From contig NZ_CP070499.1 in the NCBI RefSeq assembly GCF_016925615.1, forward strand, positions 3,596,001 to 3,660,000: 64,000 nt of DNA. The letters run 5' to 3'. Under the pieces are notes generated by a model. That model was not told where the DNA came from and searched no databases. It worked only from the letters and a program-made list of their open reading frames with translations. Both the position numbers and the translations under genes were made by a program. Of the stretch, positions 1-64,000 are shown one piece after another (within the stretch, counting starts at the first letter, position 1; every line of letters begins with the position of its first letter). The stretch is from Natronosporangium hydrolyticum (GTDB taxonomy: Bacteria; Actinomycetota; Actinomycetes; Mycobacteriales; Micromonosporaceae).

Positions 1-2
1 GA

Positions 3-806
3 GACCTGCTGCGGTACGCGGCGCAGATCGCCCCGGTGGTGCTGCCGTACCTGACCGGGCGGGCGCTGAACATGCACCGGTTCCCCGACGGGGCGCAGGA
101 GAAGGGGTTCTGGCACAAGGCGCTGCCCAACCACGCACCGCGGTGGCTGCCCCGGTGGACCAACCCCGAAGCCGGCCCGGGCGAGACCCGCACCTACCTC
201 GTGGTGGACGAGCCGGCCGCCCTGGTCTGGGCCGCCAACTTCGGCGCCCTGGAGTGGCACCCCTGGACCTCACCGGTCGAGACTCCGCACCAGCCGACGT
301 ACGCCCTGATCGACCTGGACCCGGGTAAGACCACCAGCTGGCAGGAGCTGCTGGTGCTGGCGCGGTTGCACCGCACCGCCCTGGCTCACCTGGGAGTCGC
401 GGCCCGCGCCAAGGTCACCGGGCGCCGCGGTATCCAGATCTGGGTACCGGTCACCGGCGGCCCCGACTTCGCCACCACCCGGGCCTGGGCCGAGCAGCTG
501 TCGCGCGCCATCGGTGCGGTCGTGCCCGAGCTGGTCAGCTGGGAGTGGGGCGTCTCCGAGCGCGGTGGCCTGGCCCGGCTCGACTACACCCAGAACGCCG
601 TCAACAAGACGCTCGTCGCCCCGTACAGCCCACGACCGGCCCCGGGCGCCCCGGTTTCGGCCCCGATCGACTGGGACGAACTCGACGAACCGGGGCTGAC
701 CCCGGACGCCTTCACCATCCGTACCATCCTGCCCCGCCTCGCGGCCCGGGGAGACCTGTTCCGTGACGTGCTCCACCACTCGCAGCAGCTGCCGCCGCTG
801 CGGTGA
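3..806 (+). CDS. LigD-type DNA polymerase domain protein, 5' end cut by window
   Basis: This is the C-terminal part of an archaeo-eukaryotic primase-like polymerase (LigD PolDom), which fills or extends ends during non-homologous end joining. The frame is open from base 3, so the true start lies outside the window. Visible motifs are GALEWHPW, the metal-binding YALIDLDPG (DxD), VTGRRGIQIWVP and the late block LDYTQNAVNKTLVAPYSPRP, all in the family order. The protein ends soon after the polymerase domain, so it is either a stand-alone polymerase or a LigD with the polymerase domain last. Its last 26 bases are repeated just downstream. Confidence 0.85.
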   Translation, partial: DLLRYAAQIAPVVLPYLTGRALNMHRFPDGAQEKGFWHKALPNHAPRWLPRWTNPEAGPGETRTYLVVDEPAALVWAANFGALEWHPWTSPVETPHQPTYALIDLDPGKTTSWQELLVLARLHRTALAHLGVAARAKVTGRRGIQIWVPVTGGPDFATTRAWAEQLSRAIGAVVPELVSWEWGVSERGGLARLDYTQNAVNKTLVAPYSPRPAPGAPVSAPIDWDELDEPGLTPDAFTIRTILPRLAARGDLFRDVLHHSQQLPPLR

Positions 807-837
807 TGAAACGCAGCAGCTGCCGCCGCTGCGGTGA
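781..837. repeat. 26-bp direct repeat, two copies 31 bp apart
   Basis: Bases 781-806 (the last codons and stop of the polymerase gene) recur exactly at 812-837, starting CGCAGCAGCTGCC and ending CTGCGGTGA. Five bases separate the copies. This looks like a local tandem duplication of the gene end. Confidence 0.85.
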
Positions 838-893
838 GGCAGCGCGGCGGTGCCCGCCGCCAGGTGCTCCCGCCGGGTTGGCAGGATGGGGCG

Positions 894-2384
894 GTGAGTG
901 AGAACCGAGCGCAGCCACTGCTCGACCCGGCCGGCATCGACCAGCTTCGGGAGGCGCTGACCAGCGCCGGCTACACCAGCGCCGGGATCTCCGACCGGCT
1001 CGGCCCGGCCGCCACCGCCGCCGTGAGCCGTGGGGATCATCGGGCGGCCCTGCGCGCCACCGCCGACCGGGATCCACTCGCCACCCTGATCCGACTCTTC
1101 GTCTGTGGACAGAGCGAACCGGCCGACGTGGTCGCCGCGGCGTTGGCCCCGCTACCACTCGCCGCCGCCCAGGCCGCCGGCCTGGTGGTACCGCACATTG
1201 ACGGCGTACGCCGGGGAGTGGACCTGGAGCCGTACGGCGACCGGTGGTGGGTGGTGGCCGACCTCCCGGCGGCACATACCGGACAGCCGCTCGCCGCCGA
1301 CCATGTGCTCGGGATCGGCGGCGCCTCCACCACGCTGGCGGGCGCCACGATCCGCCGGCCGGTCGGGCGGGCGCTCGACCTCGGCACCGGCTGTGGCGTG
1401 CAGGCGCTGCAGCTTGCCACCCACGCCGACTCGGTGACCGCCACCGATCTCAGCCCGCGGGCGCTGCGGTTCGCCGCCACCACCGCGGCGCTGAGCGGCC
1501 AGCGCTGGGACCTGCGCGCCGGTGACCTCACCGAGCCGGTGGCCGGCGAACGCTTCGATCTGGTCGTCAGCAACCCGCCGTTCGTGGTTGGCCCCGGGTC
1601 GATCAGCCACACCTACCGGGACTCGGGCCGGCCGGGCGACGCGGTCAGCGCCGACCTGGCCCGCTCGGCGCCCACGCTGCTCACCGAGGGCGGCGTGATG
1701 CAGTTCCTGGCCAACTGGGCGCACGTCTCCGGTGAGGACTGGCGGGAGCGGGTGGCCGGCTGGTTCACCGGCACCGGTTGCGATGTGTGGGCGATCCAGC
1801 GGGAGGTCAGCGACCCGCTCGGGTACGCGCGGATGTGGTTGGCCGACAGCGGGGAGCGGGCCGACCCGCAGCGCATGAGCGACTGGCTGGACTGGTTCGA
1901 CGCGCAGGCCATCGAGGCGGTCGGATTCGGGGTGATCACGGTGCGGCACAGTGGCCGCGCCGACCCGGCGATCCGGGTGGAGGAGCTCCGCCAGCAGCTG
2001 GCCGACCAATTGGGGCCTCAGATCGGGGCCTGGTTCGACCGGCAGGACTGGCTCCGCGCGCGCACCCTCCGGCAACTGCTGGCGGAGCGTTATGTTGCTG
2101 CGCCCGGGCTGCGGCTGCGCCAGGAGGCGAGCATCGGCGAGCAGGGGTGGGAGGTCGACCGGCAGCTGCTGACTTTGCCGGCCGGTCTGCGCTGGGCGGA
2201 GGAGACCGATCCATTCGCAGTCGCGTTGGTCGCCGGGGCCGACGGCCAGCTGCCGATGCGCGACCAGCTGGCGCTGCTCGCCGCCGCCTACGACACCCCC
2301 GAGGCGGAGCTGGCCGAGGTTACCGCGGCCGTCCTCGCCCACCTGGTCGAGCGCGGCATGCTGTTGCCCGCCACGCTCGATTGA
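894..2384 (+). CDS. class I SAM-dependent methyltransferase (NPPF type)
   Basis: Predicted methyltransferase of 496 residues. A helical N-terminal region (about residues 1-150) is followed by a Rossmann methyltransferase core with motif I LDLGTGCGVQALQLA and motif IV VSNPPFVVG, then a C-terminal region that looks winged-helix-like. The NPPF tetrad is typical of enzymes methylating amide or amino nitrogens (HemK/PrmC or small N6-adenine types), but the long flanking domains match an actinobacterial family of unknown substrate. I place the start at GTG 894, downstream of the 26-bp repeat. An in-frame ATG at 834 lies inside the repeat copy and would add a low-complexity leader. The gene converges with the downstream minus-strand gene. 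Confidence 0.8.
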   Translation: MSENRAQPLLDPAGIDQLREALTSAGYTSAGISDRLGPAATAAVSRGDHRAALRATADRDPLATLIRLFVCGQSEPADVVAAALAPLPLAAAQAAGLVVPHIDGVRRGVDLEPYGDRWWVVADLPAAHTGQPLAADHVLGIGGASTTLAGATIRRPVGRALDLGTGCGVQALQLATHADSVTATDLSPRALRFAATTAALSGQRWDLRAGDLTEPVAGERFDLVVSNPPFVVGPGSISHTYRDSGRPGDAVSADLARSAPTLLTEGGVMQFLANWAHVSGEDWRERVAGWFTGTGCDVWAIQREVSDPLGYARMWLADSGERADPQRMSDWLDWFDAQAIEAVGFGVITVRHSGRADPAIRVEELRQQLADQLGPQIGAWFDRQDWLRARTLRQLLAERYVAAPGLRLRQEASIGEQGWEVDRQLLTLPAGLRWAEETDPFAVALVAGADGQLPMRDQLALLAAAYDTPEAELAEVTAAVLAHLVERGMLLPATLD

Positions 2385-2398
2385 GTCCGGCGCACCGG

Positions 2399-3526
2399 TC
2401 AGCCGACCGACAGCGCCGTCACCACAGTCGCCACAGCGATGACGCCGACGGCGGCGACCCCCAGCAACACGCTCCGGTGACCGAAGTTGACGGTCCAACC
2501 GAAACCGCCGCGCTTCTGCACCAGCACGCTCGGGTCCTCCCGGTTGACGTAGACGAGACCGCCGACCCGCCAATGCCGGTCATCATCGGGCGGCACCACG
2601 TCGGTCGGCTCGTCGCGCTCGCCGCCGCCCGAACGCAGCCGCCAACCGCCCTGCCCGGAGCGCAGCGCCGCCGCCCACACCAGCCCGCTGACCGCCACTA
2701 CCGGCAACACGACCAGCGCTATCATCACCGGTCCGGCGTCCCGCAGCGAGCCGGTCCAGATCAGCATCGCTACCGTCGCCAGCACCAGATTCTGGGCCAG
2801 CATGACCGCGAACAGACTGTACGACCAGATACGGAGGAACCGGCGGTGCCGCAGCCCGCTCCGGCGCGGCCGGGCCGGGTCGAGTTCGGCCCTAGCCCGC
2901 ATCGTCACCCAGAGCACCAGCAGCAGCAACGCCGTCACCGCCGCCTGGATCATCACCGGCCCGAACGCGCTGAGCACAGTGGTCTCGACGGTGACATACT
3001 CGAGGCCGTCCGGCCGGTAGTTGACCGCCACAACCAGTTCGTCGGGCAGGCTCGGATAGCTCACTACCCCGATCACGGCGACGGCGCCGATGATCGCCAA
3101 TGACGGCAGCGCCGCCCACCAGGGCACCGGCTCCGGTTCGGTACGCAGGGTGGTGTCGACCGCAACGCCCGCCCGCTTCCCGGCGTACCAGTCACCGCGT
3201 ACCTTGGCGAACCGGACTGTCCGATGTGCGTACCCGTAGGCCACGATGAGCGCCGCCGCCAGCACCCCGCCGGTCAGGGCCAGCCAGAACCCGAACGGCA
3301 TCCACGGCCCCAGCGCTACCGCGGTCACCGCGGCGAGCGCCCCGGACCCGGCGACGTGACGCCGGTACCGCCGCAGCGCGGCGACGATCGCGGGATCATC
3401 GGCGCGGTCACCCGGCACCCGTACCCCGAACCAGATGGTGTCCCGGTCGATCACCGGCACCATCCACATGATCGCGGTCACCAGTGCGATCGCCGCCAGC
3501 GTCCCGCCCAGGATGGGCCCGGTCAT
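2399..3526 (-). CDS. DUF1648-like integral membrane protein
   Basis: Membrane protein of 375 residues with several hydrophobic segments (for example LGGTLAAIALVTAIMWMVP at the N-terminus, then near 65-85, 90-110, 160-180 and 210-235). The charged loop near residues 130-150 and the overall layout resemble DUF1648/DUF5808 proteins commonly encoded next to YtrA-type GntR regulators. Its ATG at 3526 overlaps the stop of the upstream regulator in an ATGA arrangement, so translation is probably coupled. Its biochemical role is unknown; a sensory or envelope-stress role is only inferred from the neighbour. Confidence 0.75.
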   Translation of the reverse strand: MTGPILGGTLAAIALVTAIMWMVPVIDRDTIWFGVRVPGDRADDPAIVAALRRYRRHVAGSGALAAVTAVALGPWMPFGFWLALTGGVLAAALIVAYGYAHRTVRFAKVRGDWYAGKRAGVAVDTTLRTEPEPVPWWAALPSLAIIGAVAVIGVVSYPSLPDELVVAVNYRPDGLEYVTVETTVLSAFGPVMIQAAVTALLLLVLWVTMRARAELDPARPRRSGLRHRRFLRIWSYSLFAVMLAQNLVLATVAMLIWTGSLRDAGPVMIALVVLPVVAVSGLVWAAALRSGQGGWRLRSGGGERDEPTDVVPPDDDRHWRVGGLVYVNREDPSVLVQKRGGFGWTVNFGHRSVLLGVAAVGVIAVATVVTALSVG

Positions 3527-3927
3527 GTGTGTTCCCTCTCCTCGATATCGGTCAGTGAGCGCAGCTGCGCCTCGCACCGGCTGAGCACCTCCGCCGCCGG
3601 CACCCCACGGGCGACCGCCTCGGCGAGCAGGACGCGCAGTCGGCCCTCCCACTCCGGGTAGAAATCGGGCGGCGGCGGACCGGAACCGGGGCCGCGGGCG
3701 ACCACCGCCCCGGTCTTGCGGTGCAGGCGCAGCAGTCCTTCCCGGCGGAGCAGGTCGTACGCCTTGTTGACGGTGTGGAAATTGACCCCGAGATCGGCAC
3801 CGAGTTGCCTAGTGGCGGGCAGCGAATCCCCTTGCCGCAGCTCGCCGGCGGCGATCGCGCGCACGATCTGATCCCGCAGCTGCTGATAGATCGGCACCTC
3901 GGTGTTCAGATCGATCGTCAGGATCAC
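3523..3927 (-). CDS. GntR-family regulator, YtrA type
   Basis: Transcription factor of 134 residues. The N-terminal winged helix (about 10-80) carries the signature VPIYQQLRDQIVRAIAAGEL, then LPATRQLGADLGVNFHTVNKAYDLLRREG. The short C-terminal tail of about 50 residues, with no large ligand domain, is diagnostic of the YtrA subfamily, which usually regulates ABC exporters or membrane proteins. The start is GTG 3927 with a GAGGAG site upstream. It lies between a membrane-protein gene it overlaps and a same-strand ABC transporter, so either could be its target. Confidence 0.88.
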   Translation of the reverse strand: MILTIDLNTEVPIYQQLRDQIVRAIAAGELRQGDSLPATRQLGADLGVNFHTVNKAYDLLRREGLLRLHRKTGAVVARGPGSGPPPPDFYPEWEGRLRVLLAEAVARGVPAAEVLSRCEAQLRSLTDIEEREHT

Positions 3928-3982
3928 GACTGCTCCTCGTGGTAACGCTGGCCGGACCTCTCATCCCACCATCCTGGCCAGC

Positions 3983-4009
3983 GCCGCCGGCACGGCCGGT
4001 GCCGGCGGC
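3983..4009 (-). terminator. GC-rich hairpin after ABC exporter operon
   Basis: A perfect 11-bp stem (GCCGCCGGCAC / GTGCCGGCGGC) with a 5-base loop lies directly downstream of the ABC permease stop codon. There is no T-run, as is usual for actinomycete hairpins. Confidence 0.55.
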
Positions 4010-4019
4010 TTCGTCCCGG

Positions 4020-4811
4020 TCAGGTCACGTCCCGCCGGACCGGCAGCGCGATCGCGACCGCCGCCGCGGCCAGGCCGTACCCGAGCAGCGTCAGCCAGCC
4101 GGCGGCCGGCGGCAGCAGCGTCGGCAGGTTGCCGAACTCCTCGGCCATCGCCTCGTTGAGGATGCTGAACTCGGTGAGGGACGCGGTGGCCCCACCCGGC
4201 AGGTACGGGTAGAGGTGGTTCACCCCCGGGATCAGGATCAGCATCGGCTCCAGCGTGTACAGATAGCCACCGACCACCAGCAACGTGGCGAGCTGGTTGC
4301 GGATCAGGGCCCCGACCCCCACCCCCAGGATCGTGTAGACCGCGGTGGCGGCGACCAGCCGGAGCTGCAACCCGGCGATGGTGCCCGGGTCCGCCCCCAC
4401 CGTCAGCCCGGCGGGGACCGCCACCGCCACCAGCCCGGCCACGGCGGCCACCGCCGCGGCCACGCCGAAGACCACCCCCACCGCCGCATAGGTCGCCACC
4501 TTCGCCAGCACCACCGGGTAACGGCGGGGTACGAACAGGAACGACTGGGTGATCGTCCGGTGCCGGTACTCCTGGGTCATGGCCGCCGCGCCCAGCAACG
4601 CCGGGATGATCACCACTAGGCCACCGACCGAGAGCGCCGCCCGGACTCCGGCCTCGGTGTCGACCGGCGGCAGCGGCGGGTCGGAGACCGGCCCGAAGGC
4701 GGCGATCACCGCCACCGAGCCGGCGGTGACGCCGACGGTCGCCAGCAGCAGCCACAGCCACAGTTGGGTGCCGAGTAGTTTACGTAGCTCGGCGTGGAGC
4801 ATCCGGATCAT
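4020..4811 (-). CDS. ABC transporter permease, ABC-2 type
   Basis: Membrane subunit of 263 residues with about six hydrophobic segments. The N-terminal MIRMLHAELRKLLGTQLWLW and the later MTQEYRHRTITQSFLFVPRR block are typical of ABC-2 permeases that handle drugs, peptides or lipids. The ATG at 4811 overlaps the stop of the ATPase gene (ATGA), so the two subunits are translationally coupled. An upstream in-frame extension has no membrane character and was excluded. Substrate unknown. Confidence 0.87.
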   Translation of the reverse strand: MIRMLHAELRKLLGTQLWLWLLLATVGVTAGSVAVIAAFGPVSDPPLPPVDTEAGVRAALSVGGLVVIIPALLGAAAMTQEYRHRTITQSFLFVPRRYPVVLAKVATYAAVGVVFGVAAAVAAVAGLVAVAVPAGLTVGADPGTIAGLQLRLVAATAVYTILGVGVGALIRNQLATLLVVGGYLYTLEPMLILIPGVNHLYPYLPGGATASLTEFSILNEAMAEEFGNLPTLLPPAAGWLTLLGYGLAAAAVAIALPVRRDVT

Positions 4812-5560
4812 CGAGCAGCCTCCGTGGTGAGGACCTCCGTGGTGAGGTTGAGGAAGACCGACTCCAGGCCGGTACGGGTCGGGTCGAGTTCGGCGAGCGT
4901 GCCGCTGGCGAGCAGCCGGCCCCGGTGGATGACGACCGCCCGGTCGACGCTCTGCTGCACCTCGGCGAGCAGATGACTGGAGATCAGCACGGTGCGCCCC
5001 TGGTCGGCGAAGTCCCGCAGGAACCGGCGTAGCCACGCGATGCCCTGCGGGTCCAGACCGTTGACCGGCTCGTCGAGCAACAGCACTTGCGGGTCGCCGA
5101 GCAGGGCGGTGGCGAGGTTGAGTCGTTGCCGCATGCCCGTGGAGTAGGTCCGGTACCTCCGGTCGGCGTACTCGGTCATCTCCAGCTGTGCGAGCACCTC
5201 GTCGACGCGGCAGGCGGGATAGCCGGCTAGCGCGCAGTGGACCCGCAGGTGGCTGCGGGCGCTGTGCCCCGGGTGGGCGTAGGCGCCGTCGAGCGCCGCC
5301 CCGACCACCGCGTTCGGCGCGGCGAGCTCCCGGTAGCGGTGTCCGCCGATCGCCACGGCCCCGCTGGTGGGCTGCACCAGCCCGAGAATCATCCGCAGCG
5401 TGGTGGTCTTGCCGGCTCCGTTCGGGCCGAGGAAGCCGGTGATCTGGCCGGGTGGGACCGAGAAGCTCAACTCCTCGACCGCAGTCACCCCTCGGTACCG
5501 CTTCGTCAGCCGCTGCACCTCGATCGGCACACCAGCCATCGGACCCTGAGTTGGTTTCAT
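4808..5560 (-). CDS. ABC transporter ATP-binding protein
   Basis: Nucleotide-binding subunit of about 250 residues. It shows Walker A FLGPNGAGKTTTLRM near residue 45, signature STGMRQRLNLATALLG near 140, Walker B QVLLLDEPVNGLDPQG and the H-loop ISSHLLAEVQQS, all intact. The sequence resembles bacitracin/lantibiotic-type exporter ATPases. It forms a two-gene unit with the following permease. The start MKPTQGPM lies only a few bases after a good -10 box, so the mRNA may be leaderless; the internal ATG eight codons later has an AGGG before it and is the alternative start. Confidence 0.92.
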   Translation of the reverse strand: MKPTQGPMAGVPIEVQRLTKRYRGVTAVEELSFSVPPGQITGFLGPNGAGKTTTLRMILGLVQPTSGAVAIGGHRYRELAAPNAVVGAALDGAYAHPGHSARSHLRVHCALAGYPACRVDEVLAQLEMTEYADRRYRTYSTGMRQRLNLATALLGDPQVLLLDEPVNGLDPQGIAWLRRFLRDFADQGRTVLISSHLLAEVQQSVDRAVVIHRGRLLASGTLAELDPTRTGLESVFLNLTTEVLTTEAAR

Positions 5561-5566
5561 GTAGTT

Positions 5567-5594
5567 ATTCTATCTGTCATAGAACAAAGCGCAA
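5567..5594 (-). promoter_or_regulatory. promoter with operator-like inverted repeat for ABC exporter
   Basis: On the minus strand, TTGCGC (5594-5589), a 16-bp spacer and TAGAAT (5572-5567) precede the ATG at 5560, which would lie close to +1. The inverted repeat TTCTAT-CTGTC-ATAGAA at 5568-5584 overlaps the -10 box. This is a plausible repressor site, perhaps for the nearby YtrA-type regulator. Confidence 0.55.
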
Positions 5595-5671
5595 AGCCTT
5601 CTCCGCCTGGTGGGGCGAGTCGGGATCTTGTGACCGGAAATGTCGGGATATCACGGGGCGCATGGTCCCCA

Positions 5672-5695
5672 CCCGCCCCACCAAGCGGGGACGGG
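5672..5695 (-). terminator. GC-rich hairpin downstream of sugar dehydrogenase gene
   Basis: CCCGCCCC pairs with GGGG-A-CGGG across a short loop (one bulged A). It lies about 30 bases after the stop of the minus-strand sugar dehydrogenase gene. There is no T-run. Confidence 0.4.
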
Positions 5696-5722
5696 CGGCG
5701 CTAACTCGGGACCTTGTGGGGG

Positions 5723-6940
5723 CTAGTCGGCGTTGACCAGGCGCAGCAGCGGGGCGTCCGAGCCGTCGACCGCGACGTAGATCGCACCGTCGTGCGGCCC
5801 CACCGCCACGTCCCGGATCCGCCACCCCTCATCGGCGAGCAGCGGCTCGGCCTCCTCGACCTGGTCGCCCGCCACCGTCAGCCGGGCAAGATACTCGCTG
5901 GCCAGGCCGCCGACGAGCAGATCATCCTGCCACTGTGGGAACTCGTCACCGGTATAGAAGGTCAGACCAGCGGGCGGGAAACCGCCGCTGCCGCACTCCC
6001 AGTAGAAGACCGGCTCGACGGTGCCCTCGACCTCGTCGGGCCACTCTCCGAGCGGCGTGTCGGTGCCGTATTCGCAGGCGGTAGTCGCCACCGGCCAGCC
6101 GAAGTTGCCGCCGGCCTCCAGCACATTGATCTCGTCGCCGTCCTGCTCGCCGTGCTCACTGGCCCAGATCTCCCCGGTCTCCGGATGCACCGTCAGCCCC
6201 TGAATGTTGCGGTGCCCGTAGGAGTAGATCTCGTCGGCGACCTCCGGATCGTCGACGAATGGGTTGTCGGCCGGCACCGACCCGTCCGGTTCCAGCCGCA
6301 AGGTCGTCCCGATCGGCGTACTCGGGTCCTGCGCGGGGTGGTCGTCGAAGTTTTTGTAGCCTCGGTCGCCGACGGTCATGAACAGGTAGCCGTCGTCGTC
6401 GAAGACGATCGACGAGCCGTAGTGGGCGGTGCTCTGCAGGAACGGCTCGGCCACATACAGCACCTCGACCTGGTCGAGCTGCTGCTCGGCCAGGTCGAGC
6501 TGGCCGCGGGCGAGGTGGGTGGTGGTGGTGCCGCCGCTGTCGTCGGCCGCCGAGTAGGTGAGGTAGACCCACGGCGCCTCGGGGTAGTCCGGGTCCAGCG
6601 CGACGTCGAGCAGCCCGCCCTGACCGCCGGTGGCGACCTCAGGAACGCCGGAGATGTCGTCGATCTCGCCGGTGCTCGAGTCGACCACCGACAGAATCCC
6701 GGCCGACTGGGTCACCAGCAGCTGCTCGCCGTCGGGCAGGAAGGCCAGCCCCCACGGCCCGTCCAGACCGTCGACGACGGTCTCCACCACCAACTCGGTG
6801 TCGGCGACGGCGGGGGCGGTGGCGGCGCCGGTGCCGGTCGGAGCCGGCTCCTCAACCGGGTCGTCCGCCGCCGAGCACGCGCCCGCCGCGATCACGAGCC
6901 CGGCCACCGCGGCCCGCGCCATCAGAGTGCTTGCCCGCAT
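5723..6940 (-). CDS. PQQ-dependent glucose/sorbosone dehydrogenase-like lipoprotein
   Basis: Secreted beta-propeller protein of about 405 residues related to soluble quinoprotein aldose sugar dehydrogenases. The N-terminus MRASTLMARAAVAGL leads to a lipobox-like AAGACSA, then a Glu/Pro/Thr-rich spacer. Propeller landmarks are GLDGPWGLAFLPDG, GQGGLLDVALDPDY, YGHRNIQGLTVHPETG, WASEHGEQDGDEINVL and GGNFGWP, matching the family's cofactor and calcium-site regions. The ATG at 6940 has GGGGGAA upstream; a start 18 codons earlier lacks this. The protein is notably acidic. It appears monocistronic. Confidence 0.85.
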   Translation of the reverse strand: MRASTLMARAAVAGLVIAAGACSAADDPVEEPAPTGTGAATAPAVADTELVVETVVDGLDGPWGLAFLPDGEQLLVTQSAGILSVVDSSTGEIDDISGVPEVATGGQGGLLDVALDPDYPEAPWVYLTYSAADDSGGTTTTHLARGQLDLAEQQLDQVEVLYVAEPFLQSTAHYGSSIVFDDDGYLFMTVGDRGYKNFDDHPAQDPSTPIGTTLRLEPDGSVPADNPFVDDPEVADEIYSYGHRNIQGLTVHPETGEIWASEHGEQDGDEINVLEAGGNFGWPVATTACEYGTDTPLGEWPDEVEGTVEPVFYWECGSGGFPPAGLTFYTGDEFPQWQDDLLVGGLASEYLARLTVAGDQVEEAEPLLADEGWRIRDVAVGPHDGAIYVAVDGSDAPLLRLVNAD

Positions 6941-7042
6941 GCGTTCCCCCCACCCGGCATCCATCGACGCCAACAACATCACCACTGTAACCATGCCAGC
7001 GCGCCACCGACGATCCCGCGCGGCTCGGCGCCGGCGGCCGGC

Positions 7043-7567
7043 TCAGCACCGGGCGGGTTTGAGCCAACTGCACTCCACGTCAGCCGGCAGCGGCGGGGTC
7101 GCCGGCTCCGGCACACTGGTCGGCAGCGTCCCCGCCCCGCCGACGCTGAATTCGGCGAGCGCCACCACGATCCGGTCCTCGATCACCTTGACTGCATCAA
7201 GGTGGTTGTTGAGCAGGATCGCGAAGACCAGCGGCCGGCCGTCGCCGTCGGTGACGTAACCGGAGAGGGCCGAGACCGACGTCAACGTGCCGGTCTTTGC
7301 GTACGCGTTGCCGGCCGCCGCGGTGTCCCGCATCCGGCTCGTGAGGGTCCCGCCCACCATCCGGTCCGGATCACCCGCGACCGGCAGCGCCTCATGCCAC
7401 GCGTCGAACCACTCCTCCGAACGCAGCGCGCGGAGCAGCGTCACAAACTGGTCCGCCGGAACGAGGTTCCAGCGGGACAACCCGGAACCGTCCGCCTGCC
7501 GGTGCGACTCGACCGCCACGCCGTGCCCGGCAACGTAGTCACCGATCGCCGCCAGGCCCGCCGACAT
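7043..7567 (-). pseudogene. C-terminal remnant of D-Ala-D-Ala carboxypeptidase (S13, DacB-like)
   Basis: Only about 174 residues remain of a peptidase S13/PBP4 protein, which normally has 400-500. The retained part carries the SxN-equivalent DGSGLSRWNLV and the KTG box AKTGTLTSVSALSGYV. The N-terminal catalytic SxxK region is absent, and the upstream 95 bases to bluB contain no coding continuation I could recognise. The product could not acylate substrate, so I call it a truncated pseudogene. An active short protein is very unlikely. Confidence 0.75.
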
Positions 7568-7661
7568 GAAGATGGTCTACACGTCTACCCCGTGATCGGT
7601 CAATGGTCTGGACCTGCCCTGCAATCAACCCGTAACTCCGGTTCGCGTGGCTCCGCGCGAG

Positions 7662-8303
7662 TCAGGCCAGTTCGCGGCTGCCCTGCCAGCGGTCCGCGTG
7701 GACCGCGGCCACCAACGGCCGGCGGCGCCGCCACCCGTGCCGCTCCAGATCCGGCACATCCTCCACATAAGACACAGGGCCGAGGCACAGCCACGCCACC
7801 GGGCGGATCCGCTCCGGGATCCCCAACAACCGCTGCAGAAACTCCTCCCGGTAGAAGGAGACCCAGCCGACCCCGAGCCGCTCCGCCGCCGCCGCGAGCC
7901 ACAGATTCTGGATCGCCAGGCAGACTGAGTACAGGCCGGCGTCGGCGATAGCGTGCCGACCGAGGACGCCCGGCCCACCCCGCTCCGGGTCGTAAGTCAC
8001 CACCACCGAGAGCGTGGACTCCCGCACCCCGTCAATCTTGATCTGGCGGAACCGGGCCGCCGCGTCACCGGTGAGGCTCCCCGCGTACACCTCCCGCTCG
8101 TGCCGGACATGCTCGTGGAACTCGGCACGCAGCCGGCGGTCGCGGACCACGATGAAGTCCCACGGCTGGGAAAGGCCCACGCTGGGCGCCGCGTGCGCCG
8201 CCGCCAGCACCCGATCAAGCACCTCGGCGGCGATCGGCGCACCGGTGAACTGGCCGCGCACGTCGCGACGGCGATGGATGACATCATAGAACTCACTGGG
8301 CAT
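7662..8303 (-). CDS. bluB: 5,6-dimethylbenzimidazole synthase BluB
   Basis: Flavin-destructase of 213 residues that converts reduced FMN to 5,6-dimethylbenzimidazole, the lower ligand of cobalamin. It shows the BluB/nitroreductase features MPSEFYDVIHRRRDVRGQF (FMN-binding arginines), HAAPSVGLSQPWDFIVV, GRHAIADAGLYSVCLAIQNL and a late GWVSFYREEFLQRLLGIP. The cobalamin riboswitch directly upstream on the same strand strongly supports the call. GGGAG precedes the ATG at about seven bases. No other cobalamin gene lies in the window. Confidence 0.95.
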   Translation of the reverse strand: MPSEFYDVIHRRRDVRGQFTGAPIAAEVLDRVLAAAHAAPSVGLSQPWDFIVVRDRRLRAEFHEHVRHEREVYAGSLTGDAAARFRQIKIDGVRESTLSVVVTYDPERGGPGVLGRHAIADAGLYSVCLAIQNLWLAAAAERLGVGWVSFYREEFLQRLLGIPERIRPVAWLCLGPVSYVEDVPDLERHGWRRRRPLVAAVHADRWQGSRELA

Positions 8304-8325
8304 GGCAGGCTCCCGCTGCGCTCGG

Positions 8326-8343
8326 GCCCCGGCTAGCCGGGGC
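8326..8343 (-). promoter_or_regulatory. perfect palindrome between riboswitch and bluB
   Basis: GCCCCGGCTAGCCGGGGC is fully self-complementary. It sits between the B12 box and the ribosome binding site of bluB, so it is the likely expression platform (terminator or ribosome-site sequestering helix) of the riboswitch. Confidence 0.6.
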
Positions 8344-8349
8344 GGCGAA

Positions 8350-8530
8350 TGCGAGGCCGGTCTTCGGACTCCCAGATCGTCACCTCACCGCCCGCCTTCC
8401 CAACCGCAAGGTCAGTGGCTGCGCACGCGACGCATGGGCGGCAGCTCCCTGGTCACCGCGGCGGGCCCGTGCCGGAGTCACACCGGCTTCCCGATTCTCC
8501 CCACTCAGGCCGAGCGGGGCACCTCGCGAT
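8350..8530 (-). ncRNA. cobalamin (adenosylcobalamin) riboswitch
   Basis: Minus-strand sequence upstream of bluB. It contains the conserved core GGGAAGCCGGTGTGACTCC followed by GGCACGGGCCCGC, and about 90 bases further the B12 box AGTCCGAAGACCGGCCT (plus-strand 8354-8371). These blocks occur in the order and spacing expected for cobalamin riboswitches. Bound cobalamin should lower bluB expression. The outer boundaries are approximate. Confidence 0.93.
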
Positions 8531-8572
8531 CAGTTCGTGCCGCCCGCAGCGTACCGCGACGCCGCCGACCCA

Positions 8573-9532
8573 CTAGCCGCCGGACCCGACCGCTGCCCGA
8601 ATAGTCGCCATCTCATCCGGGCGCAACCGACCGGCAGCCGCCGCCGCCACACACTCGCGCAGCTCCGCCCGGTCCTTGACGCCGAGCACCACCGTGTCCA
8701 CCTCCGGCATCGAGAGGGCGTACCGGTGCGCCAGCGACGCCGCGGACTCGCCGAACTCGCGCGCCAGCGCCCGAAACGGCTCCGCCCGATGGAAATCGGC
8801 CATGATCGGATGCTCCGGCGGCAGCTCCCGGTCGATCCCGTAGGTGAGCGCACCCGCCTGCACCGCCCGGATCCCCATCACTCCCACCCCGTGCCGGCGG
8901 GCGGCGGCCAGGGTCTCCGCCGGCCGGGTGTCGCTCTGCGCCGGCGCCAGCTCACCCGCGGAGTCCAGCAGGTTCGCCACGCACTGCGCGGCCGCGGGCG
9001 TCGGTGCCGCACCGAGCACCTCGGTCACCGCCGCCGTATCCGCCACCGCGGTGATCCCCCAAGACCCGATCCGACCCCGCCGGACCAGGTCTTCCAGCGC
9101 CGGCCGCACCGCCTCGACGAACAAGCTGACCGGCGTAGCCCACGGCGCCCCCGGCTCCGCCTCCGCCGTGACATGGTTGTGCAGCAGGAACACGTCGGCG
9201 AAAGAGATCCGCATCCGGGTCAGGCTGTCATCCAGCGACTTCTCCAGGAACGCGGGGACATCGAAGGGATCGGGGTTGCCGAGCCCACACTTGGTGGAGA
9301 CCCGAACCCCGGCGGGGAGCTTACCGGCGAACGCCTCCCCCACCACCCGCTCCGCCTCGCCGTCACCGTACCCAGGCGCGACATCGATGAGATCAATGCC
9401 GGCGTCGACCGCCTCCCGGACGGTCGCGACCGCCTCCTGGCGGGTGGTGGGGCCCCAGACCTGCCCCAGCCCGCCACCGCCCAAGGTAAGGACGCTGACC
9501 TCCCCGACGCTGCCCAGGGTTCGCCGCTCCAT
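8573..9532 (-). CDS. aldo/keto reductase
   Basis: NAD(P)H-dependent oxidoreductase of 319 residues with a TIM-barrel fold. It shows GGGGLGQVWG near the N-terminus, the catalytic-Asp/Tyr region DLIDVAPGYGDGEAERVVGEAF, STKCGL with the lysine, and FADVFLLHNH with the His. The C-terminal half retains the cofactor-binding part, including PEVDTVVLGVKDRAEL. The start is ATG 9532: GGAAGGAG lies seven bases upstream, inside an earlier in-frame ATG reading. Substrate unknown. It ends just before the riboswitch and is probably a separate transcript. Confidence 0.87.
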   Translation of the reverse strand: MERRTLGSVGEVSVLTLGGGGLGQVWGPTTRQEAVATVREAVDAGIDLIDVAPGYGDGEAERVVGEAFAGKLPAGVRVSTKCGLGNPDPFDVPAFLEKSLDDSLTRMRISFADVFLLHNHVTAEAEPGAPWATPVSLFVEAVRPALEDLVRRGRIGSWGITAVADTAAVTEVLGAAPTPAAAQCVANLLDSAGELAPAQSDTRPAETLAAARRHGVGVMGIRAVQAGALTYGIDRELPPEHPIMADFHRAEPFRALAREFGESAASLAHRYALSMPEVDTVVLGVKDRAELRECVAAAAAGRLRPDEMATIRAAVGSGG

Positions 9533-9599
9533 CGCCACACTCCTTCCCATCGACTCCAGTCAGCCGCCCCCAAGGCTTCCACTTCGAGCGCTCTCGAAG

Positions 9600-10673
9600 T
9601 CAAGCCGCCGCCGCGACGTCGGCCACGACACAGGCGACGTTGTCCGGGGCGCCCGCGGCGTACGCCAGCTCCACCAGCCGGGCCGCGGTAGGCTCCGGAT
9701 CGACGTCCGCCGCCAGCGCCGCGTGCAGCGCGCTCCGGTCGACGACCGCGGCGAGACCGTCCGAACAGAGCAGGTAGCGGTCGCCCGCAACCGCGGTACG
9801 CAGCGCCAGGTCGACCTCGACCGGTGACCCACCAGCGCCGAGCGCCCGGGTCAGTAGGGCGCGTCGCGGGTGGGCGGCGGCTTCCCGAGGGTCGAGCTTG
9901 CCGTGCTCGACCTGGCTCTGCACCCAGGTGTGGTCCTGGGTGAGCTGCGACAGCTCGCCGCCGCGCAGCAGATAGGCCCGGGTATCTCCGATGTGCACCA
10001 TCGCCAGCTGGGAACCGGCGCGCAGCAACGCGGTAAGCGTGGTGACCGGCTGGTGCTCGCTGCTCGCCGACGAGCGGACGGTACGGTCGATCTCGTCGAC
10101 CGCACCGGCGAGCAACGTGATCAGATCGGCCGCCGAGAGGTCGGCGAGCTCCAGCCACCGCAGGGCGTCGATGGCGGTGGTGCTGGCCGCGGCGCCGCCG
10201 GGCCCGCGCATACCGTCGGCGACCGCCAGCAACCGGTCACTGGCGTACGCCGCATCCTCGTTGCTCTCGCGGACGGCTCCGGTGTCGCAGCGGACGGCAT
10301 GACGGATCATCACGGCCGAGTTGGTGTCGGGCATGTTCGGGTTCCTCTCGGAAAGCTGCTCGACGAGGAGGGCCACCTGCCGCGCGCGGTCGGCGACATC
10401 AACGGTGACCCGGCGCCAGTAGGCGGCGACAGCCTCGGCCGCCGCCGCCGGCTCCAGAGCGCAGACGGTGCGAATCTCGACCAGCGGCATGCCCACCGCG
10501 CGCAGCTGGGCGACCAGCCGGGCGTGAGCGAGCTGGCCGGGGTCGTAGAGCCGATACCCGGACTCCGGATCGACCGCGGCCGGGAGCAACAACCCCTGCT
10601 CGGCGTAGAGCCGCAGCGCCTTCGGGGTCAGCCCCGCCGCCCGGGCGAACGCCCCGATCGTCAGCAGCTCCAC
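9600..10673 (-). CDS. MerR-type regulator fused to PP2C-family protein phosphatase
   Basis: Two-domain protein of 357 residues. Residues 1-70 form a MerR helix-turn-helix (LLTIGAFARAAGLTPKALRLYAEQGLL, then GYRLYD), followed by a helical segment to about 110. From about 120 there is a PPM/PP2C Ser/Thr phosphatase with ESNEDAAY, LAVADGMRG, VHIGDTRAYLLR, LLCSDGLAAVV and APDNVACVV, so the metal-binding aspartates are present. The GTG at 10673 follows GAGGAGGA by eight bases. It probably links DNA binding with dephosphorylation of a partner. It diverges from an ArsR-like regulator gene; kinase or anti-sigma targets are not visible nearby. Confidence 0.85.
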   Translation of the reverse strand: MELLTIGAFARAAGLTPKALRLYAEQGLLLPAAVDPESGYRLYDPGQLAHARLVAQLRAVGMPLVEIRTVCALEPAAAAEAVAAYWRRVTVDVADRARQVALLVEQLSERNPNMPDTNSAVMIRHAVRCDTGAVRESNEDAAYASDRLLAVADGMRGPGGAAASTTAIDALRWLELADLSAADLITLLAGAVDEIDRTVRSSASSEHQPVTTLTALLRAGSQLAMVHIGDTRAYLLRGGELSQLTQDHTWVQSQVEHGKLDPREAAAHPRRALLTRALGAGGSPVEVDLALRTAVAGDRYLLCSDGLAAVVDRSALHAALAADVDPEPTAARLVELAYAAGAPDNVACVVADVAAAA

Positions 10674-10801
10674 CTGGCCATCCTCCTCGTGCCGGTCGGG
10701 CGACCGGCGCCCACCACGGTGGGGCTTACCCAAGGGTCAAGGTCAAGTGCTCCGGCGGCGCCCCCTCGGCGACGAAGTCAGCCTAGCGGCGACTCGACGA
10801 T

Positions 10802-10829
10802 TTGACGTTGATACGTAATTACGTAATAC
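10802..10829 (+). promoter_or_regulatory. promoter with 14-bp palindrome, likely leaderless
   Basis: TTGACG (10802-10807), a 16-bp spacer and TAATAC (10824-10829) precede the ATG at 10837 by only seven bases, and no ribosome site is visible. The spacer holds the perfect palindrome TACGTAATTACGTA (10812-10825), a probable operator for the regulator it precedes. Confidence 0.7.
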
Positions 10830-10836
10830 TCGGCTC

Positions 10837-11343
10837 ATGGGCACCCTTGAGGAGCGCGTGGCGGCCCTGGAGACACAGCTCGCCGAGCTGACCGCCCGCC
10901 TCGACCAGACACCGGCACCGCCAGCAGCGCCCGAGGAGACCTTCTGGGCGCTCGATGCGCTCAGACAACGCCTGCCCGCAGGCACCGGCGGCGTCGTCTA
11001 CACCGGCGTCGTAGAGGCCGCCCCAGGCGAACGCTTCGAGTGGCAGTACGGCGCCAGCACCGACGAGCTCCTCACCGAGACCGACTGGTCGCCGGCGGCG
11101 GCGACCCTGGCGGCGCTCGGCCACTCGGTCCGCCTACTGCTGTTGCGGGAGATCCTCCAGGGCCGCCGCACCGCTGCCGAACTCACCGAAGTAGAAGGGC
11201 TCGGCACGACTGGTCAGCTCTACCACCACCTCCGTGCGCTGTCGGGCGCCGGCTGGCTACGCACCACCGGGCGGGGGCACTACAGCGTGCCGCCCGAGCG
11301 GGTGGTGCCGCTGCTGGTCGTGCTGACCGCCGCACGCCGCTGA
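10837..11343 (+). CDS. ArsR-like winged-helix regulator with N-terminal coiled coil
   Basis: Regulator of 168 residues. Residues 1-28 (EERVAALETQLAELTARLDQ) form a heptad coiled coil. The C-terminal half is a winged helix, LAALGHSVRLLLLREILQGRRTAAEL then TTGQLYHHLRALSGAGWL, resembling ArsR/PadR-like repressors. The middle segment (YTGVVEAAPGERFEWQYGAS) may be a small ligand pocket. The gene is followed 15 bases later by a membrane serine hydrolase, so the two form an operon. The palindrome in its promoter suggests autoregulation. Confidence 0.78.
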   Translation: MGTLEERVAALETQLAELTARLDQTPAPPAAPEETFWALDALRQRLPAGTGGVVYTGVVEAAPGERFEWQYGASTDELLTETDWSPAAATLAALGHSVRLLLLREILQGRRTAAELTEVEGLGTTGQLYHHLRALSGAGWLRTTGRGHYSVPPERVVPLLVVLTAARR

Positions 11344-11358
11344 GCGAGGAGACGAGAG

Positions 11359-12828
11359 ATGCGTCGATGGTTGGCCGCCCTGGCGGCCCTGGGGCTCATA
11401 ACCACCGCCGTGGCCTGGCTACTCGGCCCGACTCCGCAACGGCTGGCGGATACCACCACGGGTGACCCGGCGCTCGCGGAGTCGGTCCGCGCGGTGATAG
11501 CCGACCCGACCGGCTACCACGGGCTCGCGGTCGCCCGGACCGACGCCGACCAGACCAGCTTCGCTGGACTCGGCGAGGCCGCCGCCGGCGAGCCGGTGGA
11601 GCCAGACACCGCGTTCGAAGTCGGCTCGATCGGCAAAGTACTGACCGGCATGCTCCTGGCCGACCTGGCGGCCGACGGCGTCGTCGACCCCGACCAGCCG
11701 CTCGGCGAGCTGCTACCGGCGGTCGACTTCGACGACCCGGCCGTCGCCGAGATCACCCTCGCCGAGCTCGCCAGCCACCGGTCCGGCCTACCGCGGCTGC
11801 GGATGGCCGGGCTTCGCACCGTGCTCAACGGGCTCACCTGGCAGCTGCGCGGCGGCGACCCGTACGCCGGTCAGGATGTCGACTGGCTCGCCGCCACGCT
11901 GCCCAGCGCCACTGTCAGCGCCGGCGAGCCGGCGGTCGACTACAGCAACTACGGGATGGCGCTCCTCGGGTACGCGCTGGCCGAGCACACCGGGGTGCCG
12001 TACCCGGAGCTGGTGCGGCAGCGGATCCTCGACCCGCTCGGCATGTCGGCCACCAGCTACCACCTCGACGGCGACCCCCTGCCGGCGCACCGGGCAGCCG
12101 GCGGCACCGCCGACGGGCGGACCATGGCCCCGTGGCAGGGCTCCGGCTACGCCGCCGCCGGCATCGGCCTGTGGTCCACAGCCGACGACCTGGCCACCCT
12201 GGTCGCGGCCGTCTCCGACGGCACCGCGCCGGGAGCCGACGCCGCCACCGCCCGGTTCGAAGCCGGCCCGGACGAGCACGTCGGTTACGGCTGGTTCACC
12301 GACCTGGTGAACGGGGACGAGCTCACCTGGCACAACGGGGCCAGCGGCGGCTTCCGGTCGTACGTCGGGTTCGAGCCGGCGACCGGCCAGGGGGTGGTGG
12401 TGCTGGGCAACACCGACCGCGACGTCGTGCCGCTGGGCCAGCAACTGCTCACCCAGGCCGGAGACCCGGTCGACCGCGCCGGTGTCGGCTGGTACGCGAT
12501 CGTGGTCACCCTTGTGGTCAGCTGCTTGGGCGGGCTGTCGCTACTCTTCCTGGCTACCCGACCGGAGATCGACCGGCTGCGGCTGGTCTCCAATGGTGCC
12601 TGGGCGATGGCGCTGCCGGCGATCGCGTACCAGTACGGCGCCTGGTCGACGGTGCCGGCCCTGGTGTGGGCGCTCGGCGTCGGGGTCTCGGTGGTGGCGC
12701 TGGCGCAGGCGGTGCGGCGCTGGCCGGCGGTGCCGGTGGTGGCTGGCCGGTTCCGCTGGCTGCGTTGGGTCGCCTCGACCCTGCTGGCGCTCGCCGCCCC
12801 GCTGCTCGTCCTCTGGTTCTACACCTAA
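11359..12828 (+). CDS. membrane-anchored serine hydrolase, class C beta-lactamase fold
   Basis: Protein of 489 residues. An N-terminal hydrophobic segment (residues 4-22) is a signal or anchor, then a beta-lactamase/CubicO-like domain follows with the SxxK box VGSIGKVLTG, YxN-type YSNYGMALLGYAL and the late HNGASGGFRSYVG block. The last 110 residues contain about four transmembrane segments. Such proteins act as esterases or D-amino peptidases at the membrane; beta-lactam resistance is possible but not implied. GAGGAG lies upstream of the ATG. It is co-transcribed with the preceding regulator. Confidence 0.85.
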   Translation: MRRWLAALAALGLITTAVAWLLGPTPQRLADTTTGDPALAESVRAVIADPTGYHGLAVARTDADQTSFAGLGEAAAGEPVEPDTAFEVGSIGKVLTGMLLADLAADGVVDPDQPLGELLPAVDFDDPAVAEITLAELASHRSGLPRLRMAGLRTVLNGLTWQLRGGDPYAGQDVDWLAATLPSATVSAGEPAVDYSNYGMALLGYALAEHTGVPYPELVRQRILDPLGMSATSYHLDGDPLPAHRAAGGTADGRTMAPWQGSGYAAAGIGLWSTADDLATLVAAVSDGTAPGADAATARFEAGPDEHVGYGWFTDLVNGDELTWHNGASGGFRSYVGFEPATGQGVVVLGNTDRDVVPLGQQLLTQAGDPVDRAGVGWYAIVVTLVVSCLGGLSLLFLATRPEIDRLRLVSNGAWAMALPAIAYQYGAWSTVPALVWALGVGVSVVALAQAVRRWPAVPVVAGRFRWLRWVASTLLALAAPLLVLWFYT

Positions 12829-12843
12829 CCCCCAACCCCGGCC

Positions 12844-12901
12844 GATCATGGACCTAGGTACCTGATCGGCGGGGTTTCGGGTCCCAAACCCCATGGTCAA
12901 C
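12844..12901 (+). repeat. 58-bp dispersed repeat, copy A
   Basis: Starts GATCATGGACCTAGGTACC and ends AAACCCCATGGTCAAC. It shares its ends and length with copies at 13711-13768 (same strand) and 36582-36639 (opposite strand). The outer bases form an inverted repeat (GATCATGG / CCATGGTC). Confidence 0.85.
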
Positions 12902-12946
12902 AAGCTCCGGCTGCCCGCGGCAACGGCGAACTGTCATGATGACGTC

Positions 12947-13675
12947 ATGACGGACACTTTGGAATTACTCCCGGAGGACTGGCAACGCGGGCTGGTGATC
13001 GTGGCCCACCCCGACGACATCGAGTACGGCGGCGCCGCCGCGATCGCCCGCTGGACCGACCAGGGCAAGCAGCTCGCGTACGCGCTGCTGACCAGCGGCG
13101 AGGCCGGTATCGACGGAATGCCACCAGAACAGGCCCGGGTGGTACGGGAAGCCGAACAGCGCGCCTCAGCCGCGGTGGTCGGAGTCGACTCGGTGGAGTT
13201 CCTCGGCTTTGCCGACGGCATCCTGGAGTACGGCGTGCCGCTCCGCCGGGAACTGGCGCGAGTGGTCCGCCGACACCAGCCGGAGATCGTCATCACCTCG
13301 AACTTCCGGGACACCTGGGACGGCAGCTTCCTGAACCAGGCCGATCACATCGCCACCGGCCGGGCGGTGCTGGACGCGGTCCGGGACGCCGGCAACCGGT
13401 GGGTGTTCTCCGAGCAGCTGGACGAAGGGCTCGACCCTTGGGACGGGGTACGCGAAGTCTGGGCCGCCAACTCGCCGCAGTCCCGGCACGGGGTGGATGT
13501 CACCGGCACGTTCGACCGCGGCGTCGAATCGCTCCGGGCGCACGACGCCTACCTTCGCGGGCTAGGTGACGACACTATGGACCCGGAGGAGATGCTGGCG
13601 GCCTTCGCCCGTCCGGTCGGCAGCAAGCTGGGTTGCCGCTACGGCGTGGCGTTCGAGGTCCTCGCGATGCGCTAA
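12947..13675 (+). CDS. PIG-L/LmbE family deacetylase
   Basis: Zinc-dependent N-deacetylase of 242 residues. The diagnostic HPDD motif appears in VIVAHPDDIEYGGAAAIARW, and downstream TSNFRDTWDGSFLNQADHIATG carries the third metal ligand region (DH). Family members deacetylate GlcNAc-containing substrates, including mycothiol intermediates and mycothiol conjugates; this one cannot be assigned further. I chose ATG 12947 because the upstream extension runs into the 58-bp repeat. No clear ribosome site is present, and ATGACGTCAT overlaps the start. Confidence 0.88.
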   Translation: MTDTLELLPEDWQRGLVIVAHPDDIEYGGAAAIARWTDQGKQLAYALLTSGEAGIDGMPPEQARVVREAEQRASAAVVGVDSVEFLGFADGILEYGVPLRRELARVVRRHQPEIVITSNFRDTWDGSFLNQADHIATGRAVLDAVRDAGNRWVFSEQLDEGLDPWDGVREVWAANSPQSRHGVDVTGTFDRGVESLRAHDAYLRGLGDDTMDPEEMLAAFARPVGSKLGCRYGVAFEVLAMR

Positions 13676-13710
13676 GGCAGCTTATGCGCTCCGCGAACTC
13701 CAGAGCTGGC

Positions 13711-13768
13711 GATCATGGACCTAGGTACATGATTCGGCCGATTTCCGCTCCCTAACCCCATGGTCAAC
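13711..13768 (+). repeat. 58-bp dispersed repeat, copy B
   Basis: Starts GATCATGGACCTAGGTACA and ends TAACCCCATGGTCAAC. It has the same length and ends as copies A and C. Its last bases provide the stop codon (TGA within GTTGACC on the minus strand) of the adjacent hydrolase gene. Confidence 0.85.
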
Positions 13769-14735
13769 TCGCGGGGGCCCCGGGGGGCGCGGTGGCCGCA
13801 GTGGCCCCGGTCGGGGGCCAGGGGACGGGGTCGGCGAGCTCACCCACGAAGCCACCATCCTCGGTGTGGTGCAGCCAGGTGAGCAGCTGCCAACCGGCGG
13901 CCGTCCGCACCAGCCGCCCCCCGTAGCGGGTCCCCGCCGGGTCCCCGTCCACCAGCTGATGCGTCTCCCACTCGTACGGACCGAGCAGCTTGTCGGCGGA
14001 GAGCAGATGAGTGCCCGGGATCCCGGCCGCCGGCCGCTGCGCGACCACCGCCGCCGGCGCCGGTGGGGTGGCGAAGAGCAGCTGCCAACGGCCCCCGGCC
14101 CAGACCACCTGCGGGATCTCCAGGTGGCCGAAGACGCCGGGGGCGGTGACCGGCGGGCCGACCTGCCAGTCAAGCAGGTCGCTGGAGGTGGCATGCCCGA
14201 TCACGCCGCGGACCGCCGGGTCGCCGCTGCGCGCCCGGGCGGTGACGAAGGCGTGGAACCGGCCGGTCTGCGGGTCTTGCAGCACCCACGGGTCCCGCCA
14301 GGCCAGCTCCGGCCAGGCCGCGAGGTCGAGCTGCTCGTACCAGGTGGGGTCGGACTCGATCAACGGCGACTGGCCGTACCGGTGCCAGGTGACCAGGTCA
14401 TCGGAGGTGGCGAGCCCGACCCGCTGCACCTTGCCCCCCTCCCGGTGGCTGGTGCCGGTGTAGAACATCCACCACCGCCCATCGTGCCGCAGCACGCTGC
14501 CGGTCCAGGTGGTGTAGTCGTCCCAGGCCGGCTCGGGCGAGGGCGCGAGGACATCGGGCAGCAGCTCCCATTCGCGCAGGTCGGTGGAGACGGCGTGTCC
14601 GATCGAGACGTGCCAGTGCCGTAGCTCCGGGTCGCCCAGCGACCGGGGCGCCTGCAGAAAGAAGAGGTGGTGGTCGGCGCCATCCTGGGCGAGCCAGAAG
14701 TCCCAGATCCAGCGGTCCGCGAGTCGAAGCCCCAT
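13764..14735 (-). CDS. GH32-like glycoside hydrolase
   Basis: Five-bladed beta-propeller hydrolase of 323 residues, last gene of the sugar-uptake operon. Clan GH-J features are the N-terminal WIWDFW (equivalent of the nucleophile-Asp motif), TWTGSVL, the RDP motif in AWRDPWVLQDPQTG and the acid/base-Glu region GHLEIPQVVW. Members cleave fructosides such as sucrose or fructan; the exact substrate cannot be read. There is no signal peptide, so it acts in the cytoplasm on imported sugar. Its stop codon lies inside a 58-bp repeat, so the original C-terminus may have been altered by repeat insertion. Confidence 0.75.
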   Translation of the reverse strand: MGLRLADRWIWDFWLAQDGADHHLFFLQAPRSLGDPELRHWHVSIGHAVSTDLREWELLPDVLAPSPEPAWDDYTTWTGSVLRHDGRWWMFYTGTSHREGGKVQRVGLATSDDLVTWHRYGQSPLIESDPTWYEQLDLAAWPELAWRDPWVLQDPQTGRFHAFVTARARSGDPAVRGVIGHATSSDLLDWQVGPPVTAPGVFGHLEIPQVVWAGGRWQLLFATPPAPAAVVAQRPAAGIPGTHLLSADKLLGPYEWETHQLVDGDPAGTRYGGRLVRTAAGWQLLTWLHHTEDGGFVGELADPVPWPPTGATAATAPPGAPAS

Positions 14736-14789
14736 GCCGTTCCGTTCTCTCGTTTCGTTGGGTGGTAGGCGTTGCCCGCGCCGTCGCGG

Positions 14790-15635
14790 TCAGCCCTTGA
14801 CTCCGGTGGCGGCGACGCCTCGGACGAAGTACCGCTGGAAGATGAGGAAGATGATGACGAGCGGGACGGTCATCATCGCCGCGTACGCCATGATGTCTCC
14901 CCATTGGACGGGCGGGGTGGTCATGAAGGTACCGATCCCGAGGGGCAGCGGTCGCACGTCTACCCCGCGGGTTACCATCACCGGCCAGAGCAGCTGCCCC
15001 CAGGAGAAGAGGAACCCGAGGATGGCCACGGTGGCGTAGGCGGGTTTGGCCAGCGGCGCCACCACTGACACGAAGATCCGCACCGGGCCGGCACCATCCA
15101 CTCTGGCTGCTTCTTCCAGCGAGACCGGGATGTTGAGGAAGAAGCTGTAGAAGAGGTAGATGAACAGCGGGCTGGCCACGAACGGCAGGATCTGTACGTG
15201 GTAGGTGTCGAGCCACCCCAGCGAGGCGCTCAGATAGAGCAGCGGCACCGCCAGCGCCTCGAACGGCACGATAATCAGCGCGATTACCCCGATCACGAGC
15301 AGTCGCTGGCCGGCGAACCGCATCCGCGAGAGCGCATAGCCGAACAGGCTGTTCACGACCAGCCCGAGCGCGACGATCGAGCCGGAGATGATCACCGAGT
15401 TGAGGAAGACTCGCGGGAAAGAGGCCCGCTCCACGGCGTCGCGGAAGTTGTCCAACCCCACCCAAGGGCTCGGGAGAAACGCGCCGAGTGAGTCGCTCCC
15501 GCCGAGCACCGCGTCGTCGGCTTTGAAGGCTGAGGCGAACATGTACGCCAGTGGGAAGAGGAAGAAGGCCGCCAGCACTACCATGATCACGTAGTGTCCG
15601 ATATGGCCTTTCTGGTTCGCGCGAGCGTGGCTCAC
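14790..15635 (-). CDS. carbohydrate ABC transporter permease (MalG type)
   Basis: Inner-membrane permease of 281 residues with six transmembrane segments. N-terminal HYVIMVVLAAFFLFPLAYMF is the first, and the EAA loop reads VSLEEAARVDGAGPVRIFVS. The GTG start at 15635 overlaps the stop of the partner permease (GTGA). Together with the partner permease and binding protein it forms a CUT1-type sugar importer. No ATPase gene is present in the operon, so a shared MsiK-like ATPase elsewhere is expected. Confidence 0.92.
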   Translation of the reverse strand: MSHARANQKGHIGHYVIMVVLAAFFLFPLAYMFASAFKADDAVLGGSDSLGAFLPSPWVGLDNFRDAVERASFPRVFLNSVIISGSIVALGLVVNSLFGYALSRMRFAGQRLLVIGVIALIIVPFEALAVPLLYLSASLGWLDTYHVQILPFVASPLFIYLFYSFFLNIPVSLEEAARVDGAGPVRIFVSVVAPLAKPAYATVAILGFLFSWGQLLWPVMVTRGVDVRPLPLGIGTFMTTPPVQWGDIMAYAAMMTVPLVIIFLIFQRYFVRGVAATGVKG

Positions 15636-16534
15636 GATCCCTCCCTCCGTTCGCGCAGGAACAGCCGCTGAACCAGGGTCACCAGCAGGACGATCAGGAA
15701 GAAGACGACCGCGATCGCCGATCCCCGCCCGATCTGCTGCTGCCCGAAGCCGGTCTCCACCATCTCCAACATCACAGTCCGGGTGGAGTTGAGTGGGCCA
15801 CCCGGCGTACGCGGCATGATCCAGACCTGGTCGAAGAGCCGGAACGCCATAATGGTGGTCACCGTGATCACGAAGATGAGGCCGTTCCGGATGCCCGGCA
15901 GGGTCACGTTGGTGAACTGCTGCCATCCGGTGGCGCCGTCGAGCGCCGCCGCCTCGTACAGCTGATCCGGCACATCCTGGAGCGCGGCCAGCAGCACGAT
16001 CATCTGGAAGCCGACCCCCTGCCAGATCGAGACGATCATGATGGCGGGCAGGGCCCAGGTGGTCGAGTTGAGCCAGTCCGGCGAGAAGGCACCGAACGTG
16101 ACCAGCTCCATCACCGCGTTCACCAGGCCGCGGGGGTGGAAGAGCAGCGTCCAGACCACCGCCGCGGCGGCCATCACCGTCATCACCGGCAGGAAGAAGA
16201 CGCTTCGGAAGAAGATGCTGCCCCGGAGCCGGCGGTTGACCAGGACCGCCAACCACAACGCGAAGGTGGTCTGCACCGGCACCACCACCAGGACGAAGAC
16301 CGCGTTGTTACGCAGCGCTCGCCAGAAGGTGGCGTCGGTGAGCACGGAGACGTAGTTGTCGAGCCCGACGAAGCGGGTCGGCAGTGGACTGATGAGCCGT
16401 TCGTTGGTGAACGAGAAGCCGAGCGCCAAGGCGAACGGTAGGACCATGAAAGCGGCCAGTAACAACAACCCCGGAGCAGAGAAGGCCCATGCGGTGGCGG
16501 CCTGCCCGGGACGCTTACGCCGAGTACGTGACAT
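15632..16534 (-). CDS. carbohydrate ABC transporter permease (MalF type)
   Basis: Membrane permease of 300 residues. The first transmembrane segment is PGLLLLAAFMVLPFALALGF; five more follow. The EAA cytoplasmic loop is QLYEAAALDGATGWQQFTNV. It lies between the binding-protein gene and the second permease, with which it overlaps by four bases. Substrate specificity is set by the neighbouring binding protein and is unknown, probably a fructoside given the GH32-like gene. Confidence 0.92.
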   Translation of the reverse strand: MSRTRRKRPGQAATAWAFSAPGLLLLAAFMVLPFALALGFSFTNERLISPLPTRFVGLDNYVSVLTDATFWRALRNNAVFVLVVVPVQTTFALWLAVLVNRRLRGSIFFRSVFFLPVMTVMAAAAVVWTLLFHPRGLVNAVMELVTFGAFSPDWLNSTTWALPAIMIVSIWQGVGFQMIVLLAALQDVPDQLYEAAALDGATGWQQFTNVTLPGIRNGLIFVITVTTIMAFRLFDQVWIMPRTPGGPLNSTRTVMLEMVETGFGQQQIGRGSAIAVVFFLIVLLVTLVQRLFLRERREGS

Positions 16535-16610
16535 GAAGTGCTCCTCGCCTGTCCCGCCGGCCGACCGGAGCCGGCAGCGGCCGGGCCGGTCGGCCGGCGG
16601 GACAGGTCAC

Positions 16611-17948
16611 TCAGGAATTACCCGGCTCCGGGTAGCCCTCGTTGGCTTCGATGTCGGCGTCGATCCGCGCCACCGCCCCGTCCAGCACCTGCTGGACATC
16701 GGCGCCCTGGACGATGTCGTCGATGGCGGCCGTCATGGTCTGGGTCATGGTCGGGTAGGCCGGGGTCACCGGCCGCGGCACCGCCACGTTTGGCGCCTCT
16801 GCCAGCTGATCGGCGAAGAGCTCCATGGTTCCGCCCGGACCGTAGAGGTCGGCGTCGCCGACCCCGGAGAGGGTGGCGGGCACTGCGGTGTTGGCGCTGG
16901 TGATCTCTGCGATGACCGGGTCCGAGATGAGGAACTCGATCACCGCCCAGGCCGCATCCGGGTCTTCGGCCGCCGAGGTCATGCCCCACGCCCAGGACCC
17001 CATGCCGGTCTTGCTGCCGGTGCCGAAGTCGGGCAGCGGCAACACGATCAGGTCGTCGCCGGCGGCTTCGTAGTAGGCGGGGTACATCCAGTTGCCCACC
17101 CAGGACAGCGGTGCGTCCTTAGCTAGGAAGTTGTTGTCGTCGGCGGCGTCGGCGTCGATCAGGCCGTCGGCCACCCACCGCTGGAACGTGGTGAAGGCGT
17201 CGACCACCGCCGGCGAGTTGAGTACGCCGTCCGCGCTCTGGTAGTCGGAGCGGTCGATCAGGTCACCGCCGGCGGACCAGACGATCGGCGCGAAGGCGTA
17301 GCTGAACCACTCCCCCTGCGACCCGTACCAGAATTTGGTGTCCAGCGGGTGGTCGTAGCCGGCATCCTGCAGGTCCCGCAGCACCTGCTCGGTCTCCTCC
17401 GCGGTCCAGGCATCCGCCGCCGAGGTGGGGATGCGGGCGTCCACCTCTTCCAGCGCCGACCGCCAGGCGAAGAGCCCGAGGCCGGAGTCGAAGCTGCCGA
17501 CGGCCCACAGCCGGTCGGCGTAGGTGCCCTGCTCGATGATGGACGGCAGCAGGTTTTCCCGCTGCTCGTCCGAGATGCAGTCGTCGAGCGAGGTGATGGT
17601 GCCCGCCCAGGCCAGGTTGGCCATGTTCGGGCCGTCCAGGTCGAGCACGTCCGGGAGGTCGCCGCTGGCCGCGGCGGCGTTTACCTGATCGGTGTACTGC
17701 CCCTCCGGGATCATGGTTAGCTCGACGGTCAGGTCGAGCTCCTGCCCCCGGGTGGCGTTGAAGTCGTCGACGGCCTGGCGGTAGGCATCAGCCTCCGAGC
17801 CTTCATGGGCGAACATCGTGACGGTGCCGCTGTCGACCGTGCCGTCGCACGCCGCGGTGGCGGCTTCGGCGTCGTCTCCCCCGCAGGCCGTAGCCAGCAG
17901 GAGCAGCGTGGCGGTGGCGCCAGCCACCGTAGCTGCGGGACGTTTCAT
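16611..17948 (-). CDS. extracellular sugar-binding lipoprotein of ABC importer
   Basis: Solute-binding protein of 445 residues. MKRPAATVAGATATLLLL followed by the lipobox ATAC at Cys22 marks a lipoprotein; the mature N-terminus is GGDDAEA. The fold matches CUT1 binding proteins (FAHEGSEADAYRQAVDDFN, later GMGSWAWGMTSAAEDPDAAW). The protein is strongly acidic and the mature part contains many Asp/Glu. It is encoded just after the LacI gene and before the two permeases, consistent with one operon. Confidence 0.92.
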   Translation of the reverse strand: MKRPAATVAGATATLLLLATACGGDDAEAATAACDGTVDSGTVTMFAHEGSEADAYRQAVDDFNATRGQELDLTVELTMIPEGQYTDQVNAAAASGDLPDVLDLDGPNMANLAWAGTITSLDDCISDEQRENLLPSIIEQGTYADRLWAVGSFDSGLGLFAWRSALEEVDARIPTSAADAWTAEETEQVLRDLQDAGYDHPLDTKFWYGSQGEWFSYAFAPIVWSAGGDLIDRSDYQSADGVLNSPAVVDAFTTFQRWVADGLIDADAADDNNFLAKDAPLSWVGNWMYPAYYEAAGDDLIVLPLPDFGTGSKTGMGSWAWGMTSAAEDPDAAWAVIEFLISDPVIAEITSANTAVPATLSGVGDADLYGPGGTMELFADQLAEAPNVAVPRPVTPAYPTMTQTMTAAIDDIVQGADVQQVLDGAVARIDADIEANEGYPEPGNS

Positions 17949-18008
17949 CGGGTATCGTCCTCTCTTGGTTCCTTCGTATGGTTGGTGGGACGGCTCGGCT
18001 CCGGTCGA

Positions 18009-19067
18009 CTAACCGCCGACTGGACGAGCCGCGCGCCGCCGCCTGCCCGCGGCGGCGCTGTGGTGTGGGGGTGCGGTGGTCTGACGCGCCACCAGGGTGA
18101 TGTCAAGCACGCACCGTTCGGCGGCGCGGCCAGGGTCGGCCCGCTCCTGCTCGACGATCCGGGCGGCCTGCCGTCCGGAGTCGACCAGCGGCTGCCGGAT
18201 CGTGGTGAGGCCGGCATGCTCGGCGATCTCCACGTCGTCGAAGCCGATCACGGACAGGTCGTCCGGGACCGTCAATCCCTGTTCCCGGGCGGCTTCCAGC
18301 GCGCCGAGGGCCTGGGTGTCGGAGGCGGCGAAGATGGCGGTCGGTGGCTCCGCCAGCGCCAACAGCGCCCGAGCGTGCTCCCGGGCGGTCTCCCGGCCGT
18401 GCGGGCCGGTCCGCTGATACCCGGCTCGCTGCGGCAACCCTGCCTCGGCAAGGGCACGGAGATAACCGGCGTGCCGGCGCTCGCTGGCGGTGAAGCCGAA
18501 CCGGTCGTGTTCCAGGTCGCCGATGAACCCGACCCGCTGATGCCCGAGTTCGAGCAGGTGGTTGGTGGCGAGCGCCCCGCCGGCCTCGTCGTCGATGCAG
18601 ACCGTCGAGAGCCCGGCCGCCTCGGTGTCGACCAGCACCGGCCGCAGGCCGGCCTCATCCAGCCGGGCCCGCTCGTCGCTGGTGAGCTGCAGCGAGACCA
18701 CCACCAGGCCCTCCGGGCGCAGGTCGCCGGCGAGCGCCCGGAGATGCTCGCCCTGGTGCTCCGGCAACTCCACATCGAACAGACTGACCGGCAGCCCGAG
18801 ATCCCGGCAGGACTCCACCATCCCTTGCACCCGGGCGAAGGCGGAGGGATGGGTCACGAACGGCACCAGCACGGCGACCGTCGCGAGCCGCCCCCGGGCC
18901 ATGCCCCGAGCGGTGCGGTTGGGCCGGTAGCCGAGTGTGGTCACGGCTGAGAGGACCCGCTGCCGGGTCTCCGCCCGCACCTGGCCGGTGTTGTTCATGA
19001 CCCGAGACACGGTGGCGACCGCGACACCCGCCTGACGGGCGACGTCGTGAATGGTCACCACTGACAT
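18009..19067 (-). CDS. LacI-family transcriptional regulator
   Basis: Repressor of 352 residues. The N-terminal HTH and hinge are VTIHDVARQAGVAVATVSRVMNNTG region plus TLGYRPNRTARGMA, followed by a periplasmic-binding-protein-like effector domain (GLVVVSLQLT, FAASDTQALGALEAAREQG, VIGFDDVEIAEHAGLTTIRQP). It heads the sugar-uptake operon and faces a 25-bp palindrome about 55 bases upstream. It likely represses its own operon until a sugar binds. I chose the ATG at 19067, directly before the HTH, rather than an upstream in-frame start. Confidence 0.92.
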   Translation of the reverse strand: MSVVTIHDVARQAGVAVATVSRVMNNTGQVRAETRQRVLSAVTTLGYRPNRTARGMARGRLATVAVLVPFVTHPSAFARVQGMVESCRDLGLPVSLFDVELPEHQGEHLRALAGDLRPEGLVVVSLQLTSDERARLDEAGLRPVLVDTEAAGLSTVCIDDEAGGALATNHLLELGHQRVGFIGDLEHDRFGFTASERRHAGYLRALAEAGLPQRAGYQRTGPHGRETAREHARALLALAEPPTAIFAASDTQALGALEAAREQGLTVPDDLSVIGFDDVEIAEHAGLTTIRQPLVDSGRQAARIVEQERADPGRAAERCVLDITLVARQTTAPPHHSAAAGRRRRAARPVGG

Positions 19068-19122
19068 GCCCGCTCGCCCCCCGCCCTGTATCGCGACGCC
19101 CGCAGGATCACCGAGCGTCACC

Positions 19123-19147
19123 GGAACCGGTTTCTGAAACCGGTTCC
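19123..19147. promoter_or_regulatory. 25-bp palindromic operator upstream of lacI-type gene
   Basis: Perfect inverted repeat GGAACCGGTTTC-T-GAAACCGGTTCC, containing two AACCGGTT boxes typical of LacI-family operators. It lies 56 bases before the LacI-type start. Confidence 0.85.
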
Positions 19148-19232
19148 CGTAACGTAGGGCACGCGACGGAAGAGGGTCAAGGCTCCGTCGGTAACGAGAT
19201 GGAAACAGTCGGCCGGGCGGGCGATCCGCCGG

Positions 19233-19805
19233 TCACCCCCGCCGGCCGGTCTTCTCGTCGGAACCACCGAGCACCGGGCTGACCGCTTCGATGATCACGA
19301 CCAGGCCGAAGACCGTCGCCATGAGCTGAAGCCAGTTTGTCGTCTCGAGCATCGTCACCGGGTCGCTGCGGTCGATCTCCGGCCGGCTGAACCACCACGG
19401 GTCCCCGTCGACCACGCTCAGCGCCACGAAGGCCAGGAACGCGAGGACATAGGTGATCTGCCGAAGCGCGACCCCACCCCAGCCGGTGACCGGCCGCCCG
19501 TCCCAGCGGCGGATGAAGTAATACCCCACCCCGAGCGGGGTCGCGAAGTACGCCACCAGCGAGATCTGGATCAACTCCTGGCCGCGGACCGCAACATCGA
19601 CGAAGGCTAGTACCAGCGAGACCGCCCCCAACCCGACCACCGCCCGCATGGCGACCTCACTGGCCCGTTGCCGGCGCGCGAGGTAGCGGGTCGCGAGCAC
19701 AGTCGCAATCAGCCCCCAGTACGCCGCGGTGAGCGCGTACAGGTGCGGCGCGCGGCGGACCATGTCGATCCCGTACTCGACCAGCGGCTCCAGATCGCCC
19801 GACAT
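19233..19805 (-). CDS. uncharacterised membrane protein, about five TM segments
   Basis: Integral membrane protein of 190 residues with hydrophobic stretches around residues 25-42, 58-76, 85-100, 115-135 and 160-180. No domain is recognised. The ATG at 19805 has GGGAGG upstream. It diverges from a TetR gene, and the intergenic region holds one good and one weaker copy of a CTAGTACG palindrome, so the TetR protein probably controls it. Function unknown; efflux or envelope maintenance is only a guess from context. Confidence 0.75.
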   Translation of the reverse strand: MSGDLEPLVEYGIDMVRRAPHLYALTAAYWGLIATVLATRYLARRQRASEVAMRAVVGLGAVSLVLAFVDVAVRGQELIQISLVAYFATPLGVGYYFIRRWDGRPVTGWGGVALRQITYVLAFLAFVALSVVDGDPWWFSRPEIDRSDPVTMLETTNWLQLMATVFGLVVIIEAVSPVLGGSDEKTGRRG

Positions 19806-19815
19806 GACACCTCCC

Positions 19816-19880
19816 CTAGTACGGTGTACCAAACCACCCGGACGGCCAGACTAGCACAGCGTACTAGTACGCCGTACTAG
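19816..19880. promoter_or_regulatory. TetR-type operators in divergent intergenic region
   Basis: CTAGTACG-C-CGTACTAG at 19864-19880 is a perfect 17-bp palindrome just before the TetR gene. A second, imperfect site (CTAGTACGGTGTACC, 19816-19830) lies next to the membrane-protein start. Confidence 0.75.
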
Positions 19881-19903
19881 CGGCTTGAGCAGTGAGGATG
19901 ACG

Positions 19904-20506
19904 ATGAGCGGACGACGGGAGCAGATCCTGCGGGCGGCGGGTGAGATCGCCACCGAACGCGGCATGTCGGCGCTGAGCGTGCGCGCGGTGGCCGACCGCG
20001 CCGGCATCGGTGCGAGCACCCTGCGGCACTACTTCCCGACCCAGCGGGCGCTCCTCGACGCCGTCGCCGGCTTGACCCTCAACGCCCAGCTGAGTGATCT
20101 GCGGATCACCGACCGCTCGGTGCCGCCAGCGGAGCGGCTGACCGAGTGCCTGGCTCAGTTCCTGCCACCGACTGACCACGACCGGTTGGGCCTGGAGCAG
20201 TGGCTCGCGCTCTACGCCGCCGCGCTTGGACCAGAGCGGACCGACCAGGCCCGGCAACTGCTGTCGGCCTTCACCGCCCACGCCCGGCACCGGGTCGATG
20301 CCTGGTTCGAGGTCCTGGCCGAAGAAGGAGCCCTGCCGGCCGCAGACCTCCCCCGGCACGCCACTGTGCTACTGGCGCTGATCGACGGCCTGTGCCTCCA
20401 ACTACTGACTCCGGAGCCGGCCACCAGCCTCCGGGAGGTGCGGGAACTGCTCGCGGACGCGGTCGAACGGCAAGTGTTCGGCGGCCGCGACCCCGAGGCT
20501 CGCTAG
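19904..20506 (+). CDS. TetR-family regulator
   Basis: Repressor of about 200 residues. The N-terminal HTH reads ILRAAGEIATERGMSALSV then ADRAGIGASTLRHYFPTQRALL, typical of TetR/AcrR. The C-terminal ligand domain is variable. The ATG at 19904 has GAGG six bases upstream; two alternative in-frame starts lie 6 and 12 bases earlier. It diverges from a membrane-protein gene, with palindromes between them, and converges with the BASS transporter gene only 8 bases downstream. Confidence 0.9.
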   Translation: MSGRREQILRAAGEIATERGMSALSVRAVADRAGIGASTLRHYFPTQRALLDAVAGLTLNAQLSDLRITDRSVPPAERLTECLAQFLPPTDHDRLGLEQWLALYAAALGPERTDQARQLLSAFTAHARHRVDAWFEVLAEEGALPAADLPRHATVLLALIDGLCLQLLTPEPATSLREVRELLADAVERQVFGGRDPEAR

Positions 20507-20514
20507 GGCGCTCC

Positions 20515-21486
20515 TCAGAGGAGGTTCGGAATCTTCTGCTCCGCAGCAAGGTTCGCGCGCCGGAAGTACAGGGTGACGAAGGTCGCCACGATCACGATGA
20601 AGAGCGAATACAGCGCCGGCACGAGCAACAGCAACCCCAACTGCGGGTGCCCCTGGAAGCTGAGCAGGACGATGGCGATAGCGAGTGGACCGTTCTGGAT
20701 GCCGGTCTCAAGCCCCACCGTTCGCGCGTTCATCGGGTGCAGCTTGATCGCGCGCGCGATCCAGTAGGCCACCGCGATGCCGAAGAGCCCGAGGCAGATG
20801 GCGACCAGGTAGACCTGCCACGGCGTCCCCACCAGCAACTGCCAGTTGCGCGGCACCCAGGTCACCATCAGGAAGACGATGAAGAACAACCCGAAGAAGC
20901 CGCCCAGTAGCTCCATCACCGCACCGATGTTGGGGCTGTAGCGGCGGACCAGCATCGCGAGCGCCACCGGCACCAGCAGGATCACCAGCGTGACGACGAT
21001 GTTGGCGATCGGGATCTGCAGCTCCATGCCCGCCGGCATGAAACGGGTGCCGTAGAGGTGCAGCACCAGCGGGGTCATCACGAGCGCCCACAGCGTCGAG
21101 TTGGTCGTCATCATGACGCTGAGCCCAAGGTTGCCCTTGGAGAAGTAGGTGAAGATGTTCGACGTGGTGCCGGCCGGCACCGACCCCATCAACAACGCGC
21201 CCAGCGCCAGCGGGGCGACGAACTCCGACGGCAGCTGGAGGATCAGCCCGATCACCAACAGGAAGGCGAGCAGCGGCATGATCCCGAACTGGGTGAGCCA
21301 GGCGATGATCAGGCCCCACGGTCGACGCAGGGCGGAGACGAGGTCGCGCGGGGTCAGACCGGCGCCGAGCCCGAACATGATCACGAACACCAGCGCGATG
21401 AGCATGACCTGCTCGAACTGCGTGACCACCTGGTGGTCTGCGGGAGGCGGCTCGAACGCGAGCGAGAGTATTGACGGATTCGACAT
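20515..21486 (-). CDS. BASS-family (bile acid:sodium symporter-like) transporter
   Basis: Membrane transporter of 323 residues with about nine to ten transmembrane segments. Diagnostic features are FGLGAGLTPRDL, the binding-site loop LMGSVPAGTTSNIFTYFSKG and the later ARTVGLETGIQNGPLA signature. Family members carry organic acids such as bile acids or pantoate with sodium. It starts two bases after the acyl-CoA ligase stop, so the two are co-transcribed, suggesting uptake of an organic acid that is then CoA-activated. Confidence 0.88.
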   Translation of the reverse strand: MSNPSILSLAFEPPPADHQVVTQFEQVMLIALVFVIMFGLGAGLTPRDLVSALRRPWGLIIAWLTQFGIMPLLAFLLVIGLILQLPSEFVAPLALGALLMGSVPAGTTSNIFTYFSKGNLGLSVMMTTNSTLWALVMTPLVLHLYGTRFMPAGMELQIPIANIVVTLVILLVPVALAMLVRRYSPNIGAVMELLGGFFGLFFIVFLMVTWVPRNWQLLVGTPWQVYLVAICLGLFGIAVAYWIARAIKLHPMNARTVGLETGIQNGPLAIAIVLLSFQGHPQLGLLLLVPALYSLFIVIVATFVTLYFRRANLAAEQKIPNLL

Positions 21487-21488
21487 AG

Positions 21489-23252
21489 CTACGCTTCCTG
21501 CGACCCGGTGGTCGCCTCGGGCGTGGAGCCCGTCGTCCCGGATGCCGGCTTAGCGCCGACCTCCGTGCGCAACTCCTTACGCAGAATCTTGCCGATCGGG
21601 CTCTTGGGCAGCTCGTCGCGGTACTCGACGCTTCGTGGCACCTTATAGGGTGCCAGGTACTCGCGGCAGTGCGCGATGATGTCGCTTTGCGACGGTGCCG
21701 GCTCGTCGGCGACGACGAAGGCGCGCACCGCCTCACCGGTCTTGGGATCGGGCACACCGATGACACCCGCCTCCCGCACGTTCGGCAGGGCGGCGATGCA
21801 CTCCTCGACCTCGTTGGGGTACACGTTGAAGCCACTGACCAGGACCATGTCCTTTTTGCGGTCGACGATCCGGAAGTAGCCCTCCTCGTCCATCTCGGCA
21901 ATGTCGCCGGTGTGCAGCCAACCGTCGGCGAGCGTCTGCTGGGTCTCTTCGGGGCGCTGCCAGTAGCCCTGCATGATCTGTGGGCCCCGCGCCACCAGCT
22001 CGCCCGGCTCGCCGGGCGGGAGCGGGTTGCCGGCGTCGTCGAGGCAGCGGATCTCGGTCGAGGGCACCGGAATCCCGATGGTGCCGTCCTTGACGCTGCC
22101 ACCGAGCGGATTGAACGTCAGCACCGGGGACGATTCGGTCAGGCCGTAACCCTCGACGATCGGCGTACCGGTGACGTCTCGCCAGTGTTCGGCGACGGAC
22201 TGGTGCAGCGCCATGCCACCGGCGACCGAGGCCCGCAGGTGCCGCGGCGGGTACTCCAGGAACCAACGCTCGTTGAGCAGCGCGTTGAAGAGCGTGTTGA
22301 CCCCGGAGAGCCACGTGATCGGGTAGTTCTCGAAGGCGCGCCGCAGGTTGCTGGGCGGCCGGGGCGACGGGATCAAGATGTTGCGTCCACTGCGGTAGTA
22401 GAAGCCGATCAGGTTCACCGTGAAGGCGAACACGTGGTAGAGCGGCAGCGCGGTGAGCACCGTCTCCTTCCCCGGCCGCAGGTGGGACCCGCACATCTCG
22501 AGCATCTGGAGGGTGTTGGCGACGAGGTTGCCGTGTGACAACATCGCTCCCTTGGAGACGCCGGTGGTGCCTCCGGTGTACTGCAGCGCGGCAACCGAGT
22601 CGAGCCCGATGCCCTCGAGATAAGCCTGGGCCTCCGCGCCACGTTCGAGTCGGTCGCGTCCCGCCGCCAGCGCCGCTTGCAGCGGGGTGTGCTCGACGGT
22701 AATGGGCGGGATCGTCCGGCTCCAGTAGCGCTGCGTGGCCCGGATGATGCCGGCGACGACCGCGGGGAAGAAGTCGGAGATCCGCACCGTGACCACCGAC
22801 TCGATCCGCGTGGCGGGCAGCACCTGCGGCAGCCGGTCGGCGAACATGTCGATGATGACCAGCGCCCGCGCTCCGGAGTCGCGGAACTGGTGTGTCATCT
22901 CGGAGGCTGTGTAGAGCGGGTTGGTGTTGACCAGCACGCAGCCGGCCTTCAGGATGCCGAAGGCCACCACTGGGTAGCTCAGGCAATTGGGCAGCTGCAC
23001 CGCGACCCGGTCGCCCGCGTCGAGCCCGACGACCTCCCGCAGATACACCGCGAACTCATCGGCGAGCCGCTCAACCTCGCCGTACCGAAGTGAACCGTTC
23101 ATGCCGTTCGGCATACATTGGGTGAAAGCGACCGCGTCGGCGTCCAATGCGGCGGATGGCCGCAATAGTTCCGGCACGTTGCGGGCGGGTGGTTCGCCGA
23201 TATCCGGCTGGGTCCCGGCCGGGTAGTGCTCGCGCCAGGGCAGCCCGTTCAT
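21489..23252 (-). CDS. acyl-CoA synthetase (AMP-forming), FadD-like
   Basis: Acid:CoA ligase of 587 residues that activates a carboxylic acid, probably a long-chain fatty acid, via an acyl-AMP. Motifs are the P-loop LQYTGGTTGVSKGAMLSH, the A5 box VEGYGLTESSPV, the hinge VDRKKDMVLVSGFNVYPNE and the catalytic Lys region PKSPIGKILRKELR. The last 20 residues are a Ser/Thr/Gly-rich tail. GAGGAGG precedes the ATG. It is the upstream gene of a pair with the BASS transporter. Confidence 0.92.
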   Translation of the reverse strand: MNGLPWREHYPAGTQPDIGEPPARNVPELLRPSAALDADAVAFTQCMPNGMNGSLRYGEVERLADEFAVYLREVVGLDAGDRVAVQLPNCLSYPVVAFGILKAGCVLVNTNPLYTASEMTHQFRDSGARALVIIDMFADRLPQVLPATRIESVVTVRISDFFPAVVAGIIRATQRYWSRTIPPITVEHTPLQAALAAGRDRLERGAEAQAYLEGIGLDSVAALQYTGGTTGVSKGAMLSHGNLVANTLQMLEMCGSHLRPGKETVLTALPLYHVFAFTVNLIGFYYRSGRNILIPSPRPPSNLRRAFENYPITWLSGVNTLFNALLNERWFLEYPPRHLRASVAGGMALHQSVAEHWRDVTGTPIVEGYGLTESSPVLTFNPLGGSVKDGTIGIPVPSTEIRCLDDAGNPLPPGEPGELVARGPQIMQGYWQRPEETQQTLADGWLHTGDIAEMDEEGYFRIVDRKKDMVLVSGFNVYPNEVEECIAALPNVREAGVIGVPDPKTGEAVRAFVVADEPAPSQSDIIAHCREYLAPYKVPRSVEYRDELPKSPIGKILRKELRTEVGAKPASGTTGSTPEATTGSQEA

Positions 23253-23434
23253 GGTCGATCCTCCTCGGCGAAAAGCACGCTGGGGTGAGACGGCTGGGGA
23301 TCCCGCTGGTGTCCCGGCACAGACCTGCTGGTCGGGACGACCACCGTGAGCACCGCCCGTCCCCTAGCGTCGGTGCCCGGAGCCATACTGCCAGAACAGC
23401 CGCGGGCGCGGGGGCCCGGCAAATGCGTACGTTG

Positions 23435-24661
23435 CTACCGCAGCTGGTCGCGGCGGCGGGTCAGGTAGGCGGTCTCGGCGGTGTTGCCCGCCAGCTCGAT
23501 GGCGCGGTCGTACGCCGCGCGCGACTGCTGGCTGCGGCCCAGCCGGCGGAGCAGGTCGGCGCGGGTCGCGTGGTAGGCGTGATAGCCGGCCAGCGCATTA
23601 CCGAGCCGGTCGACCGCCGCGAGCGCCACGTCCGGGCCGTCGACCTCGGCTACCGCGACGGCCCGGTTGAGGGCGACGACCGGCGATGGGTCGATGTGGA
23701 CGAGCTGATCGTAGAGGGCGACGACCTGGGACCAGTCGGTGTCGCGGGCGTCGCGGGCGGAGGTGTGCACGGCGTTGATAGCGGCGAGGATCTGGTAGCG
23801 ACCCGGCGCCGCTCCGGTGGCCAGGCGCTCGCGCACCAGCCGGTGGCCCTCGGCGACCAGCGCCGCATCCCAGGCCCCACGGTCCTGCTCAACGAGCGTG
23901 ACCAGCTCGCCACTGGCCGAGATCCGGGCGGTGCGGCGGGCCTCGGTGAGCAGCATCAGCGCCAGCAGCCCGGCCACCTCACCGTCGTCCGGCAGGAGCG
24001 TACGGAGCAGCCGGGTGAGCCGGATCGCCTCCGCGGTCAGATCGGGACGTACCGGATCGAGGTCGGGGCCGGTCGCCAGGTAGCCCTCGTTGAAGACGAG
24101 GAACAGCACCGCGAGCACGCCCGACCGGCGGGTCGGGAGATCGTCCCCGGATGGCACCCGGTACGGGATGCGCGCCGCCTTGATCTTGGCCTTCGCACGG
24201 GTGATCCGCCGCCCCATGGCGGTCTCCTGCACCAGGAAGGCGCGGGCGATCTCGGGCACGCTCAGACCGCCGACCATGCGCAGAGTCAGCGCCACCCGGG
24301 TCTCCGTCGAGAGCGCCGGGTGGCAGCAGGTGAAGATCAACCGGAGCCGGTCGTCGTCGATGGGGCCGAGCGGCTCCGGCGGGGCGTCGTCGTACAACAG
24401 CTGCGCCTCCCGCTGCTTGTCGTCGCGCTTGTGCTCCCGCCGGAGCCGGTCGATGGCCTTGCGGTTGGCGGTGGTGGTCAGCCAGGCGCCGGGATTGGGC
24501 GGGACGCCGTCGGCCGGCCACCGGGCGACGGCGGTCGCGAACGCCTCGGCCGCCGCCTCCTCGGCGATGTCGAGGTCACCGAACCGCCTGGTCAAGGAGG
24601 CGACCACCCGCGCCCACTCCTGGTGGTGGGCACGGGTGATCGCCTCCCGCACGTCGGTCAC
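23435..24661 (-). CDS. RNA polymerase sigma factor, ECF42-like with C-terminal TPR
   Basis: ECF sigma factor of 408 residues, unusually long for the class. Regions 2 and 4 occupy residues 1-170 (WLTTTANRKAIDRLRREHKR; LTLRMVGGLSVPEIARAFLV), followed by a domain of about 230 residues with LFLVFNEGYLATGP and TPR-like helices. This architecture and the adjacent YCII-protein gene match group ECF42, which lacks a classical anti-sigma factor and is thought to be controlled through its C-terminal extension. The GTG start is 15 bases after the upstream YCII stop, in one transcription unit. Confidence 0.9.
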   Translation of the reverse strand: MTDVREAITRAHHQEWARVVASLTRRFGDLDIAEEAAAEAFATAVARWPADGVPPNPGAWLTTTANRKAIDRLRREHKRDDKQREAQLLYDDAPPEPLGPIDDDRLRLIFTCCHPALSTETRVALTLRMVGGLSVPEIARAFLVQETAMGRRITRAKAKIKAARIPYRVPSGDDLPTRRSGVLAVLFLVFNEGYLATGPDLDPVRPDLTAEAIRLTRLLRTLLPDDGEVAGLLALMLLTEARRTARISASGELVTLVEQDRGAWDAALVAEGHRLVRERLATGAAPGRYQILAAINAVHTSARDARDTDWSQVVALYDQLVHIDPSPVVALNRAVAVAEVDGPDVALAAVDRLGNALAGYHAYHATRADLLRRLGRSQQSRAAYDRAIELAGNTAETAYLTRRRDQLR

Positions 24662-24676
24662 GCCGCTGCCTGCACC

Positions 24677-25021
24677 TCACCTGGCGGTCGGGTCGGGTAG
24701 CACCTGGAAGACCTGCTGCGGGCAGCGGCAGGCCGCCGCTAGCTTTGCGGCCCACTCCAGCGCCGCCTCGTGCGACGGCACGTCAACGACCGCGAACCCG
24801 CCGATGTGCTCCTTGGTCTCCGGGTAAGGGCCATCGGTCACCGTCCCGTCGGGGGCCACCACGCTCACCACGTCGTGGTGCTCCAGCCCGGCGCCGAAGA
24901 CCCACACCCCCGCCTGCCTCGCCTCCTGGATCACGGCGTGGGCGGCCTTGGCCGCATCAGGCAACTCCCCCGGAGGAATGACCATGTCGCCGTCGTCGAA
25001 CGCGATCAGGTACTCCGTCAT
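24677..25021 (-). CDS. YCII/DGPF-family protein
   Basis: Small dimeric alpha/beta protein of 114 residues. The DGPF-type signature TDGPYPETKEHIGGFAVVDV identifies the family typically paired with ECF41/42 sigma factors. Enzymatic activity is not established. The final residues CRCPQQVFQVLPDP are typical. It is the immediate upstream neighbour of the sigma factor gene. Confidence 0.9.
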   Translation of the reverse strand: MTEYLIAFDDGDMVIPPGELPDAAKAAHAVIQEARQAGVWVFGAGLEHHDVVSVVAPDGTVTDGPYPETKEHIGGFAVVDVPSHEAALEWAAKLAAACRCPQQVFQVLPDPTAR

Positions 25022-25089
25022 CTCAGCTCGTCTCCTCTCATGGCCTGGCCGCAGACTCGGGCAGGCCCTCACCCCTCCAACGAACGCCG

Positions 25090-25428
25090 CTACCCCGATG
25101 CGACACCGAGAAACGGCCGTACTTCGAGCTTCCGGTTGCACGCCTTCGACCCCTCGGCTGCCAACTCGAGCGCCACATCGAGGTCCGCGGCCTCGATGAC
25201 CCAAAGGCCAGCCAGGTGCTCCTTAGTCTCGACGAACGGCCCATCGGTGACTATCGCCTCCGCACCCCGATGGTCGATGACGGTAGCCGTGCCGGGCGCG
25301 GCGAGGCCGCCGGCGAAGACCCAGTGCCCCCGCGCCTTGAGCCGGTCGTTGAAAGCATTGATGGCAGTCATCTCGTCCGGCGTGGCGAGGCCCGCCGAAT
25401 CGTCGACCACCGAGACCAGGTAATGCAT
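25090..25428 (-). CDS. YCII/DGPF-family protein, second copy
   Basis: Second YCII-like protein of 112 residues, with TDGPFVETKEHLAGLWVIEA corresponding to the signature of its neighbour. It differs from the first copy at the N-terminus (MHYLVSVVDDSAGLATPDEM) and is likely a paralogue rather than a recent duplicate. It lies first in the cluster before the other YCII gene and the sigma factor. Confidence 0.9.
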   Translation of the reverse strand: MHYLVSVVDDSAGLATPDEMTAINAFNDRLKARGHWVFAGGLAAPGTATVIDHRGAEAIVTDGPFVETKEHLAGLWVIEAADLDVALELAAEGSKACNRKLEVRPFLGVASG

Positions 25429-25462
25429 GTGAATGTCACTCCTATGATTCGGGTGTACGGGC

Positions 25463-26041
25463 TCAGCTGTGCAGAGTGGGCCGGTAGATGAGCTCCTGGA
25501 TGTTGCCGTCGAGCGTCCGGCTCTCGACCAAGTCGAGGTCGAAGTCGGCCGCTCCCTCGAAGATCCGTTCCAGGCCGGTCTGACCGGTGATTACCGGAAA
25601 GAGCGTCACCTGGACGCGGTCGACCAGACCGGCGGCCATCAGCGCCCGGTTCATCGACAGGCTGCCGTGCGAGCGCAGCGGCACGTCAGACTCCTCCTTG
25701 AGCCGGGCGACGACGTCCACCGCGTCGCCGGCCACGACGGTCGCCTCCGGCCAGTCGAGGGGTCCCTGCAGCGTGGTCGAGACCACGGTCGCCGGCAGGT
25801 TCGTCATCCGGGTGACCCACGGGTCACGCACCTCGGACTCCTCGGTGCTCGAGGCGAGCATCTGCGTGAACATCCGGTACGTGGTGGCCCCGAAGACCAT
25901 CCGCTGCTCCTGGCGGTACTGGGCGAGGCGGTGGCTGAGTAGCTCGGGGCCCTGCTTGCCCCAGTAGCCGGTCCAGTCACCGCCGGCGGCGCCGAAGCCG
26001 TCGAGGCTGGAGAAGACGTCGAAGGTGTAGCTAGCGGTCAT
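25463..26041 (-). CDS. dihydrofolate reductase-family (RibD C-terminal-like) protein
   Basis: Oxidoreductase-fold protein of 192 residues. TFDVFSSLDGFGA at the N-terminus, MVFGATTYRMF and the late VDRVQVTLFPVITGQTGLERIF match the RibD-C/DHFR-like family common in actinomycetes. Activity is unknown. The ATG at 26041 has GGAG six bases upstream. It may be co-transcribed with the YCII/sigma cluster (34-base gap). Confidence 0.85.
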   Translation of the reverse strand: MTASYTFDVFSSLDGFGAAGGDWTGYWGKQGPELLSHRLAQYRQEQRMVFGATTYRMFTQMLASSTEESEVRDPWVTRMTNLPATVVSTTLQGPLDWPEATVVAGDAVDVVARLKEESDVPLRSHGSLSMNRALMAAGLVDRVQVTLFPVITGQTGLERIFEGAADFDLDLVESRTLDGNIQELIYRPTLHS

Positions 26042-26171
26042 GATCATCTCCGTGAGAAGGGTTGAGCGGGTGGGTCGCGGCCAGTGGACGGCCTCACCAC
26101 TGCTACGAAGACCATTACCCCGATCCGACTCCGGCTCGCGGACTTTCTCGAGAAACTGGTCGCCGGGGGCG

Positions 26172-27077
26172 TCAGCCGCCCTCGGCGGCGTCGAGTAGGG
26201 CCAGTTCCTCCGGTGAGAGCGCAAGGGCGCCGGCGGCCACGTTGGCGACCAGATGATCGGGGTTGCCGGTGCCCGGGATGGCGAGCACATGCGGGCCCTG
26301 GTGAAGCGTCCAGGCCAGCCGGACCTGCGCCGCCGTCGCGCCGTGGTTGCGGGCGACGGCGACGATGTCCTCGCCTTCGGCGCTGCTGACCCCCGCCTCA
26401 CGTCCAGCGCCAGCGATCGCAAAGAACGGCACGAACGCCACACCCTGCTCGCCGCAGCTGCGCACGAACCCGTCCTGCACCCGCCGGTAATCGACGCCGT
26501 ACGGGTTCTGCACGCCGGCCACCGGCGCGATGGCCTGGGCTTGGGCGAGGTGCTGGGGCCGGACGTTGGAGATCCCAAGCTGGCGGATCAGACCAGCGTC
26601 GCGTAGCTCGGCTAGCGCGCCGAAGTGCTCGGCGATCGAGTCGAGTCCGTGTTGGCGCAGGTAGACCAGGTCAAGATAGTCGCGCCCGAGCTGGCGAAGG
26701 TTCTCTTCGACCTGCCCGCGCAGCTGATCTGGCCGGGCCAACGGCAACCAGCCGCCGGCGGGATCCCGCCCCGGGCCCACCTTGGTGGCGACCAGGAGGT
26801 CGTCTGGGTACGGTGCGAGCGCCCGATTAATCAGCTCGTTCGCAGAGCGCAGCGGGGAGAAGTAGAACGCCGCGGTGTCGATATGGTTGACGCCCAGGTC
26901 GACTGCGTGTCGCAGCACGCTGATCGCCCGGTCGCGCTCACTGGAGCCGCCGTCGGCGTTCGTGGTCAGGCGCATGGCGCCGAACCCGAGCCGGTTGACG
27001 GTCAGATCGCCGATCCGCCAGGTGCCTGCGGCGGCAGCGGTCACCGCGGTGCCGGGCGGCGTCGGATGTGAAGACAA
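26172..27077 (-). CDS. aldo/keto reductase
   Basis: NADPH-type reductase of 301 residues. NRLGFGAMRLT opens the barrel; the catalytic Asp/Tyr region reads VNHIDTAAFYFSPLRSANEL (Phe/Tyr/Phe around the usual Tyr), the lysine is in LLVATKVG, and LDLVYLRQHGLDS carries the His. The cofactor end has HVLAIPGTGNPDHLVANV. The N-terminus carries a 20-residue Ala/Thr-rich extension. Substrate unknown. Confidence 0.87.
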   Translation of the reverse strand: MSSHPTPPGTAVTAAAAGTWRIGDLTVNRLGFGAMRLTTNADGGSSERDRAISVLRHAVDLGVNHIDTAAFYFSPLRSANELINRALAPYPDDLLVATKVGPGRDPAGGWLPLARPDQLRGQVEENLRQLGRDYLDLVYLRQHGLDSIAEHFGALAELRDAGLIRQLGISNVRPQHLAQAQAIAPVAGVQNPYGVDYRRVQDGFVRSCGEQGVAFVPFFAIAGAGREAGVSSAEGEDIVAVARNHGATAAQVRLAWTLHQGPHVLAIPGTGNPDHLVANVAAGALALSPEELALLDAAEGG

Positions 27078-27092
27078 TGGATGGTACCTCCG

Positions 27093-27761
27093 TTAAGTCG
27101 GAGCGCCGTCGCCGCCGGTCCCGGCGACGACCTCGCCTTCGATGGCGCGCCGCCGCTGCGCGACGGCATCAGCCACCGCGTTCGCGAGCACCATGAGCCC
27201 CGGCAGCTGCAAGCCCGGGCGGCCATACCCGAGGTGTGCGACGGCTACCGCAAACCACGGCGCCCCCGGGCCATGCAGCAGGACCGGGTCGCCCACCTCG
27301 TAGCGCAGGACGAACAACCACTGCGCCAGGTCCCCTTGGAACTCCACGATGCCCTCGTGCCAGAAGCTCAGCCACTGGCCTCCGTAGTCGCAGAGCAGCC
27401 GATGGTTGGTGAGGATGGTCCGGACATGCGCGTGGTCTCGCCATTGGCCCGCGGCCTGCGCCTCGGCTCGACGCCGGGCCGACGAGTTCGCGATCATGTT
27501 CGCGGTCAACCCGGCGGCGACGAAACCCGCGGAGCCCAGTAGCAGCGTGCTGTGCTGCTGGTAGGTCACGTTCATGCCGTAGAAGCGGGCATAGCCGAGC
27601 ACGGTGTCGGCGTACGCCACCTCGCCCGGGTTGAGCCGGACCGGGCCGGGTGGTAAGACCGCGAGGTCGCCGCCAGCGTGCAGGTGCTCGTACAGCTGGC
27701 AGGCGCTGGTCCAGCCCTCGTGCAGGGCGGCCTGCAGCGCCGCGTCCTTTTTCAGACCCAC
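27093..27761 (-). CDS. uncharacterised protein
   Basis: Protein of about 222 residues that I do not recognise. A weakly hydrophobic helix (STLLLGSAGFVAAGLTANMI, about residues 68-87) is followed by a basic Arg-rich stretch and a His-containing segment (HVRTILTNHRLLCDYGGQW). The start is uncertain. GTG 27761 is used because the frame upstream is Arg-rich and overlaps the next gene's end, and a TAGACA hexamer lies about 7-12 bases upstream as for a leaderless mRNA. It lies between an aldo/keto reductase and a TetR gene on the same strand. Confidence 0.55.
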   Translation of the reverse strand: MGLKKDAALQAALHEGWTSACQLYEHLHAGGDLAVLPPGPVRLNPGEVAYADTVLGYARFYGMNVTYQQHSTLLLGSAGFVAAGLTANMIANSSARRRAEAQAAGQWRDHAHVRTILTNHRLLCDYGGQWLSFWHEGIVEFQGDLAQWLFVLRYEVGDPVLLHGPGAPWFAVAVAHLGYGRPGLQLPGLMVLANAVADAVAQRRRAIEGEVVAGTGGDGAPT

Positions 27762-27847
27762 GCTGAAATGTCTAGCACGGCCCGGCGCACAAGGGCGCGG
27801 CAGGCGAGATGAGGATGTGCGCCGCGGTGTCGGTAGTGACTCTGGGC

Positions 27848-28468
27848 TCAGCGGCCAGGCTGGCGAGGGCGCAGGCCGTTTAGCGCGGTGGTGACGACCC
27901 GGTCGGCGTACTCGGCGGTGAGCGGCCCGGTGCGCAGCAGCCAACGGTTGAGCACCGGCCCCCAGACCATCTCCACCGCCACGTCGAGGTCGATGTCCTC
28001 GGCGAGTTGCCCGGCCCGTTGAGCGCTGCCCAGCCGTTGCCGCTTGGCCTGCTGCAACGGCCCCTCCAGCCGTTGCGCGTAGGCGGCTGCGAGCTCGGGG
28101 TCGTGGGCGATCTCGGTCGCCAGCGCGCGCATCGGCTGGTCGTACCGGGGATCGTTCAACTCGGCAATCGTGGCACGGAGCACCGCCGTCAGGTCGGCTG
28201 CCAGGTCGCCGGTGTCGGGCAACGCTGGGGGCCCACCGTCTGCGCCCTCGCTGAGCATCAGGAAGGCATCGAAGATGACCATCCCCTTGGATGGCCACCA
28301 GCGGTAGATGGTCTGCTTGCCGACGCTGGCACGCGCGGCGATCCCCTCGATGCTGAGCTTGGCGTATCCAACCTCCTGCAGCAGGTCGAAGGCCGCGGTG
28401 AGAATCGCCCGCCGGGAGGCTTCCTTTCGGCGGGCCGTGTTGGGCGAGGCTCTGCGCGGTGCCGTCAT
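27848..28468 (-). CDS. TetR-family regulator
   Basis: Repressor of 206 residues. The HTH is AILTAAFDLLQEVGYAKLSIEGIAARASVGKQTIYRWWPSKG, the form typical of AcrR-like regulators with a C-terminal TetR_C_11-like domain. It diverges from a short-chain dehydrogenase gene. Two near-identical 17-bp palindromes in the intergenic region bracket the dehydrogenase promoter and are its probable sites. Confidence 0.92.
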   Translation of the reverse strand: MTAPRRASPNTARRKEASRRAILTAAFDLLQEVGYAKLSIEGIAARASVGKQTIYRWWPSKGMVIFDAFLMLSEGADGGPPALPDTGDLAADLTAVLRATIAELNDPRYDQPMRALATEIAHDPELAAAYAQRLEGPLQQAKRQRLGSAQRAGQLAEDIDLDVAVEMVWGPVLNRWLLRTGPLTAEYADRVVTTALNGLRPRQPGR

Positions 28469-28487
28469 CTGCTTAGCCTACCAAGAG

Positions 28488-28563
28488 CGAGACGGACCGT
28501 CTCGTCTTGACATGCGGACCGGGAGGGGCCTAACGTTGGCGAGAAGCGAGACGGTCCGTCTCG
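28488..28563 (+). promoter_or_regulatory. promoter of SDR gene bracketed by two TetR operators
   Basis: TTGACA (28507-28512), an 18-bp spacer and TAACGT (28531-28536) form a promoter. CGAGACGG-A-CCGTCTCG (28488-28504) abuts the -35, and CGAGACGG-T-CCGTCTCG (28547-28563) lies just downstream of +1. Bound together they would block transcription. Confidence 0.88.
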
Positions 28564-28591
28564 TCTCGCGTTACAGAGGGAGTACCCGGTC

Positions 28592-29452
28592 ATGCGCACC
28601 CCAGCCAGCGACAGCCCCCGTACCTGGTTCATCACCGGCGCCAGCCGGGGCCTGGGCCGCGCGTTCACCACCGCCGCGCTCGAACGCGGCGACCAGGTGG
28701 TCGCCGCTGCCCGCAGCATCGTCCCGGACGACCTCACCGGGCGCCACGGTGACCGGCTGCTGACCCTGCCACTCGACGTGACCGACCGGGCGGCGGTCGT
28801 CACCGCCGTCACCACGGCGATCGAGCACTTCGGACGACTCGACATCGTTGTCAACAACGCCGGCACCATGTCCCTGGGAATGATCGAAGAGTTCACCGAA
28901 GCCGAGGCCCGCAACCAGTTCGAGGTCAACCTCTTCGGAGCGCTCTGGGTCAGCCAGGCCGTGCTGCCGCACCTACGCGCCCGAGGCGCCGGTCACATCG
29001 TGCAGATCTCCAGCATCGCCGCGCTCGGCGGCTTCCCGAGCACCGGGATGTACAGCGCGAGCAAGTTCGCGCTCGAAGGCATGAGCGAGGCCCTCGCGAT
29101 GGAGGCGGCTGCCTTCGGCGTCAAGGTCAGCATCGTGCAGCCCGGCGGCTACTGGACCGACCTTTACACCAGCATGACCTCCACCAGCCCCAGCGAGGCG
29201 TACGCGACGCTGCGCTCCGAACTGGAGCGACAATGGGCAGCAGGCTCGATCGACAGCGAGCCTCGGCTAGCCGCTGCGGCACTGCTGAAACTGGTCGACA
29301 GCGACGACCCGCCGCTGCGACTCCTGCTCGGAAGCATGGTCTACGACCTCGCGTTCGACATCTCCCGCCGGCGAATGGAAACCTGGGCAGGCTGGGAACA
29401 GGTCAGCCGGGCCGCCGAGCATGCTGTCCCGGCCACCGGCGGCGCACACTGA
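28592..29452 (+). CDS. short-chain dehydrogenase/reductase
   Basis: NAD(P)-dependent oxidoreductase of 286 residues. The cofactor motif FITGASRGLGRAFTTAAL, the NNAG box DIVVNNAGTMSLG, the catalytic Ser in QISSIAALGGF and the YxxxK in YSASKFALEGM are intact. GAGGGAG precedes the ATG. Single gene under the divergent TetR regulator; its substrate probably acts as, or relates to, the inducer. Confidence 0.92.
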   Translation: MRTPASDSPRTWFITGASRGLGRAFTTAALERGDQVVAAARSIVPDDLTGRHGDRLLTLPLDVTDRAAVVTAVTTAIEHFGRLDIVVNNAGTMSLGMIEEFTEAEARNQFEVNLFGALWVSQAVLPHLRARGAGHIVQISSIAALGGFPSTGMYSASKFALEGMSEALAMEAAAFGVKVSIVQPGGYWTDLYTSMTSTSPSEAYATLRSELERQWAAGSIDSEPRLAAAALLKLVDSDDPPLRLLLGSMVYDLAFDISRRRMETWAGWEQVSRAAEHAVPATGGAH

Positions 29453-29468
29453 CCAACGGTCGCAACTG

Positions 29469-29938
29469 TCAACGGCCCCCGCCGAACGGGTCGCCCGCCG
29501 TCTCGGTGGTACGGGACGCGAGGGCAGCCTCGACATTGCCGGCCATGACCGAGAGGATGCGGACGGTCTCCTGATATTGGTCCAAGGTGAGGCCACCCAG
29601 GACGACGGCCCGGGTCTGGTCGACCCGTGGGGCGAGCGCGGCGTGCGCCGCCAGGCCGGTCTCGGTCAGGGTGACCGTGCTGTTCGGCTCTTCGACCCAA
29701 CCGCGGGCCGCAAATTCGCCAAGACCTGCCGCAGGCTGGGCCCACCGCCGGTCCAGAACGGGGCGAGTGCCCGCTCCAGGTCGGTGCGGCTGCGCGGGCC
29801 CCCGGTCAACGTGCTGAGCAGCTGCCACTCCCGGCGGTTGCTCACGAGATCGGCCAGAACCAGGGTGAAGTGAGTCTCGAGCAGGTTGTGAAGATGCTGG
29901 AGCCAGTATCCGAGCGGCTTGGGTGTGTCCATCAGCAT
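29469..29938 (-). pseudogene. MarR-type regulator gene with single-base frameshift
   Basis: The N-terminal half is read from ATG 29938 (MLMDTPKPLGYWLQHLHNLL, later LSTLTGGPRSRTDLERAL and LRQVLANL). The C-terminal half continues in another frame from about 29,715 (EFAARGWVEEPNSTVTLTET, later RVDQTRAVVLGGLTLDQYQE). Adding one G in the run read GCGAATTT would join them as LRQVLAEFAARGWV, a normal MarR wing. So the gene is either disrupted or contains a sequencing error. It diverges from an intact MarR gene. Confidence 0.75.
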
Positions 29939-29947
29939 GAGCCATTT

Positions 29948-29973
29948 TACTTGTAGCATGACAAGTACTTGTC
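29948..29973. promoter_or_regulatory. MarR-type operator between divergent MarR genes
   Basis: GACAAGTACTTGTC (29960-29973) is a perfect palindrome. TACTTGT at 29948-29954 adds a further half-site facing ACAAGTA. The ACTTGT/ACAAGT arms resemble known MarR-family sites. Confidence 0.7.
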
Positions 29974-29998
29974 TCTGATTATGCATGGAGTGATCCGG

Positions 29999-30487
29999 AT
30001 GGGCAAGACCGCACAGATCGCCACCATTGAGGGCGCGCTCGTGGCGCTGCGGCGGGCGCAGAAGCGTCGCGCGTTGGCGCGACTGTCTCGGCGCACCGGT
30101 GAAGGCGCCCGCAGTCATGCGGCACTACCCGACGCCGTGTTCGAACTCCTCGACCTGCTGGCAGCCGCCGCCGAACAGGGCGAGAACCTCACGGTCACCG
30201 AGGTGGCCGCTCAACTCGACGTAGACCAACCACGCGCCAGCCGGCTCGCGGGACTCGCGTGGGAGGCCTCGCTGGTCCGGCGGGAAGCCGACCAGCGCGA
30301 CGGGCGACGTTCGTTGCTGGTGCTCACGGCCGGCGGCCAGGACGTGCTCGCCCAGATCCACGAATTCCGCCGACGCGCCATCGCCCAGGCGACCAGCGAC
30401 TGGAGCGACGACGACCGCGCGGCGCTGGCCCGCCTCCTGCCCCGCTTCGTCCACGACTTCGGTGCACTGACCGCACCCGACGACTGA
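29999..30487 (+). CDS. MarR-family regulator
   Basis: Regulator of 162 residues. The winged helix reads LTVTEVAAQLDVDQPRASRLAGLA then SLVRREADQRDGRRSLLVLT (the DxRD wing motif is present). The N-terminus is strongly basic (KTAQIATIEGALVALRRAQKRRA), which is unusual. GGAG lies eight bases before ATG 29999; an in-frame ATG at 29981 is possible. It faces the frameshifted MarR gene across a shared operator. Confidence 0.85.
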   Translation: MGKTAQIATIEGALVALRRAQKRRALARLSRRTGEGARSHAALPDAVFELLDLLAAAAEQGENLTVTEVAAQLDVDQPRASRLAGLAWEASLVRREADQRDGRRSLLVLTAGGQDVLAQIHEFRRRAIAQATSDWSDDDRAALARLLPRFVHDFGALTAPDD

Positions 30488-30584
30488 TCGGCACCGGCCG
30501 GAGCATCAAGTGCGCTCTCTCTGAGATCCGCGCATGTTGAAATAGGCATGCAATGGGGTCTCCGCCTGACTACCCTGCTTCGAC

Positions 30585-30959
30585 ATGATCCTTCGCCACG
30601 TCACCATCGATTGTGCCGACCCGTACCGGCTTGCGAGCTTCTGGAGCGAAGTGACCGGCTGGCCGGTCTCAGCCGAGGACAACCCTGGCGACCCCGAGGC
30701 CCTCATCGAGGCACCCTCACCCGTACCCGGCCTGCTGTTCATCCGGGTGCCTGAGGATAAGACCGTAAAGAACCGGATCCACTTCGACTGGATGCCCACC
30801 GAGCGGAGCCGTGACGACGAGGTCGAGCGGATCATCGGGCTGGGCGCCACGCTTCACGAGGACCACCGCAGAGCCGACGGGCTGGGCTGGGTCACGCTGC
30901 TCGATCCGGAGGGCAACGAGTTCTGTGTCGAGCGCAGCACCGGCGAACGCGGTCTCTAG
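30585..30959 (+). CDS. VOC-superfamily (glyoxalase-like) protein
   Basis: Protein of 124 residues with the vicinal-oxygen-chelate fold. The start MILRHVTIDCADPYRLASFW is typical, as is the end GWVTLLDPEGNEFCVE. Metal ligand positions (His5 and Glu near 115) are plausible. Many such short proteins act in resistance or degradation, but the substrate cannot be read. No operon partner is evident. Confidence 0.87.
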   Translation: MILRHVTIDCADPYRLASFWSEVTGWPVSAEDNPGDPEALIEAPSPVPGLLFIRVPEDKTVKNRIHFDWMPTERSRDDEVERIIGLGATLHEDHRRADGLGWVTLLDPEGNEFCVERSTGERGL

Positions 30960-31134
30960 CCAGCCTGGGACGACTACGGGGACTTGGTAAGGAGCAGCGA
31001 CGACCCGCGCCCGCCTACGATGCGACCGCCGCGCGAAGCGACCGCGCCAGCCACCGCGCGTGCCGCAGCGGCGTGGGAGTCCGGTGTCTGGCCACCGACC
31101 GCACGAGCGCCGGCCTCGTCAGCCTGTGCCAAGA

Positions 31135-31209
31135 TCAGCTCTCCCGCAGCCGCTCGACGAGGTCGGGATTGGCGAGGAAGGCGCGGCCGAAGGAGATAAG
31201 GAGGGTGAG
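31135..31209 (-). pseudogene. C-terminal remnant of old yellow enzyme family gene
   Basis: Reading the minus strand gives LTLLISFGRAFLANPDLVER then LRES and a stop. The block FGRAFLANPDLVERLR is characteristic of the C-terminal end of NADH:flavin oxidoreductases (old yellow enzymes). Nothing of the rest of that gene is present; upstream is the ketopantoate-reductase-like gene. The other bases of 30,960-31,237 show no gene I can support. Confidence 0.65.
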
Positions 31210-31237
31210 GCGACCCGGCGGTCGGCGGAGCCCGCGG

Positions 31238-32191
31238 CTAGCCTGCCGCGGTGCCGGCGAAGTAGGGCTCGGCTGCCGCTAGGCGCGGTACCGCAACGCC
31301 CAACCGGCGCGCTTCCGCCAAGGTGTCGCGGCCGAACGCGCGCAGCTCCTCAGGGTTGGCGTGGGACTCCAGCGTCAGACGCACCGGCGCGAAACGTCCA
31401 AGCAGCCAGGCGAGTGCAGGTGCCGTCAGGCAGACGGGCGCCTTGAGGGGCAGCACGTCGCTTCGGTGCCGCCGCAGGTCGATGCCGCGGGCCTCGACGA
31501 GCGGCAGCAGTTCACGTACGGCGAGCAACATCTCGCGGACGTTGCGCGGCGCCCCGATCAACCCGGCGGGCGAGCCCAGCTTCAGACTCTGCACGTGCAT
31601 ACCCGCATTCAGTACGAAGTGGATCCACAACCAGCCGCGGAAGTCCGTCTTCTCCTGAAGCTTGAGCCCGGCCTGGCGGAATGCCTCGCGCACGACTCGG
31701 CCACGCTCGGTCGGCGGCTGGTCGAGGGTGCCGAAGAAGACCACCGGCAGGAGAGCCGCCCGCAGCACGCCGTCGTCACCGAAGCCGCCACCGACGCCGG
31801 GGAACCCCCAGGCCACCTGATCGGCGGGGAGGGGGTCGACCGCCGCCAGGGGCTCGACCCACAGGTTGTTGAAGACGAGTACCGTGGCGTTGCCGACGCG
31901 CGGCCCGAGGAAGGCCGCGGCGTCTGGAAAGCTGTAATGCTGCACGCTTACCACGATCAGATCGAAGTCGTGGTCCGGCTCCAGCGACTCACGGTAGGTC
32001 ACCTGCCACCTTTCGGTAACACGTTCTCCCCGCAGCCGCCGTCGCGCATCCAGCAGCTCAAGATCGATCGCAGTCCCGTACGCCGCCGCGCGGCCGGGCC
32101 GGACGTAGAACTCAACCTCGTGCCCCGCCCGTTCCAGCGCCCATCCGTACGTCGCGGCGATCACGCCCCGGCCGAACATCAAGATCTTCAT
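31238..32191 (-). CDS. ketopantoate reductase-like (ApbA/PanE) protein
   Basis: NADP-binding reductase of 317 residues. The N-terminal MKILMFGRGVIAATYGWALE is the dinucleotide motif (GxGxxA-like), followed by PDHDFDLIVVSVQHYSF and VLVFNNLWVEP. The C-terminal helical domain has WLWIHFVLNAGMHVQ, with the Lys/Asn region partly changed, so true PanE activity is uncertain. ATG 32191 has GGGGAG inside an upstream in-frame start, so it is the better start. It diverges from a TetR gene with shared operators. Confidence 0.8.
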   Translation of the reverse strand: MKILMFGRGVIAATYGWALERAGHEVEFYVRPGRAAAYGTAIDLELLDARRRLRGERVTERWQVTYRESLEPDHDFDLIVVSVQHYSFPDAAAFLGPRVGNATVLVFNNLWVEPLAAVDPLPADQVAWGFPGVGGGFGDDGVLRAALLPVVFFGTLDQPPTERGRVVREAFRQAGLKLQEKTDFRGWLWIHFVLNAGMHVQSLKLGSPAGLIGAPRNVREMLLAVRELLPLVEARGIDLRRHRSDVLPLKAPVCLTAPALAWLLGRFAPVRLTLESHANPEELRAFGRDTLAEARRLGVAVPRLAAAEPYFAGTAAG

Positions 32192-32214
32192 ACGACTCCC
32201 CATGGCCTATAATC

Positions 32215-32261
32215 GGAGATAGCTTCCACTTGAAAATATGGAGACAGTTTCCGTTTGTCAA
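32215..32261 (-). promoter_or_regulatory. promoter and paired operators between reductase and TetR gene
   Basis: On the minus strand, TTGACA (32261-32256), a 17-bp spacer and TATTTT (32238-32233) form the reductase promoter. Two near-copies, GGAGATAGCTTCC (32215-32227) and GGAGACAGTTTCC (32240-32252, inside the spacer), are 25 bp apart and look like TetR sites. Confidence 0.8.
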
Positions 32262-32275
32262 CCTGGGGCTCCCTC

Positions 32276-32845
32276 ATGACCACTGCCAAACCGCTACGCG
32301 CCGACGCCCGGCGAAACCGCGCCGCCCTGCTCGCCAAGGCTCGTGAGGTCTTCGCCGCGGGCGACTTCGACCTGCGATTCGACGACTTCGCCCGGCTGGC
32401 CGGCGTCGGCACAGGCACGCTCTACCGCCACTTCCCGACCCGCGAGGCGTTGGCCGAGGCGGTCTACCGCGAAGAGATCGACGCGATGCGCGACCGCGCC
32501 CGCGAACTGCAGACCACCCTCCCCCCGGAACAGGCGTTGACGACCCTCCTGCGCAGCATGGTGAGCTATCTGCACACCCATCAGGGCCTCGCCCGTGCGC
32601 TCGCCGCGTTCATGGCCACGCACTCGGGGGCCGTGAGCGAGGGCAGCCAGGCGTTGGGCGAGACCATCACGGACCTGATGGCCGCTGCCGCCGCGGACGG
32701 CGCCATTCGTGACGACGTGCGCGCCGGCGCCGTCATCATGGCCCTGCAAGGCATCTGCACGGCCTACGACCACCCGGACGGCCAGACCCACGCCGACGAC
32801 CTCCTGACCCTCGTACTCGACGGCCTGCGCCCTGACGCGTCTTGA
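32276..32845 (+). CDS. TetR-family regulator
   Basis: Regulator of 189 residues. The HTH reads NRAALLAKAREVFAAGDFDL then FARLAGVGTGTLYRHFPTREAL. The C-terminal domain resembles the SbtR-like group. It diverges from the ketopantoate-reductase-like gene; the paired operators between them suggest that it represses that gene and itself. GGGGCT lies upstream of the ATG, a weak ribosome site; an in-frame start seven codons earlier is possible. Confidence 0.9.
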   Translation: MTTAKPLRADARRNRAALLAKAREVFAAGDFDLRFDDFARLAGVGTGTLYRHFPTREALAEAVYREEIDAMRDRARELQTTLPPEQALTTLLRSMVSYLHTHQGLARALAAFMATHSGAVSEGSQALGETITDLMAAAAADGAIRDDVRAGAVIMALQGICTAYDHPDGQTHADDLLTLVLDGLRPDAS

Positions 32846-33156
32846 CCCGGTCCAAAACCTGGGTGGTTGCCTGGCCAGCGCCCTACGGTGACGAGCTCCG
32901 GTCAGCAGATGCACGGTTAGTCGGCGCGAATCGGGTCAGACCCATACGTGCCTCTGGCGACGACGGCGCTAGCCCTACCTCCAGGCTCGTTTCGAGCAGC
33001 AGCCCGAGACCGGCAACCAGCTGCTGTTCGCCGAGACCCGCGCCCGGGGGCGGCGCCGGCAAAGATGCGGCAGGAGGAAGCCAAAGTGTGTCCCTGTACG
33101 AGGCGGGTAGACCCCCGGTACGTTCAGATCGTGGCCTGGGCACAAAGGAGCGAGCC
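32846..33156. other. 311-bp intergenic stretch, nothing recognised
   Basis: Between the TetR gene and the inositol-monophosphatase-like gene. No RNA, repeat, hairpin with T-run, or protein with family resemblance was seen on either strand. The last 10 bases hold the AAAGGAG ribosome site of the next gene. Confidence 0.5.
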
Positions 33157-33960
33157 GTGACCAACCTTGATCCGCTGCTCGCGATCGCGATCGAAGCCGC
33201 CTCAATGGCGAGCGAACTCATCCGCCAGCAGACTGCGGGAACCCTAACGCCGAAAGGCGACCGAGACTACGCTTCCGAAGTCGACTACGCCGTCGAACGC
33301 GAACTCCGCTCCTTCCTCGCACGGGCCACGCCGTCCATTGGCCTCCTCGGCGAAGAGGAGGGCGCTTCCGGGGCCAGCAGCGCCCGAGAGTGGACCCTGG
33401 ACCCGGTCGACGGCACGGTGAACTTCGCACACGGACTACCGCTCTGCGGCGTCTCGCTGGCGCTGATGGAGGCCAAACAACCGGTGCTCGGTGTGATTGA
33501 CCTGCCGTTCCTCGGCGAGCGCTACACGGCGGTACGCGGCCAGGGCGCCTACCTCAACGGCGAGCCCATCCGCGTCGGCGAGGTGTCCCGTCTCCATGAC
33601 GCGATCGTGAGTATCGGCGACTTCGCAATTGGCGATCGCGCACAGGAACGCAACGTGCCACGACTTGCGGTGACCGCCGCGCTGGCCAGCCAGGCCCTGC
33701 GCGTTCGCATCCTCGGCTCAGCCGCCCTTGACCTGGCCTGGCTCGCAGCCGGCCGCACCAACGCCGTGGTGACGCTGTCAAACAAACCATGGGACATGGC
33801 TGCAGGGATCATCATCGCTCGGGAAGCCGGCGCAGTCGTGGTTGACGCGGACGGAACCGAACACACCGCAGACTCCAGCGCCACGCTCGCCGCGCCGCCG
33901 GCACTGGTCGCGGAGGTCGTGGAGCTGGTGCAGACCGCTTCCAAGCGCCCGCCCGGGTAG
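33157..33960 (+). CDS. inositol monophosphatase family protein
   Basis: Mg-dependent phosphatase of 267 residues. Motifs present are LLGEEEG (Glu ligand), LDPVDGTVNFAHGLP (DPxDGT) and the C-terminal NKPWDMAAGIIIAREAG (WDxAAG), so all metal ligands are intact. Substrates of the family include inositol phosphate, histidinol phosphate and NADP or fructose bisphosphate. GTG 33157 has AAAGGAG upstream. The next gene starts five bases after its stop, so they are co-transcribed. Confidence 0.9.
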   Translation: MTNLDPLLAIAIEAASMASELIRQQTAGTLTPKGDRDYASEVDYAVERELRSFLARATPSIGLLGEEEGASGASSAREWTLDPVDGTVNFAHGLPLCGVSLALMEAKQPVLGVIDLPFLGERYTAVRGQGAYLNGEPIRVGEVSRLHDAIVSIGDFAIGDRAQERNVPRLAVTAALASQALRVRILGSAALDLAWLAAGRTNAVVTLSNKPWDMAAGIIIAREAGAVVVDADGTEHTADSSATLAAPPALVAEVVELVQTASKRPPG

Positions 33961-33965
33961 GTATT

Positions 33966-34751
33966 ATGGCCTCGTTCCGGCTCATGCGGCAGACCAACCG
34001 GTCCTCCCGATACGCCCACGTCACCGTCGAGGTCGCTACCGCCGATCAGACCGGGGTGAACGTCGCGGCGGTGGTGGGCAACGAGCTCCGGCACGAGGCT
34101 GAGCTGGGCGCTTGGTGGGCTCTGCGGAGCCAGCCGGCGACCGTGGTGACCGTGACTAAGGTGGTCGTGACTGAGGCCGACACCAGCGTCGGCGATGTGT
34201 ATGAGGCCACGGCTCGTGCCGTGTGGAAGAGCCTGCTGGTCGAGCATCAGCGCCGGTACGTGGGATTCAGCGACCCGCGGATGGTCACCGAGTGGTTGAG
34301 GAACATGGTCGGTCGGCGGTTGGACCAGGTGACCGAGGCCCGCCACTGGCACGCGGGACAGCGTGGACCGGACGCCGAGAGCCTGCTGCACGCGTGGCTG
34401 TTCTTCGACCACGCAGTCCCGATCGGCGTACACGGCCGGGGTGACCAGTTCCTGCTGGCCAAGGAAGATCCCTATGGCTCCTACGACATGGGGCCGCACG
34501 GGCAAGCCGAGGTAGGCCCAGCACAACACCCAGATGTGCTGTCCCGGTTCGTCGACGCCCGACTTGCAGACGGTGCCGTGATCGTCGGCCATCAAGGCGA
34601 GTGCAGCTCTGGCCTCGTGTTGCGCTTCGACACCGGCGACCTGACCATCGGCACGCTCGGCGACGAGTGGCTCCTGGCCCCGGGGGCACCGCCAGCCGCC
34701 CTTACCCGGCACAGCACCGTCGGCCCCTTCGTTCGCGGCGGCCATCGGTAA
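33966..34751 (+). CDS. uncharacterised protein
   Basis: Protein of 261 residues that I do not recognise. It begins MASFRLMRQTNRSSRYAHVT and contains a beta-rich N-terminal third, a helical centre (ARAVWKSLLVEHQRRYVGF) and a Gly/Asp-rich C-terminal third (HGRGDQFLLAKEDPYGSYDM). It has no signal peptide or membrane segment. It follows the IMPase-like gene by five bases with a GGTAGG ribosome site, implying a functional link, nature unknown. Confidence 0.65.
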   Translation: MASFRLMRQTNRSSRYAHVTVEVATADQTGVNVAAVVGNELRHEAELGAWWALRSQPATVVTVTKVVVTEADTSVGDVYEATARAVWKSLLVEHQRRYVGFSDPRMVTEWLRNMVGRRLDQVTEARHWHAGQRGPDAESLLHAWLFFDHAVPIGVHGRGDQFLLAKEDPYGSYDMGPHGQAEVGPAQHPDVLSRFVDARLADGAVIVGHQGECSSGLVLRFDTGDLTIGTLGDEWLLAPGAPPAALTRHSTVGPFVRGGHR

Positions 34752-34805
34752 GTAAAAGCGTGCGCTGCTTCGCGTCTCCGCAGCCGGCGGCGGACCGTGG
34801 AGGCA

Positions 34806-35006
34806 TCACCGCCGCTGTCCCGTTCTCCTCCGCTGCCGCTGGTTGTGCACCTGCCTCTCGGGCCGCTGGGTCGGGTGACTCAGTGCCGCTTCGATCGCGA
34901 GCCCGGTTGCGCAGAGCAGATCTTCACCGTTCATCGGACCTGCAAGTTGCAGGCTGACCGGTACCGGAAAGCCTGGTGACGGCAGGGGCATGGCGATGGC
35001 GGGATG
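34806..35006 (-). pseudogene. C-terminal remnant of an amidase-signature gene
   Basis: The minus strand reads HPAIAMPLPSPGFPVPVSLQ followed by LAGPMNGEDLLCATGLAIEA. This is the typical end of amidase-signature enzymes (xPVSLQLxGPxxGEDLLL). The catalytic Ser-Ser-Lys region would lie upstream, where a toxin-antitoxin module now sits, so only the tail survives. No further coding sequence was seen between it and the hypothetical gene at 34,751. Confidence 0.65.
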
Positions 35007-35010
35007 AACG

Positions 35011-35025
35011 ATCTGATAATCAGAT
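35011..35025 (+). promoter_or_regulatory. 15-bp palindrome, operator of toxin-antitoxin module
   Basis: ATCTGAT-A-ATCAGAT is a perfect palindrome 12 bases before the antitoxin ATG. GATAAT within it may serve as the -10 box. It fits autorepression by the antitoxin. Confidence 0.78.
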
Positions 35026-35036
35026 ACGCTAGCGGT

Positions 35037-35294
35037 ATGCGGACCATGACAGCCACTGAAGCGTCCCGCCGCTTCTCCGATCTCCTTGACGCGATCGAGC
35101 GGGGCGAGAGCGTCACGGTTACCCGCGGCAACCGTCCCATCGCCGAAATCCGGCCGGCACATCGCCGAACGGGAAAGGATCTTCGCGAGGCGCTTGCCGA
35201 AACCACCCCACCAGACGAGCGGTTCGAAACGGACATCGCTGAGGCCACAGCGCTACTGACCTCCGACAGGACCGATCCGTGGGCCGCCGCCTGA
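35037..35294 (+). CDS. Phd/YefM-type antitoxin
   Basis: Antitoxin of 85 residues. MRTMTATEASRRFSDLLDAI then SVTVTRGNRPIAEIRPAHRR is the Phd/YefM DNA-binding fold; the C-terminal acidic half (FETDIAEATALL) should wrap the toxin. The palindrome upstream suggests autoregulation. It overlaps the toxin start by 16 bases. ATG 35037 was chosen; the next ATG at 35046 is also possible. No clear ribosome site, so the mRNA may be nearly leaderless. Confidence 0.9.
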   Translation: MRTMTATEASRRFSDLLDAIERGESVTVTRGNRPIAEIRPAHRRTGKDLREALAETTPPDERFETDIAEATALLTSDRTDPWAAA

Positions 35295-35677
35295 TCCTCG
35301 ACACCAACATCCTCATAGCCTACGAACGCGGCACCATCGACAGAGCCGCTCTCGACAACGACGAGCTGGCCGTGGCCGCAGTTACCATCGCGGAGTACCG
35401 CGTTGGTATCGAACTCGCGGACACCGCGGCCCGCGCGGCCAGCCGTGCCCGAGCGCTCGTCGCGATCACATCTGCAATCGACGTGCTCGACTACACCGAG
35501 ACCACGGCAGCGCATCATGCTCGACTCATCGCGTACGTACGGCGCTCCGGCACACCTCGCAGCGCCCACGACCTGATGATCGCGGCGCACGCCGCAGAGA
35601 CCGACCGTCTCATCGTCAGCCGAGACGCGGCAGCTCGATTCGGTGACCTGCCTGGAGTTGCGGCGGCGCCAACCTAA
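35279..35677 (+). CDS. PIN-domain ribonuclease toxin (VapC-like)
   Basis: Toxin of 132 residues. The PIN acidic residues are visible: LILDTNILIAYERG (Asp8), VAAVTIAEYRVGI (Glu in the second position) and SAHDLMIAAHAAETDRLIVS (Asp in the third). RNA cleavage is expected. The GTG start at 35279 lies within the antitoxin's last codons, so the two are translationally coupled. Adjacent to two tRNA genes, as is common for mobile toxin-antitoxin modules. Confidence 0.92.
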   Translation: MGRRLILDTNILIAYERGTIDRAALDNDELAVAAVTIAEYRVGIELADTAARAASRARALVAITSAIDVLDYTETTAAHHARLIAYVRRSGTPRSAHDLMIAAHAAETDRLIVSRDAAARFGDLPGVAAAPT

Positions 35678-35719
35678 GTCGTGAGAACGAGACGCGCACC
35701 GGGTCGCGCGGCAGGGCGT

Positions 35720-35796
35720 TGGTGGGGCGGGCGGGGCTCGAACCCGCGACCAAAGGATTATGAGTCCCCTGCTCTGACCTGCTGAGCTACCGCCCC
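35720..35796 (-). tRNA. tRNA-Met (CAT), CCA encoded
   Basis: The minus strand folds as a full cloverleaf. Acceptor stem GGGGCGG / CCGCCCC, anticodon loop CTCATAA, and T-arm GCGGGTTCGAGCCCCGC. The discriminator A and 3' CCA are encoded. The sequence matches elongator rather than initiator features. Confidence 0.93.
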
Positions 35797-35835
35797 GCCC
35801 GCTATCCGCGGCGCGGGCGCGGCCGCGGTGGGAAG

Positions 35836-35908
35836 CTCCCCCGATAGGACTCGAACCTATAACCTACCGGTTAACAGCCGGGCGCTCTGCCAATTGAGCT
35901 ACGGGGGA
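35836..35908 (-). tRNA. tRNA-Asn (GTT)
   Basis: The minus strand folds with acceptor stem TCCCCCG / CGGGGGA, anticodon loop CTGTTAA and T-arm TAGGTTCGAGTCCTA. CCA is not encoded. It is co-oriented with tRNA-Met 39 bases downstream. Confidence 0.93.
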
Positions 35909-36158
35909 CCGCACGTTCAGCCGGGCAACGCCCGGCCGGACCCGACAAGCGTACCGGATGCCAACCGGATCGTCGCCACAGGGTTTAGAAACCCGGCATC
36001 GGGGGCAGTACAGCGCAGGCACGCCGGGGTGCACTGATACGCCGCAGTGGGGAGGCGGCCGGATAGGCTGTGCCCCAGGGTCGCGGCTGGCCGGCTTCCA
36101 GGAGGAAGATGGTGCTGTCGGGCCAGGGGGACGAGGCAATGCGGAAGGAGCCGTCACT

Positions 36159-36473
36159 ATGCGCGGCAAGCTGATGTTTCTCGGCGGAGTGGCGATCGGG
36201 TTCGTGCTCGGCGCCCGCGCCGGTCGCGAGCGCTACGACCAGCTGGTCAGCTCCGCTCGCCAGTTGTGGGATCACCCGACCGTCCAGGAGGCGGCTGGGG
36301 TGGTGCAGGCTCAGGCCAACCGTCTCTACGTCGAGGGTAAAGACGTCGTCGGCGACCGGCTGAGCCAGACGAAGCTGGGTGAGCGGCTGATCGGTGAGGA
36401 CGATCCGTTGGCGGATGTCGCGGATCAGGATCCGCTCACCGGCAATCGACGGCAACCGGGCGGTACTTTCTGA
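36159..36473 (+). CDS. small YtxH-like membrane protein
   Basis: Protein of 104 residues. The N-terminal hydrophobic helix MFLGGVAIGFVLGARAGRER has the glycine-rich pattern with a following Arg/Glu pair seen in YtxH-like envelope proteins. The remainder is amphipathic and acidic (RLIGEDDPLADVADQDPL). ATG 36159 has GGAAGGAG upstream. A strong terminator follows. The role is unknown. The 250 bases between tRNA-Asn and this start hold only a possible leader. Confidence 0.82.
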   Translation: MRGKLMFLGGVAIGFVLGARAGRERYDQLVSSARQLWDHPTVQEAAGVVQAQANRLYVEGKDVVGDRLSQTKLGERLIGEDDPLADVADQDPLTGNRRQPGGTF

Positions 36474-36526
36474 GTAGCCGCACCGGTCGGCTGGCTACCC
36501 CGGCGCGGTCGCCGATCTCCTGCCAG

Positions 36527-36567
36527 GGCGTCAGTGTGGTGAGGTCACCACACTGACGCCTTTTTTT
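36527..36567. terminator. strong intrinsic terminator, likely bidirectional
   Basis: GGCGTCAGTGTGGT pairs perfectly with ACCACACTGACGCC around a six-base loop, followed by seven T (36561-36567). It lies between convergent genes (36473 plus; 36656 minus). A T-run like this is rare in high-GC actinomycetes. Confidence 0.92.
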
Positions 36568-36581
36568 GGCCGCCAAGCCGA

Positions 36582-36639
36582 GTTGACCATGGGGTTTGGG
36601 ACGCAAAATCGCCCGGACCATGTACCTAGGTCCATGATC
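36582..36639 (-). repeat. 58-bp dispersed repeat, copy C (inverted)
   Basis: Plus-strand reading starts GTTGACCATGGGGTTT and ends CTAGGTCCATGATC. Its ends are the reverse complement of copies A and B. With the following AAC, the ends form an inverted repeat GTTGACCATGG / CCATGATCAAC. Confidence 0.85.
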
Positions 36640-36655
36640 AACTCCGGGGGCGGGG

Positions 36656-37477
36656 CTATTTGCAGAGCATGCGGGTCATTCGGCGGGCGGCGATCGCCAG
36701 CCCGAGGATGGTGGCGAGTAGCAGGTAGCCGGTGTGCCAGGCCAGGCCCGCCCAGCTGAGCTGGTTGAGCGCGATCCCGCGGATCAGCTCGACGCCGTGG
36801 TAGAGCGGGGTCACCTGCACCACCACCTGCAGCGCCACCGGGTAGCTGCTCACCGGCACGAAGGTGCCGGAGAAGAGGAACAATCCGAACTGCAGGATGC
36901 CGACGTAGTCGAAGTCTTGCCAGGTGCGCATCAGCGTGGCGAGCGCCATGCCGAGGCCGCCGAAGGCGAAGCCGACCAGCAGCGCGGCCGGCAACGCGGC
37001 CAGCGCCCGCAATGGGCTGGTGATGTCCATCGCCACCATCACCACCAGGAACGCCGCCGTATACATCGCGCCGCGCAGCATCGCCCAACCCAGCTCGCCG
37101 AAGGCGATCTCGGCGGGGGTGACCGGGGTGTTGAGCACCGAGTCGTAGAGCTTGCTGAACTTCATCTTGGCGAAGAAGTTCATGGTCGACTCGGCGATGG
37201 CGCCGTTCATCGCGGCGGCGGCGAGCAACGCCGGGGCGAGGAAGGTCAGGTAGGACACGGTGGTGCCGTCGGCGAGGGTCATGTCGCCGACCAACGCGCC
37301 GACTCCCCAGCCGATCGCGAACAGGTAGAGCAACGGCTCGGCGAAGCCGGAGATCACCAGCCACCAGTAGGTGCCGCCGGCGCGGAAGGCGACCAGGTTG
37401 CGTTCGGTCACCGCCCCGGCGCGCCGGGGCGACAGCTCGCTGCCGGCGATGGCGCGGGTCAGCATGGTCGTCACCAT
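36656..37477 (-). CDS. ABC-2 type permease, second subunit
   Basis: Membrane protein of 273 residues with six hydrophobic segments. WLVISGFAEPLLYLFAIGWG, ALLAAAAMNGAIAESTMNFF and HGVELIRGIALNQLSW are typical of NodJ/DrrB-like exporters. It starts eight bases after the previous permease stop, in one operon with it and the ATPase. ATG 37477 was preferred to an upstream in-frame extension that is not hydrophobic. Substrate unknown, possibly a drug or lipid. Confidence 0.88.
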   Translation of the reverse strand: MVTTMLTRAIAGSELSPRRAGAVTERNLVAFRAGGTYWWLVISGFAEPLLYLFAIGWGVGALVGDMTLADGTTVSYLTFLAPALLAAAAMNGAIAESTMNFFAKMKFSKLYDSVLNTPVTPAEIAFGELGWAMLRGAMYTAAFLVVMVAMDITSPLRALAALPAALLVGFAFGGLGMALATLMRTWQDFDYVGILQFGLFLFSGTFVPVSSYPVALQVVVQVTPLYHGVELIRGIALNQLSWAGLAWHTGYLLLATILGLAIAARRMTRMLCK

Positions 37478-37484
37478 CGTCGGG

Positions 37485-38261
37485 TCACCTCGCCAGCCGG
37501 GTACGGAATCGGACGGTGGCCAGCGCGAACCCGGCGACCACCCAGAGCAGCAGGTAGCCGAGGTGGGCGGCGATCGGCCAGGCGCTGCCGGCGTAGGCGG
37601 CACCGAGCACTACCGCCCGGCACAGCTCCACGCCGTGGTAGAGCGGCAGCGCGTAGGCCAGCGGCTGCAACCCGCCGGGCAGCTGCTCGATCGGGAAGAA
37701 GACGCCGGAGAAGAGCATCATCGGCAGCTGCGCGAACCGGAACATGATCGCCATCAGGTTGGGGCTGTCGATGGTGGCCGAGTAGGCGAACATCGGCGCC
37801 GCCACCGCCAGGCCGACCAGCACCGCGATCAGTGGCGCGAACACCGCGCCGGCCGAGGCGACCGCCCCGAACGGGATCATGACTAATAGGAAGGCGGTGG
37901 CGGTGACCAGCACCCGCAGCGAGATGTAGCCGAGCTGGCCGGCGATCATGTCGCTGACCCGGGGCGGCGCCGCCGCCATACCGTAGTAGATCTTGTGCCA
38001 TTTGAAGTTGCCGAGCACCGGGAACCCGGACTCGATCATCGCCACCTGCACCCCGGTGAAGGCGAGCAGCCCGGCACCGATGAACTGCGCGTAGGGCAGG
38101 TCGAGGGCGCCGCCGCGGTCGACATACTCGCCCACCATCAGGCCCATGCCGAGGAAGAAGAGCACCGGCATCACGAACGAGCTGAAGACGGTGCCGCGCC
38201 AGACCCGCCGGTAGCCGGAGAGGTGGTACTCGAAGACCGCGAGCGTGGATCGCCCGGTCAT
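37485..38261 (-). CDS. ABC-2 type permease, first subunit
   Basis: Membrane protein of 258 residues with about six segments (for example FSSFVMPVLFFLGMGLMVGE). It includes the conserved QLPGGLQPLAYALPLYHGVEL loop found in NodJ-like exporters. Its ATG at 38261 overlaps the ATPase stop (TGATG), with GGAGGGG upstream, so it is translationally coupled to it. It probably forms a heterodimer with the next permease. Confidence 0.88.
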   Translation of the reverse strand: MTGRSTLAVFEYHLSGYRRVWRGTVFSSFVMPVLFFLGMGLMVGEYVDRGGALDLPYAQFIGAGLLAFTGVQVAMIESGFPVLGNFKWHKIYYGMAAAPPRVSDMIAGQLGYISLRVLVTATAFLLVMIPFGAVASAGAVFAPLIAVLVGLAVAAPMFAYSATIDSPNLMAIMFRFAQLPMMLFSGVFFPIEQLPGGLQPLAYALPLYHGVELCRAVVLGAAYAGSAWPIAAHLGYLLLWVVAGFALATVRFRTRLAR

Positions 38262-39196
38262 CACCCCTCCACCAGCGTCCGGCCGGTCAGGTGCAGGAAG
38301 ACATCCTCCAGACTCGCGCGCCGGACCAGCACTCCGGCCGGGCGCAGGCCACGGGCGTCGACCGCGGCGGCGGCGGCGTCGCCGTCGTCGGTGTAGAGCA
38401 GCAGCCGGTCGGGCAGGATCTCGACCCGCTCGCCGATGCCGTCGAGCTTGCTCGCGTACGACTCGTGCTGGTCGACGCCGAAGCGCAGCTCCACCACCTC
38501 GCGGGTGGCGTGAGCTTCGATCAGCGCCCGGGGCGAGCCTTCGGCGACGATCCGGCCGCCGTCCATCACCACCAGCCGATCGCAGAGCTGCTCGGCCTCG
38601 TCCATGTAGTGGGTGGTGAGCACCAGCGTCACGCCGCGCTGCTTGAGCCGGAACAGCCGCTCCCAGACCAGATGCCGGGCCTGCGGGTCGAGGCCGGTGG
38701 TGGGCTCGTCGAGCAGGACGATGTCGGGCTCGTTGACCAGCGCCCGGGCGATCGTGAGCCGCCGTTTCATGCCCCCGGAGAGCGGCTCCACCTTGCTGTC
38801 GGCCCGCTCCGAGAGCTGCACGAACTCCAGCAGCTCCCGGGCGCGGGCCTTGGCTTTGGCGCGCGGGATGCCGAAGTAGCGGGCGTAGGTGACCAGGTTT
38901 TCCTGGCAGGTCATCTCCGGGTCGAGGTTGTCTTCCTGCGGGCAGACCCCCAGCCGACCGCGGATGGCCGGGCCGTCGCGTCGCGGGTCCATACCGAGGA
39001 TGGTCAGCTCGCCGCCGGTCGGTGGCGAGACGCAGCCCACCATGCGCATGGTGGAGCTCTTGCCGGCCCCGTTGGGACCGAGGAAGCCGAAGGCCTCCCC
39101 CGCCGGCACCTCGACGTCGATGCCGTCGACCGCGACGAAGTCGCCGAAGCGCTTGACCAGCCCGCGGGCCCGGATCAGAGTCTGTGGTTCGGTCAT
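38261..39196 (-). CDS. ABC transporter ATP-binding protein, NodI/DrrA-like
   Basis: ATPase subunit of 311 residues. Walker A FLGPNGAGKSSTMRMVGC, a Q-loop CPQEDNLDPEMTCQENL, signature PLSGGMKRRLTIARALV and Walker B DIVLLDEPTTGLDPQA are intact. The C-terminal extension of about 70 residues (RFGVDQHESYASKLDGIG onward) is typical of DrrA/NodI. It drives export by the two permeases below it in the operon. Confidence 0.92.
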   Translation of the reverse strand: MTEPQTLIRARGLVKRFGDFVAVDGIDVEVPAGEAFGFLGPNGAGKSSTMRMVGCVSPPTGGELTILGMDPRRDGPAIRGRLGVCPQEDNLDPEMTCQENLVTYARYFGIPRAKAKARARELLEFVQLSERADSKVEPLSGGMKRRLTIARALVNEPDIVLLDEPTTGLDPQARHLVWERLFRLKQRGVTLVLTTHYMDEAEQLCDRLVVMDGGRIVAEGSPRALIEAHATREVVELRFGVDQHESYASKLDGIGERVEILPDRLLLYTDDGDAAAAAVDARGLRPAGVLVRRASLEDVFLHLTGRTLVEG

Positions 39197-39303
39197 GCGG
39201 CCGATCCTCGTAGCTGAAGTGGGCTGCAGGTCAAGTCAGGCATGGCAAGACCGTATCCCGATGGTGGGACAGCCCGGCCAGTCCTTTTCCGGGTTGCCGG
39301 CGC

Positions 39304-39819
39304 TCAGACCGGCTGGCTGTGCTCGGCGGCGAACCCCGCCACCAAGGTGCCGGTCGCCTCGCGTACCCCAGGGCCGTCCGGGTCGGTGCCCTCGTCATAG
39401 CGCACGGCCCAGGTGAGGCCGTCGATGCCCGGCACCCGGCGGGCCACCACCCGGACCGCCCCGCCGGGCACCGGGTGATGTGACGAGAATGACACCGAAC
39501 GGGTGACTCGGGTACGGACCACCTGCGGCAGGTCCCGCGGCTCGGTGACGGTCACCCGCAGCGGCGGCTGGTCGGCGGTGATCCAGTAGCCGTCCCGCTC
39601 CTCCACCACCTCCGCCGGGGTGATCTCCAGCGCCCGGCCGGTCCAGCTGGCCTTGTGGATCTCGTGCCACCCGAGCCGGGCCACCCGCCCCGGAAACCAC
39701 AGCCCCAGATTGCTGGCGACCACCGCCTCCTCGTCGGCGGTCCGCGCCCAGGAAACGACCCGCTCGTCGCGCCCCATCGGCGGCCGCAGCGCCGACGGCA
39801 ACCGGCGTTTGAAGATCAC
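39304..39819 (-). CDS. conserved hypothetical protein downstream of dnaG
   Basis: Protein of 171 residues, beta-rich, with no domain I can name. It begins MIFKRRLPSALRPPMGRDER and contains LGLWFPGRVARLGWHEIHKA. It starts one base after the dnaG stop, so it is co-transcribed with it. No signal peptide. It is probably a conserved actinobacterial protein; function unknown. Confidence 0.75.
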   Translation of the reverse strand: MIFKRRLPSALRPPMGRDERVVSWARTADEEAVVASNLGLWFPGRVARLGWHEIHKASWTGRALEITPAEVVEERDGYWITADQPPLRVTVTEPRDLPQVVRTRVTRSVSFSSHHPVPGGAVRVVARRVPGIDGLTWAVRYDEGTDPDGPGVREATGTLVAGFAAEHSQPV

Positions 39820-39820
39820 G

Positions 39821-41668
39821 TCAGAGCCCTCCCGCAGCCCGTTCCCGCAACGCCCGTGCCCGCTGTTCCAGTGGGAACAGCTCGGCGGCGAGCGAGAGAT
39901 ACTCCGTCTGGTTGGTCACCGGGTTGACCCGCTGCGCCCGCGACTTCAGCGCCGCCACCTGCGCGTCGACCGTGACCAGCTCCAGCTTAGCCAAGGTCAC
40001 CCCGACATAGTGGGGATCGACATCGCCGTCGAGTCGCAGTGGTTCCACCGCGAGTTCGCTGGCGAGGGCGCTGGCGGCCAGGTCCGGGCAGGCGTCACGG
40101 ACCCGCTGCACCCAATCTGGGCCGCTCACGGCGGCGGCACAGCCGCCGGCCTCGGCGATCGCGCTGCGCAGCGCGGCGTGCAGTGGGTTGTGGTACGCGG
40201 CGGCATCGAGCGCATCGAAGATCGGCCCGGCCAGCACCGGCTCCTGCAGCGCCAGCTTCAACGCCTCCCGTTCGACCAGCGTCGCCGGGTTCACCACCGG
40301 CCGCGGGCCGGTCCGGCGGGCCGGCGCCGGCTCCTCCCCCTTTACCGCGGCCGCTACCGCCCGGCTCACCTGCTCCACCGGCAACCCGAGGTCACCGGCG
40401 AGCTTGCGCGCGTACTCGGGACGCTTCTCGCGGTCTTTCAGTTTGGCCACCAGCGGCGCCGCGCGCCGCATCGCGTCCACCCGGCCGTCGACGGTGTCCA
40501 GGTCGTAGCGGGAGAGCAGCTGCCGCAGCGCGAAGTCGACCAGCGGCTCCCGCCGCGCCACCAGGTCACGGACGGCGGCGTCGCCCTTGGTGAGCCGCAG
40601 GTCGCACGGGTCCAGACTGTCCGGGCTGATCGCGATGAAGGTACGGCCGACGAACTTCTGGTCAGACTCGAACGCCCGCAGCGCCGCCTGCTGACCGGCC
40701 TGGTCCCCGTCGAAGGTGAAGATGATCTCGCCGGTGAAGGCGTCGGTGTCCATCAGCAGCCGCCGCAACACGCCGACGTGCTCGTTGCCGAAGGCGGTGC
40801 CGCAGCTGGCGACCGCCGTCGGTACCCCGGCCAGGTGGCAGGCCATCACGTCGGTGTACCCCTCGACGATCACTACCCGGCCCTGCTTGGCGATCTCCCG
40901 CTTGGCCTGGTCGATGCCGTAGAGCACCTGCGACTTTTTGTAGATCGGGGTCTCCGGGGTGTTCAGATACTTCGGACCCTCCTCGGCGTCGTCCAGCTTG
41001 CGGGCCCCGAAGCCGATCACATCGCCGGAGATGTCCCGGATCGGCCACAGCAGTCGGCCCCGGAACCGGTCGATCAGTGACCCCGAGCGGGCCGGTCGGG
41101 ACAGCCCGGCGGTCACCAACTCGTCGTCGGTGAAGCCGCTATGGCGCAGGTGCCGGGTGAGCGTCTCCCACGCCGCCGGGGCGTACCCGCACCCGTAGCG
41201 GGTGGCGGTGTCCCGGTCGAAGCCGCGCTGGGCGAGGAACTGGCGGGCGCTGCGAGCCGGCGGGGTGAGTAGCTGCTCGGCGTAGAACTCGGCGGCGGCG
41301 GCGTGCGCGGCGACCAGCCGCTGCCGCTGGTTGGGCCGCTGCCGCTGCGGGTTCGGCCCGGTCTCGACGTACCGCAGGGCGATGCCGAGCTTGCCCGCCA
41401 GATGCTCCACCGCCTCCAGGAAGGTCAGGTGGTCGACCTCCATCACGAAGCTGATGGCGTCGCCGCCCTTGCCGCAGCCGTGGCAGTAGAAAACTCCTTT
41501 GTCCACCCGGACCGTGAACGACGGTGTCTTCTCGTCGTGGAACGGGCAGAGCCCTTTGAGGGTCTGCGCACCGCCTGAACGCAGCGTCACCCGTTCCGAG
41601 ACCACATCCGCGATGGACGTCCGTTCCCGGACCGTCACGATGTCCTCGTCCCGAATCCTGCCCGCCAC
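39821..41668 (-). CDS. dnaG: DNA primase DnaG
   Basis: Primase of 615 residues that makes RNA primers at the replication fork. The N-terminal zinc finger has CPFHDEKTPSFTV and FYCHGCGKGGD (CHC2 type). The TOPRIM core follows: VVIVEGYTDVMACHLAG (catalytic Glu) and IIFTFDGDQAGQQAA (DxD). The C-terminal helicase-interaction domain is about 130 residues. ATG 41668 is the only good start before the zinc finger. It diverges from a PfkB-family kinase gene. Confidence 0.97.
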   Translation of the reverse strand: MAGRIRDEDIVTVRERTSIADVVSERVTLRSGGAQTLKGLCPFHDEKTPSFTVRVDKGVFYCHGCGKGGDAISFVMEVDHLTFLEAVEHLAGKLGIALRYVETGPNPQRQRPNQRQRLVAAHAAAAEFYAEQLLTPPARSARQFLAQRGFDRDTATRYGCGYAPAAWETLTRHLRHSGFTDDELVTAGLSRPARSGSLIDRFRGRLLWPIRDISGDVIGFGARKLDDAEEGPKYLNTPETPIYKKSQVLYGIDQAKREIAKQGRVVIVEGYTDVMACHLAGVPTAVASCGTAFGNEHVGVLRRLLMDTDAFTGEIIFTFDGDQAGQQAALRAFESDQKFVGRTFIAISPDSLDPCDLRLTKGDAAVRDLVARREPLVDFALRQLLSRYDLDTVDGRVDAMRRAAPLVAKLKDREKRPEYARKLAGDLGLPVEQVSRAVAAAVKGEEPAPARRTGPRPVVNPATLVEREALKLALQEPVLAGPIFDALDAAAYHNPLHAALRSAIAEAGGCAAAVSGPDWVQRVRDACPDLAASALASELAVEPLRLDGDVDPHYVGVTLAKLELVTVDAQVAALKSRAQRVNPVTNQTEYLSLAAELFPLEQRARALRERAAGGL

Positions 41669-41705
41669 CCGGTCACCTCCTCCGCCGTCCTATCTTCCCT
41701 CAGCT

Positions 41706-42680
41706 ATGGTGCCGGGCATGTTCCTGGTGGTGGGTGAGAGCGTAGTCGACCTGATCGGGGAGCCGGGCAGCTGGCGGTTCGAGGCCAACGTCGGCGGCAG
41801 TCCGCTGAACGTGGCGCGCGGGCTAGCCGCCGCTGGCCAGCCGGTCCGGCTCGCCAGCGAGGTGGGCGATGACCTGTTCGGCGAGCTGACCCGGGAAGAG
41901 CTGGCGGTGGCCGGCGTGAGCACCGAGGATCTGGCCGGCGGTCCGGCTACCAATCTCGCCTTCGCCCGGCTCGACCCGGCGGGGGTCGCCAGCTACGACT
42001 TCCGGTTCGCCTGGGAGTGGGGTGCCAGACCGGACCTGACCGGGGTGAGTTGCCTGCACACGGGTTCGCTCGCGGCGCTGATCGACCCGGGCGCCAATAC
42101 CGTCGCCGGCACCGTGGCCGCCGCCCGCCAGAATGAAGTGCCGGTCTGCTACGACCCGAACATCCGGGCGTCGCTGATCCAGGACCCGACCGCCGCCCGG
42201 GACCGGGTGGCGAGGCTGGTGGCGACCGCGGACATCGTCAAAGTGAGCGCCGAGGACCTCACCACGCTCTACGCGGGTACCCGCGCGGAGTCGGTCGCCG
42301 CCCGGTGGGCCGCCTCCGGCCCGTGGCTGCTGGTGGTGACCGACGGCGAGGCGGGGGCGCAGGCCTGGTACGCCGGCGCGGTGATCGAGGCGACGCCGCC
42401 GACGGTGCCGGTGGTGGACACCGTCGGCGCCGGCGACGCGTTCACCGCCGGCCTGCTCGCCAGCCTGGCCGAGGCGGGTGCGCTGCGAGGGCCGAAGCCA
42501 GCGGCGGGCCGGGCGGTGGTCGAGGCGGCGCTGCGCCGCGCCACCGCCACCGCCGCCGCGATCTGCGCCCGGCGCGGCGCGGCGCCGCCCGACGCCGCGC
42601 AGGTGGCGGCGCTCGAAGCTGCGGTGACGGTCCGGGACGGTGGGGACCCGCCCCGGACCGACGACAGCATGGCCAGCTGA
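41706..42680 (+). CDS. PfkB-family sugar kinase
   Basis: Ribokinase/fructokinase-like kinase of about 324 residues. FLVVGESVVDLIGEPG and NVGGSPLNVARGLAAAGQPV are the sugar-binding start; the C-terminal signature VVDTVGAGDAFTAGLLASLA contains the catalytic Asp and anion hole. The lid region resembles fructokinases. ATG 41706 and ATG 41718 are both possible starts; neither has a clear ribosome site. Single gene, convergent with the reductase gene 10 bases downstream. Confidence 0.88.
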   Translation: MVPGMFLVVGESVVDLIGEPGSWRFEANVGGSPLNVARGLAAAGQPVRLASEVGDDLFGELTREELAVAGVSTEDLAGGPATNLAFARLDPAGVASYDFRFAWEWGARPDLTGVSCLHTGSLAALIDPGANTVAGTVAAARQNEVPVCYDPNIRASLIQDPTAARDRVARLVATADIVKVSAEDLTTLYAGTRAESVAARWAASGPWLLVVTDGEAGAQAWYAGAVIEATPPTVPVVDTVGAGDAFTAGLLASLAEAGALRGPKPAAGRAVVEAALRRATATAAAICARRGAAPPDAAQVAALEAAVTVRDGGDPPRTDDSMAS

Positions 42681-42690
42681 GGCCGTCGCC

Positions 42691-43947
42691 TTACGGCAGC
42701 AGGTCGGTCAGCGGCACCGAAGGGTCGGCGAGCCGGGCCGGGTCGACCGCCACACCGGCCCGGATCAGCGCCTGGATCTGGTCGGCGACATCCCACACGT
42801 TGACGTTCATCCCGGCCCGCACCCGACGCTGGTCGTCGAGCCAGAAGACCAGGTATTCCGGGACCTTGCCGTCCTTGAGCGCCGGGTCGCCCCGGAACAC
42901 CACCTGGGCGTAGCCCCCGGGCGGGAACCAGCCGGAGAACTCCATGCCCAGGTCGTACTGGTCGGTGAAGAAGAACGGCATCGCGTCGAACTCGACCGGC
43001 TGCCCCAGCATCGACCGGGCGGCGGCCGGCCCGCTGTCGTGGGCGCGGGCCCAGTGCTCCACCCGCAGCGGCCCGCCCGCCAACGCGCTCGGAACCGCCG
43101 CCACGTCACCGCAGGCGTAGATGTCCGGGTCGGAGGTGCGCAGCGTGGAGTCGGTCGCGACCCCGTTGGCGACGGTCAGGTCGGCGGCGACCGCCAGCTC
43201 GGTGGCGGGCTCGACTCCGATCGCCACCACCGCAATGTCGGCGGGCAGCTCGGTGCCGTCGTCGAGCACCACCGTGGTCAGTTCCCGGCCCTCGCCGCGC
43301 AGCTCCCGCACTCCCGAGCCGAACCGGAACCGCACCCCGTGGTGCTCGTGCAGGTCGCGGTAGAGCGCGGCCACCTCATCGCCGAGCACCGACCGCAGCG
43401 GCAGCGGCTCCCGCTCCACCACCGTGACCTCGGCGCCGTGGTGCCGGGCAGCCGCGGCGACCTCCATGCCGATCCAGCCGGCGCCGATCACCACCACCCG
43501 CTTGCCGCCGCCGCGCAGATCCGCCAGCAGCGCATCCGATTCATCCACAGTACGCAGGTAGCGGACGTGGTGCAGGTCGTGACCTGGCACCCGCAGCCCC
43601 CGCACCCGGGAACCGGTGGCGAGCAGCAGCTTGTCGTAGCGCAGCTCCGCCACTCCGTCGAGGGTGACGGTGTGGCTGGCGGCGTCCAGCATGGTGGCCC
43701 GCCGCCCCAGCAGCAGTTCGATCCCCTGCTGCTGCCACCAGTCCGGCTCGTGGAGGAACGCCTGCTCCCGGGGGTCGTTGCCGAGCAGGTAGCCCTTGGA
43801 CAGCGGGGGCCGCTCGTACGGCGGTTCGGTCTCCTCCCCGATCAGCACCACCCGGCCGGTGAACCCCTCGGCGCGCAGCGTCTCGGCGGCCTTACCGCCG
43901 GCCAGCGACGCCCCGACAATCACGAATGTCCGCTCGTCAGCACTCAC
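42691..43947 (-). CDS. FAD-dependent NAD(P)H:ferredoxin reductase-type oxidoreductase
   Basis: Flavoprotein of 418 residues of the putidaredoxin/rhodocoxin reductase type, passing electrons from NAD(P)H to a ferredoxin. The FAD motif is VIVGASLAGGKAAETLR, the NAD motif VVVIGAGWIGMEVAAAARHH, and the second FAD motif IYACGDVAAVPSALAGG. The C-terminal reductase domain is complete. No ferredoxin or P450 gene is adjacent, so the partner is elsewhere. It converges with the kinase gene upstream in the window. Confidence 0.9.
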   Translation of the reverse strand: MSADERTFVIVGASLAGGKAAETLRAEGFTGRVVLIGEETEPPYERPPLSKGYLLGNDPREQAFLHEPDWWQQQGIELLLGRRATMLDAASHTVTLDGVAELRYDKLLLATGSRVRGLRVPGHDLHHVRYLRTVDESDALLADLRGGGKRVVVIGAGWIGMEVAAAARHHGAEVTVVEREPLPLRSVLGDEVAALYRDLHEHHGVRFRFGSGVRELRGEGRELTTVVLDDGTELPADIAVVAIGVEPATELAVAADLTVANGVATDSTLRTSDPDIYACGDVAAVPSALAGGPLRVEHWARAHDSGPAAARSMLGQPVEFDAMPFFFTDQYDLGMEFSGWFPPGGYAQVVFRGDPALKDGKVPEYLVFWLDDQRRVRAGMNVNVWDVADQIQALIRAGVAVDPARLADPSVPLTDLLP

Positions 43948-44014
43948 ATCGATAGCCTAGTACGGCGGCCGTGGTTGACCGTCGAGCCTCGGCGAGTTGT
44001 TCAAGCGGCCTCGC

Positions 44015-45256
44015 TCAGCGCTGACACAGCTCCCGGTGCCAGGCGATCGCCGATGGGTCGGTCAGCGACGCGACCTGGTCGACCACCACCCGCAGCCGGG
44101 CCGCGTCGTCCGACGCCGCTTTCCACGTCGCGGCGAAGACCGGATCGAGCCGGTCCGGCGCCCGATCCAGCAGCGCCGCCACCAGCTCGGTGAGCAGCTG
44201 CCGCTGCTCGCTATACCACGACTCCAGGCTGCGCCGCCGCATCACATACCGCAGCGCGATCCCCTTAAGCAGCGCGCACTGCGCCCGGACCAGGCGTGGC
44301 ACCAACACGTCGGCGTCGTAGCGGCGCAGCGGGCCGGTGCCGAACTCGGTCCGAGTAGCCGCCACCGCGGCGGCCACGAACCGGCCGGTGAGCACGCTGG
44401 TGAACCGCTTGAGCGCAGCCTGGGCAGCATGACTGCCGTCGTAGTCCGAGAGCGGCGCCACCACCGGGTGGGCGAGCAGCTCCGCCAGTGGCTCGGCCAG
44501 GTCGTCGGCGGACTCCGGCGAGTAGACCCGGGCCACATCGGCGCAGAGCGCGGCCCGTTCGTCGGCGTCGGCGAGCAACGGCCCTAGCGACACGTAGCCA
44601 CTGTGGAAACCGTCCTCCACGTCGTGGACCGAGTAGGCGACGTCGTCGGCCCAGTCCATCACCTGCGCCTCCAGGCACCGGCGGTCCGGCTCTGCCGGCG
44701 GGGTGGCTGCCCGCAGCCATTCGAAGACCTCGACATCGTCGGCGTAGACCCCGAACTTGCGTTCGCCGTCGCGGCGGAACCACGGATATTTGCAGGTGGC
44801 GTCGAGGCTGGCGCGGGTGAGATTGAGCCCAGCGCCGGGGATCTTCGCCTCCAGCCGGGTCAGCACCCGCAGGGTCTGAGCGTTGCCCTCGAACCCGCCA
44901 CACTCGGCCGCCACCTGGTTGAGCGCGTGCTCGCCGTTGTGCCCGAACGGCGGATGGCCAAGGTCGTGCGCCAGCCCGGCGGTGTCCACCACATCGGGGT
45001 CGCAGCCCAGATGTTCGCCCATCTCCCGGGCGATCTGCGCGACCTCCAGCGAGTGGGTCAGTCGGGTCCGCAAGAACGCGTCCGAACCGGTGCCGGCGGT
45101 GTGGACCTGGGTCTTGGAGGCGAGCCGCCGGAATCCGGCAGAGTGCAGCACCCGGGCACGGTCGCGCTGGTAAGGCCCTCGTTGGTACGGCACGGGGCGC
45201 GAACCAGAGTCCTTGGGCGGCTCGGGCCGCCACCGTTGCGTGTCACTGCTCACCAC
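44015..45256 (-). CDS. dgt: deoxyguanosinetriphosphate triphosphohydrolase-like protein
   Basis: HD-domain dNTPase of about 413 residues that hydrolyses dGTP and related nucleotides. It carries RLTHSLEVAQIAREMG (His) and AGLAHDLGHPPFGHNGE (HD motif), then QVMDWADDVAYSVHDVED (Asp). The start is the GTG pair at 45256/45253, followed by SSDTQRW; an in-frame ATG 14 codons earlier lacks family similarity. It is in the typical actinomycete dnaG-dgt-ppdK region. Confidence 0.9.
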   Translation of the reverse strand: MVSSDTQRWRPEPPKDSGSRPVPYQRGPYQRDRARVLHSAGFRRLASKTQVHTAGTGSDAFLRTRLTHSLEVAQIAREMGEHLGCDPDVVDTAGLAHDLGHPPFGHNGEHALNQVAAECGGFEGNAQTLRVLTRLEAKIPGAGLNLTRASLDATCKYPWFRRDGERKFGVYADDVEVFEWLRAATPPAEPDRRCLEAQVMDWADDVAYSVHDVEDGFHSGYVSLGPLLADADERAALCADVARVYSPESADDLAEPLAELLAHPVVAPLSDYDGSHAAQAALKRFTSVLTGRFVAAAVAATRTEFGTGPLRRYDADVLVPRLVRAQCALLKGIALRYVMRRRSLESWYSEQRQLLTELVAALLDRAPDRLDPVFAATWKAASDDAARLRVVVDQVASLTDPSAIAWHRELCQR

Positions 45257-45343
45257 GCGGGTGAGCCTACCTGCGTCGAACCGGCCGGCCGGGGCCACGA
45301 GCCCCTCGGTGGGCGCACCTGCGGTAGCCAGCTCCGACCAGAA

Positions 45344-45384
45344 CGGCCCGGCCGAGGTGGGACGAGCCCACCCCGGCCGGGCCG
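45344..45384 (-). terminator. GC-rich hairpin downstream of ppdK
   Basis: CGGCCCGGCC pairs with GGCCGGGCCG, and inner GGTGGG with CCCACC, around a short loop. It lies 29 bases after the ppdK stop on the minus strand. There is no T-run. Confidence 0.5.
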
Positions 45385-45412
45385 ATCTGTCACGTCAGCA
45401 GCGAGCTGTAGC

Positions 45413-48097
<2,685 letters not shown>

Positions 48098-48246
48098 GCT
48101 GCAGCCTCCCACGGTTGCTGGGGACGCGGCTCCGCCTCGATCGCTGGACGCGCTGACCGGCTCCGCCGCGGTACGGATTACCTTCTAACGTTTCGCGCCA
48201 ACTCTAGTCGAGGGCCCCGCCGACGCTCCGTGGTCCCTGCCGTGTC

Positions 48247-48612
48247 TCACGTTGCGGATGCGCCCGCCGGTGATCGTCGATGATCATCGGCGGCCGGCTG
48301 CTCCCCCTCCCGCGGGTACTCGGCCCGCTCGGCCGCTTCCCGCAGCTGCTCGGCGGTGTGCATGATCTCGGTCAACCGGTACGACCAGTGGGGCTCCCGG
48401 GCCATCTGCTGCCGGAGCTGGTCGAGCTCGATCTGGGCGTCGCAGAGCTCCCGCTGCAGCACCCCCACCGAGTCCAGCCGGGTCAGCGCGTCATCCAGCC
48501 GGCGGGTCAGATCGTGCAGGCACCGCTCGACCTGGTGACGGTCGTACCCCCACAGTGAGACATCGAAGTCCGGCACGATGGTTCGGCCCTGCTTCCGCTT
48601 GCGTGTGCGCAT
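48247..48612 (-). CDS. small DivIVA-like coiled-coil protein
   Basis: Protein of 121 residues. VSLWGYDRHQVERCLHDLTRR resembles the N-terminal lipid-binding motif of DivIVA/Wag31-type proteins (Gly-Tyr and basic residues), followed by a coiled coil (LQRELCDAQIELDQLRQQM) and a disordered acidic/Ala tail. A role in cell pole or septum positioning is plausible but not shown. It precedes the sortase-like gene cluster on the same strand. The sequence between it and ppdK (about 130 bases) holds the ppdK promoter region. Confidence 0.72.
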   Translation of the reverse strand: MRTRKRKQGRTIVPDFDVSLWGYDRHQVERCLHDLTRRLDDALTRLDSVGVLQRELCDAQIELDQLRQQMAREPHWSYRLTEIMHTAEQLREAAERAEYPREGEQPAADDHRRSPAGASAT

Positions 48613-48640
48613 GCTGTTCCCTCTTTCTTCGTGGTGGTCG

Positions 48641-48667
48641 CCGACGCCGGCCGGATGTCGGCGTCGG
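48641..48667 (-). terminator. hairpin directly after class F sortase gene
   Basis: CCGACGCCG pairs with CGGCGTCGG, forming a 9-bp stem with a nine-base loop directly after the sortase stop on the minus strand. There is no T-run. Confidence 0.45.
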
Positions 48668-49417
48668 TCAGTCCGCGCCCGCGAGCGTGGCGAAGACGAC
48701 GACGTTGTCGAGGTAGTCCCGGCTCCGTTCGTCGAACTCTCCGCCGCAGGTGATCAGGCGCAGGGTCGGCTGCGCCGACGGACCGTAGACGAGTTCGGCC
48801 GGGAAGTCGTCCTTCGGGTACGCGGCCACTCCGTCTACGTGGAAGGTCGCGACGCTCCGATCGGCGCGCAGCACGTCGATCTGGTCACCGGGCCGCAGCC
48901 GCCCGAGTTCGAAGAAGACCGCCGGGCCGCCGGCCCGGGAATCGACGTGCCCGATGATCACCGCGCTGCCGACCTCCCCCGGCGTGACCCCCCGCTCGTA
49001 CCAGCCGGCCTGGTGGGCGCGGCGCAGCGGCGGCACCTCCACCTCACCGTCGTCATCGACGCCGAGCCGGAGCAGTTCGCTGTCGACGTCGATGCGCGGG
49101 ATGGTCACCCGCACCGGCTCTGCCCGCGCCAGCCCGATGGCCTCGCCGGTCTGGTCGGGCTCACCGGCCTCGCCGCTGGTCGTGGTGAGCCCGTACGCGG
49201 CTGGCGCGACGTCGGGGTCCGGCTGCGGTGGCCGCGGCGACGAGCCTACGGTCAGGCCGGCGAGCATAAGCCCACTGCCGCCAGCGGCCAAGAAGGCCAC
49301 CAGGCAGTACGCGGCCACCCGCCGGCCGGACTGCGGCGATCCGCCGCCGGCGGTGCGGATTCCGTGGCTGCGGTAGTCCTGGCTGCGGTATTCGTGAGTA
49401 CGGTTGTCACTGCCCAT
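48668..49417 (-). CDS. class F sortase, catalytic residues intact
   Basis: Transpeptidase of 249 residues that would link secreted proteins to the cell wall. An N-terminal transmembrane helix (VAAYCLVAFLAAGGSGLMLA) follows a Ser/Arg/His-rich cytoplasmic stretch. The sortase domain has the catalytic His in SAVIIGHVDSRAGG, the Cys in TLRLITCGGEFDERSRDY (TLxTC-like) and Arg nearby. The ATG at 49417 has GGGGAGGAG upstream. It is the last gene of a three-gene set with an anchored secreted protein and a degenerate sortase. Confidence 0.9.
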   Translation of the reverse strand: MGSDNRTHEYRSQDYRSHGIRTAGGGSPQSGRRVAAYCLVAFLAAGGSGLMLAGLTVGSSPRPPQPDPDVAPAAYGLTTTSGEAGEPDQTGEAIGLARAEPVRVTIPRIDVDSELLRLGVDDDGEVEVPPLRRAHQAGWYERGVTPGEVGSAVIIGHVDSRAGGPAVFFELGRLRPGDQIDVLRADRSVATFHVDGVAAYPKDDFPAELVYGPSAQPTLRLITCGGEFDERSRDYLDNVVVFATLAGAD

Positions 49418-49469
49418 CGCTGTCGTCTCCTCCCCGTCGCTGCTGCGAAGCTCCGGCCAGCTGATCCGG

Positions 49470-49967
49470 TCACCAGGACGGGCCGCCGGCTCGGCGACGC
49501 AACAACAGGAACGCGCCGGTGACCGCCGCCGCCAGCACCCCCGCGCCGGCGACCAGCGCCGGACCGGTGCCCTCCCCGATCGGCCCGACGCCGGCCTGCG
49601 GGGCCCCATGGGGGGCGACATTGAACCGGTCGGTGAGGGCGTGGCTCGACGAGGGACAGTAGACACCGGCCACGTACGGGCCGGGTTCGGTGTTGCGGGG
49701 GATGGTGAACGGGGCGACGCCGCTGCCGCTGTGCAGGTTGATCTCCTTGGTCTCCACGGTGTGGTCTCGGTCGCGGCCCCAGAACACCTTCACCGACTGG
49801 TTGCCGGCGCCCTTGCAGACCACCCGGACGGTGATCCGTTCGCCCGGCGCCACGCTCTTCGGTGAGACCGCTACCGAGCTGGCGTGCGCCACCCCCGGCA
49901 CGGTGAATAGCAGCGCGGCCGCTCCCGCCGCGACCAGCGCCAATCGTGCGACGAGCCGTGTCCCCAT
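49470..49967 (-). CDS. secreted, C-terminally membrane-anchored protein, possible sortase substrate
   Basis: Protein of 165 residues. An N-terminal signal peptide MGTRLVARLALVAAGAAALL ends near VAHA. The mature part is a short beta-rich domain with two Cys (VVCKGAG and VYCPSSS) that may form a disulfide, followed by a Gly/Pro linker and a transmembrane helix with RRR at the end. No LPxTG-like motif was seen. It lies between the two sortase-like genes, which makes it a candidate substrate or partner. Confidence 0.78.
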   Translation of the reverse strand: MGTRLVARLALVAAGAAALLFTVPGVAHASSVAVSPKSVAPGERITVRVVCKGAGNQSVKVFWGRDRDHTVETKEINLHSGSGVAPFTIPRNTEPGPYVAGVYCPSSSHALTDRFNVAPHGAPQAGVGPIGEGTGPALVAGAGVLAAAVTGAFLLLRRRAGGPSW

Positions 49968-50003
49968 GGGTTCTCCTCCCGGTTGGTACCCAGCGGGCGC
50001 CGG

Positions 50004-50705
50004 TCACGGCACCAGCGTGGCGAAGACGACGAGCTGCGGGCGCCACTGCGACCCAGCACCGCGGGCGCCCACCAGCCGCAGCTGAGCTTGGCCCGAGACG
50101 CTGGCCGCGGCCCGGTCCGGCGTGTACGGGTCGACCGCTGCGACCTGGAAGGTGGCGACCAGCCCGTCGGCGCGCAGCACCTCGATCTGGTCACCGGGTC
50201 CGAGCTGAGCCAGGCCGGCGAAGGCGGGCGCGACCGGGGCACCGGCCGAGCGACCCATCCCGGCACGGGGGGCGTCCAGCTGCCCCATCAGCACCGCGCT
50301 GCCGAGCTCTCCAGGGCTGGTGCCATCCCGGTACCAGCCCACCAGCTGGCGGGCCGGCGCGCCGCTGAGCCCGTCGTCGCCGAGCCCGAGCGGGGCGATC
50401 CGGGCGTCCACCTCGATCGCCGGGATGCGCAGCCGGGTCGGTACGGCACGGCCGAGCCCGACCATTTCCGGGTCGACTACACCATCCTGGTCGACCACAC
50501 CGCCGTACGGCGCCGGTTGGGTGGCTGCTTCGACCGGGACGGGACCCGACGGTCCGGCGGTCCCCTCGGACCGCAGCAGCAACCCGGCGGCCCCTAGCGC
50601 CGTCACCAGCACCACCGCGAGCAGAGTCAGCGCTCGCCGGGGCGGCGCGGCCGGGCCGAGCCCGGCCGTGGCGGCGATGTTCGTTACGACACTGCCCGTC
50701 CTCAT
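50004..50705 (-). CDS. sortase-fold protein lacking catalytic His and Cys
   Basis: Protein of 233 residues related in sequence to the nearby class F sortase: AVPTRLRIPAIEVDARIAPL, GWYRDGTSPGELGSAVLMG and GPGDQIEVLRADGLVATF align with it. However, the catalytic His is Gln (LMGQLDAP versus IIGHVDS), and the Cys region is QLRLVGARGAG, with Ala in place of Cys. The protein keeps an N-terminal membrane helix (LTLLAVVLVTALGAAGLLL). It is probably a pseudoenzyme with a binding or regulatory role, unless it uses an unknown chemistry. Confidence 0.82.
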   Translation of the reverse strand: MRTGSVVTNIAATAGLGPAAPPRRALTLLAVVLVTALGAAGLLLRSEGTAGPSGPVPVEAATQPAPYGGVVDQDGVVDPEMVGLGRAVPTRLRIPAIEVDARIAPLGLGDDGLSGAPARQLVGWYRDGTSPGELGSAVLMGQLDAPRAGMGRSAGAPVAPAFAGLAQLGPGDQIEVLRADGLVATFQVAAVDPYTPDRAAASVSGQAQLRLVGARGAGSQWRPQLVVFATLVP

Positions 50706-50793
50706 CTTCCGCCCCTAGACCGCGAGTCTTTTTCACGACTTAAGGACGACATTAAGGCGTCTCATGGTTTTTCGAGGCTTTGATTTAATTCAA

Positions 50794-50832
50794 CTAATAC
50801 CGCTGCGAAATCCCCTTTGGGGGTGGTATTAG
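50794..50832. promoter_or_regulatory. AT-rich region with nested hairpin before PEBP gene
   Basis: The 150 bases around this site are AT-rich compared with the rest. CTAATACC (50794-50801) is complementary to GGTATTAG (50825-50832); within it CCCC-TTT-GGGG forms an inner stem. It could be a divergent-promoter element or RNA structure upstream of the gene at 50878. Confidence 0.5.
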
Positions 50833-50877
50833 CCGGTGCCACGTGCACTCGCCACCCGGGTATGCGACCATCACCTG

Positions 50878-51405
50878 ATGAATCTTGATCGTCCCGCCGC
50901 ACCGGATCCGTACGCGCTGCTGCCGGTGGTCCCCACCTTCGTGCTCACGAGCAACGACATATCGGATGGGCAGCCGATCGACGAGCGCCACGCCCACGGC
51001 AGCGCGGGCGGCCAGAATATCTCCCCCCACCTGTCCTGGACGGCCTTTCCTGAGCAGGCCCGCAGCTTCACGGTGAGCTGCCTGGACCCCGACGCCCCCA
51101 CCGGCAGCGGGTTCTGGCATTGGATGGTGGTCAATCTCCCAGTGTCAGTCACCGAACTCGCCACTCGCGCCGAACTGCCCGCCGGCAGTTTCTGCGTGCG
51201 CAATGATTTCGGTGACCGCGACTACGGTGGCCCGGCCCCGCCAGTAGGCGACCGCCCGCACCGCTACATCTTCGTGGTCCACGCGGTCGACGTCGACCGG
51301 CTCGAGGTAACCCCGGACTCGCCACCCGCGTACGTCGGGTTCAACCTGGCCTTCCACACCCTGGCGCGGGCGGTCATCCGGCCCACCTTCGAGCTGAAGG
51401 AGTAG
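50878..51405 (+). CDS. YbhB/YbcL-family PEBP protein
   Basis: Phosphatidylethanolamine-binding-protein-like protein of 175 residues. Motifs are PTFVLTSNDISDGQPI, LSWTAFPEQARSFTV, DPDAPTGSGFWHWMVVNLP and YIFVVHAVDVDRLEV. Members are often called kinase-inhibitor homologues; their role in bacteria is uncertain. ATG 50878 is used; an upstream in-frame start has no family similarity. No ribosome site is visible. Confidence 0.9.
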   Translation: MNLDRPAAPDPYALLPVVPTFVLTSNDISDGQPIDERHAHGSAGGQNISPHLSWTAFPEQARSFTVSCLDPDAPTGSGFWHWMVVNLPVSVTELATRAELPAGSFCVRNDFGDRDYGGPAPPVGDRPHRYIFVVHAVDVDRLEVTPDSPPAYVGFNLAFHTLARAVIRPTFELKE

Positions 51406-51416
51406 CCACCCGTTCG

Positions 51417-52652
51417 CTACGCCACGGCCCGAAACCGGGCGATCCAGTCAGCGTTGAGTTCGTCGGCCTGCCGGGGCACCCGTGAGCGGATCGCTGCCCC
51501 CGGTGGCAGCACCAACTCCAGCGAGTCCAGCACCCCCTCGGTCACCCCGGTCGGGTCGGCCGCCAACTCCTCGTAGCTCACCTCGTACGGCTCGACGTGT
51601 TGCTCGGCGAACCAGCGCCGCCACGCCGCCCGCTGCTGCTCGATCGTCTCGACCAGCTGGGCGATCCGCGACCGGTCGTAACGGGGCGGCTCCTGCGACG
51701 GGGCGTCACCTACCTGCCAGCGCTTCGTCTGTTCGGCCCGCGCCCACGACACCGCCTGCGCCACCGTGTCCGCGCGCTCGACGTAGACGAAGCGCAGCCG
51801 GCCGAAGGCCTGCCGCAACAGCTCTACATCGGCCGCCCCGGCCACCGGGGCGGCCGCCCGCAGCTGGGCGACCAGTTCGTCCAGGGTTCCCCACATGATC
51901 CGTACCCCGAAGATGCCGTTCGGAGTCGACCCGGCGGCGATCGCCGCCGCGAGGAAGTCCGGAAACCGCCACCCGCCGTCGTCACCGCGCGGCAGCTCCC
52001 AGCGCCGCGCCAACGACTCGGCGTCCGGCCGCCGGAAGTACGACTCGGGTCGACCCGCCACCCCGGTCGACCGCAGCAGGCTGCACAGCAGAGTGCTGCC
52101 GGTCCGGGGCGTCCCGCAGATCACGTACCCGTCGACGGCCGGCTCGGCCGGCAACAACCCCATCGTGCGCTCGCTGGAGGCGACCAGCTCGGGATCCCCC
52201 CGCTGCTGCCGCAGCGCCAACGCCTCCCGCAGACACTGCGCGGCCGCGTTGAACCGCCGCTGGTCGAGCCGGCACTTGCCGAGGTGTTGCAGCGCGAAGT
52301 CCACCCGGTCCGGCCGGTGCGCGCGGGCCAGCCGTACCGCGTCCTGATACTGCGCCTCGGCCGGCGCCAACGCCCCGCGATACCGGTAGGCGTCGCCCAG
52401 GTTGATCCGCACCGCGATCCGCGGCCACGGCTCACCGGCCGCCTCGGCCGCCTCGGCCCTCGTCAACGCGTCAGTGAGCACCTGCTCGGCCCGGTCGAAC
52501 TCGCCGAGCACGACCAGCCCGATACCGGCCTGTCGCAGGGTGGAGACCGTCGGCTCGCTGGCGAGCAGCCGGGCCACCTCCTGCGCCAACCCGTCCCGAT
52601 CGGTCGGCACCATCCGTTCCCGCGCGTCGAGCGCGATCAGGCCCTCCCGCAC
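51417..52652 (-). CDS. TPR-containing sulfotransferase (Stf0-like)
   Basis: Fusion protein of 411 residues. Residues 1-165 are TPR-like helices (LVVLGEFDRAEQVLTDAL, INLGDAYRYRGALAPAEAQY, LGKCRLDQRRFNAAAQCL). A sulfotransferase domain of the Stf0 type follows: the PAPS 5' phosphate loop is ICGTPRTGSTLLCSLLRSTG with SYF nearby. Mycobacterial Stf0 sulfates trehalose; this enzyme's acceptor is unknown, and a TPR may recruit a partner. It ends 9 bases before the glycyl-tRNA synthetase stop side, on the same strand. Confidence 0.87.
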   Translation of the reverse strand: MREGLIALDARERMVPTDRDGLAQEVARLLASEPTVSTLRQAGIGLVVLGEFDRAEQVLTDALTRAEAAEAAGEPWPRIAVRINLGDAYRYRGALAPAEAQYQDAVRLARAHRPDRVDFALQHLGKCRLDQRRFNAAAQCLREALALRQQRGDPELVASSERTMGLLPAEPAVDGYVICGTPRTGSTLLCSLLRSTGVAGRPESYFRRPDAESLARRWELPRGDDGGWRFPDFLAAAIAAGSTPNGIFGVRIMWGTLDELVAQLRAAAPVAGAADVELLRQAFGRLRFVYVERADTVAQAVSWARAEQTKRWQVGDAPSQEPPRYDRSRIAQLVETIEQQRAAWRRWFAEQHVEPYEVSYEELAADPTGVTEGVLDSLELVLPPGAAIRSRVPRQADELNADWIARFRAVA

Positions 52653-52661
52653 GGCGCCCGC

Positions 52662-54095
52662 CTACGGCAGTCGTTCGAGCAGGTACCGCTCGACCGCGTC
52701 GAGGGAGACCCGCTCCTGCGACATGGTGTCGCGTTCCCGGACCGTCACCGCGTCGTCGGTGAGGGTGTCGAAGTCGACGGTGATGCAGAACGGCGTACCG
52801 ATCTCGTCCTGGCGCCGGTAGCGCCGACCGATCGCCTGCGAATCGTCGAAGTCGACCGACCACCGCTTACGCAGCTGGGCGGCGAGGTCGCGGGCCTTGG
52901 GCGACAGGTCGGTGTTGCGGGAGAGCGGCAGCACCGCCGCCTTGATCGGCGCGATCCGCTTGTCGAACCGCATCACCGTCCGCTTGTCTACTCCGCCCTT
53001 GGTGTTCGGCGCCTCGTCGACGTCGTAGGCCTCCAGCATGAAGGCGAGCACCGACCGGGTGAGACCGGCCGCCGGCTCGATCACGTACGGCACCCAGCGC
53101 TCCTGCTTGGTCTGGTCGAAGTAGGACAGGTCCACTCCGGAGTGCTTGGCGTGGGTGGTCAGATCGAAGTCGGTCCGGTTGGCCACCCCCTCCAGCTCGG
53201 CGAACTCGGTGCCGCCGAGTTGGAACCGGTACTCGATGTCGACGGTCCGCTTCGAGTAGTGGGAGAGCTTCTCCGGCGGGTGCTCGAAGCGGCGCAGATT
53301 ATCCGGGGAGAGGCCGAGGTCGACGTACCAGTCCCAGCGCTGCTGCAGCCAATACTCCAGCCACTCTTCGTCGGTGCCGGGTTCGACGAAGAACTCCATC
53401 TCCATCTGTTCGAACTCGCGGGTCCGGAAGATGAAGTTGCCCGGGGTGATCTCATTCCGGAACGACTTGCCCACCTGGGCGATGCCGAACGGGGGTTTGC
53501 GCCGCGACGAGGTCATCACGTTCAGAAAGTTGATGAAGATGCCCTGGGCGGTCTCCGGCCGCAGGTAGTGCAGGCCGTCCTCGTCCTCGATCGGACCCAG
53601 ATAGGTCTTGAGCAGGCCGTTGAACATCCGCGGTTCGGTGAACTGGCCCTTGTTGCCGCAGTGCGGGCAGTTGATCTCCGACAGGCCGGCCGGGGCGCGG
53701 CCGTGCTTGGCCTCGAACGCCTCCTCCAGCTGGTCGGAGCGGAACCGCCGGTGGCACGACTGGCACTCGGTGAGCGGATCGACGAAGGCGTCGACATGGC
53801 CGGAGGCGACCCACACGTCCCGGTTCAGCACCACGGCGGAGTCCAGGCCGACCACATCATCGCGCTGCTGGACCATCGTGCTCCACCACTGCCGGCGGAC
53901 GTTTTCCTTCAGCTCCACGCCGAGCGGACCGTAGTCCCAGGCGGATCGACTCCCCCCGTAAATCTCGCTGGAGGGGTACACGAAGCCCCGCCGCTTGGCG
54001 AGGCCGACGACGGCGTCGATCCGATCTGCAGCCACACTGGCTCCTTCAGTCACAGGCGGCCGGCTGGCTGCCGGCGCGGCGTCAAGATTGGGCAC
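52662..54095 (-). CDS. glyS: glycyl-tRNA synthetase
   Basis: Class II alpha2-type synthetase of 477 residues charging tRNA-Gly. Motif 1 area is [17 protein letters not shown]; an inserted zinc finger has CQSCHRRF and CPHCGNKGQ; motif 2 is [20 protein letters not shown]; motif 3 is [20 protein letters not shown]. All are intact. The N-terminus is extended with an Ala/Pro-rich stretch of about 20 residues. It is followed on the same strand by the sulfotransferase gene, probably as a read-through unit. Confidence 0.95.
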
Positions 54096-54204
54096 CTTGA
54101 AGTCAGCCCCTCAAGGTTTGGTACGTCCAGCGTACGGCCGGCGCCGGGGCGGTCGCAGCCTGGTTTTCCGGCGCGGGCGTCCGCGTCGTGACCTGAGGGC
54201 TGCC

Positions 54205-54732
54205 CTACTCCGGCGTGAAGGTGCCGCACACTTCGAACTCCCCGGTCTCCACGTTCTGCTCCACCGGGATGTCGAGCACCGTATCAGTCCCGTCGACGTA
54301 CGCCACGTCGACCGGCACCCGCATGTCACCGGTGCCGAAGACGTCGTCGCCGGGCTCAATCTCCAGGTCACCGACCTGGTAGTCGTCGATGGCCGGCAGG
54401 GCCTGCATCCGGCTGCTGAACTGGCTCAGCGGCTCCGTGTTGCGGTCGGCCGCACACCGCTGGTCGTAGGCGGTCTCCCAATCCTGGTCGGCGAGCGCAC
54501 CGACGAACTCGCCCACCGGCCGCTGCGCCTGCTCGTTGATCACCTGCTGACCTAGCACCAGCAGCCCACCGCCGGCGACCGCCCCGACCCCGCAGCACGC
54601 CGCGACCAGCGCCCCCGCCACGCCCAGACCAACGCCGATCCGCAATCGTCGACCCTCGATCGGAGCGGCGACGAACGGTGGCTGAACGCCAGGCCCAGGC
54701 GGCGGACCAGGCCGGTCAGGCGGCGTGGTCAT
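54205..54732 (-). CDS. small membrane protein with extracytoplasmic domain
   Basis: Protein of 175 residues. A proline-rich N-terminus (PPDRPGPPPGPGVQPPF) precedes a transmembrane segment (VGLGVAGALVAACCGVGAVAGGGLLVLG), and the C-terminal 110 residues form an acidic domain with a pair of Cys (QRCAAD, EVCGTF). The architecture resembles actinobacterial DUF4878-like proteins. It overlaps the stop of the upstream monooxygenase gene by 17 bases, so both are likely coupled. Function unknown. Confidence 0.7.
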   Translation of the reverse strand: MTTPPDRPGPPPGPGVQPPFVAAPIEGRRLRIGVGLGVAGALVAACCGVGAVAGGGLLVLGQQVINEQAQRPVGEFVGALADQDWETAYDQRCAADRNTEPLSQFSSRMQALPAIDDYQVGDLEIEPGDDVFGTGDMRVPVDVAYVDGTDTVLDIPVEQNVETGEFEVCGTFTPE

Positions 54733-55060
54733 GCTCGGCCCGATCACTGTCGTAGCGGGTCACCGGGCCCTCGGGGGCGGCCTCGGCGAGCACTTCAAAC
54801 CCGGCCGGGTCCGGCTCGGCGCTGGCGAGCAGCGGGGTCGCGTACATCTTGACGTCGAAGTGACCGAGCGCCCGCCGGTATGCCCCGACCGAGGCCCACC
54901 GGGTGAGCAGGCACCAATGAGCTGGATCGTCGAGCGCCCGCGTGAGTTCGCCGCCCTGGTAGCCGGGGCGAGCGGCGAAGACCGCCAGCGCCTGCTGCGC
55001 TTGGGCGGTGAACTCGGCGGTACGCTCAGGCGGTACCACAAACCGGTTGAGCGCGAGCAC
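54716..55060 (-). CDS. antibiotic biosynthesis monooxygenase (ABM) domain protein
   Basis: Short protein of 114 residues with the dimeric ABM ferredoxin-like fold: LALNRFVVPPERTAEFTAQA, then ARPGYQGGELTRALDDPAHW and RWASVGAYRRALG. It may act on a quinone or haem-like molecule; family members are varied. GTG 55060 has GGGAGG upstream. Its stop lies within the start of the membrane-protein gene. Confidence 0.85.
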   Translation of the reverse strand: MLALNRFVVPPERTAEFTAQAQQALAVFAARPGYQGGELTRALDDPAHWCLLTRWASVGAYRRALGHFDVKMYATPLLASAEPDPAGFEVLAEAAPEGPVTRYDSDRAEHDHAA

Positions 55061-55142
55061 CGCGAGCCTCCCTACTGCGACTGCCGGGATGTGTCGACCC
55101 CAGTCTGGAACGAGCCTAACGAACCGTGGCGAGTGAAGCAGA

Positions 55143-55424
55143 ATGACACCGAACCCTGACGACGACCGGCCGGCGACCTCCGACCTTCTGGCCCGGCTCA
55201 ATCGAGCCAATCCGACGCTAGTGGTCTTCGGCGCGCTGGCGATCTTTCTCGGGATCCTCTTCCTCCCCGACCTGTGGGGGGCGCTGCTGGTGCTGGTGCT
55301 GGTCGGCGCGCTGGGCTGGTTGCTGAGCCGGACCTGGCCGGTGCTGACCCCGGCGGCCCGGGGGATCCGACTGGCGGTGATCGCGCTACTGCTGCTGGTA
55401 GCGCTGCTCAAGCTCACCACCTGA
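55143..55424 (+). CDS. small membrane protein
   Basis: Protein of 93 residues with two hydrophobic segments (VVFGALAIFLGILFLPDLWG, then ALLVLVLVGALGWLL) and a third near the C-terminus (LAVIALLLLVALLKL). The N-terminal 25 residues are acidic and hydrophilic. No family is recognised. It is encoded 66 bases before the zinc-uptake operon; nothing shows that the two are linked. Confidence 0.65.
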   Translation: MTPNPDDDRPATSDLLARLNRANPTLVVFGALAIFLGILFLPDLWGALLVLVLVGALGWLLSRTWPVLTPAARGIRLAVIALLLLVALLKLTT

Positions 55425-55453
55425 CCCGGCAGCCCGGGCCGACCCATGCAGAG

Positions 55454-55473
55454 TTGGCAATGATTGTCGTTAA
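55454..55473 (+). promoter_or_regulatory. Zur-like box upstream of znuA
   Basis: TTGGCAATGATTGTCGTTAA overlaps the region before the znuA start. Reading the other strand gives AACGACAATCATTGCC, close to the actinobacterial Zur palindrome (TGANAATCATTNTCA type). The zur-type gene is in the same cluster, so zinc repression is likely. Confidence 0.72.
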
Positions 55474-55490
55474 CCGGCAGGGTGGTCCTC

Positions 55491-56585
55491 ATGCTGAGAC
55501 GATCCCTGGCCTACGCCAGCACCGGGCTACTGCTGGGCGCCGCGACCGCCTGTGCCGCCGACGCCGAGGAAGGCAGTGACGAAGCTGCGGTGGACGTGGT
55601 GGCGGCCTTCTACCCACTGGAGTTCGTCGCTGACCGGGTCGGCGGCGAACGGGTCTCGGTGACCGGGCTGGCTCCGCCCGGCGTCGAGGCGCACGACCTG
55701 GAGCTGACACCGTCCCAGGTCGCCGAGATCAGCCAGTCCGACCTGGTGGTCTTCCTCACCGACTTCCAGCCGGCGGTCGACGCTGCGGTGGCCGAGCACG
55801 CCGACGACCGCGGCTTCGACGTCGCCGAGGTGGTGCCGCTGCTGGACAATCCGGACGGCCACGACCACGACCACGGACACAGCCACGATGACGAGGATGC
55901 CCGCGAAGACGACCACGATCATGACCATGATCACGACCATGATGATGATCATGACCACGATGACGACGACCACGGGCACGACGACGACCACGGCCACGAG
56001 GACGACGAAGACGGGCACGAGGAGGACGACGAGCACGGCGACGACGACCACGGACATGACCACGGCGACCAGGACCCGCACGTGTGGCAGGACCCGGACC
56101 GGCTAGCCACCATCGCCGACGAACTCGCCGTGGAGCTGGGCGCACTCGACGCCGACTACGCCGACGAGTACGCCGCCAACGCCGCAGCGCTGCGGGAGGA
56201 GCTGGACACGCTCGACCAGGAGTACGCCGACGGGTTGGCCCAGTGCGAACGGCGTGAGATCGTGGTCAGCCACGCCGCCTTCGGCTACCTGTCGGACCGG
56301 TATGATCTCCGGCAGATCGCCATCAGCGGGCTCTCTCCCGAGGACGAGCCCAGCCCGCAACGGCTCGCGGAGGTCATCCGGGAGGCGGAGGCGCACGGTG
56401 CCACCACCATCTTCTTCGAGGTGCTGGTGAGCCCGGCGGTAGCGGAGGTGATCGCCACCGAGGTCGGTGCCGAGACCGCGGTGCTGGACCCGATCGAAGG
56501 GCTCGCGCCCGGCAGCGAGGAGGATTACTTTTCCCTTATGCGCGCCAACCTCGACACACTCCGGGGAGCACTGGACTGCACGTGA
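55491..56585 (+). CDS. znuA: zinc ABC transporter substrate-binding lipoprotein
   Basis: Cluster A-I metal-binding protein of 364 residues. MLRRSLAYASTGLLLGAATAC gives a signal and lipobox. Metal ligands are the His in GVEAHDLELTPSQ and the C-terminal His/Asp/Glu set (VVSHAAFGYLSDRY, IFFEVLVSPAVAEVI). The His/Asp-rich loop from about residue 122 to 197 (GHDHDHGHSHDDEDAREDDH and on) is extremely long, about 75 residues, and would act as a zinc sponge or delivery loop. The Zur-like box lies upstream. It overlaps znuC by four bases (GTGA). Confidence 0.95.
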   Translation: MLRRSLAYASTGLLLGAATACAADAEEGSDEAAVDVVAAFYPLEFVADRVGGERVSVTGLAPPGVEAHDLELTPSQVAEISQSDLVVFLTDFQPAVDAAVAEHADDRGFDVAEVVPLLDNPDGHDHDHGHSHDDEDAREDDHDHDHDHDHDDDHDHDDDDHGHDDDHGHEDDEDGHEEDDEHGDDDHGHDHGDQDPHVWQDPDRLATIADELAVELGALDADYADEYAANAAALREELDTLDQEYADGLAQCERREIVVSHAAFGYLSDRYDLRQIAISGLSPEDEPSPQRLAEVIREAEAHGATTIFFEVLVSPAVAEVIATEVGAETAVLDPIEGLAPGSEEDYFSLMRANLDTLRGALDCT

Positions 56586-57373
56586 GCACCCCGGTCCTGG
56601 AACTCGCGCACGGGGTGGTCGGCTACCACGGCCGCCCCGTGCTGCCGGGCGTCTCCCTGCGGGTCAACGCCGGTGAGGTGGTGGCGATCCTGGGCGCCAA
56701 CGGCTCCGGCAAGTCCACCCTGATCAAGGCGGCGCTGGGCCTGCTGCCCCTGACCGCCGGCTCAGCCCGGCTCTTCGACACCCCGCTGGGGCGGTTCCGG
56801 CAGCGCTACCGGCTCGGCTACGTGCCGCAGCGCGCCGGGGCCGGCAGCGGCGTGCCGGCCACCGTCACCGAGTTGGTCAGCGCGGGCCGGCTGCCGCGCC
56901 GCCGGCTGCCGTGGCCGCGCTGGTCGGCCGACCGGGCGGCGGTGACGCACGCGATCGCCGTGGTCGGGCTGACCGAGAAGCGGCGGGAGCCGGTGGGCAC
57001 GCTCTCCGGCGGCCAGCAGCAGCGCGCCCTGATCGCCCGGGCCCTGGCCTGCGAACCAGAGCTGCTGGTGCTCGACGAACCGACCGCCGGCGTGGACGCG
57101 GCCAGCCAGGTCGCCTTCGCCGGCGCGCTGCGGCACTTCGTCGACGCCGGCGGGACGGTGGTGCTGGTCGCCCACGAGCTGGGCCCACTAGCGCCGCTGA
57201 TCACCCGGACCGTGGTGTTGCACGAGGGTCGGGTGGTGCAGGACACCGCCGGGGCGGCCGTCGCTACCGACTCGACCACCGCCTCGGACCCCGGCACGGG
57301 CCACCACGACGAGCCGCCGGCGCCCTCCCCGGTCGGGTGGCAGCCCTCGCTCATCCAGGAGCTGCCCCGGTGA
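56582..57373 (+). CDS. znuC: zinc ABC transporter ATP-binding protein
   Basis: ATPase subunit of 263 residues. Walker A ILGANGSGKSTLIKAALG, signature TLSGGQQQRALIARALA and Walker B LLVLDEPTAGVDAAS are intact; the H-loop VLVAHELGPL follows. GTG starts overlap the znuA and znuB stops (GTGA at both ends). The C-terminal 35 residues are Ser/Pro/Thr-rich and probably disordered. Confidence 0.94.
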   Translation: MSTPVLELAHGVVGYHGRPVLPGVSLRVNAGEVVAILGANGSGKSTLIKAALGLLPLTAGSARLFDTPLGRFRQRYRLGYVPQRAGAGSGVPATVTELVSAGRLPRRRLPWPRWSADRAAVTHAIAVVGLTEKRREPVGTLSGGQQQRALIARALACEPELLVLDEPTAGVDAASQVAFAGALRHFVDAGGTVVLVAHELGPLAPLITRTVVLHEGRVVQDTAGAAVATDSTTASDPGTGHHDEPPAPSPVGWQPSLIQELPR

Positions 57374-58245
57374 GCATCTTCTCGCTGCCGTTCATGCAGT
57401 ACGCCCTGATCGGCGCGCTGATCACCGGGCTGGTCGCGCCGGCGCTCGGCACCTACCTGGTGCAGCGCCGGCTGGCATTGATCGGCGACGGGATCGGCCA
57501 CGTCGCGTTGACCGGTGTCGCGGTCGGGCTGCTGTTGGCGCAGTCCCCGGTGATCACCGCCATGGTGGTGGCCGCCGCCGGCGCGATCGCCATCGAGCTG
57601 GTCCGCGAGCGCGGAAAGACCTCCGGCGATGTGGCGCTAGCGGTCCTGTTCTACGGCGGCATCGCCGGCGGTGTGTTCCTGGTCAACCTCTCGGCCAGCC
57701 ACACCAACGCCAACCTGATGGCGTACCTGTTCGGTTCACCGCTCACCACCTCCCCTGCCGACCTGCGGATTATGGCGATACTCGGCGGCGCGGTGCTGCT
57801 GGTGACGCTGGGGCTGCGGCCGTGGCTGTTCGCGATCTGCCACGACGAGGAGCACGCCCGGGTCAGCGGGTTGCCGGTGCGGGCACTGAACCTGCTGCTG
57901 GCGGTGACCACCGCGGTGACGATCACGGTGGCGATGCGGGCGGTCGGGCTGCTGCTGGTCAGCGCCCTGATGGTGGTCCCGGTGGCGACCGCGCAGCTGG
58001 TCGCCCGCGGTTTCCGGGCCACCCAGCTGTTGGCGATGGCGATCGGAGTGGCCGCCGCGGCGGCCGGCATCTGGTTCGCCGGGGTCTACGACACCGCGCC
58101 CGGCGCCACCATCGTGCTGCTGGCGATCGCCGGGTTCGCGGTCGTCACCGTGGTCACGGCCGGGTGGCGGTGGCTCCGCCGGGGGCGCGACCGGCGACCC
58201 GGTGAGCCGGTAGTGCCGCCGCCCGAGGTAACGTTGGCCCGCTAG
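57370..58245 (+). CDS. znuB: zinc ABC transporter permease
   Basis: Membrane permease of 291 residues with eight to nine segments. MQYALIGALITGLVAPALGT and LIGDGIGHVALTGVAVGLLL are typical of ZnuB/AbcG-type permeases of the ABC-3 family, as is VRALNLLLAVTTAVTITVAM. GTG at 57370 overlaps the ATPase stop. The 60 C-terminal residues are basic and end in a proline-rich tail. Confidence 0.94.
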   Translation: MSIFSLPFMQYALIGALITGLVAPALGTYLVQRRLALIGDGIGHVALTGVAVGLLLAQSPVITAMVVAAAGAIAIELVRERGKTSGDVALAVLFYGGIAGGVFLVNLSASHTNANLMAYLFGSPLTTSPADLRIMAILGGAVLLVTLGLRPWLFAICHDEEHARVSGLPVRALNLLLAVTTAVTITVAMRAVGLLLVSALMVVPVATAQLVARGFRATQLLAMAIGVAAAAAGIWFAGVYDTAPGATIVLLAIAGFAVVTVVTAGWRWLRRGRDRRPGEPVVPPPEVTLAR

Positions 58246-58261
58246 AGGCTACGGTTAGGAC

Positions 58262-58600
58262 GTGGGCGGAAACGAAGCGTACGAGGCGGCCGGTGAACTT
58301 CTGCGTGCGCTCGCCGCACCGATCCGAATCGCCATCGTCACCGAGTTGGCCGACGGCCAACGCTGTGTGCACGAGCTGGTCGACGCACTCGGGGTGGCGC
58401 AGCCGTTGGTGAGCCAACACCTGCGGGTGCTCCGGGGGGCCGGGGTGGTCAAAGGCGCCCGCCGCGGGCGGGAGATCGCGTACACACTGGTCGACGAGCA
58501 CATCGCCCACATCGTCGCCGACGCCATCAGCCACGCTGGTGAGCAACGTCCCGGCGAGGTCCCCACTGTCGAGATGGCAAGGGAGGTTAGGGCGCCATGA
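58262..58600 (+). CDS. ArsR/SmtB-type winged-helix regulator in the zinc locus
   Basis: Regulator of 112 residues: LLRALAAPIRIAIVTELADG then CVHELVDALGVAQPLVSQHLRVLRGAGVVKGARRG is the ArsR helix-turn-helix. Metal ligands could be the Cys/His around the HTH (RCVHEL, QHLRVL, DEHIAHIVADAISHA). GTG start 58262; its stop overlaps the Fur/Zur ATG (ATGA at 58597). A metal-sensing repressor paired with Zur in one operon. Confidence 0.9.
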   Translation: MGGNEAYEAAGELLRALAAPIRIAIVTELADGQRCVHELVDALGVAQPLVSQHLRVLRGAGVVKGARRGREIAYTLVDEHIAHIVADAISHAGEQRPGEVPTVEMAREVRAP

Positions 58601-59001
58601 CGGCGACCACCGACACCCCAGGCGTACGCCACACCCGCCAGCGCGCTGCGGTCAGCACTCTGCTCAACGAGGTCGAGGGTTTCCACTCCGCTCAGGAGCT
58701 GCACGCGATGCTGCGAGAACGGGGCGAGCGGGTAGGCCTGACCACCGTCTACCGCACCCTGCAGGGGTTGGCTGACGGCGGCGAGGTGGACGTCATGCGC
58801 CCGCCCGGCGGTGAGCACCTCTACCGCCGGTGCAGCGAGGGCCATCACCACCATCTGGTGTGCCGCGCCTGCGGCCGTACCGTCGAGGTCGAAGGGCCCG
58901 CGGTCGAGACCTGGGCGAGCAAGGTCGCGGCGAGCAACGGGTTCACCGAGGTGAGCCACACACTGGAGATCTTCGGCACCTGCCCGGCCTGCGCCGGCTA
59001 G
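58597..59001 (+). CDS. zur: Fur-family regulator, Zur-type
   Basis: Metalloregulator of 134 residues. The winged helix (HTRQRAAVSTLLNEVEGFHS, VGLTTVYRTLQGLADGGEVD) is followed by a dimerisation domain with YRRCSEGHHHHLVCRACGRT and GTCPACAG, giving two CxxC zinc structural motifs and His ligands. Its position at the end of the znu operon and the Zur-like box upstream indicate zinc control; Fur or Mur types are less likely. Confidence 0.92.
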   Translation: MTATTDTPGVRHTRQRAAVSTLLNEVEGFHSAQELHAMLRERGERVGLTTVYRTLQGLADGGEVDVMRPPGGEHLYRRCSEGHHHHLVCRACGRTVEVEGPAVETWASKVAASNGFTEVSHTLEIFGTCPACAG

Positions 59002-59005
59002 CGGC

Positions 59006-59039
59006 GGCGCCGTCGTTTTCGTGGCGCCGTCGTTTTCGT
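59006..59039. repeat. 17-bp tandem repeat, two copies
   Basis: GGCGCCGTCGTTTTCGT occurs twice in tandem (59006-59022 and 59023-59039) right after the zur stop. It may act as a terminator region or be a local duplication. Confidence 0.75.
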
Positions 59040-59176
59040 GGCGCACACCTGGCGAGACGTGATCATCTTCCCCGCCGCAGCCTAGGGTGGTGCTGCGGGA
59101 GTGTTTGCTCTGCGTACGTAACGCCATCGGCCGGGCGGTCGGGCTGCAAGATCGGCGGGCAGATCGTCTCACCCGA

Positions 59177-59591
59177 CTTGGTGGGTCGAGTGGCGCCTGG
59201 TTTGCCAATATGAACCTGGTTTGTCGCCGTAGTGGATCACCACTCAACCGACCAAGCGGCCGACGGTGTGACAGCCGGCGACAGGGAGGGGCCCCTTCCT
59301 GATCGCCGCTTGATGACCTTGAGCGTAGCTGCCGAGGACCCGCGCCAAGCCGCTGCGCCAAAGCCGCTGCGCCCAGAGCCTACGAGAGCTGCCGGCACAG
59401 ACGGAGCAGCGGCGAGGGCGCCACGGTAGGAAGGCGCCCGGCGCCGCCTGCGGGTCGCCGCGTGACCTAGCCCTCCTGAGCTAGCCCACCTGAGCTAGCC
59501 CGGCGAGCTGCCTTGGTGGGTTGAGTGGTGATCCACTAAGGCGACAAACCAGGTTCATACTGGCAAACCAGGCGCCACCCAACCCACCAAG
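59177..59591. mobile_element. MITE-like element with 80-bp inverted ends, no protein
   Basis: Bases 59177-59256 and 59512-59591 are inverted copies, 75 of 80 matched. Each begins CTTGGTGGGT and ends ACCAAG, so each 80-mer is itself flanked by short inverted repeats of about 17 bases. The 255-bp interior has no ORF with recognised similarity, but has small internal duplications (CCTGAGCTAGCCC and GCCGCTGCGCC twice each). CCGA on both outer sides may be a 4-bp target duplication. No transposase is seen in the window. Between it and the gene at 59778, about 185 bases show nothing recognisable. Confidence 0.72.
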
Positions 59592-59777
59592 CCGAGCACT
59601 GTGACTAGTCCACACCGAACTCTGCCACGAAGTATGTGCAAATATTGCTGTTCCCGCCGCAACAACTGCTCAAGCTTCGGCGGCGCGGTCAGGCAAGCGC
59701 TCCTGCGGCACCACCTGACCTGCGGGGACGCATGATGGTCAGGCGCGTTGGACCGGCGGAGAGCCCCGCGGAGCTGG

Positions 59778-61118
59778 TCAGCCAGGTCGGGAGCTGAGCG
59801 GCTCGGCGGAGCCCGCGGTGGGCACCAGATTCACCGCGGCGGCCGCCTCCCGGAACGCGCGCACCGCGCGGGCGCTGTCACCGGCCTGGTCCAGCAGGTT
59901 TCCGAGCTCGACCCAGGCCCGGGCGGCCTGCCGGGAGGCGCCCAGTTGCCGGAGCGCCCCGGCGGCCCGGTCGAAGCCGGTCACCGCTCGCTCCCACTCG
60001 CCAGCGGCGGCCAGCGCGGCGGCGAGCACCGTATCGGCGCGGGCGCGCTCCAGGGCAGCCTCCGGGCCCAACTCGGCCAACGCCCGATCGGCCAGCTCCG
60101 AGGCGGCCTGCGGCTCGCCCTTCAGCAGGTGGGCGCGGGCCAGTTCGGTGAGCAGGTAACCCCGGTCGTAGCCGTGGCCCACCTGATGGAGCAGGTGCAG
60201 GCCTTCTTCCAGCAGCTGTTGGGCTTCGTCCACCCGGGGCGGTTCCTGTCGCAGTAGCAGCAGCCCGTACTGGCTGAGCAGCCGGCCGACCTGCCGCTGC
60301 TGGCCGCTGCGCCGAAAGTAGGTGAGCGCCTCCTCGGCCAGCTCCAACGCTTCCCGATGCCGTCCGTCCTCACTGGCCAAGTGGCTTGCGTTCCAGAGCA
60401 CCGTCGCCCGCGCCGGTGGTGATTGGAGCTCTTCGGCGCGGCGCAGGCCTTCCCGGAGCAGCCGCTCGGCCTGGGTGACCTCCCCGAGTTCGAAGTGGGC
60501 GGCGGCGACCGTCGCCAGCAACCGGATCGCCGTCTCCGACTGCCAGGCGTCGAGCCGGTCGAGTTCACGCATCGCCCCGGTGCCCACCTCCACCACCCGG
60601 GAGAGCTCCCCCAGCTCATACAGGCACCGGCACCATCGGATGACCACGCTCAACGACGAGAGGTAACGGGGCGACCGGATCGCCTCCTGCACCAACGCCT
60701 CATAGGCGGTGGCGGCTTCGCGTAGCCGACCCTGGGCCGCCAGCGCCTGGGCGATCCCCGTCCGGGCCTCGACCTGCACCAGGGGCTCCACTTCGGCCGC
60801 GGCGAGGACGCTCTCGAACAGCGCGTGCGCCTCGGCGACCTTGCCGGCCTCCAGCGCGAGCTGGCCAAACTTGAGGGTGAGCGCGGCCGGCCGGGCAACC
60901 TCACCGGCAGCCCCGGCCCACAGCTCTTCCGGGGCGCAGCCAAGCGCTGCGGCGAGGCTGCGCACCGTCTCCGGGGTGGGGGTGCGGCGGCCCGCTTCGA
61001 GCAGCGAGACGTAGCTGACCGACAGCGCGTCGCCGGCCAGCTCCCGCTGGGTCAGACCACGCGCCCGCCGCCAACCTCGAAGCCGGCTAGCAAACTCATG
61101 TTGACTCGGTTGACTCAT
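59778..61118 (-). CDS. XRE-family regulator with TPR domain (RRNPP-like)
   Basis: Regulator of 446 residues. Residues 8-65 form an XRE helix-turn-helix (RLRGWRRARGLTQRELAGDA, VSYVSLLEAGRRTPTPETVR). Residues about 75 to 430 are continuous TPR-like helices (EAHALFESVLAAAEVEPLVQ, EAATAYEALVQEAIRSPRYL, AAAHFELGEVTQAERLLREG, and others). This layout is that of RRNPP-type peptide-sensing regulators in Firmicutes and related TPR regulators in actinomycetes. Its start overlaps two GTTGACT half-sites. It diverges from a gene for a small signal-peptide-like peptide 65 bases away. Confidence 0.88.
   Translation of the reverse strand: MSQPSQHEFASRLRGWRRARGLTQRELAGDALSVSYVSLLEAGRRTPTPETVRSLAAALGCAPEELWAGAAGEVARPAALTLKFGQLALEAGKVAEAHALFESVLAAAEVEPLVQVEARTGIAQALAAQGRLREAATAYEALVQEAIRSPRYLSSLSVVIRWCRCLYELGELSRVVEVGTGAMRELDRLDAWQSETAIRLLATVAAAHFELGEVTQAERLLREGLRRAEELQSPPARATVLWNASHLASEDGRHREALELAEEALTYFRRSGQQRQVGRLLSQYGLLLLRQEPPRVDEAQQLLEEGLHLLHQVGHGYDRGYLLTELARAHLLKGEPQAASELADRALAELGPEAALERARADTVLAAALAAAGEWERAVTGFDRAAGALRQLGASRQAARAWVELGNLLDQAGDSARAVRAFREAAAAVNLVPTAGSAEPLSSRPG
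61100..61115. promoter_or_regulatory. two GTTGACT half-sites overlapping XRE-TPR start codon
   Basis: GTTGACT occurs at 61100-61106 and 61109-61115, a 9-base period, next to the ATG (61118) of the minus-strand regulator. The same arm forms the palindrome at 61406-61421. Likely autoregulatory sites, although they also encode residues 1-7 (MSQPSQ). Confidence 0.5.
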
Positions 61119-61183
61119 AGTAATCCCCCGCTCTACAATCTACACTAGAATACCCACGCCGATCTATGCAAGGGGAGACAATG

Positions 61184-61336
61184 ATGAAATTCTCGTCCCT
61201 GACCGCCGCCGCTCTGCTCACCCTCAGCTTGGCGATCGCGCCGGTCATTGCTGGCGGCGTTGCTATTTCAGCCGCAACTCCCGGTTTCGGTGCGGAGAAT
61301 TTATCAATGGGCGGAGCCACCTGCTGCGTAGATTAG
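61184..61336 (+). CDS. small secreted peptide precursor, unannotated (50 residues)
   Basis: A short ORF with AGGGGAG six bases before ATG 61184. The product has one lysine at position 2, a hydrophobic core (LTAAALLTLSLAIAPVIAGG) and small residues before the likely cleavage (AISAA). The predicted secreted tail is about 20 residues ending MGGATCCVD, with two adjacent Cys. It diverges from the XRE-TPR gene and faces the SARP gene. It may be a signalling peptide, or alternatively a RiPP precursor given the LanM-like gene nearby. A TAGAAT box lies about 33 bases upstream. Confidence 0.78.
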   Translation: MKFSSLTAAALLTLSLAIAPVIAGGVAISAATPGFGAENLSMGGATCCVD

Positions 61337-61405
61337 TCGACACGCGACAATCGCCCGATTCACACACTCCTGTGACCACTCGTAGCGAGTTCTGTTGACG
61401 GAGTT

Positions 61406-61421
61406 AGTCAACTAGTTGACT
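61406..61421. promoter_or_regulatory. 16-bp palindrome upstream of SARP gene
   Basis: AGTCAACTAGTTGACT is a perfect palindrome 47 bases before the SARP start, with another GTTGAC at 61394-61399. Its arms equal the half-sites at the XRE-TPR start, suggesting that one regulator binds both. Confidence 0.72.
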
Positions 61422-61468
61422 GTTCCGGCACGACGCTCCGAGCTGCGTCCAACCCCGACAGGAGGATC

Positions 61469-62317
61469 ATGCCCACCGTCGGCATCACCGTGCTCGGGCC
61501 GGTTCAGGCCTGGCGTGACGACCAGGAACTCCCCCTTGGACCGCCGCAGCAACGCAGCGTCCTGGCGCTACTGGCCGTGGTCGGCGGCCAGCCGATCACC
61601 ACCCGCGAGATCGTCGAAGCGCTGTGGGATTCCCAGCCGCCGCGCAGCGCCGTCAACGTCGTCCAGACATATCTGAAACGGCTCCGCCGGATCCTGGAGC
61701 CCGAGCGACCCCCACGCAGCGCCAGCACTCTGCTCCCGGCCCGCCACGGTGGTTACGCGCTGCGGGCGGAGCCCGAGGCGGTCGACCTGTGGCGCTTCCG
61801 AGGGTTGCTCGGCCGCGCCCGGGAGCTACACCGCATCGGCGACCACCGTCGCGTCACCACACTGCTCGCCGACGCGCTGCGGCAGTGGCACGGCCCGCCC
61901 GGCGCCGACCTGCCGGCGCTCGCCCAGCACCATCGGGTACGCGCGGTCGTCGAGGAGTACGGCGCGGTGGTGCGCTGGTACGCCCAGGCCAGCCTGGTCA
62001 CCGGCGCCCCCGGGGAAGCGGTGCCGGTGGTCGCCCAAGCCGCCACCGGACGGCCCTTCGACGAACCGCTCCACGCCCAGCTGATCCGGCTCTACCACGC
62101 CGCTGGCCAACGCAGTGAGGCGGTTCGGGTGTTTCAGAGCTGCCGCCGCCGACTGCATGACGAACTCGGACTCGACCCCGGCCCGGAGCTCACCGGCGCC
62201 TTCGGTGAACTCCTCCGTGACCAGCGCCCCTGGTCGCGCGCTGTGCCCCCGGAGCTCAAGCCGGCGCCAACGACTGTCCGAACCGGAAGACCTCCGCTGG
62301 GTCGTACCGGGCCTTGA
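61469..62317 (+). CDS. SARP-family transcriptional activator
   Basis: Activator of 282 residues. The OmpR-type winged helix (QQRSVLALLAVVGGQPITTR, SAVNVVQTYLKRLRRILEPE) is followed by a BTAD domain (GAVVRWYAQASLVTGAPGEA, LIRLYHAAGQRSEAVRVFQS, LHDELGLDPGPEL). SARPs activate biosynthetic clusters in actinomycetes. AGGAGGATC precedes the ATG. Its 3' end overlaps the convergent oxidase gene by 62 bases. A probable pathway-specific activator of this locus. Confidence 0.93.
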   Translation: MPTVGITVLGPVQAWRDDQELPLGPPQQRSVLALLAVVGGQPITTREIVEALWDSQPPRSAVNVVQTYLKRLRRILEPERPPRSASTLLPARHGGYALRAEPEAVDLWRFRGLLGRARELHRIGDHRRVTTLLADALRQWHGPPGADLPALAQHHRVRAVVEEYGAVVRWYAQASLVTGAPGEAVPVVAQAATGRPFDEPLHAQLIRLYHAAGQRSEAVRVFQSCRRRLHDELGLDPGPELTGAFGELLRDQRPWSRAVPPELKPAPTTVRTGRPPLGRTGP

Positions 62318-63677
62318 CCTGCCGGAGCCGCGGCAGGTTTACACCGAAGTACGCCGACGCCCACTCCGGCAGCTCGGCATCGGGGTAGTTCGGGTAGACC
62401 GCCCCGCTCGCCGCCGGCCGTACCGCCCGCCATGACTGCTGGACCCAATCGGTCGCCGCTTTGCGGGCGACGTCGTCGAGGTGCGGCAGCGCGGTGCCGT
62501 GGTGTCCGATCAGGAACTGAGCCCGGCGGTGGACGAACGCGGTCTCCGCTGGCGCCACCCGGGCGTAGGCGCCGCCCCACGGCACCAGCTCCACCTCCCG
62601 GTACTGCCCCGCGGGCGGCTCCGGGTCGAACGCCGCCAGCAGCGCGTCGATCACCTCGGCCGGCATCGGCGCGTCGAAGAAGTCTGACTTCACCGCCCGC
62701 AGCCAGGGGCGTTGCCCGGCCGGCGGACCCGGCTGGGCGACAGTCGACACCGGCATCCCGGCGTAGGTGTGGCGCCGGGCCGCCACCACCGGGGACAGCT
62801 CGGCCAGCTCCCCCAGCTCGGCCGAGAGATCCACCTCCGCTAGGAACTCCTCCACGAGCGGCCGGGCGTCGTTCGCGCCTCCCACCACCGCTCCGAAGAG
62901 CACCAGCCGCGGGCCGCTGCCGGTCGGGGTCGCCGACTGCAGCACCAGCTCGCCGTTGACCTCCTCGGGTGCGACCGGCGCCCAGTGCTGCCACGCGTCG
63001 ATCACCGCCGCCGCCTGCTCCCACGGCCAGCAGTGGACGAAGGTGCTCACCCGAGGGGCCGGGTGGGTGCGGAGCGTCAACGAGGTGACTGCGCCGAACC
63101 CGGCCCAACCGGCACCGCGTAACGCCCAGAACAGCTCCGGCTCACGGTGTTCGTCCACGGTGACCTGTCGGCCGTCGGCGAGCACCACCTGGGCTGCGAG
63201 CAGCTGGTCGCACCCGAGGCCGAAGTAGCGGCCGAGCATGCCGTAGCCGCCCCCGAGCACCGCACCGCCGACCGCGACCGTCGGGTTCCAGCCGACCGCC
63301 ACCACCCGGCCCACCTCGGCGAGTCGATCGGCCAGCTCCCCGAGCCGTACCCCGGGCCCGACCGTCACGGTCTCCGGGCCGACCTCGATCGACCGCAGCC
63401 CCGCCAGGTCGATCACGAGCCCGTCGCTGGTGCTGAGGTCGGCGAAGCTGTGACCACCACTGCGCAGCGCGAACGGCAACCGTTGGGCGCGGGCGAAGGC
63501 TACCGCTTCGGCGACATCGGCGACGCCCGCGCAGCGGACCACCGCCTGCGGTGTCACCTCACCCAACCCGCACGCGAACGGCTTCCGCAGCCGAGGGAAC
63601 TCCGGTGCGTCCGGCAGCACCACGTCGCCGCGCATCCGCTGCGCCAGTGCAGTTACCGCGGTGGTGCTGATCTCCAT
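62256..63677 (-). CDS. FAD-binding oxidoreductase, berberine-bridge-enzyme type
   Basis: Flavin oxidase of 473 residues. The PCMH-type FAD domain includes PFALRSGGHSFADLSTSDGL with a His for a covalent flavin, TVGPGVRLGELADRLAEVGR and GGAVLGGGYGMLGRYFGLGC (the second Cys is a candidate for bicovalent attachment). The C-terminal BBE motif is PNYPDAELPEWASAYFGVNL. GGAGGATC precedes the ATG. Such enzymes oxidise alcohols or close rings in natural products. It is convergent with the SARP gene and same-strand with the LanM-like gene upstream. Confidence 0.92.
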   Translation of the reverse strand: MEISTTAVTALAQRMRGDVVLPDAPEFPRLRKPFACGLGEVTPQAVVRCAGVADVAEAVAFARAQRLPFALRSGGHSFADLSTSDGLVIDLAGLRSIEVGPETVTVGPGVRLGELADRLAEVGRVVAVGWNPTVAVGGAVLGGGYGMLGRYFGLGCDQLLAAQVVLADGRQVTVDEHREPELFWALRGAGWAGFGAVTSLTLRTHPAPRVSTFVHCWPWEQAAAVIDAWQHWAPVAPEEVNGELVLQSATPTGSGPRLVLFGAVVGGANDARPLVEEFLAEVDLSAELGELAELSPVVAARRHTYAGMPVSTVAQPGPPAGQRPWLRAVKSDFFDAPMPAEVIDALLAAFDPEPPAGQYREVELVPWGGAYARVAPAETAFVHRRAQFLIGHHGTALPHLDDVARKAATDWVQQSWRAVRPAASGAVYPNYPDAELPEWASAYFGVNLPRLRQVKARYDPAEVFRFGQSLAPA

Positions 63678-63703
63678 CGTGATCCTCCAGAGTGCCCGCG
63701 GTC

Positions 63704-64000
63704 TCAGCCGGTGCTGCCGCTGCCCGGGATCGTAGCGGGATCGTCCTGTCTGGAGGGAAGCGGGCCCGCGGGTGGCGGACCAGGGTCGGGCAGCGACACC
63801 GAGGGTAGCTCTGCCTCGGGATGCATCCGCAGCAGCTGGTAGACGATACCGCCCTGGCCCGGCAACAGGCCCGGAGCGAAGACGTCTCTCGCCAACCCGC
63901 TGACGGCGCCGTGCTCGGCCAGACTGCCCAGCAGCGCAGCCAGCACCTCCTCCCGGGCCGGCAATGTCGACCCCACCTTCGCCGCCCACGCGTGTTCAAA
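63704..64000 (-). CDS. C-terminal end of lanthionine synthetase (LanM)-like protein, cut by window
   Basis: The frame is open to base 64000, so the start lies beyond the window. The visible part, about 98 residues, contains FEHAWAAKVGSTLPAREEVL at the edge and APGLLPGQGGIVYQLLRMHP then ELPSVSLPDP. This pattern (xxGLxxGxxGIxYxLLRxxxP) is that of the C-terminal cyclase end of class II lanthipeptide synthetases, though only the last part is seen. The remaining 25 residues are Pro/Ser-rich. Its stop is 27 bases before the BBE gene, so the two may be co-transcribed. Confidence 0.65.
   Translation of the reverse strand, partial: FEHAWAAKVGSTLPAREEVLAALLGSLAEHGAVSGLARDVFAPGLLPGQGGIVYQLLRMHPEAELPSVSLPDPGPPPAGPLPSRQDDPATIPGSGSTG

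Follow-up and report, generated by a model that had tools for sequence, protein, structure and literature searches.

An XRE-TPR regulator gene of Natronosporangium hydrolyticum diverges from a short, signal-peptide-like open reading frame (ORF) with a Cys-Cys pair near its end, and pairs of this kind recur widely among related actinobacterial regulators. We consider it likely that the two genes form an RRNPP-like circuit, in which an exported peptide would be read by a TPR receptor controlling a SARP activator and, probably, a lanthipeptide operon. The pair lies in a 64,000-nucleotide stretch (hereafter, the window) of a genome consisting of a single 5.7-Mb contig. The original prediction described an XRE-TPR gene, a divergent 50-codon ORF with a ribosome site, a signal-peptide-like core and a GGATCCVD tail, and a following SARP gene; coordinates and domain matches confirm this layout (Table 1). 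What was observed is genuine, and it extends further than first described.

Table 1. Features of the candidate peptide circuit and its neighbourhood (window coordinates)
Feature	Position	Strand	Details
XRE-TPR regulator, candidate peptide receptor	59778..61118	-	446 aa; HTH_3 E 6e-12, TPR_12 E 3e-20
TTGACT-CGG-TTGACT direct repeat over the regulator's first codons	61101..61115	+	its second TTGACT provides the -35 of the predicted promoter
Predicted peptide-gene promoter, TTGACT-N18-TACAAT	61110..61139	+	promoter match
Candidate propeptide, 50 codons	61184..61336	+	signal-peptide-like N-terminus, tail GGATCCVD
Perfect palindrome AGTCAACTAGTTGACT, candidate operator	61406..61421	.	47 bp before SARP start
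SARP-type activator	61469..62317	+	282 aa; BTAD E 5e-30, Trans_reg_C E 5e-8
BBE-type FAD-linked oxidase of lanthipeptide operon	62256..63680	-	FAD_binding_4 E 2e-29, BBE E 5e-16
LanM C-terminal end	63704..64000	-	continues past window end; lanA upstream of lanM

The small ORF has in-frame ATG codons at 61166, 61181 and 61184, and its stop codon ends at 61336. The 50-aa form reads MKFSSLTAAALLTLSLAIAPVIAGGVAISAATPGFGAENLSMGGATCCVD and is preceded by the ribosome site AAGGGGAG. As had been stated, the ORF is unannotated: neither it nor the related peptides described below match any Pfam or NCBIfam family. A direct similarity search with the 50-aa peptide gave no detectable homologue (best foreign E 0.03). 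What is conserved is its position, its signal peptide and its CC tail only; the expected conservation of the ORF holds for these features and not for the sequence of the window peptide, which on this comparison is an orphan by sequence and a family member by position. In most family members CC is terminal; here the tail, TCCVD, runs two residues past it. Throughout the family CC is C-terminal or nearly so, which makes the proposed mature form of the last 5-12 residues a plausible prediction. Export is predicted solely from the signal-peptide-like N-terminus, and translation of the window ORF by analogy of position with related ORFs.

Nine orthologues of the regulator (55-64% identity) were identified which, together with the window gene, make ten loci in 9 of the 355 genomes of its family. 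All nine are accompanied by a divergent, signal-peptide-like short ORF with Cys-Cys near its end (one frameshifted), the tails being ..GGPLTCCTFG, ..DFPRCCYPGGN, ..GFPPCCDGR, ..GVWCCWPPK, ..GWPSCCGLPD (twice), ..GWPSCCGVAR and ..GWPSCCGVEY. At locus L011 (approximately 1290-1470) the signal-peptide part and the CC tail are in different frames, reflecting either a broken gene or a sequencing error. None of seven paralogues of 31-36% identity has a CC-peptide. A pattern scan of named genomes recovered two true orthologues only, in Virgisporangium aurantiacum and Hamadaea tsunoensis.

The pairing extends far past close relatives, a strong positive answer to the earlier question of whether the ORF and its C-terminal end are conserved next to XRE-TPR genes. 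A broader search with a regulator profile (E <= 1e-60) produced matches in 66 of 395 genomes of the class and 29 of 138 genera; combined with the earlier loci, these make 113 related loci, many of them mutually related. A few of the profile seeds were already known to carry CC-peptides, although the search scored the regulator alone. When a CC-peptide is defined as a signal-peptide ORF no more than 400 bp away on the divergent strand with CC within its last 8 residues, 51 of the 113 loci have one, compared to 0.10 expected from dinucleotide shuffles (approximately 500-fold enrichment), and 39 of these 51 peptides end exactly in CC-stop. The control counts were zero in 179 kb of unrelated loci and one for the same-strand upstream arrangement. 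A downstream CC-peptide on the convergent strand is found at 13 loci; some loci carry both kinds, and 65 of the 113 have a CC-peptide on one flank or the other. Loci L119, L124, L126 and L137 each have two, one divergent from and one convergent to the same XRE-TPR gene.

CC-peptides are spread over about ten families of organisms, with tails such as ..APDWPVMCC, ..TASPGDFCC, ..QHPPTCC and ..IATSLYCC, and ..TGDAGCC in Nonomuraea gerenzanensis. The arrangement varies in Streptomyces goshikiensis, where a 71-aa gene downstream of the regulator on the same strand ends in ..KDIPLCC and a BTAD regulator lies near the pair. Three distant members of the phylum (L072, L073 and L074) have divergent peptides of 28-30 aa ending in ..SFPGP, ..SFPWGGT and ..GYPWPK. 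No CC-peptide was found in three further plasmid relatives. Spread by phages is not supported, the one phage match being partial and lacking a CC-peptide. Such pairs of exported-peptide ORF and regulator make good candidates for peptide signalling between cells.

Mapped onto a tree of the 113 regulators, the presence of a CC-peptide requires 13 changes, compared to 36 with shuffled labels; this tree, a quick estimate with long branches, should not be relied on for depth. Loci lacking a peptide mostly fall in coherent paralogue clades. One clade of seven loci inside family f31 has peptides without CC, most with W/P tails (..YGWGWPG, ..SPWQWPI); the divergent peptides of this clade (L105, L107, L112, L117, L118, L122 and L128) keep the signal peptide. 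In four sets of close relatives, dN/dS of the peptide ORFs is 0.30, 0.21, 0.41 and 0.76, and ribosome sites are conserved in all four. In the last set (four sequences), the signal peptide is constrained (0.35), the tail is unconstrained (1.31) and the CC is constant. These ratios indicate purifying selection on the related peptide ORFs and, together with the conserved ribosome sites, support their translation. An argument from receptor co-evolution (an invariant HTH and a variable TPR domain accompanying hypervariable tails) was dropped, as a control set with conserved tails gave the same contrast.

The promoter-like sequence upstream of the peptide gene is the sole match of its kind in 61050-61500 (shuffles mean 0.0), and its -35 and spacing are similar at orthologous loci. 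The TTGACT-CGG-TTGACT repeat is kept in L007, L008 and L021 and partly in L054. In nine loci of this clade, the region around the regulator start and as far as 330 bp upstream has 25 TTGACT/AGTCAA hexamers, compared to 1.1 expected; since the -35 of the peptide promoter is itself a TTGACT, part of this signal is promoter. The same half-sites form the palindrome that precedes the SARP gene; the genome has no second exact match to AGTCAAN4TTGACT. The pattern recurs at orthologous loci and, among the loci scanned for it, was confined to this clade. In genus g34 it is located between the CC-peptide and an 88-aa gene whose product, by eye, resembles a LuxR-type HTH and matches zero Pfam families. 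No such palindrome was found before lanA. The XRE-TPR protein may bind the palindrome as an operator.

The gene beyond the palindrome combines Trans_reg_C and BTAD in one short protein, as in small SARP activators, and 10 of 16 family-f31/Nonomuraea loci have a divergent SARP gene after the peptide. The biosynthetic locus that the original prediction placed under this activator is present, and can be refined to a class II lanthipeptide operon, which the end of the window truncates. Its LanM is 1013 aa long (DUF4135 E 1e-93, LANC_like E 5e-30), the lanA directly upstream encodes an adjacent Cys/Ser/Thr-rich precursor (..NPAGPLFSSSGYAESEITLTGTGYPGLSCGTGCSGSYDPATGMHYFCC), and the FAD oxidase gene, which converges on the SARP gene, follows lanM. 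At L080, from another genus, the orthologous pair adjoins an orthologous lanthipeptide cluster, with a LanM of 54% identity over 774 aligned positions, a homologous LanA (E 4e-13), an FAD oxidase and an ABC transporter; no SARP gene adjoins the pair at this locus. The position of the L080 pair supports, without proving, control of such clusters by the pair.

Several further features of these regions were observed. The lanA precursors at L005 (8742-8970) and L080 (18468-18650) end in CC (..MHYFCC and ..TRYCC), like the exported peptides; this may be coincidence, or the lanthipeptide may feed back on the regulator. A large LuxR-type gene (AAA_16 and GerE; L005 11234-13999), which one further gene separates from the upstream side of the lanthipeptide operon, may encode a second regulator. 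The XRE-TPR locus is bordered immediately upstream by a probable zinc-uptake operon (55464-59001) encoding a metal-binding lipoprotein that has a His-rich stretch, along with ABC subunits and ArsR and Fur regulators. Between the Fur-family and XRE-TPR genes is an 83-nt inverted repeat (59174-59256 and 59512-59594) with arms 93% complementary and 255 nt apart.

The regulator has an N-terminal XRE-type HTH followed by a TPR domain, as indicated by both its Pfam matches and an AlphaFold2 model (pLDDT 87) in which the HTH leads into a TPR superhelix. Solved folds near the model include MalT (Z 30), Rap (26), NprR (24.5) and AimR (21), MalT and eukaryotic TPR proteins matching no less well than RRNPP receptors. 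The modelled superhelix fits an RRNPP receptor; the fold match falls short of proof because TPR folds are common. PlcR was picked up by the regulator profile (E 4e-9) over the HTH and first repeats, where the similarity may be generic to HTH/TPR proteins. The NsdA-family TPR regulators of Streptomyces (NF053720), likewise HTH-TPR proteins and associated with actinobacterial development and antibiotic production, are matched weakly (E 3e-17), the window regulator scoring 63.2 bits against a curated cut-off of 75. The genome has 16 genes for oligopeptide-binding proteins (SBP_bac_5), which could serve peptide uptake.

Among the RRNPP systems of the Bacillota (PlcR-PapR, NprR-NprX, Rgg-SHP, ComR-ComS, AimR-AimP and Rap-Phr), the receptors, except Rap, combine an XRE-type HTH with TPRs, as here. 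The likeness extends to a neighbouring small gene whose product is an exported propeptide with a short, variable tail at its C-terminus, and to regulatory targets next door; in our loci the small gene is conserved with the receptor in position and tail, and export would proceed by the signal-peptide-like N-terminus. In contrast to RRNPP, the pairs described here belong to the Actinomycetota, the peptide is usually divergent and ends in or near Cys-Cys, the regulator is larger (about 430-450 aa), the neighbours are SARP and lanthipeptide genes, and binding and transport are predicted only. "RRNPP-like" is the most likely reading of these sequences, with membership of RRNPP proper not established.

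In the circuit that we propose, the 50-codon ORF would encode a propeptide that is exported via its signal peptide and processed to a short Cys-Cys-containing fragment from its C-terminus. The mature peptide would re-enter through an oligopeptide transporter and bind the divergently encoded XRE-TPR protein at its TPR domain, altering the regulator's action at TTGACT/AGTCAA sites at its own start, in the peptide promoter and in the palindrome that precedes the SARP gene. In turn, the SARP would switch on the convergent lanthipeptide operon (lanA-lanM-FAD oxidase). What the sequences supply directly is the layout, the class-wide coupling of regulator and CC-peptide, selection on related ORFs, the promoter match, the palindrome and the recurrence of SARP and lanthipeptide neighbours; from these we infer export, processing, uptake, binding, the direction of regulation and the SARP target. 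The earlier interpretation as a peptide circuit is partly supported, by the genome-unique palindrome before the SARP gene, the peptide-SARP order that recurs in another family and the conservation of the pair; its further elements (a peptide-driven DNA-binding switch, a link to cell density, and activation rather than relief of repression) are predictions. We favour this circuit because of the divergent CC-peptides at the orthologous and wider loci, their constrained ORFs and conserved ribosome sites, the palindrome, the SARP position, the L080 cluster, the superhelix near Rap, NprR and AimR, the PlcR profile match and the oligopeptide-binding proteins. Counted against it are the fold matches to MalT and eukaryotic TPR proteins, the TCCVD tail, the lack of an adjoining SARP at L080, the part of the TTGACT signal that is -35, and the palindrome not found before lanA.

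The alternative that deserves most attention is that the CC-peptide is an exported output or effector (e.g. a secreted thiol, redox or metal-binding peptide) whose gene is controlled by an XRE-TPR protein sensing some other input, a control that would account for the linkage of the two genes. The overlapping divergent promoters would suit such an arrangement, as would the aptness of a vicinal Cys pair for thiol, redox or metal chemistry; CopC-/CopD-like genes (named by eye) flank family-f31 loci, and zinc-uptake and Fur-type genes are upstream at the window locus. However, the genes neighbouring other pairs have no relation to metals (aminotransferase, EamA-like transporter, sulfatase-like and SARP genes), one clade keeps the pair with W/P tails lacking Cys, and the mature tails are very short with a variable lead-in. 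We regard an output role as unlikely, and a metal-binding role in particular was set low given the unrelated neighbours and the Cys-less tails.

The remaining explanations concern the nature of the small ORF itself. Located near lanM and containing Cys, Ser and Thr towards its C-terminal end, it could be a second lanA, supplying a precursor to the neighbouring LanM instead of a regulatory peptide. This is very unlikely, and was rejected given the separate lanA directly upstream of lanM; related CC-peptides also occur where lanM is absent nearby, and the N-terminus is signal-peptide-like. It is highly improbable that the membrane-type ORF and the XRE protein make up a toxin-antitoxin module or a similar system based on a hydrophobic peptide: small genes are frequent partners of XRE regulators, and the N-terminus is hydrophobic, but conservation lies in the C-terminal tail instead of the hydrophobic part, the regulator carries a long TPR sensor, and SARP neighbours recur. 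That the ORF is a chance reading frame is scarcely credible. The absence of sequence homologues in a direct search would agree with it, whereas for the family it is already contradicted by the positional conservation over shuffles, the conserved ribosome sites and dN/dS below 0.5 in three related sets; the promoter match also speaks against it.

A signal-responsive regulator placed before the SARP activator of a biosynthetic cluster has a precedent in the gamma-butyrolactone receptors (ArpA/ScbR) of Streptomyces. In that system the receptor is of the TetR type and the signal is an enzyme-made small molecule; here, the regulator is an XRE-TPR protein and the candidate signal is a gene-encoded peptide. 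Quorum sensing in actinobacteria is usually described via enzyme-made small molecules (gamma-butyrolactones), and RRNPP-type sensing for the Bacillota (PMC10075063, PMC13220807). No earlier description of such actinobacterial pairs was found in the open-access library searched.

The class-wide XRE-TPR/CC-peptide pairs supply candidate ligands, receptors and a predicted operator, with the lanthipeptide cluster as a read-out in this organism. We lean towards the broader view that Actinomycetota possess widespread, intracellularly sensed peptide pheromones with an ancestral C-terminal Cys-Cys (possibly a vicinal disulfide or modified), whose XRE-TPR receptors would control SARPs and biosynthetic clusters in several lineages. 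If the pairs do signal, it would become possible to test directly whether peptide pheromones are used by actinobacteria, and attempts could be made to induce silent biosynthetic clusters with synthetic tails.
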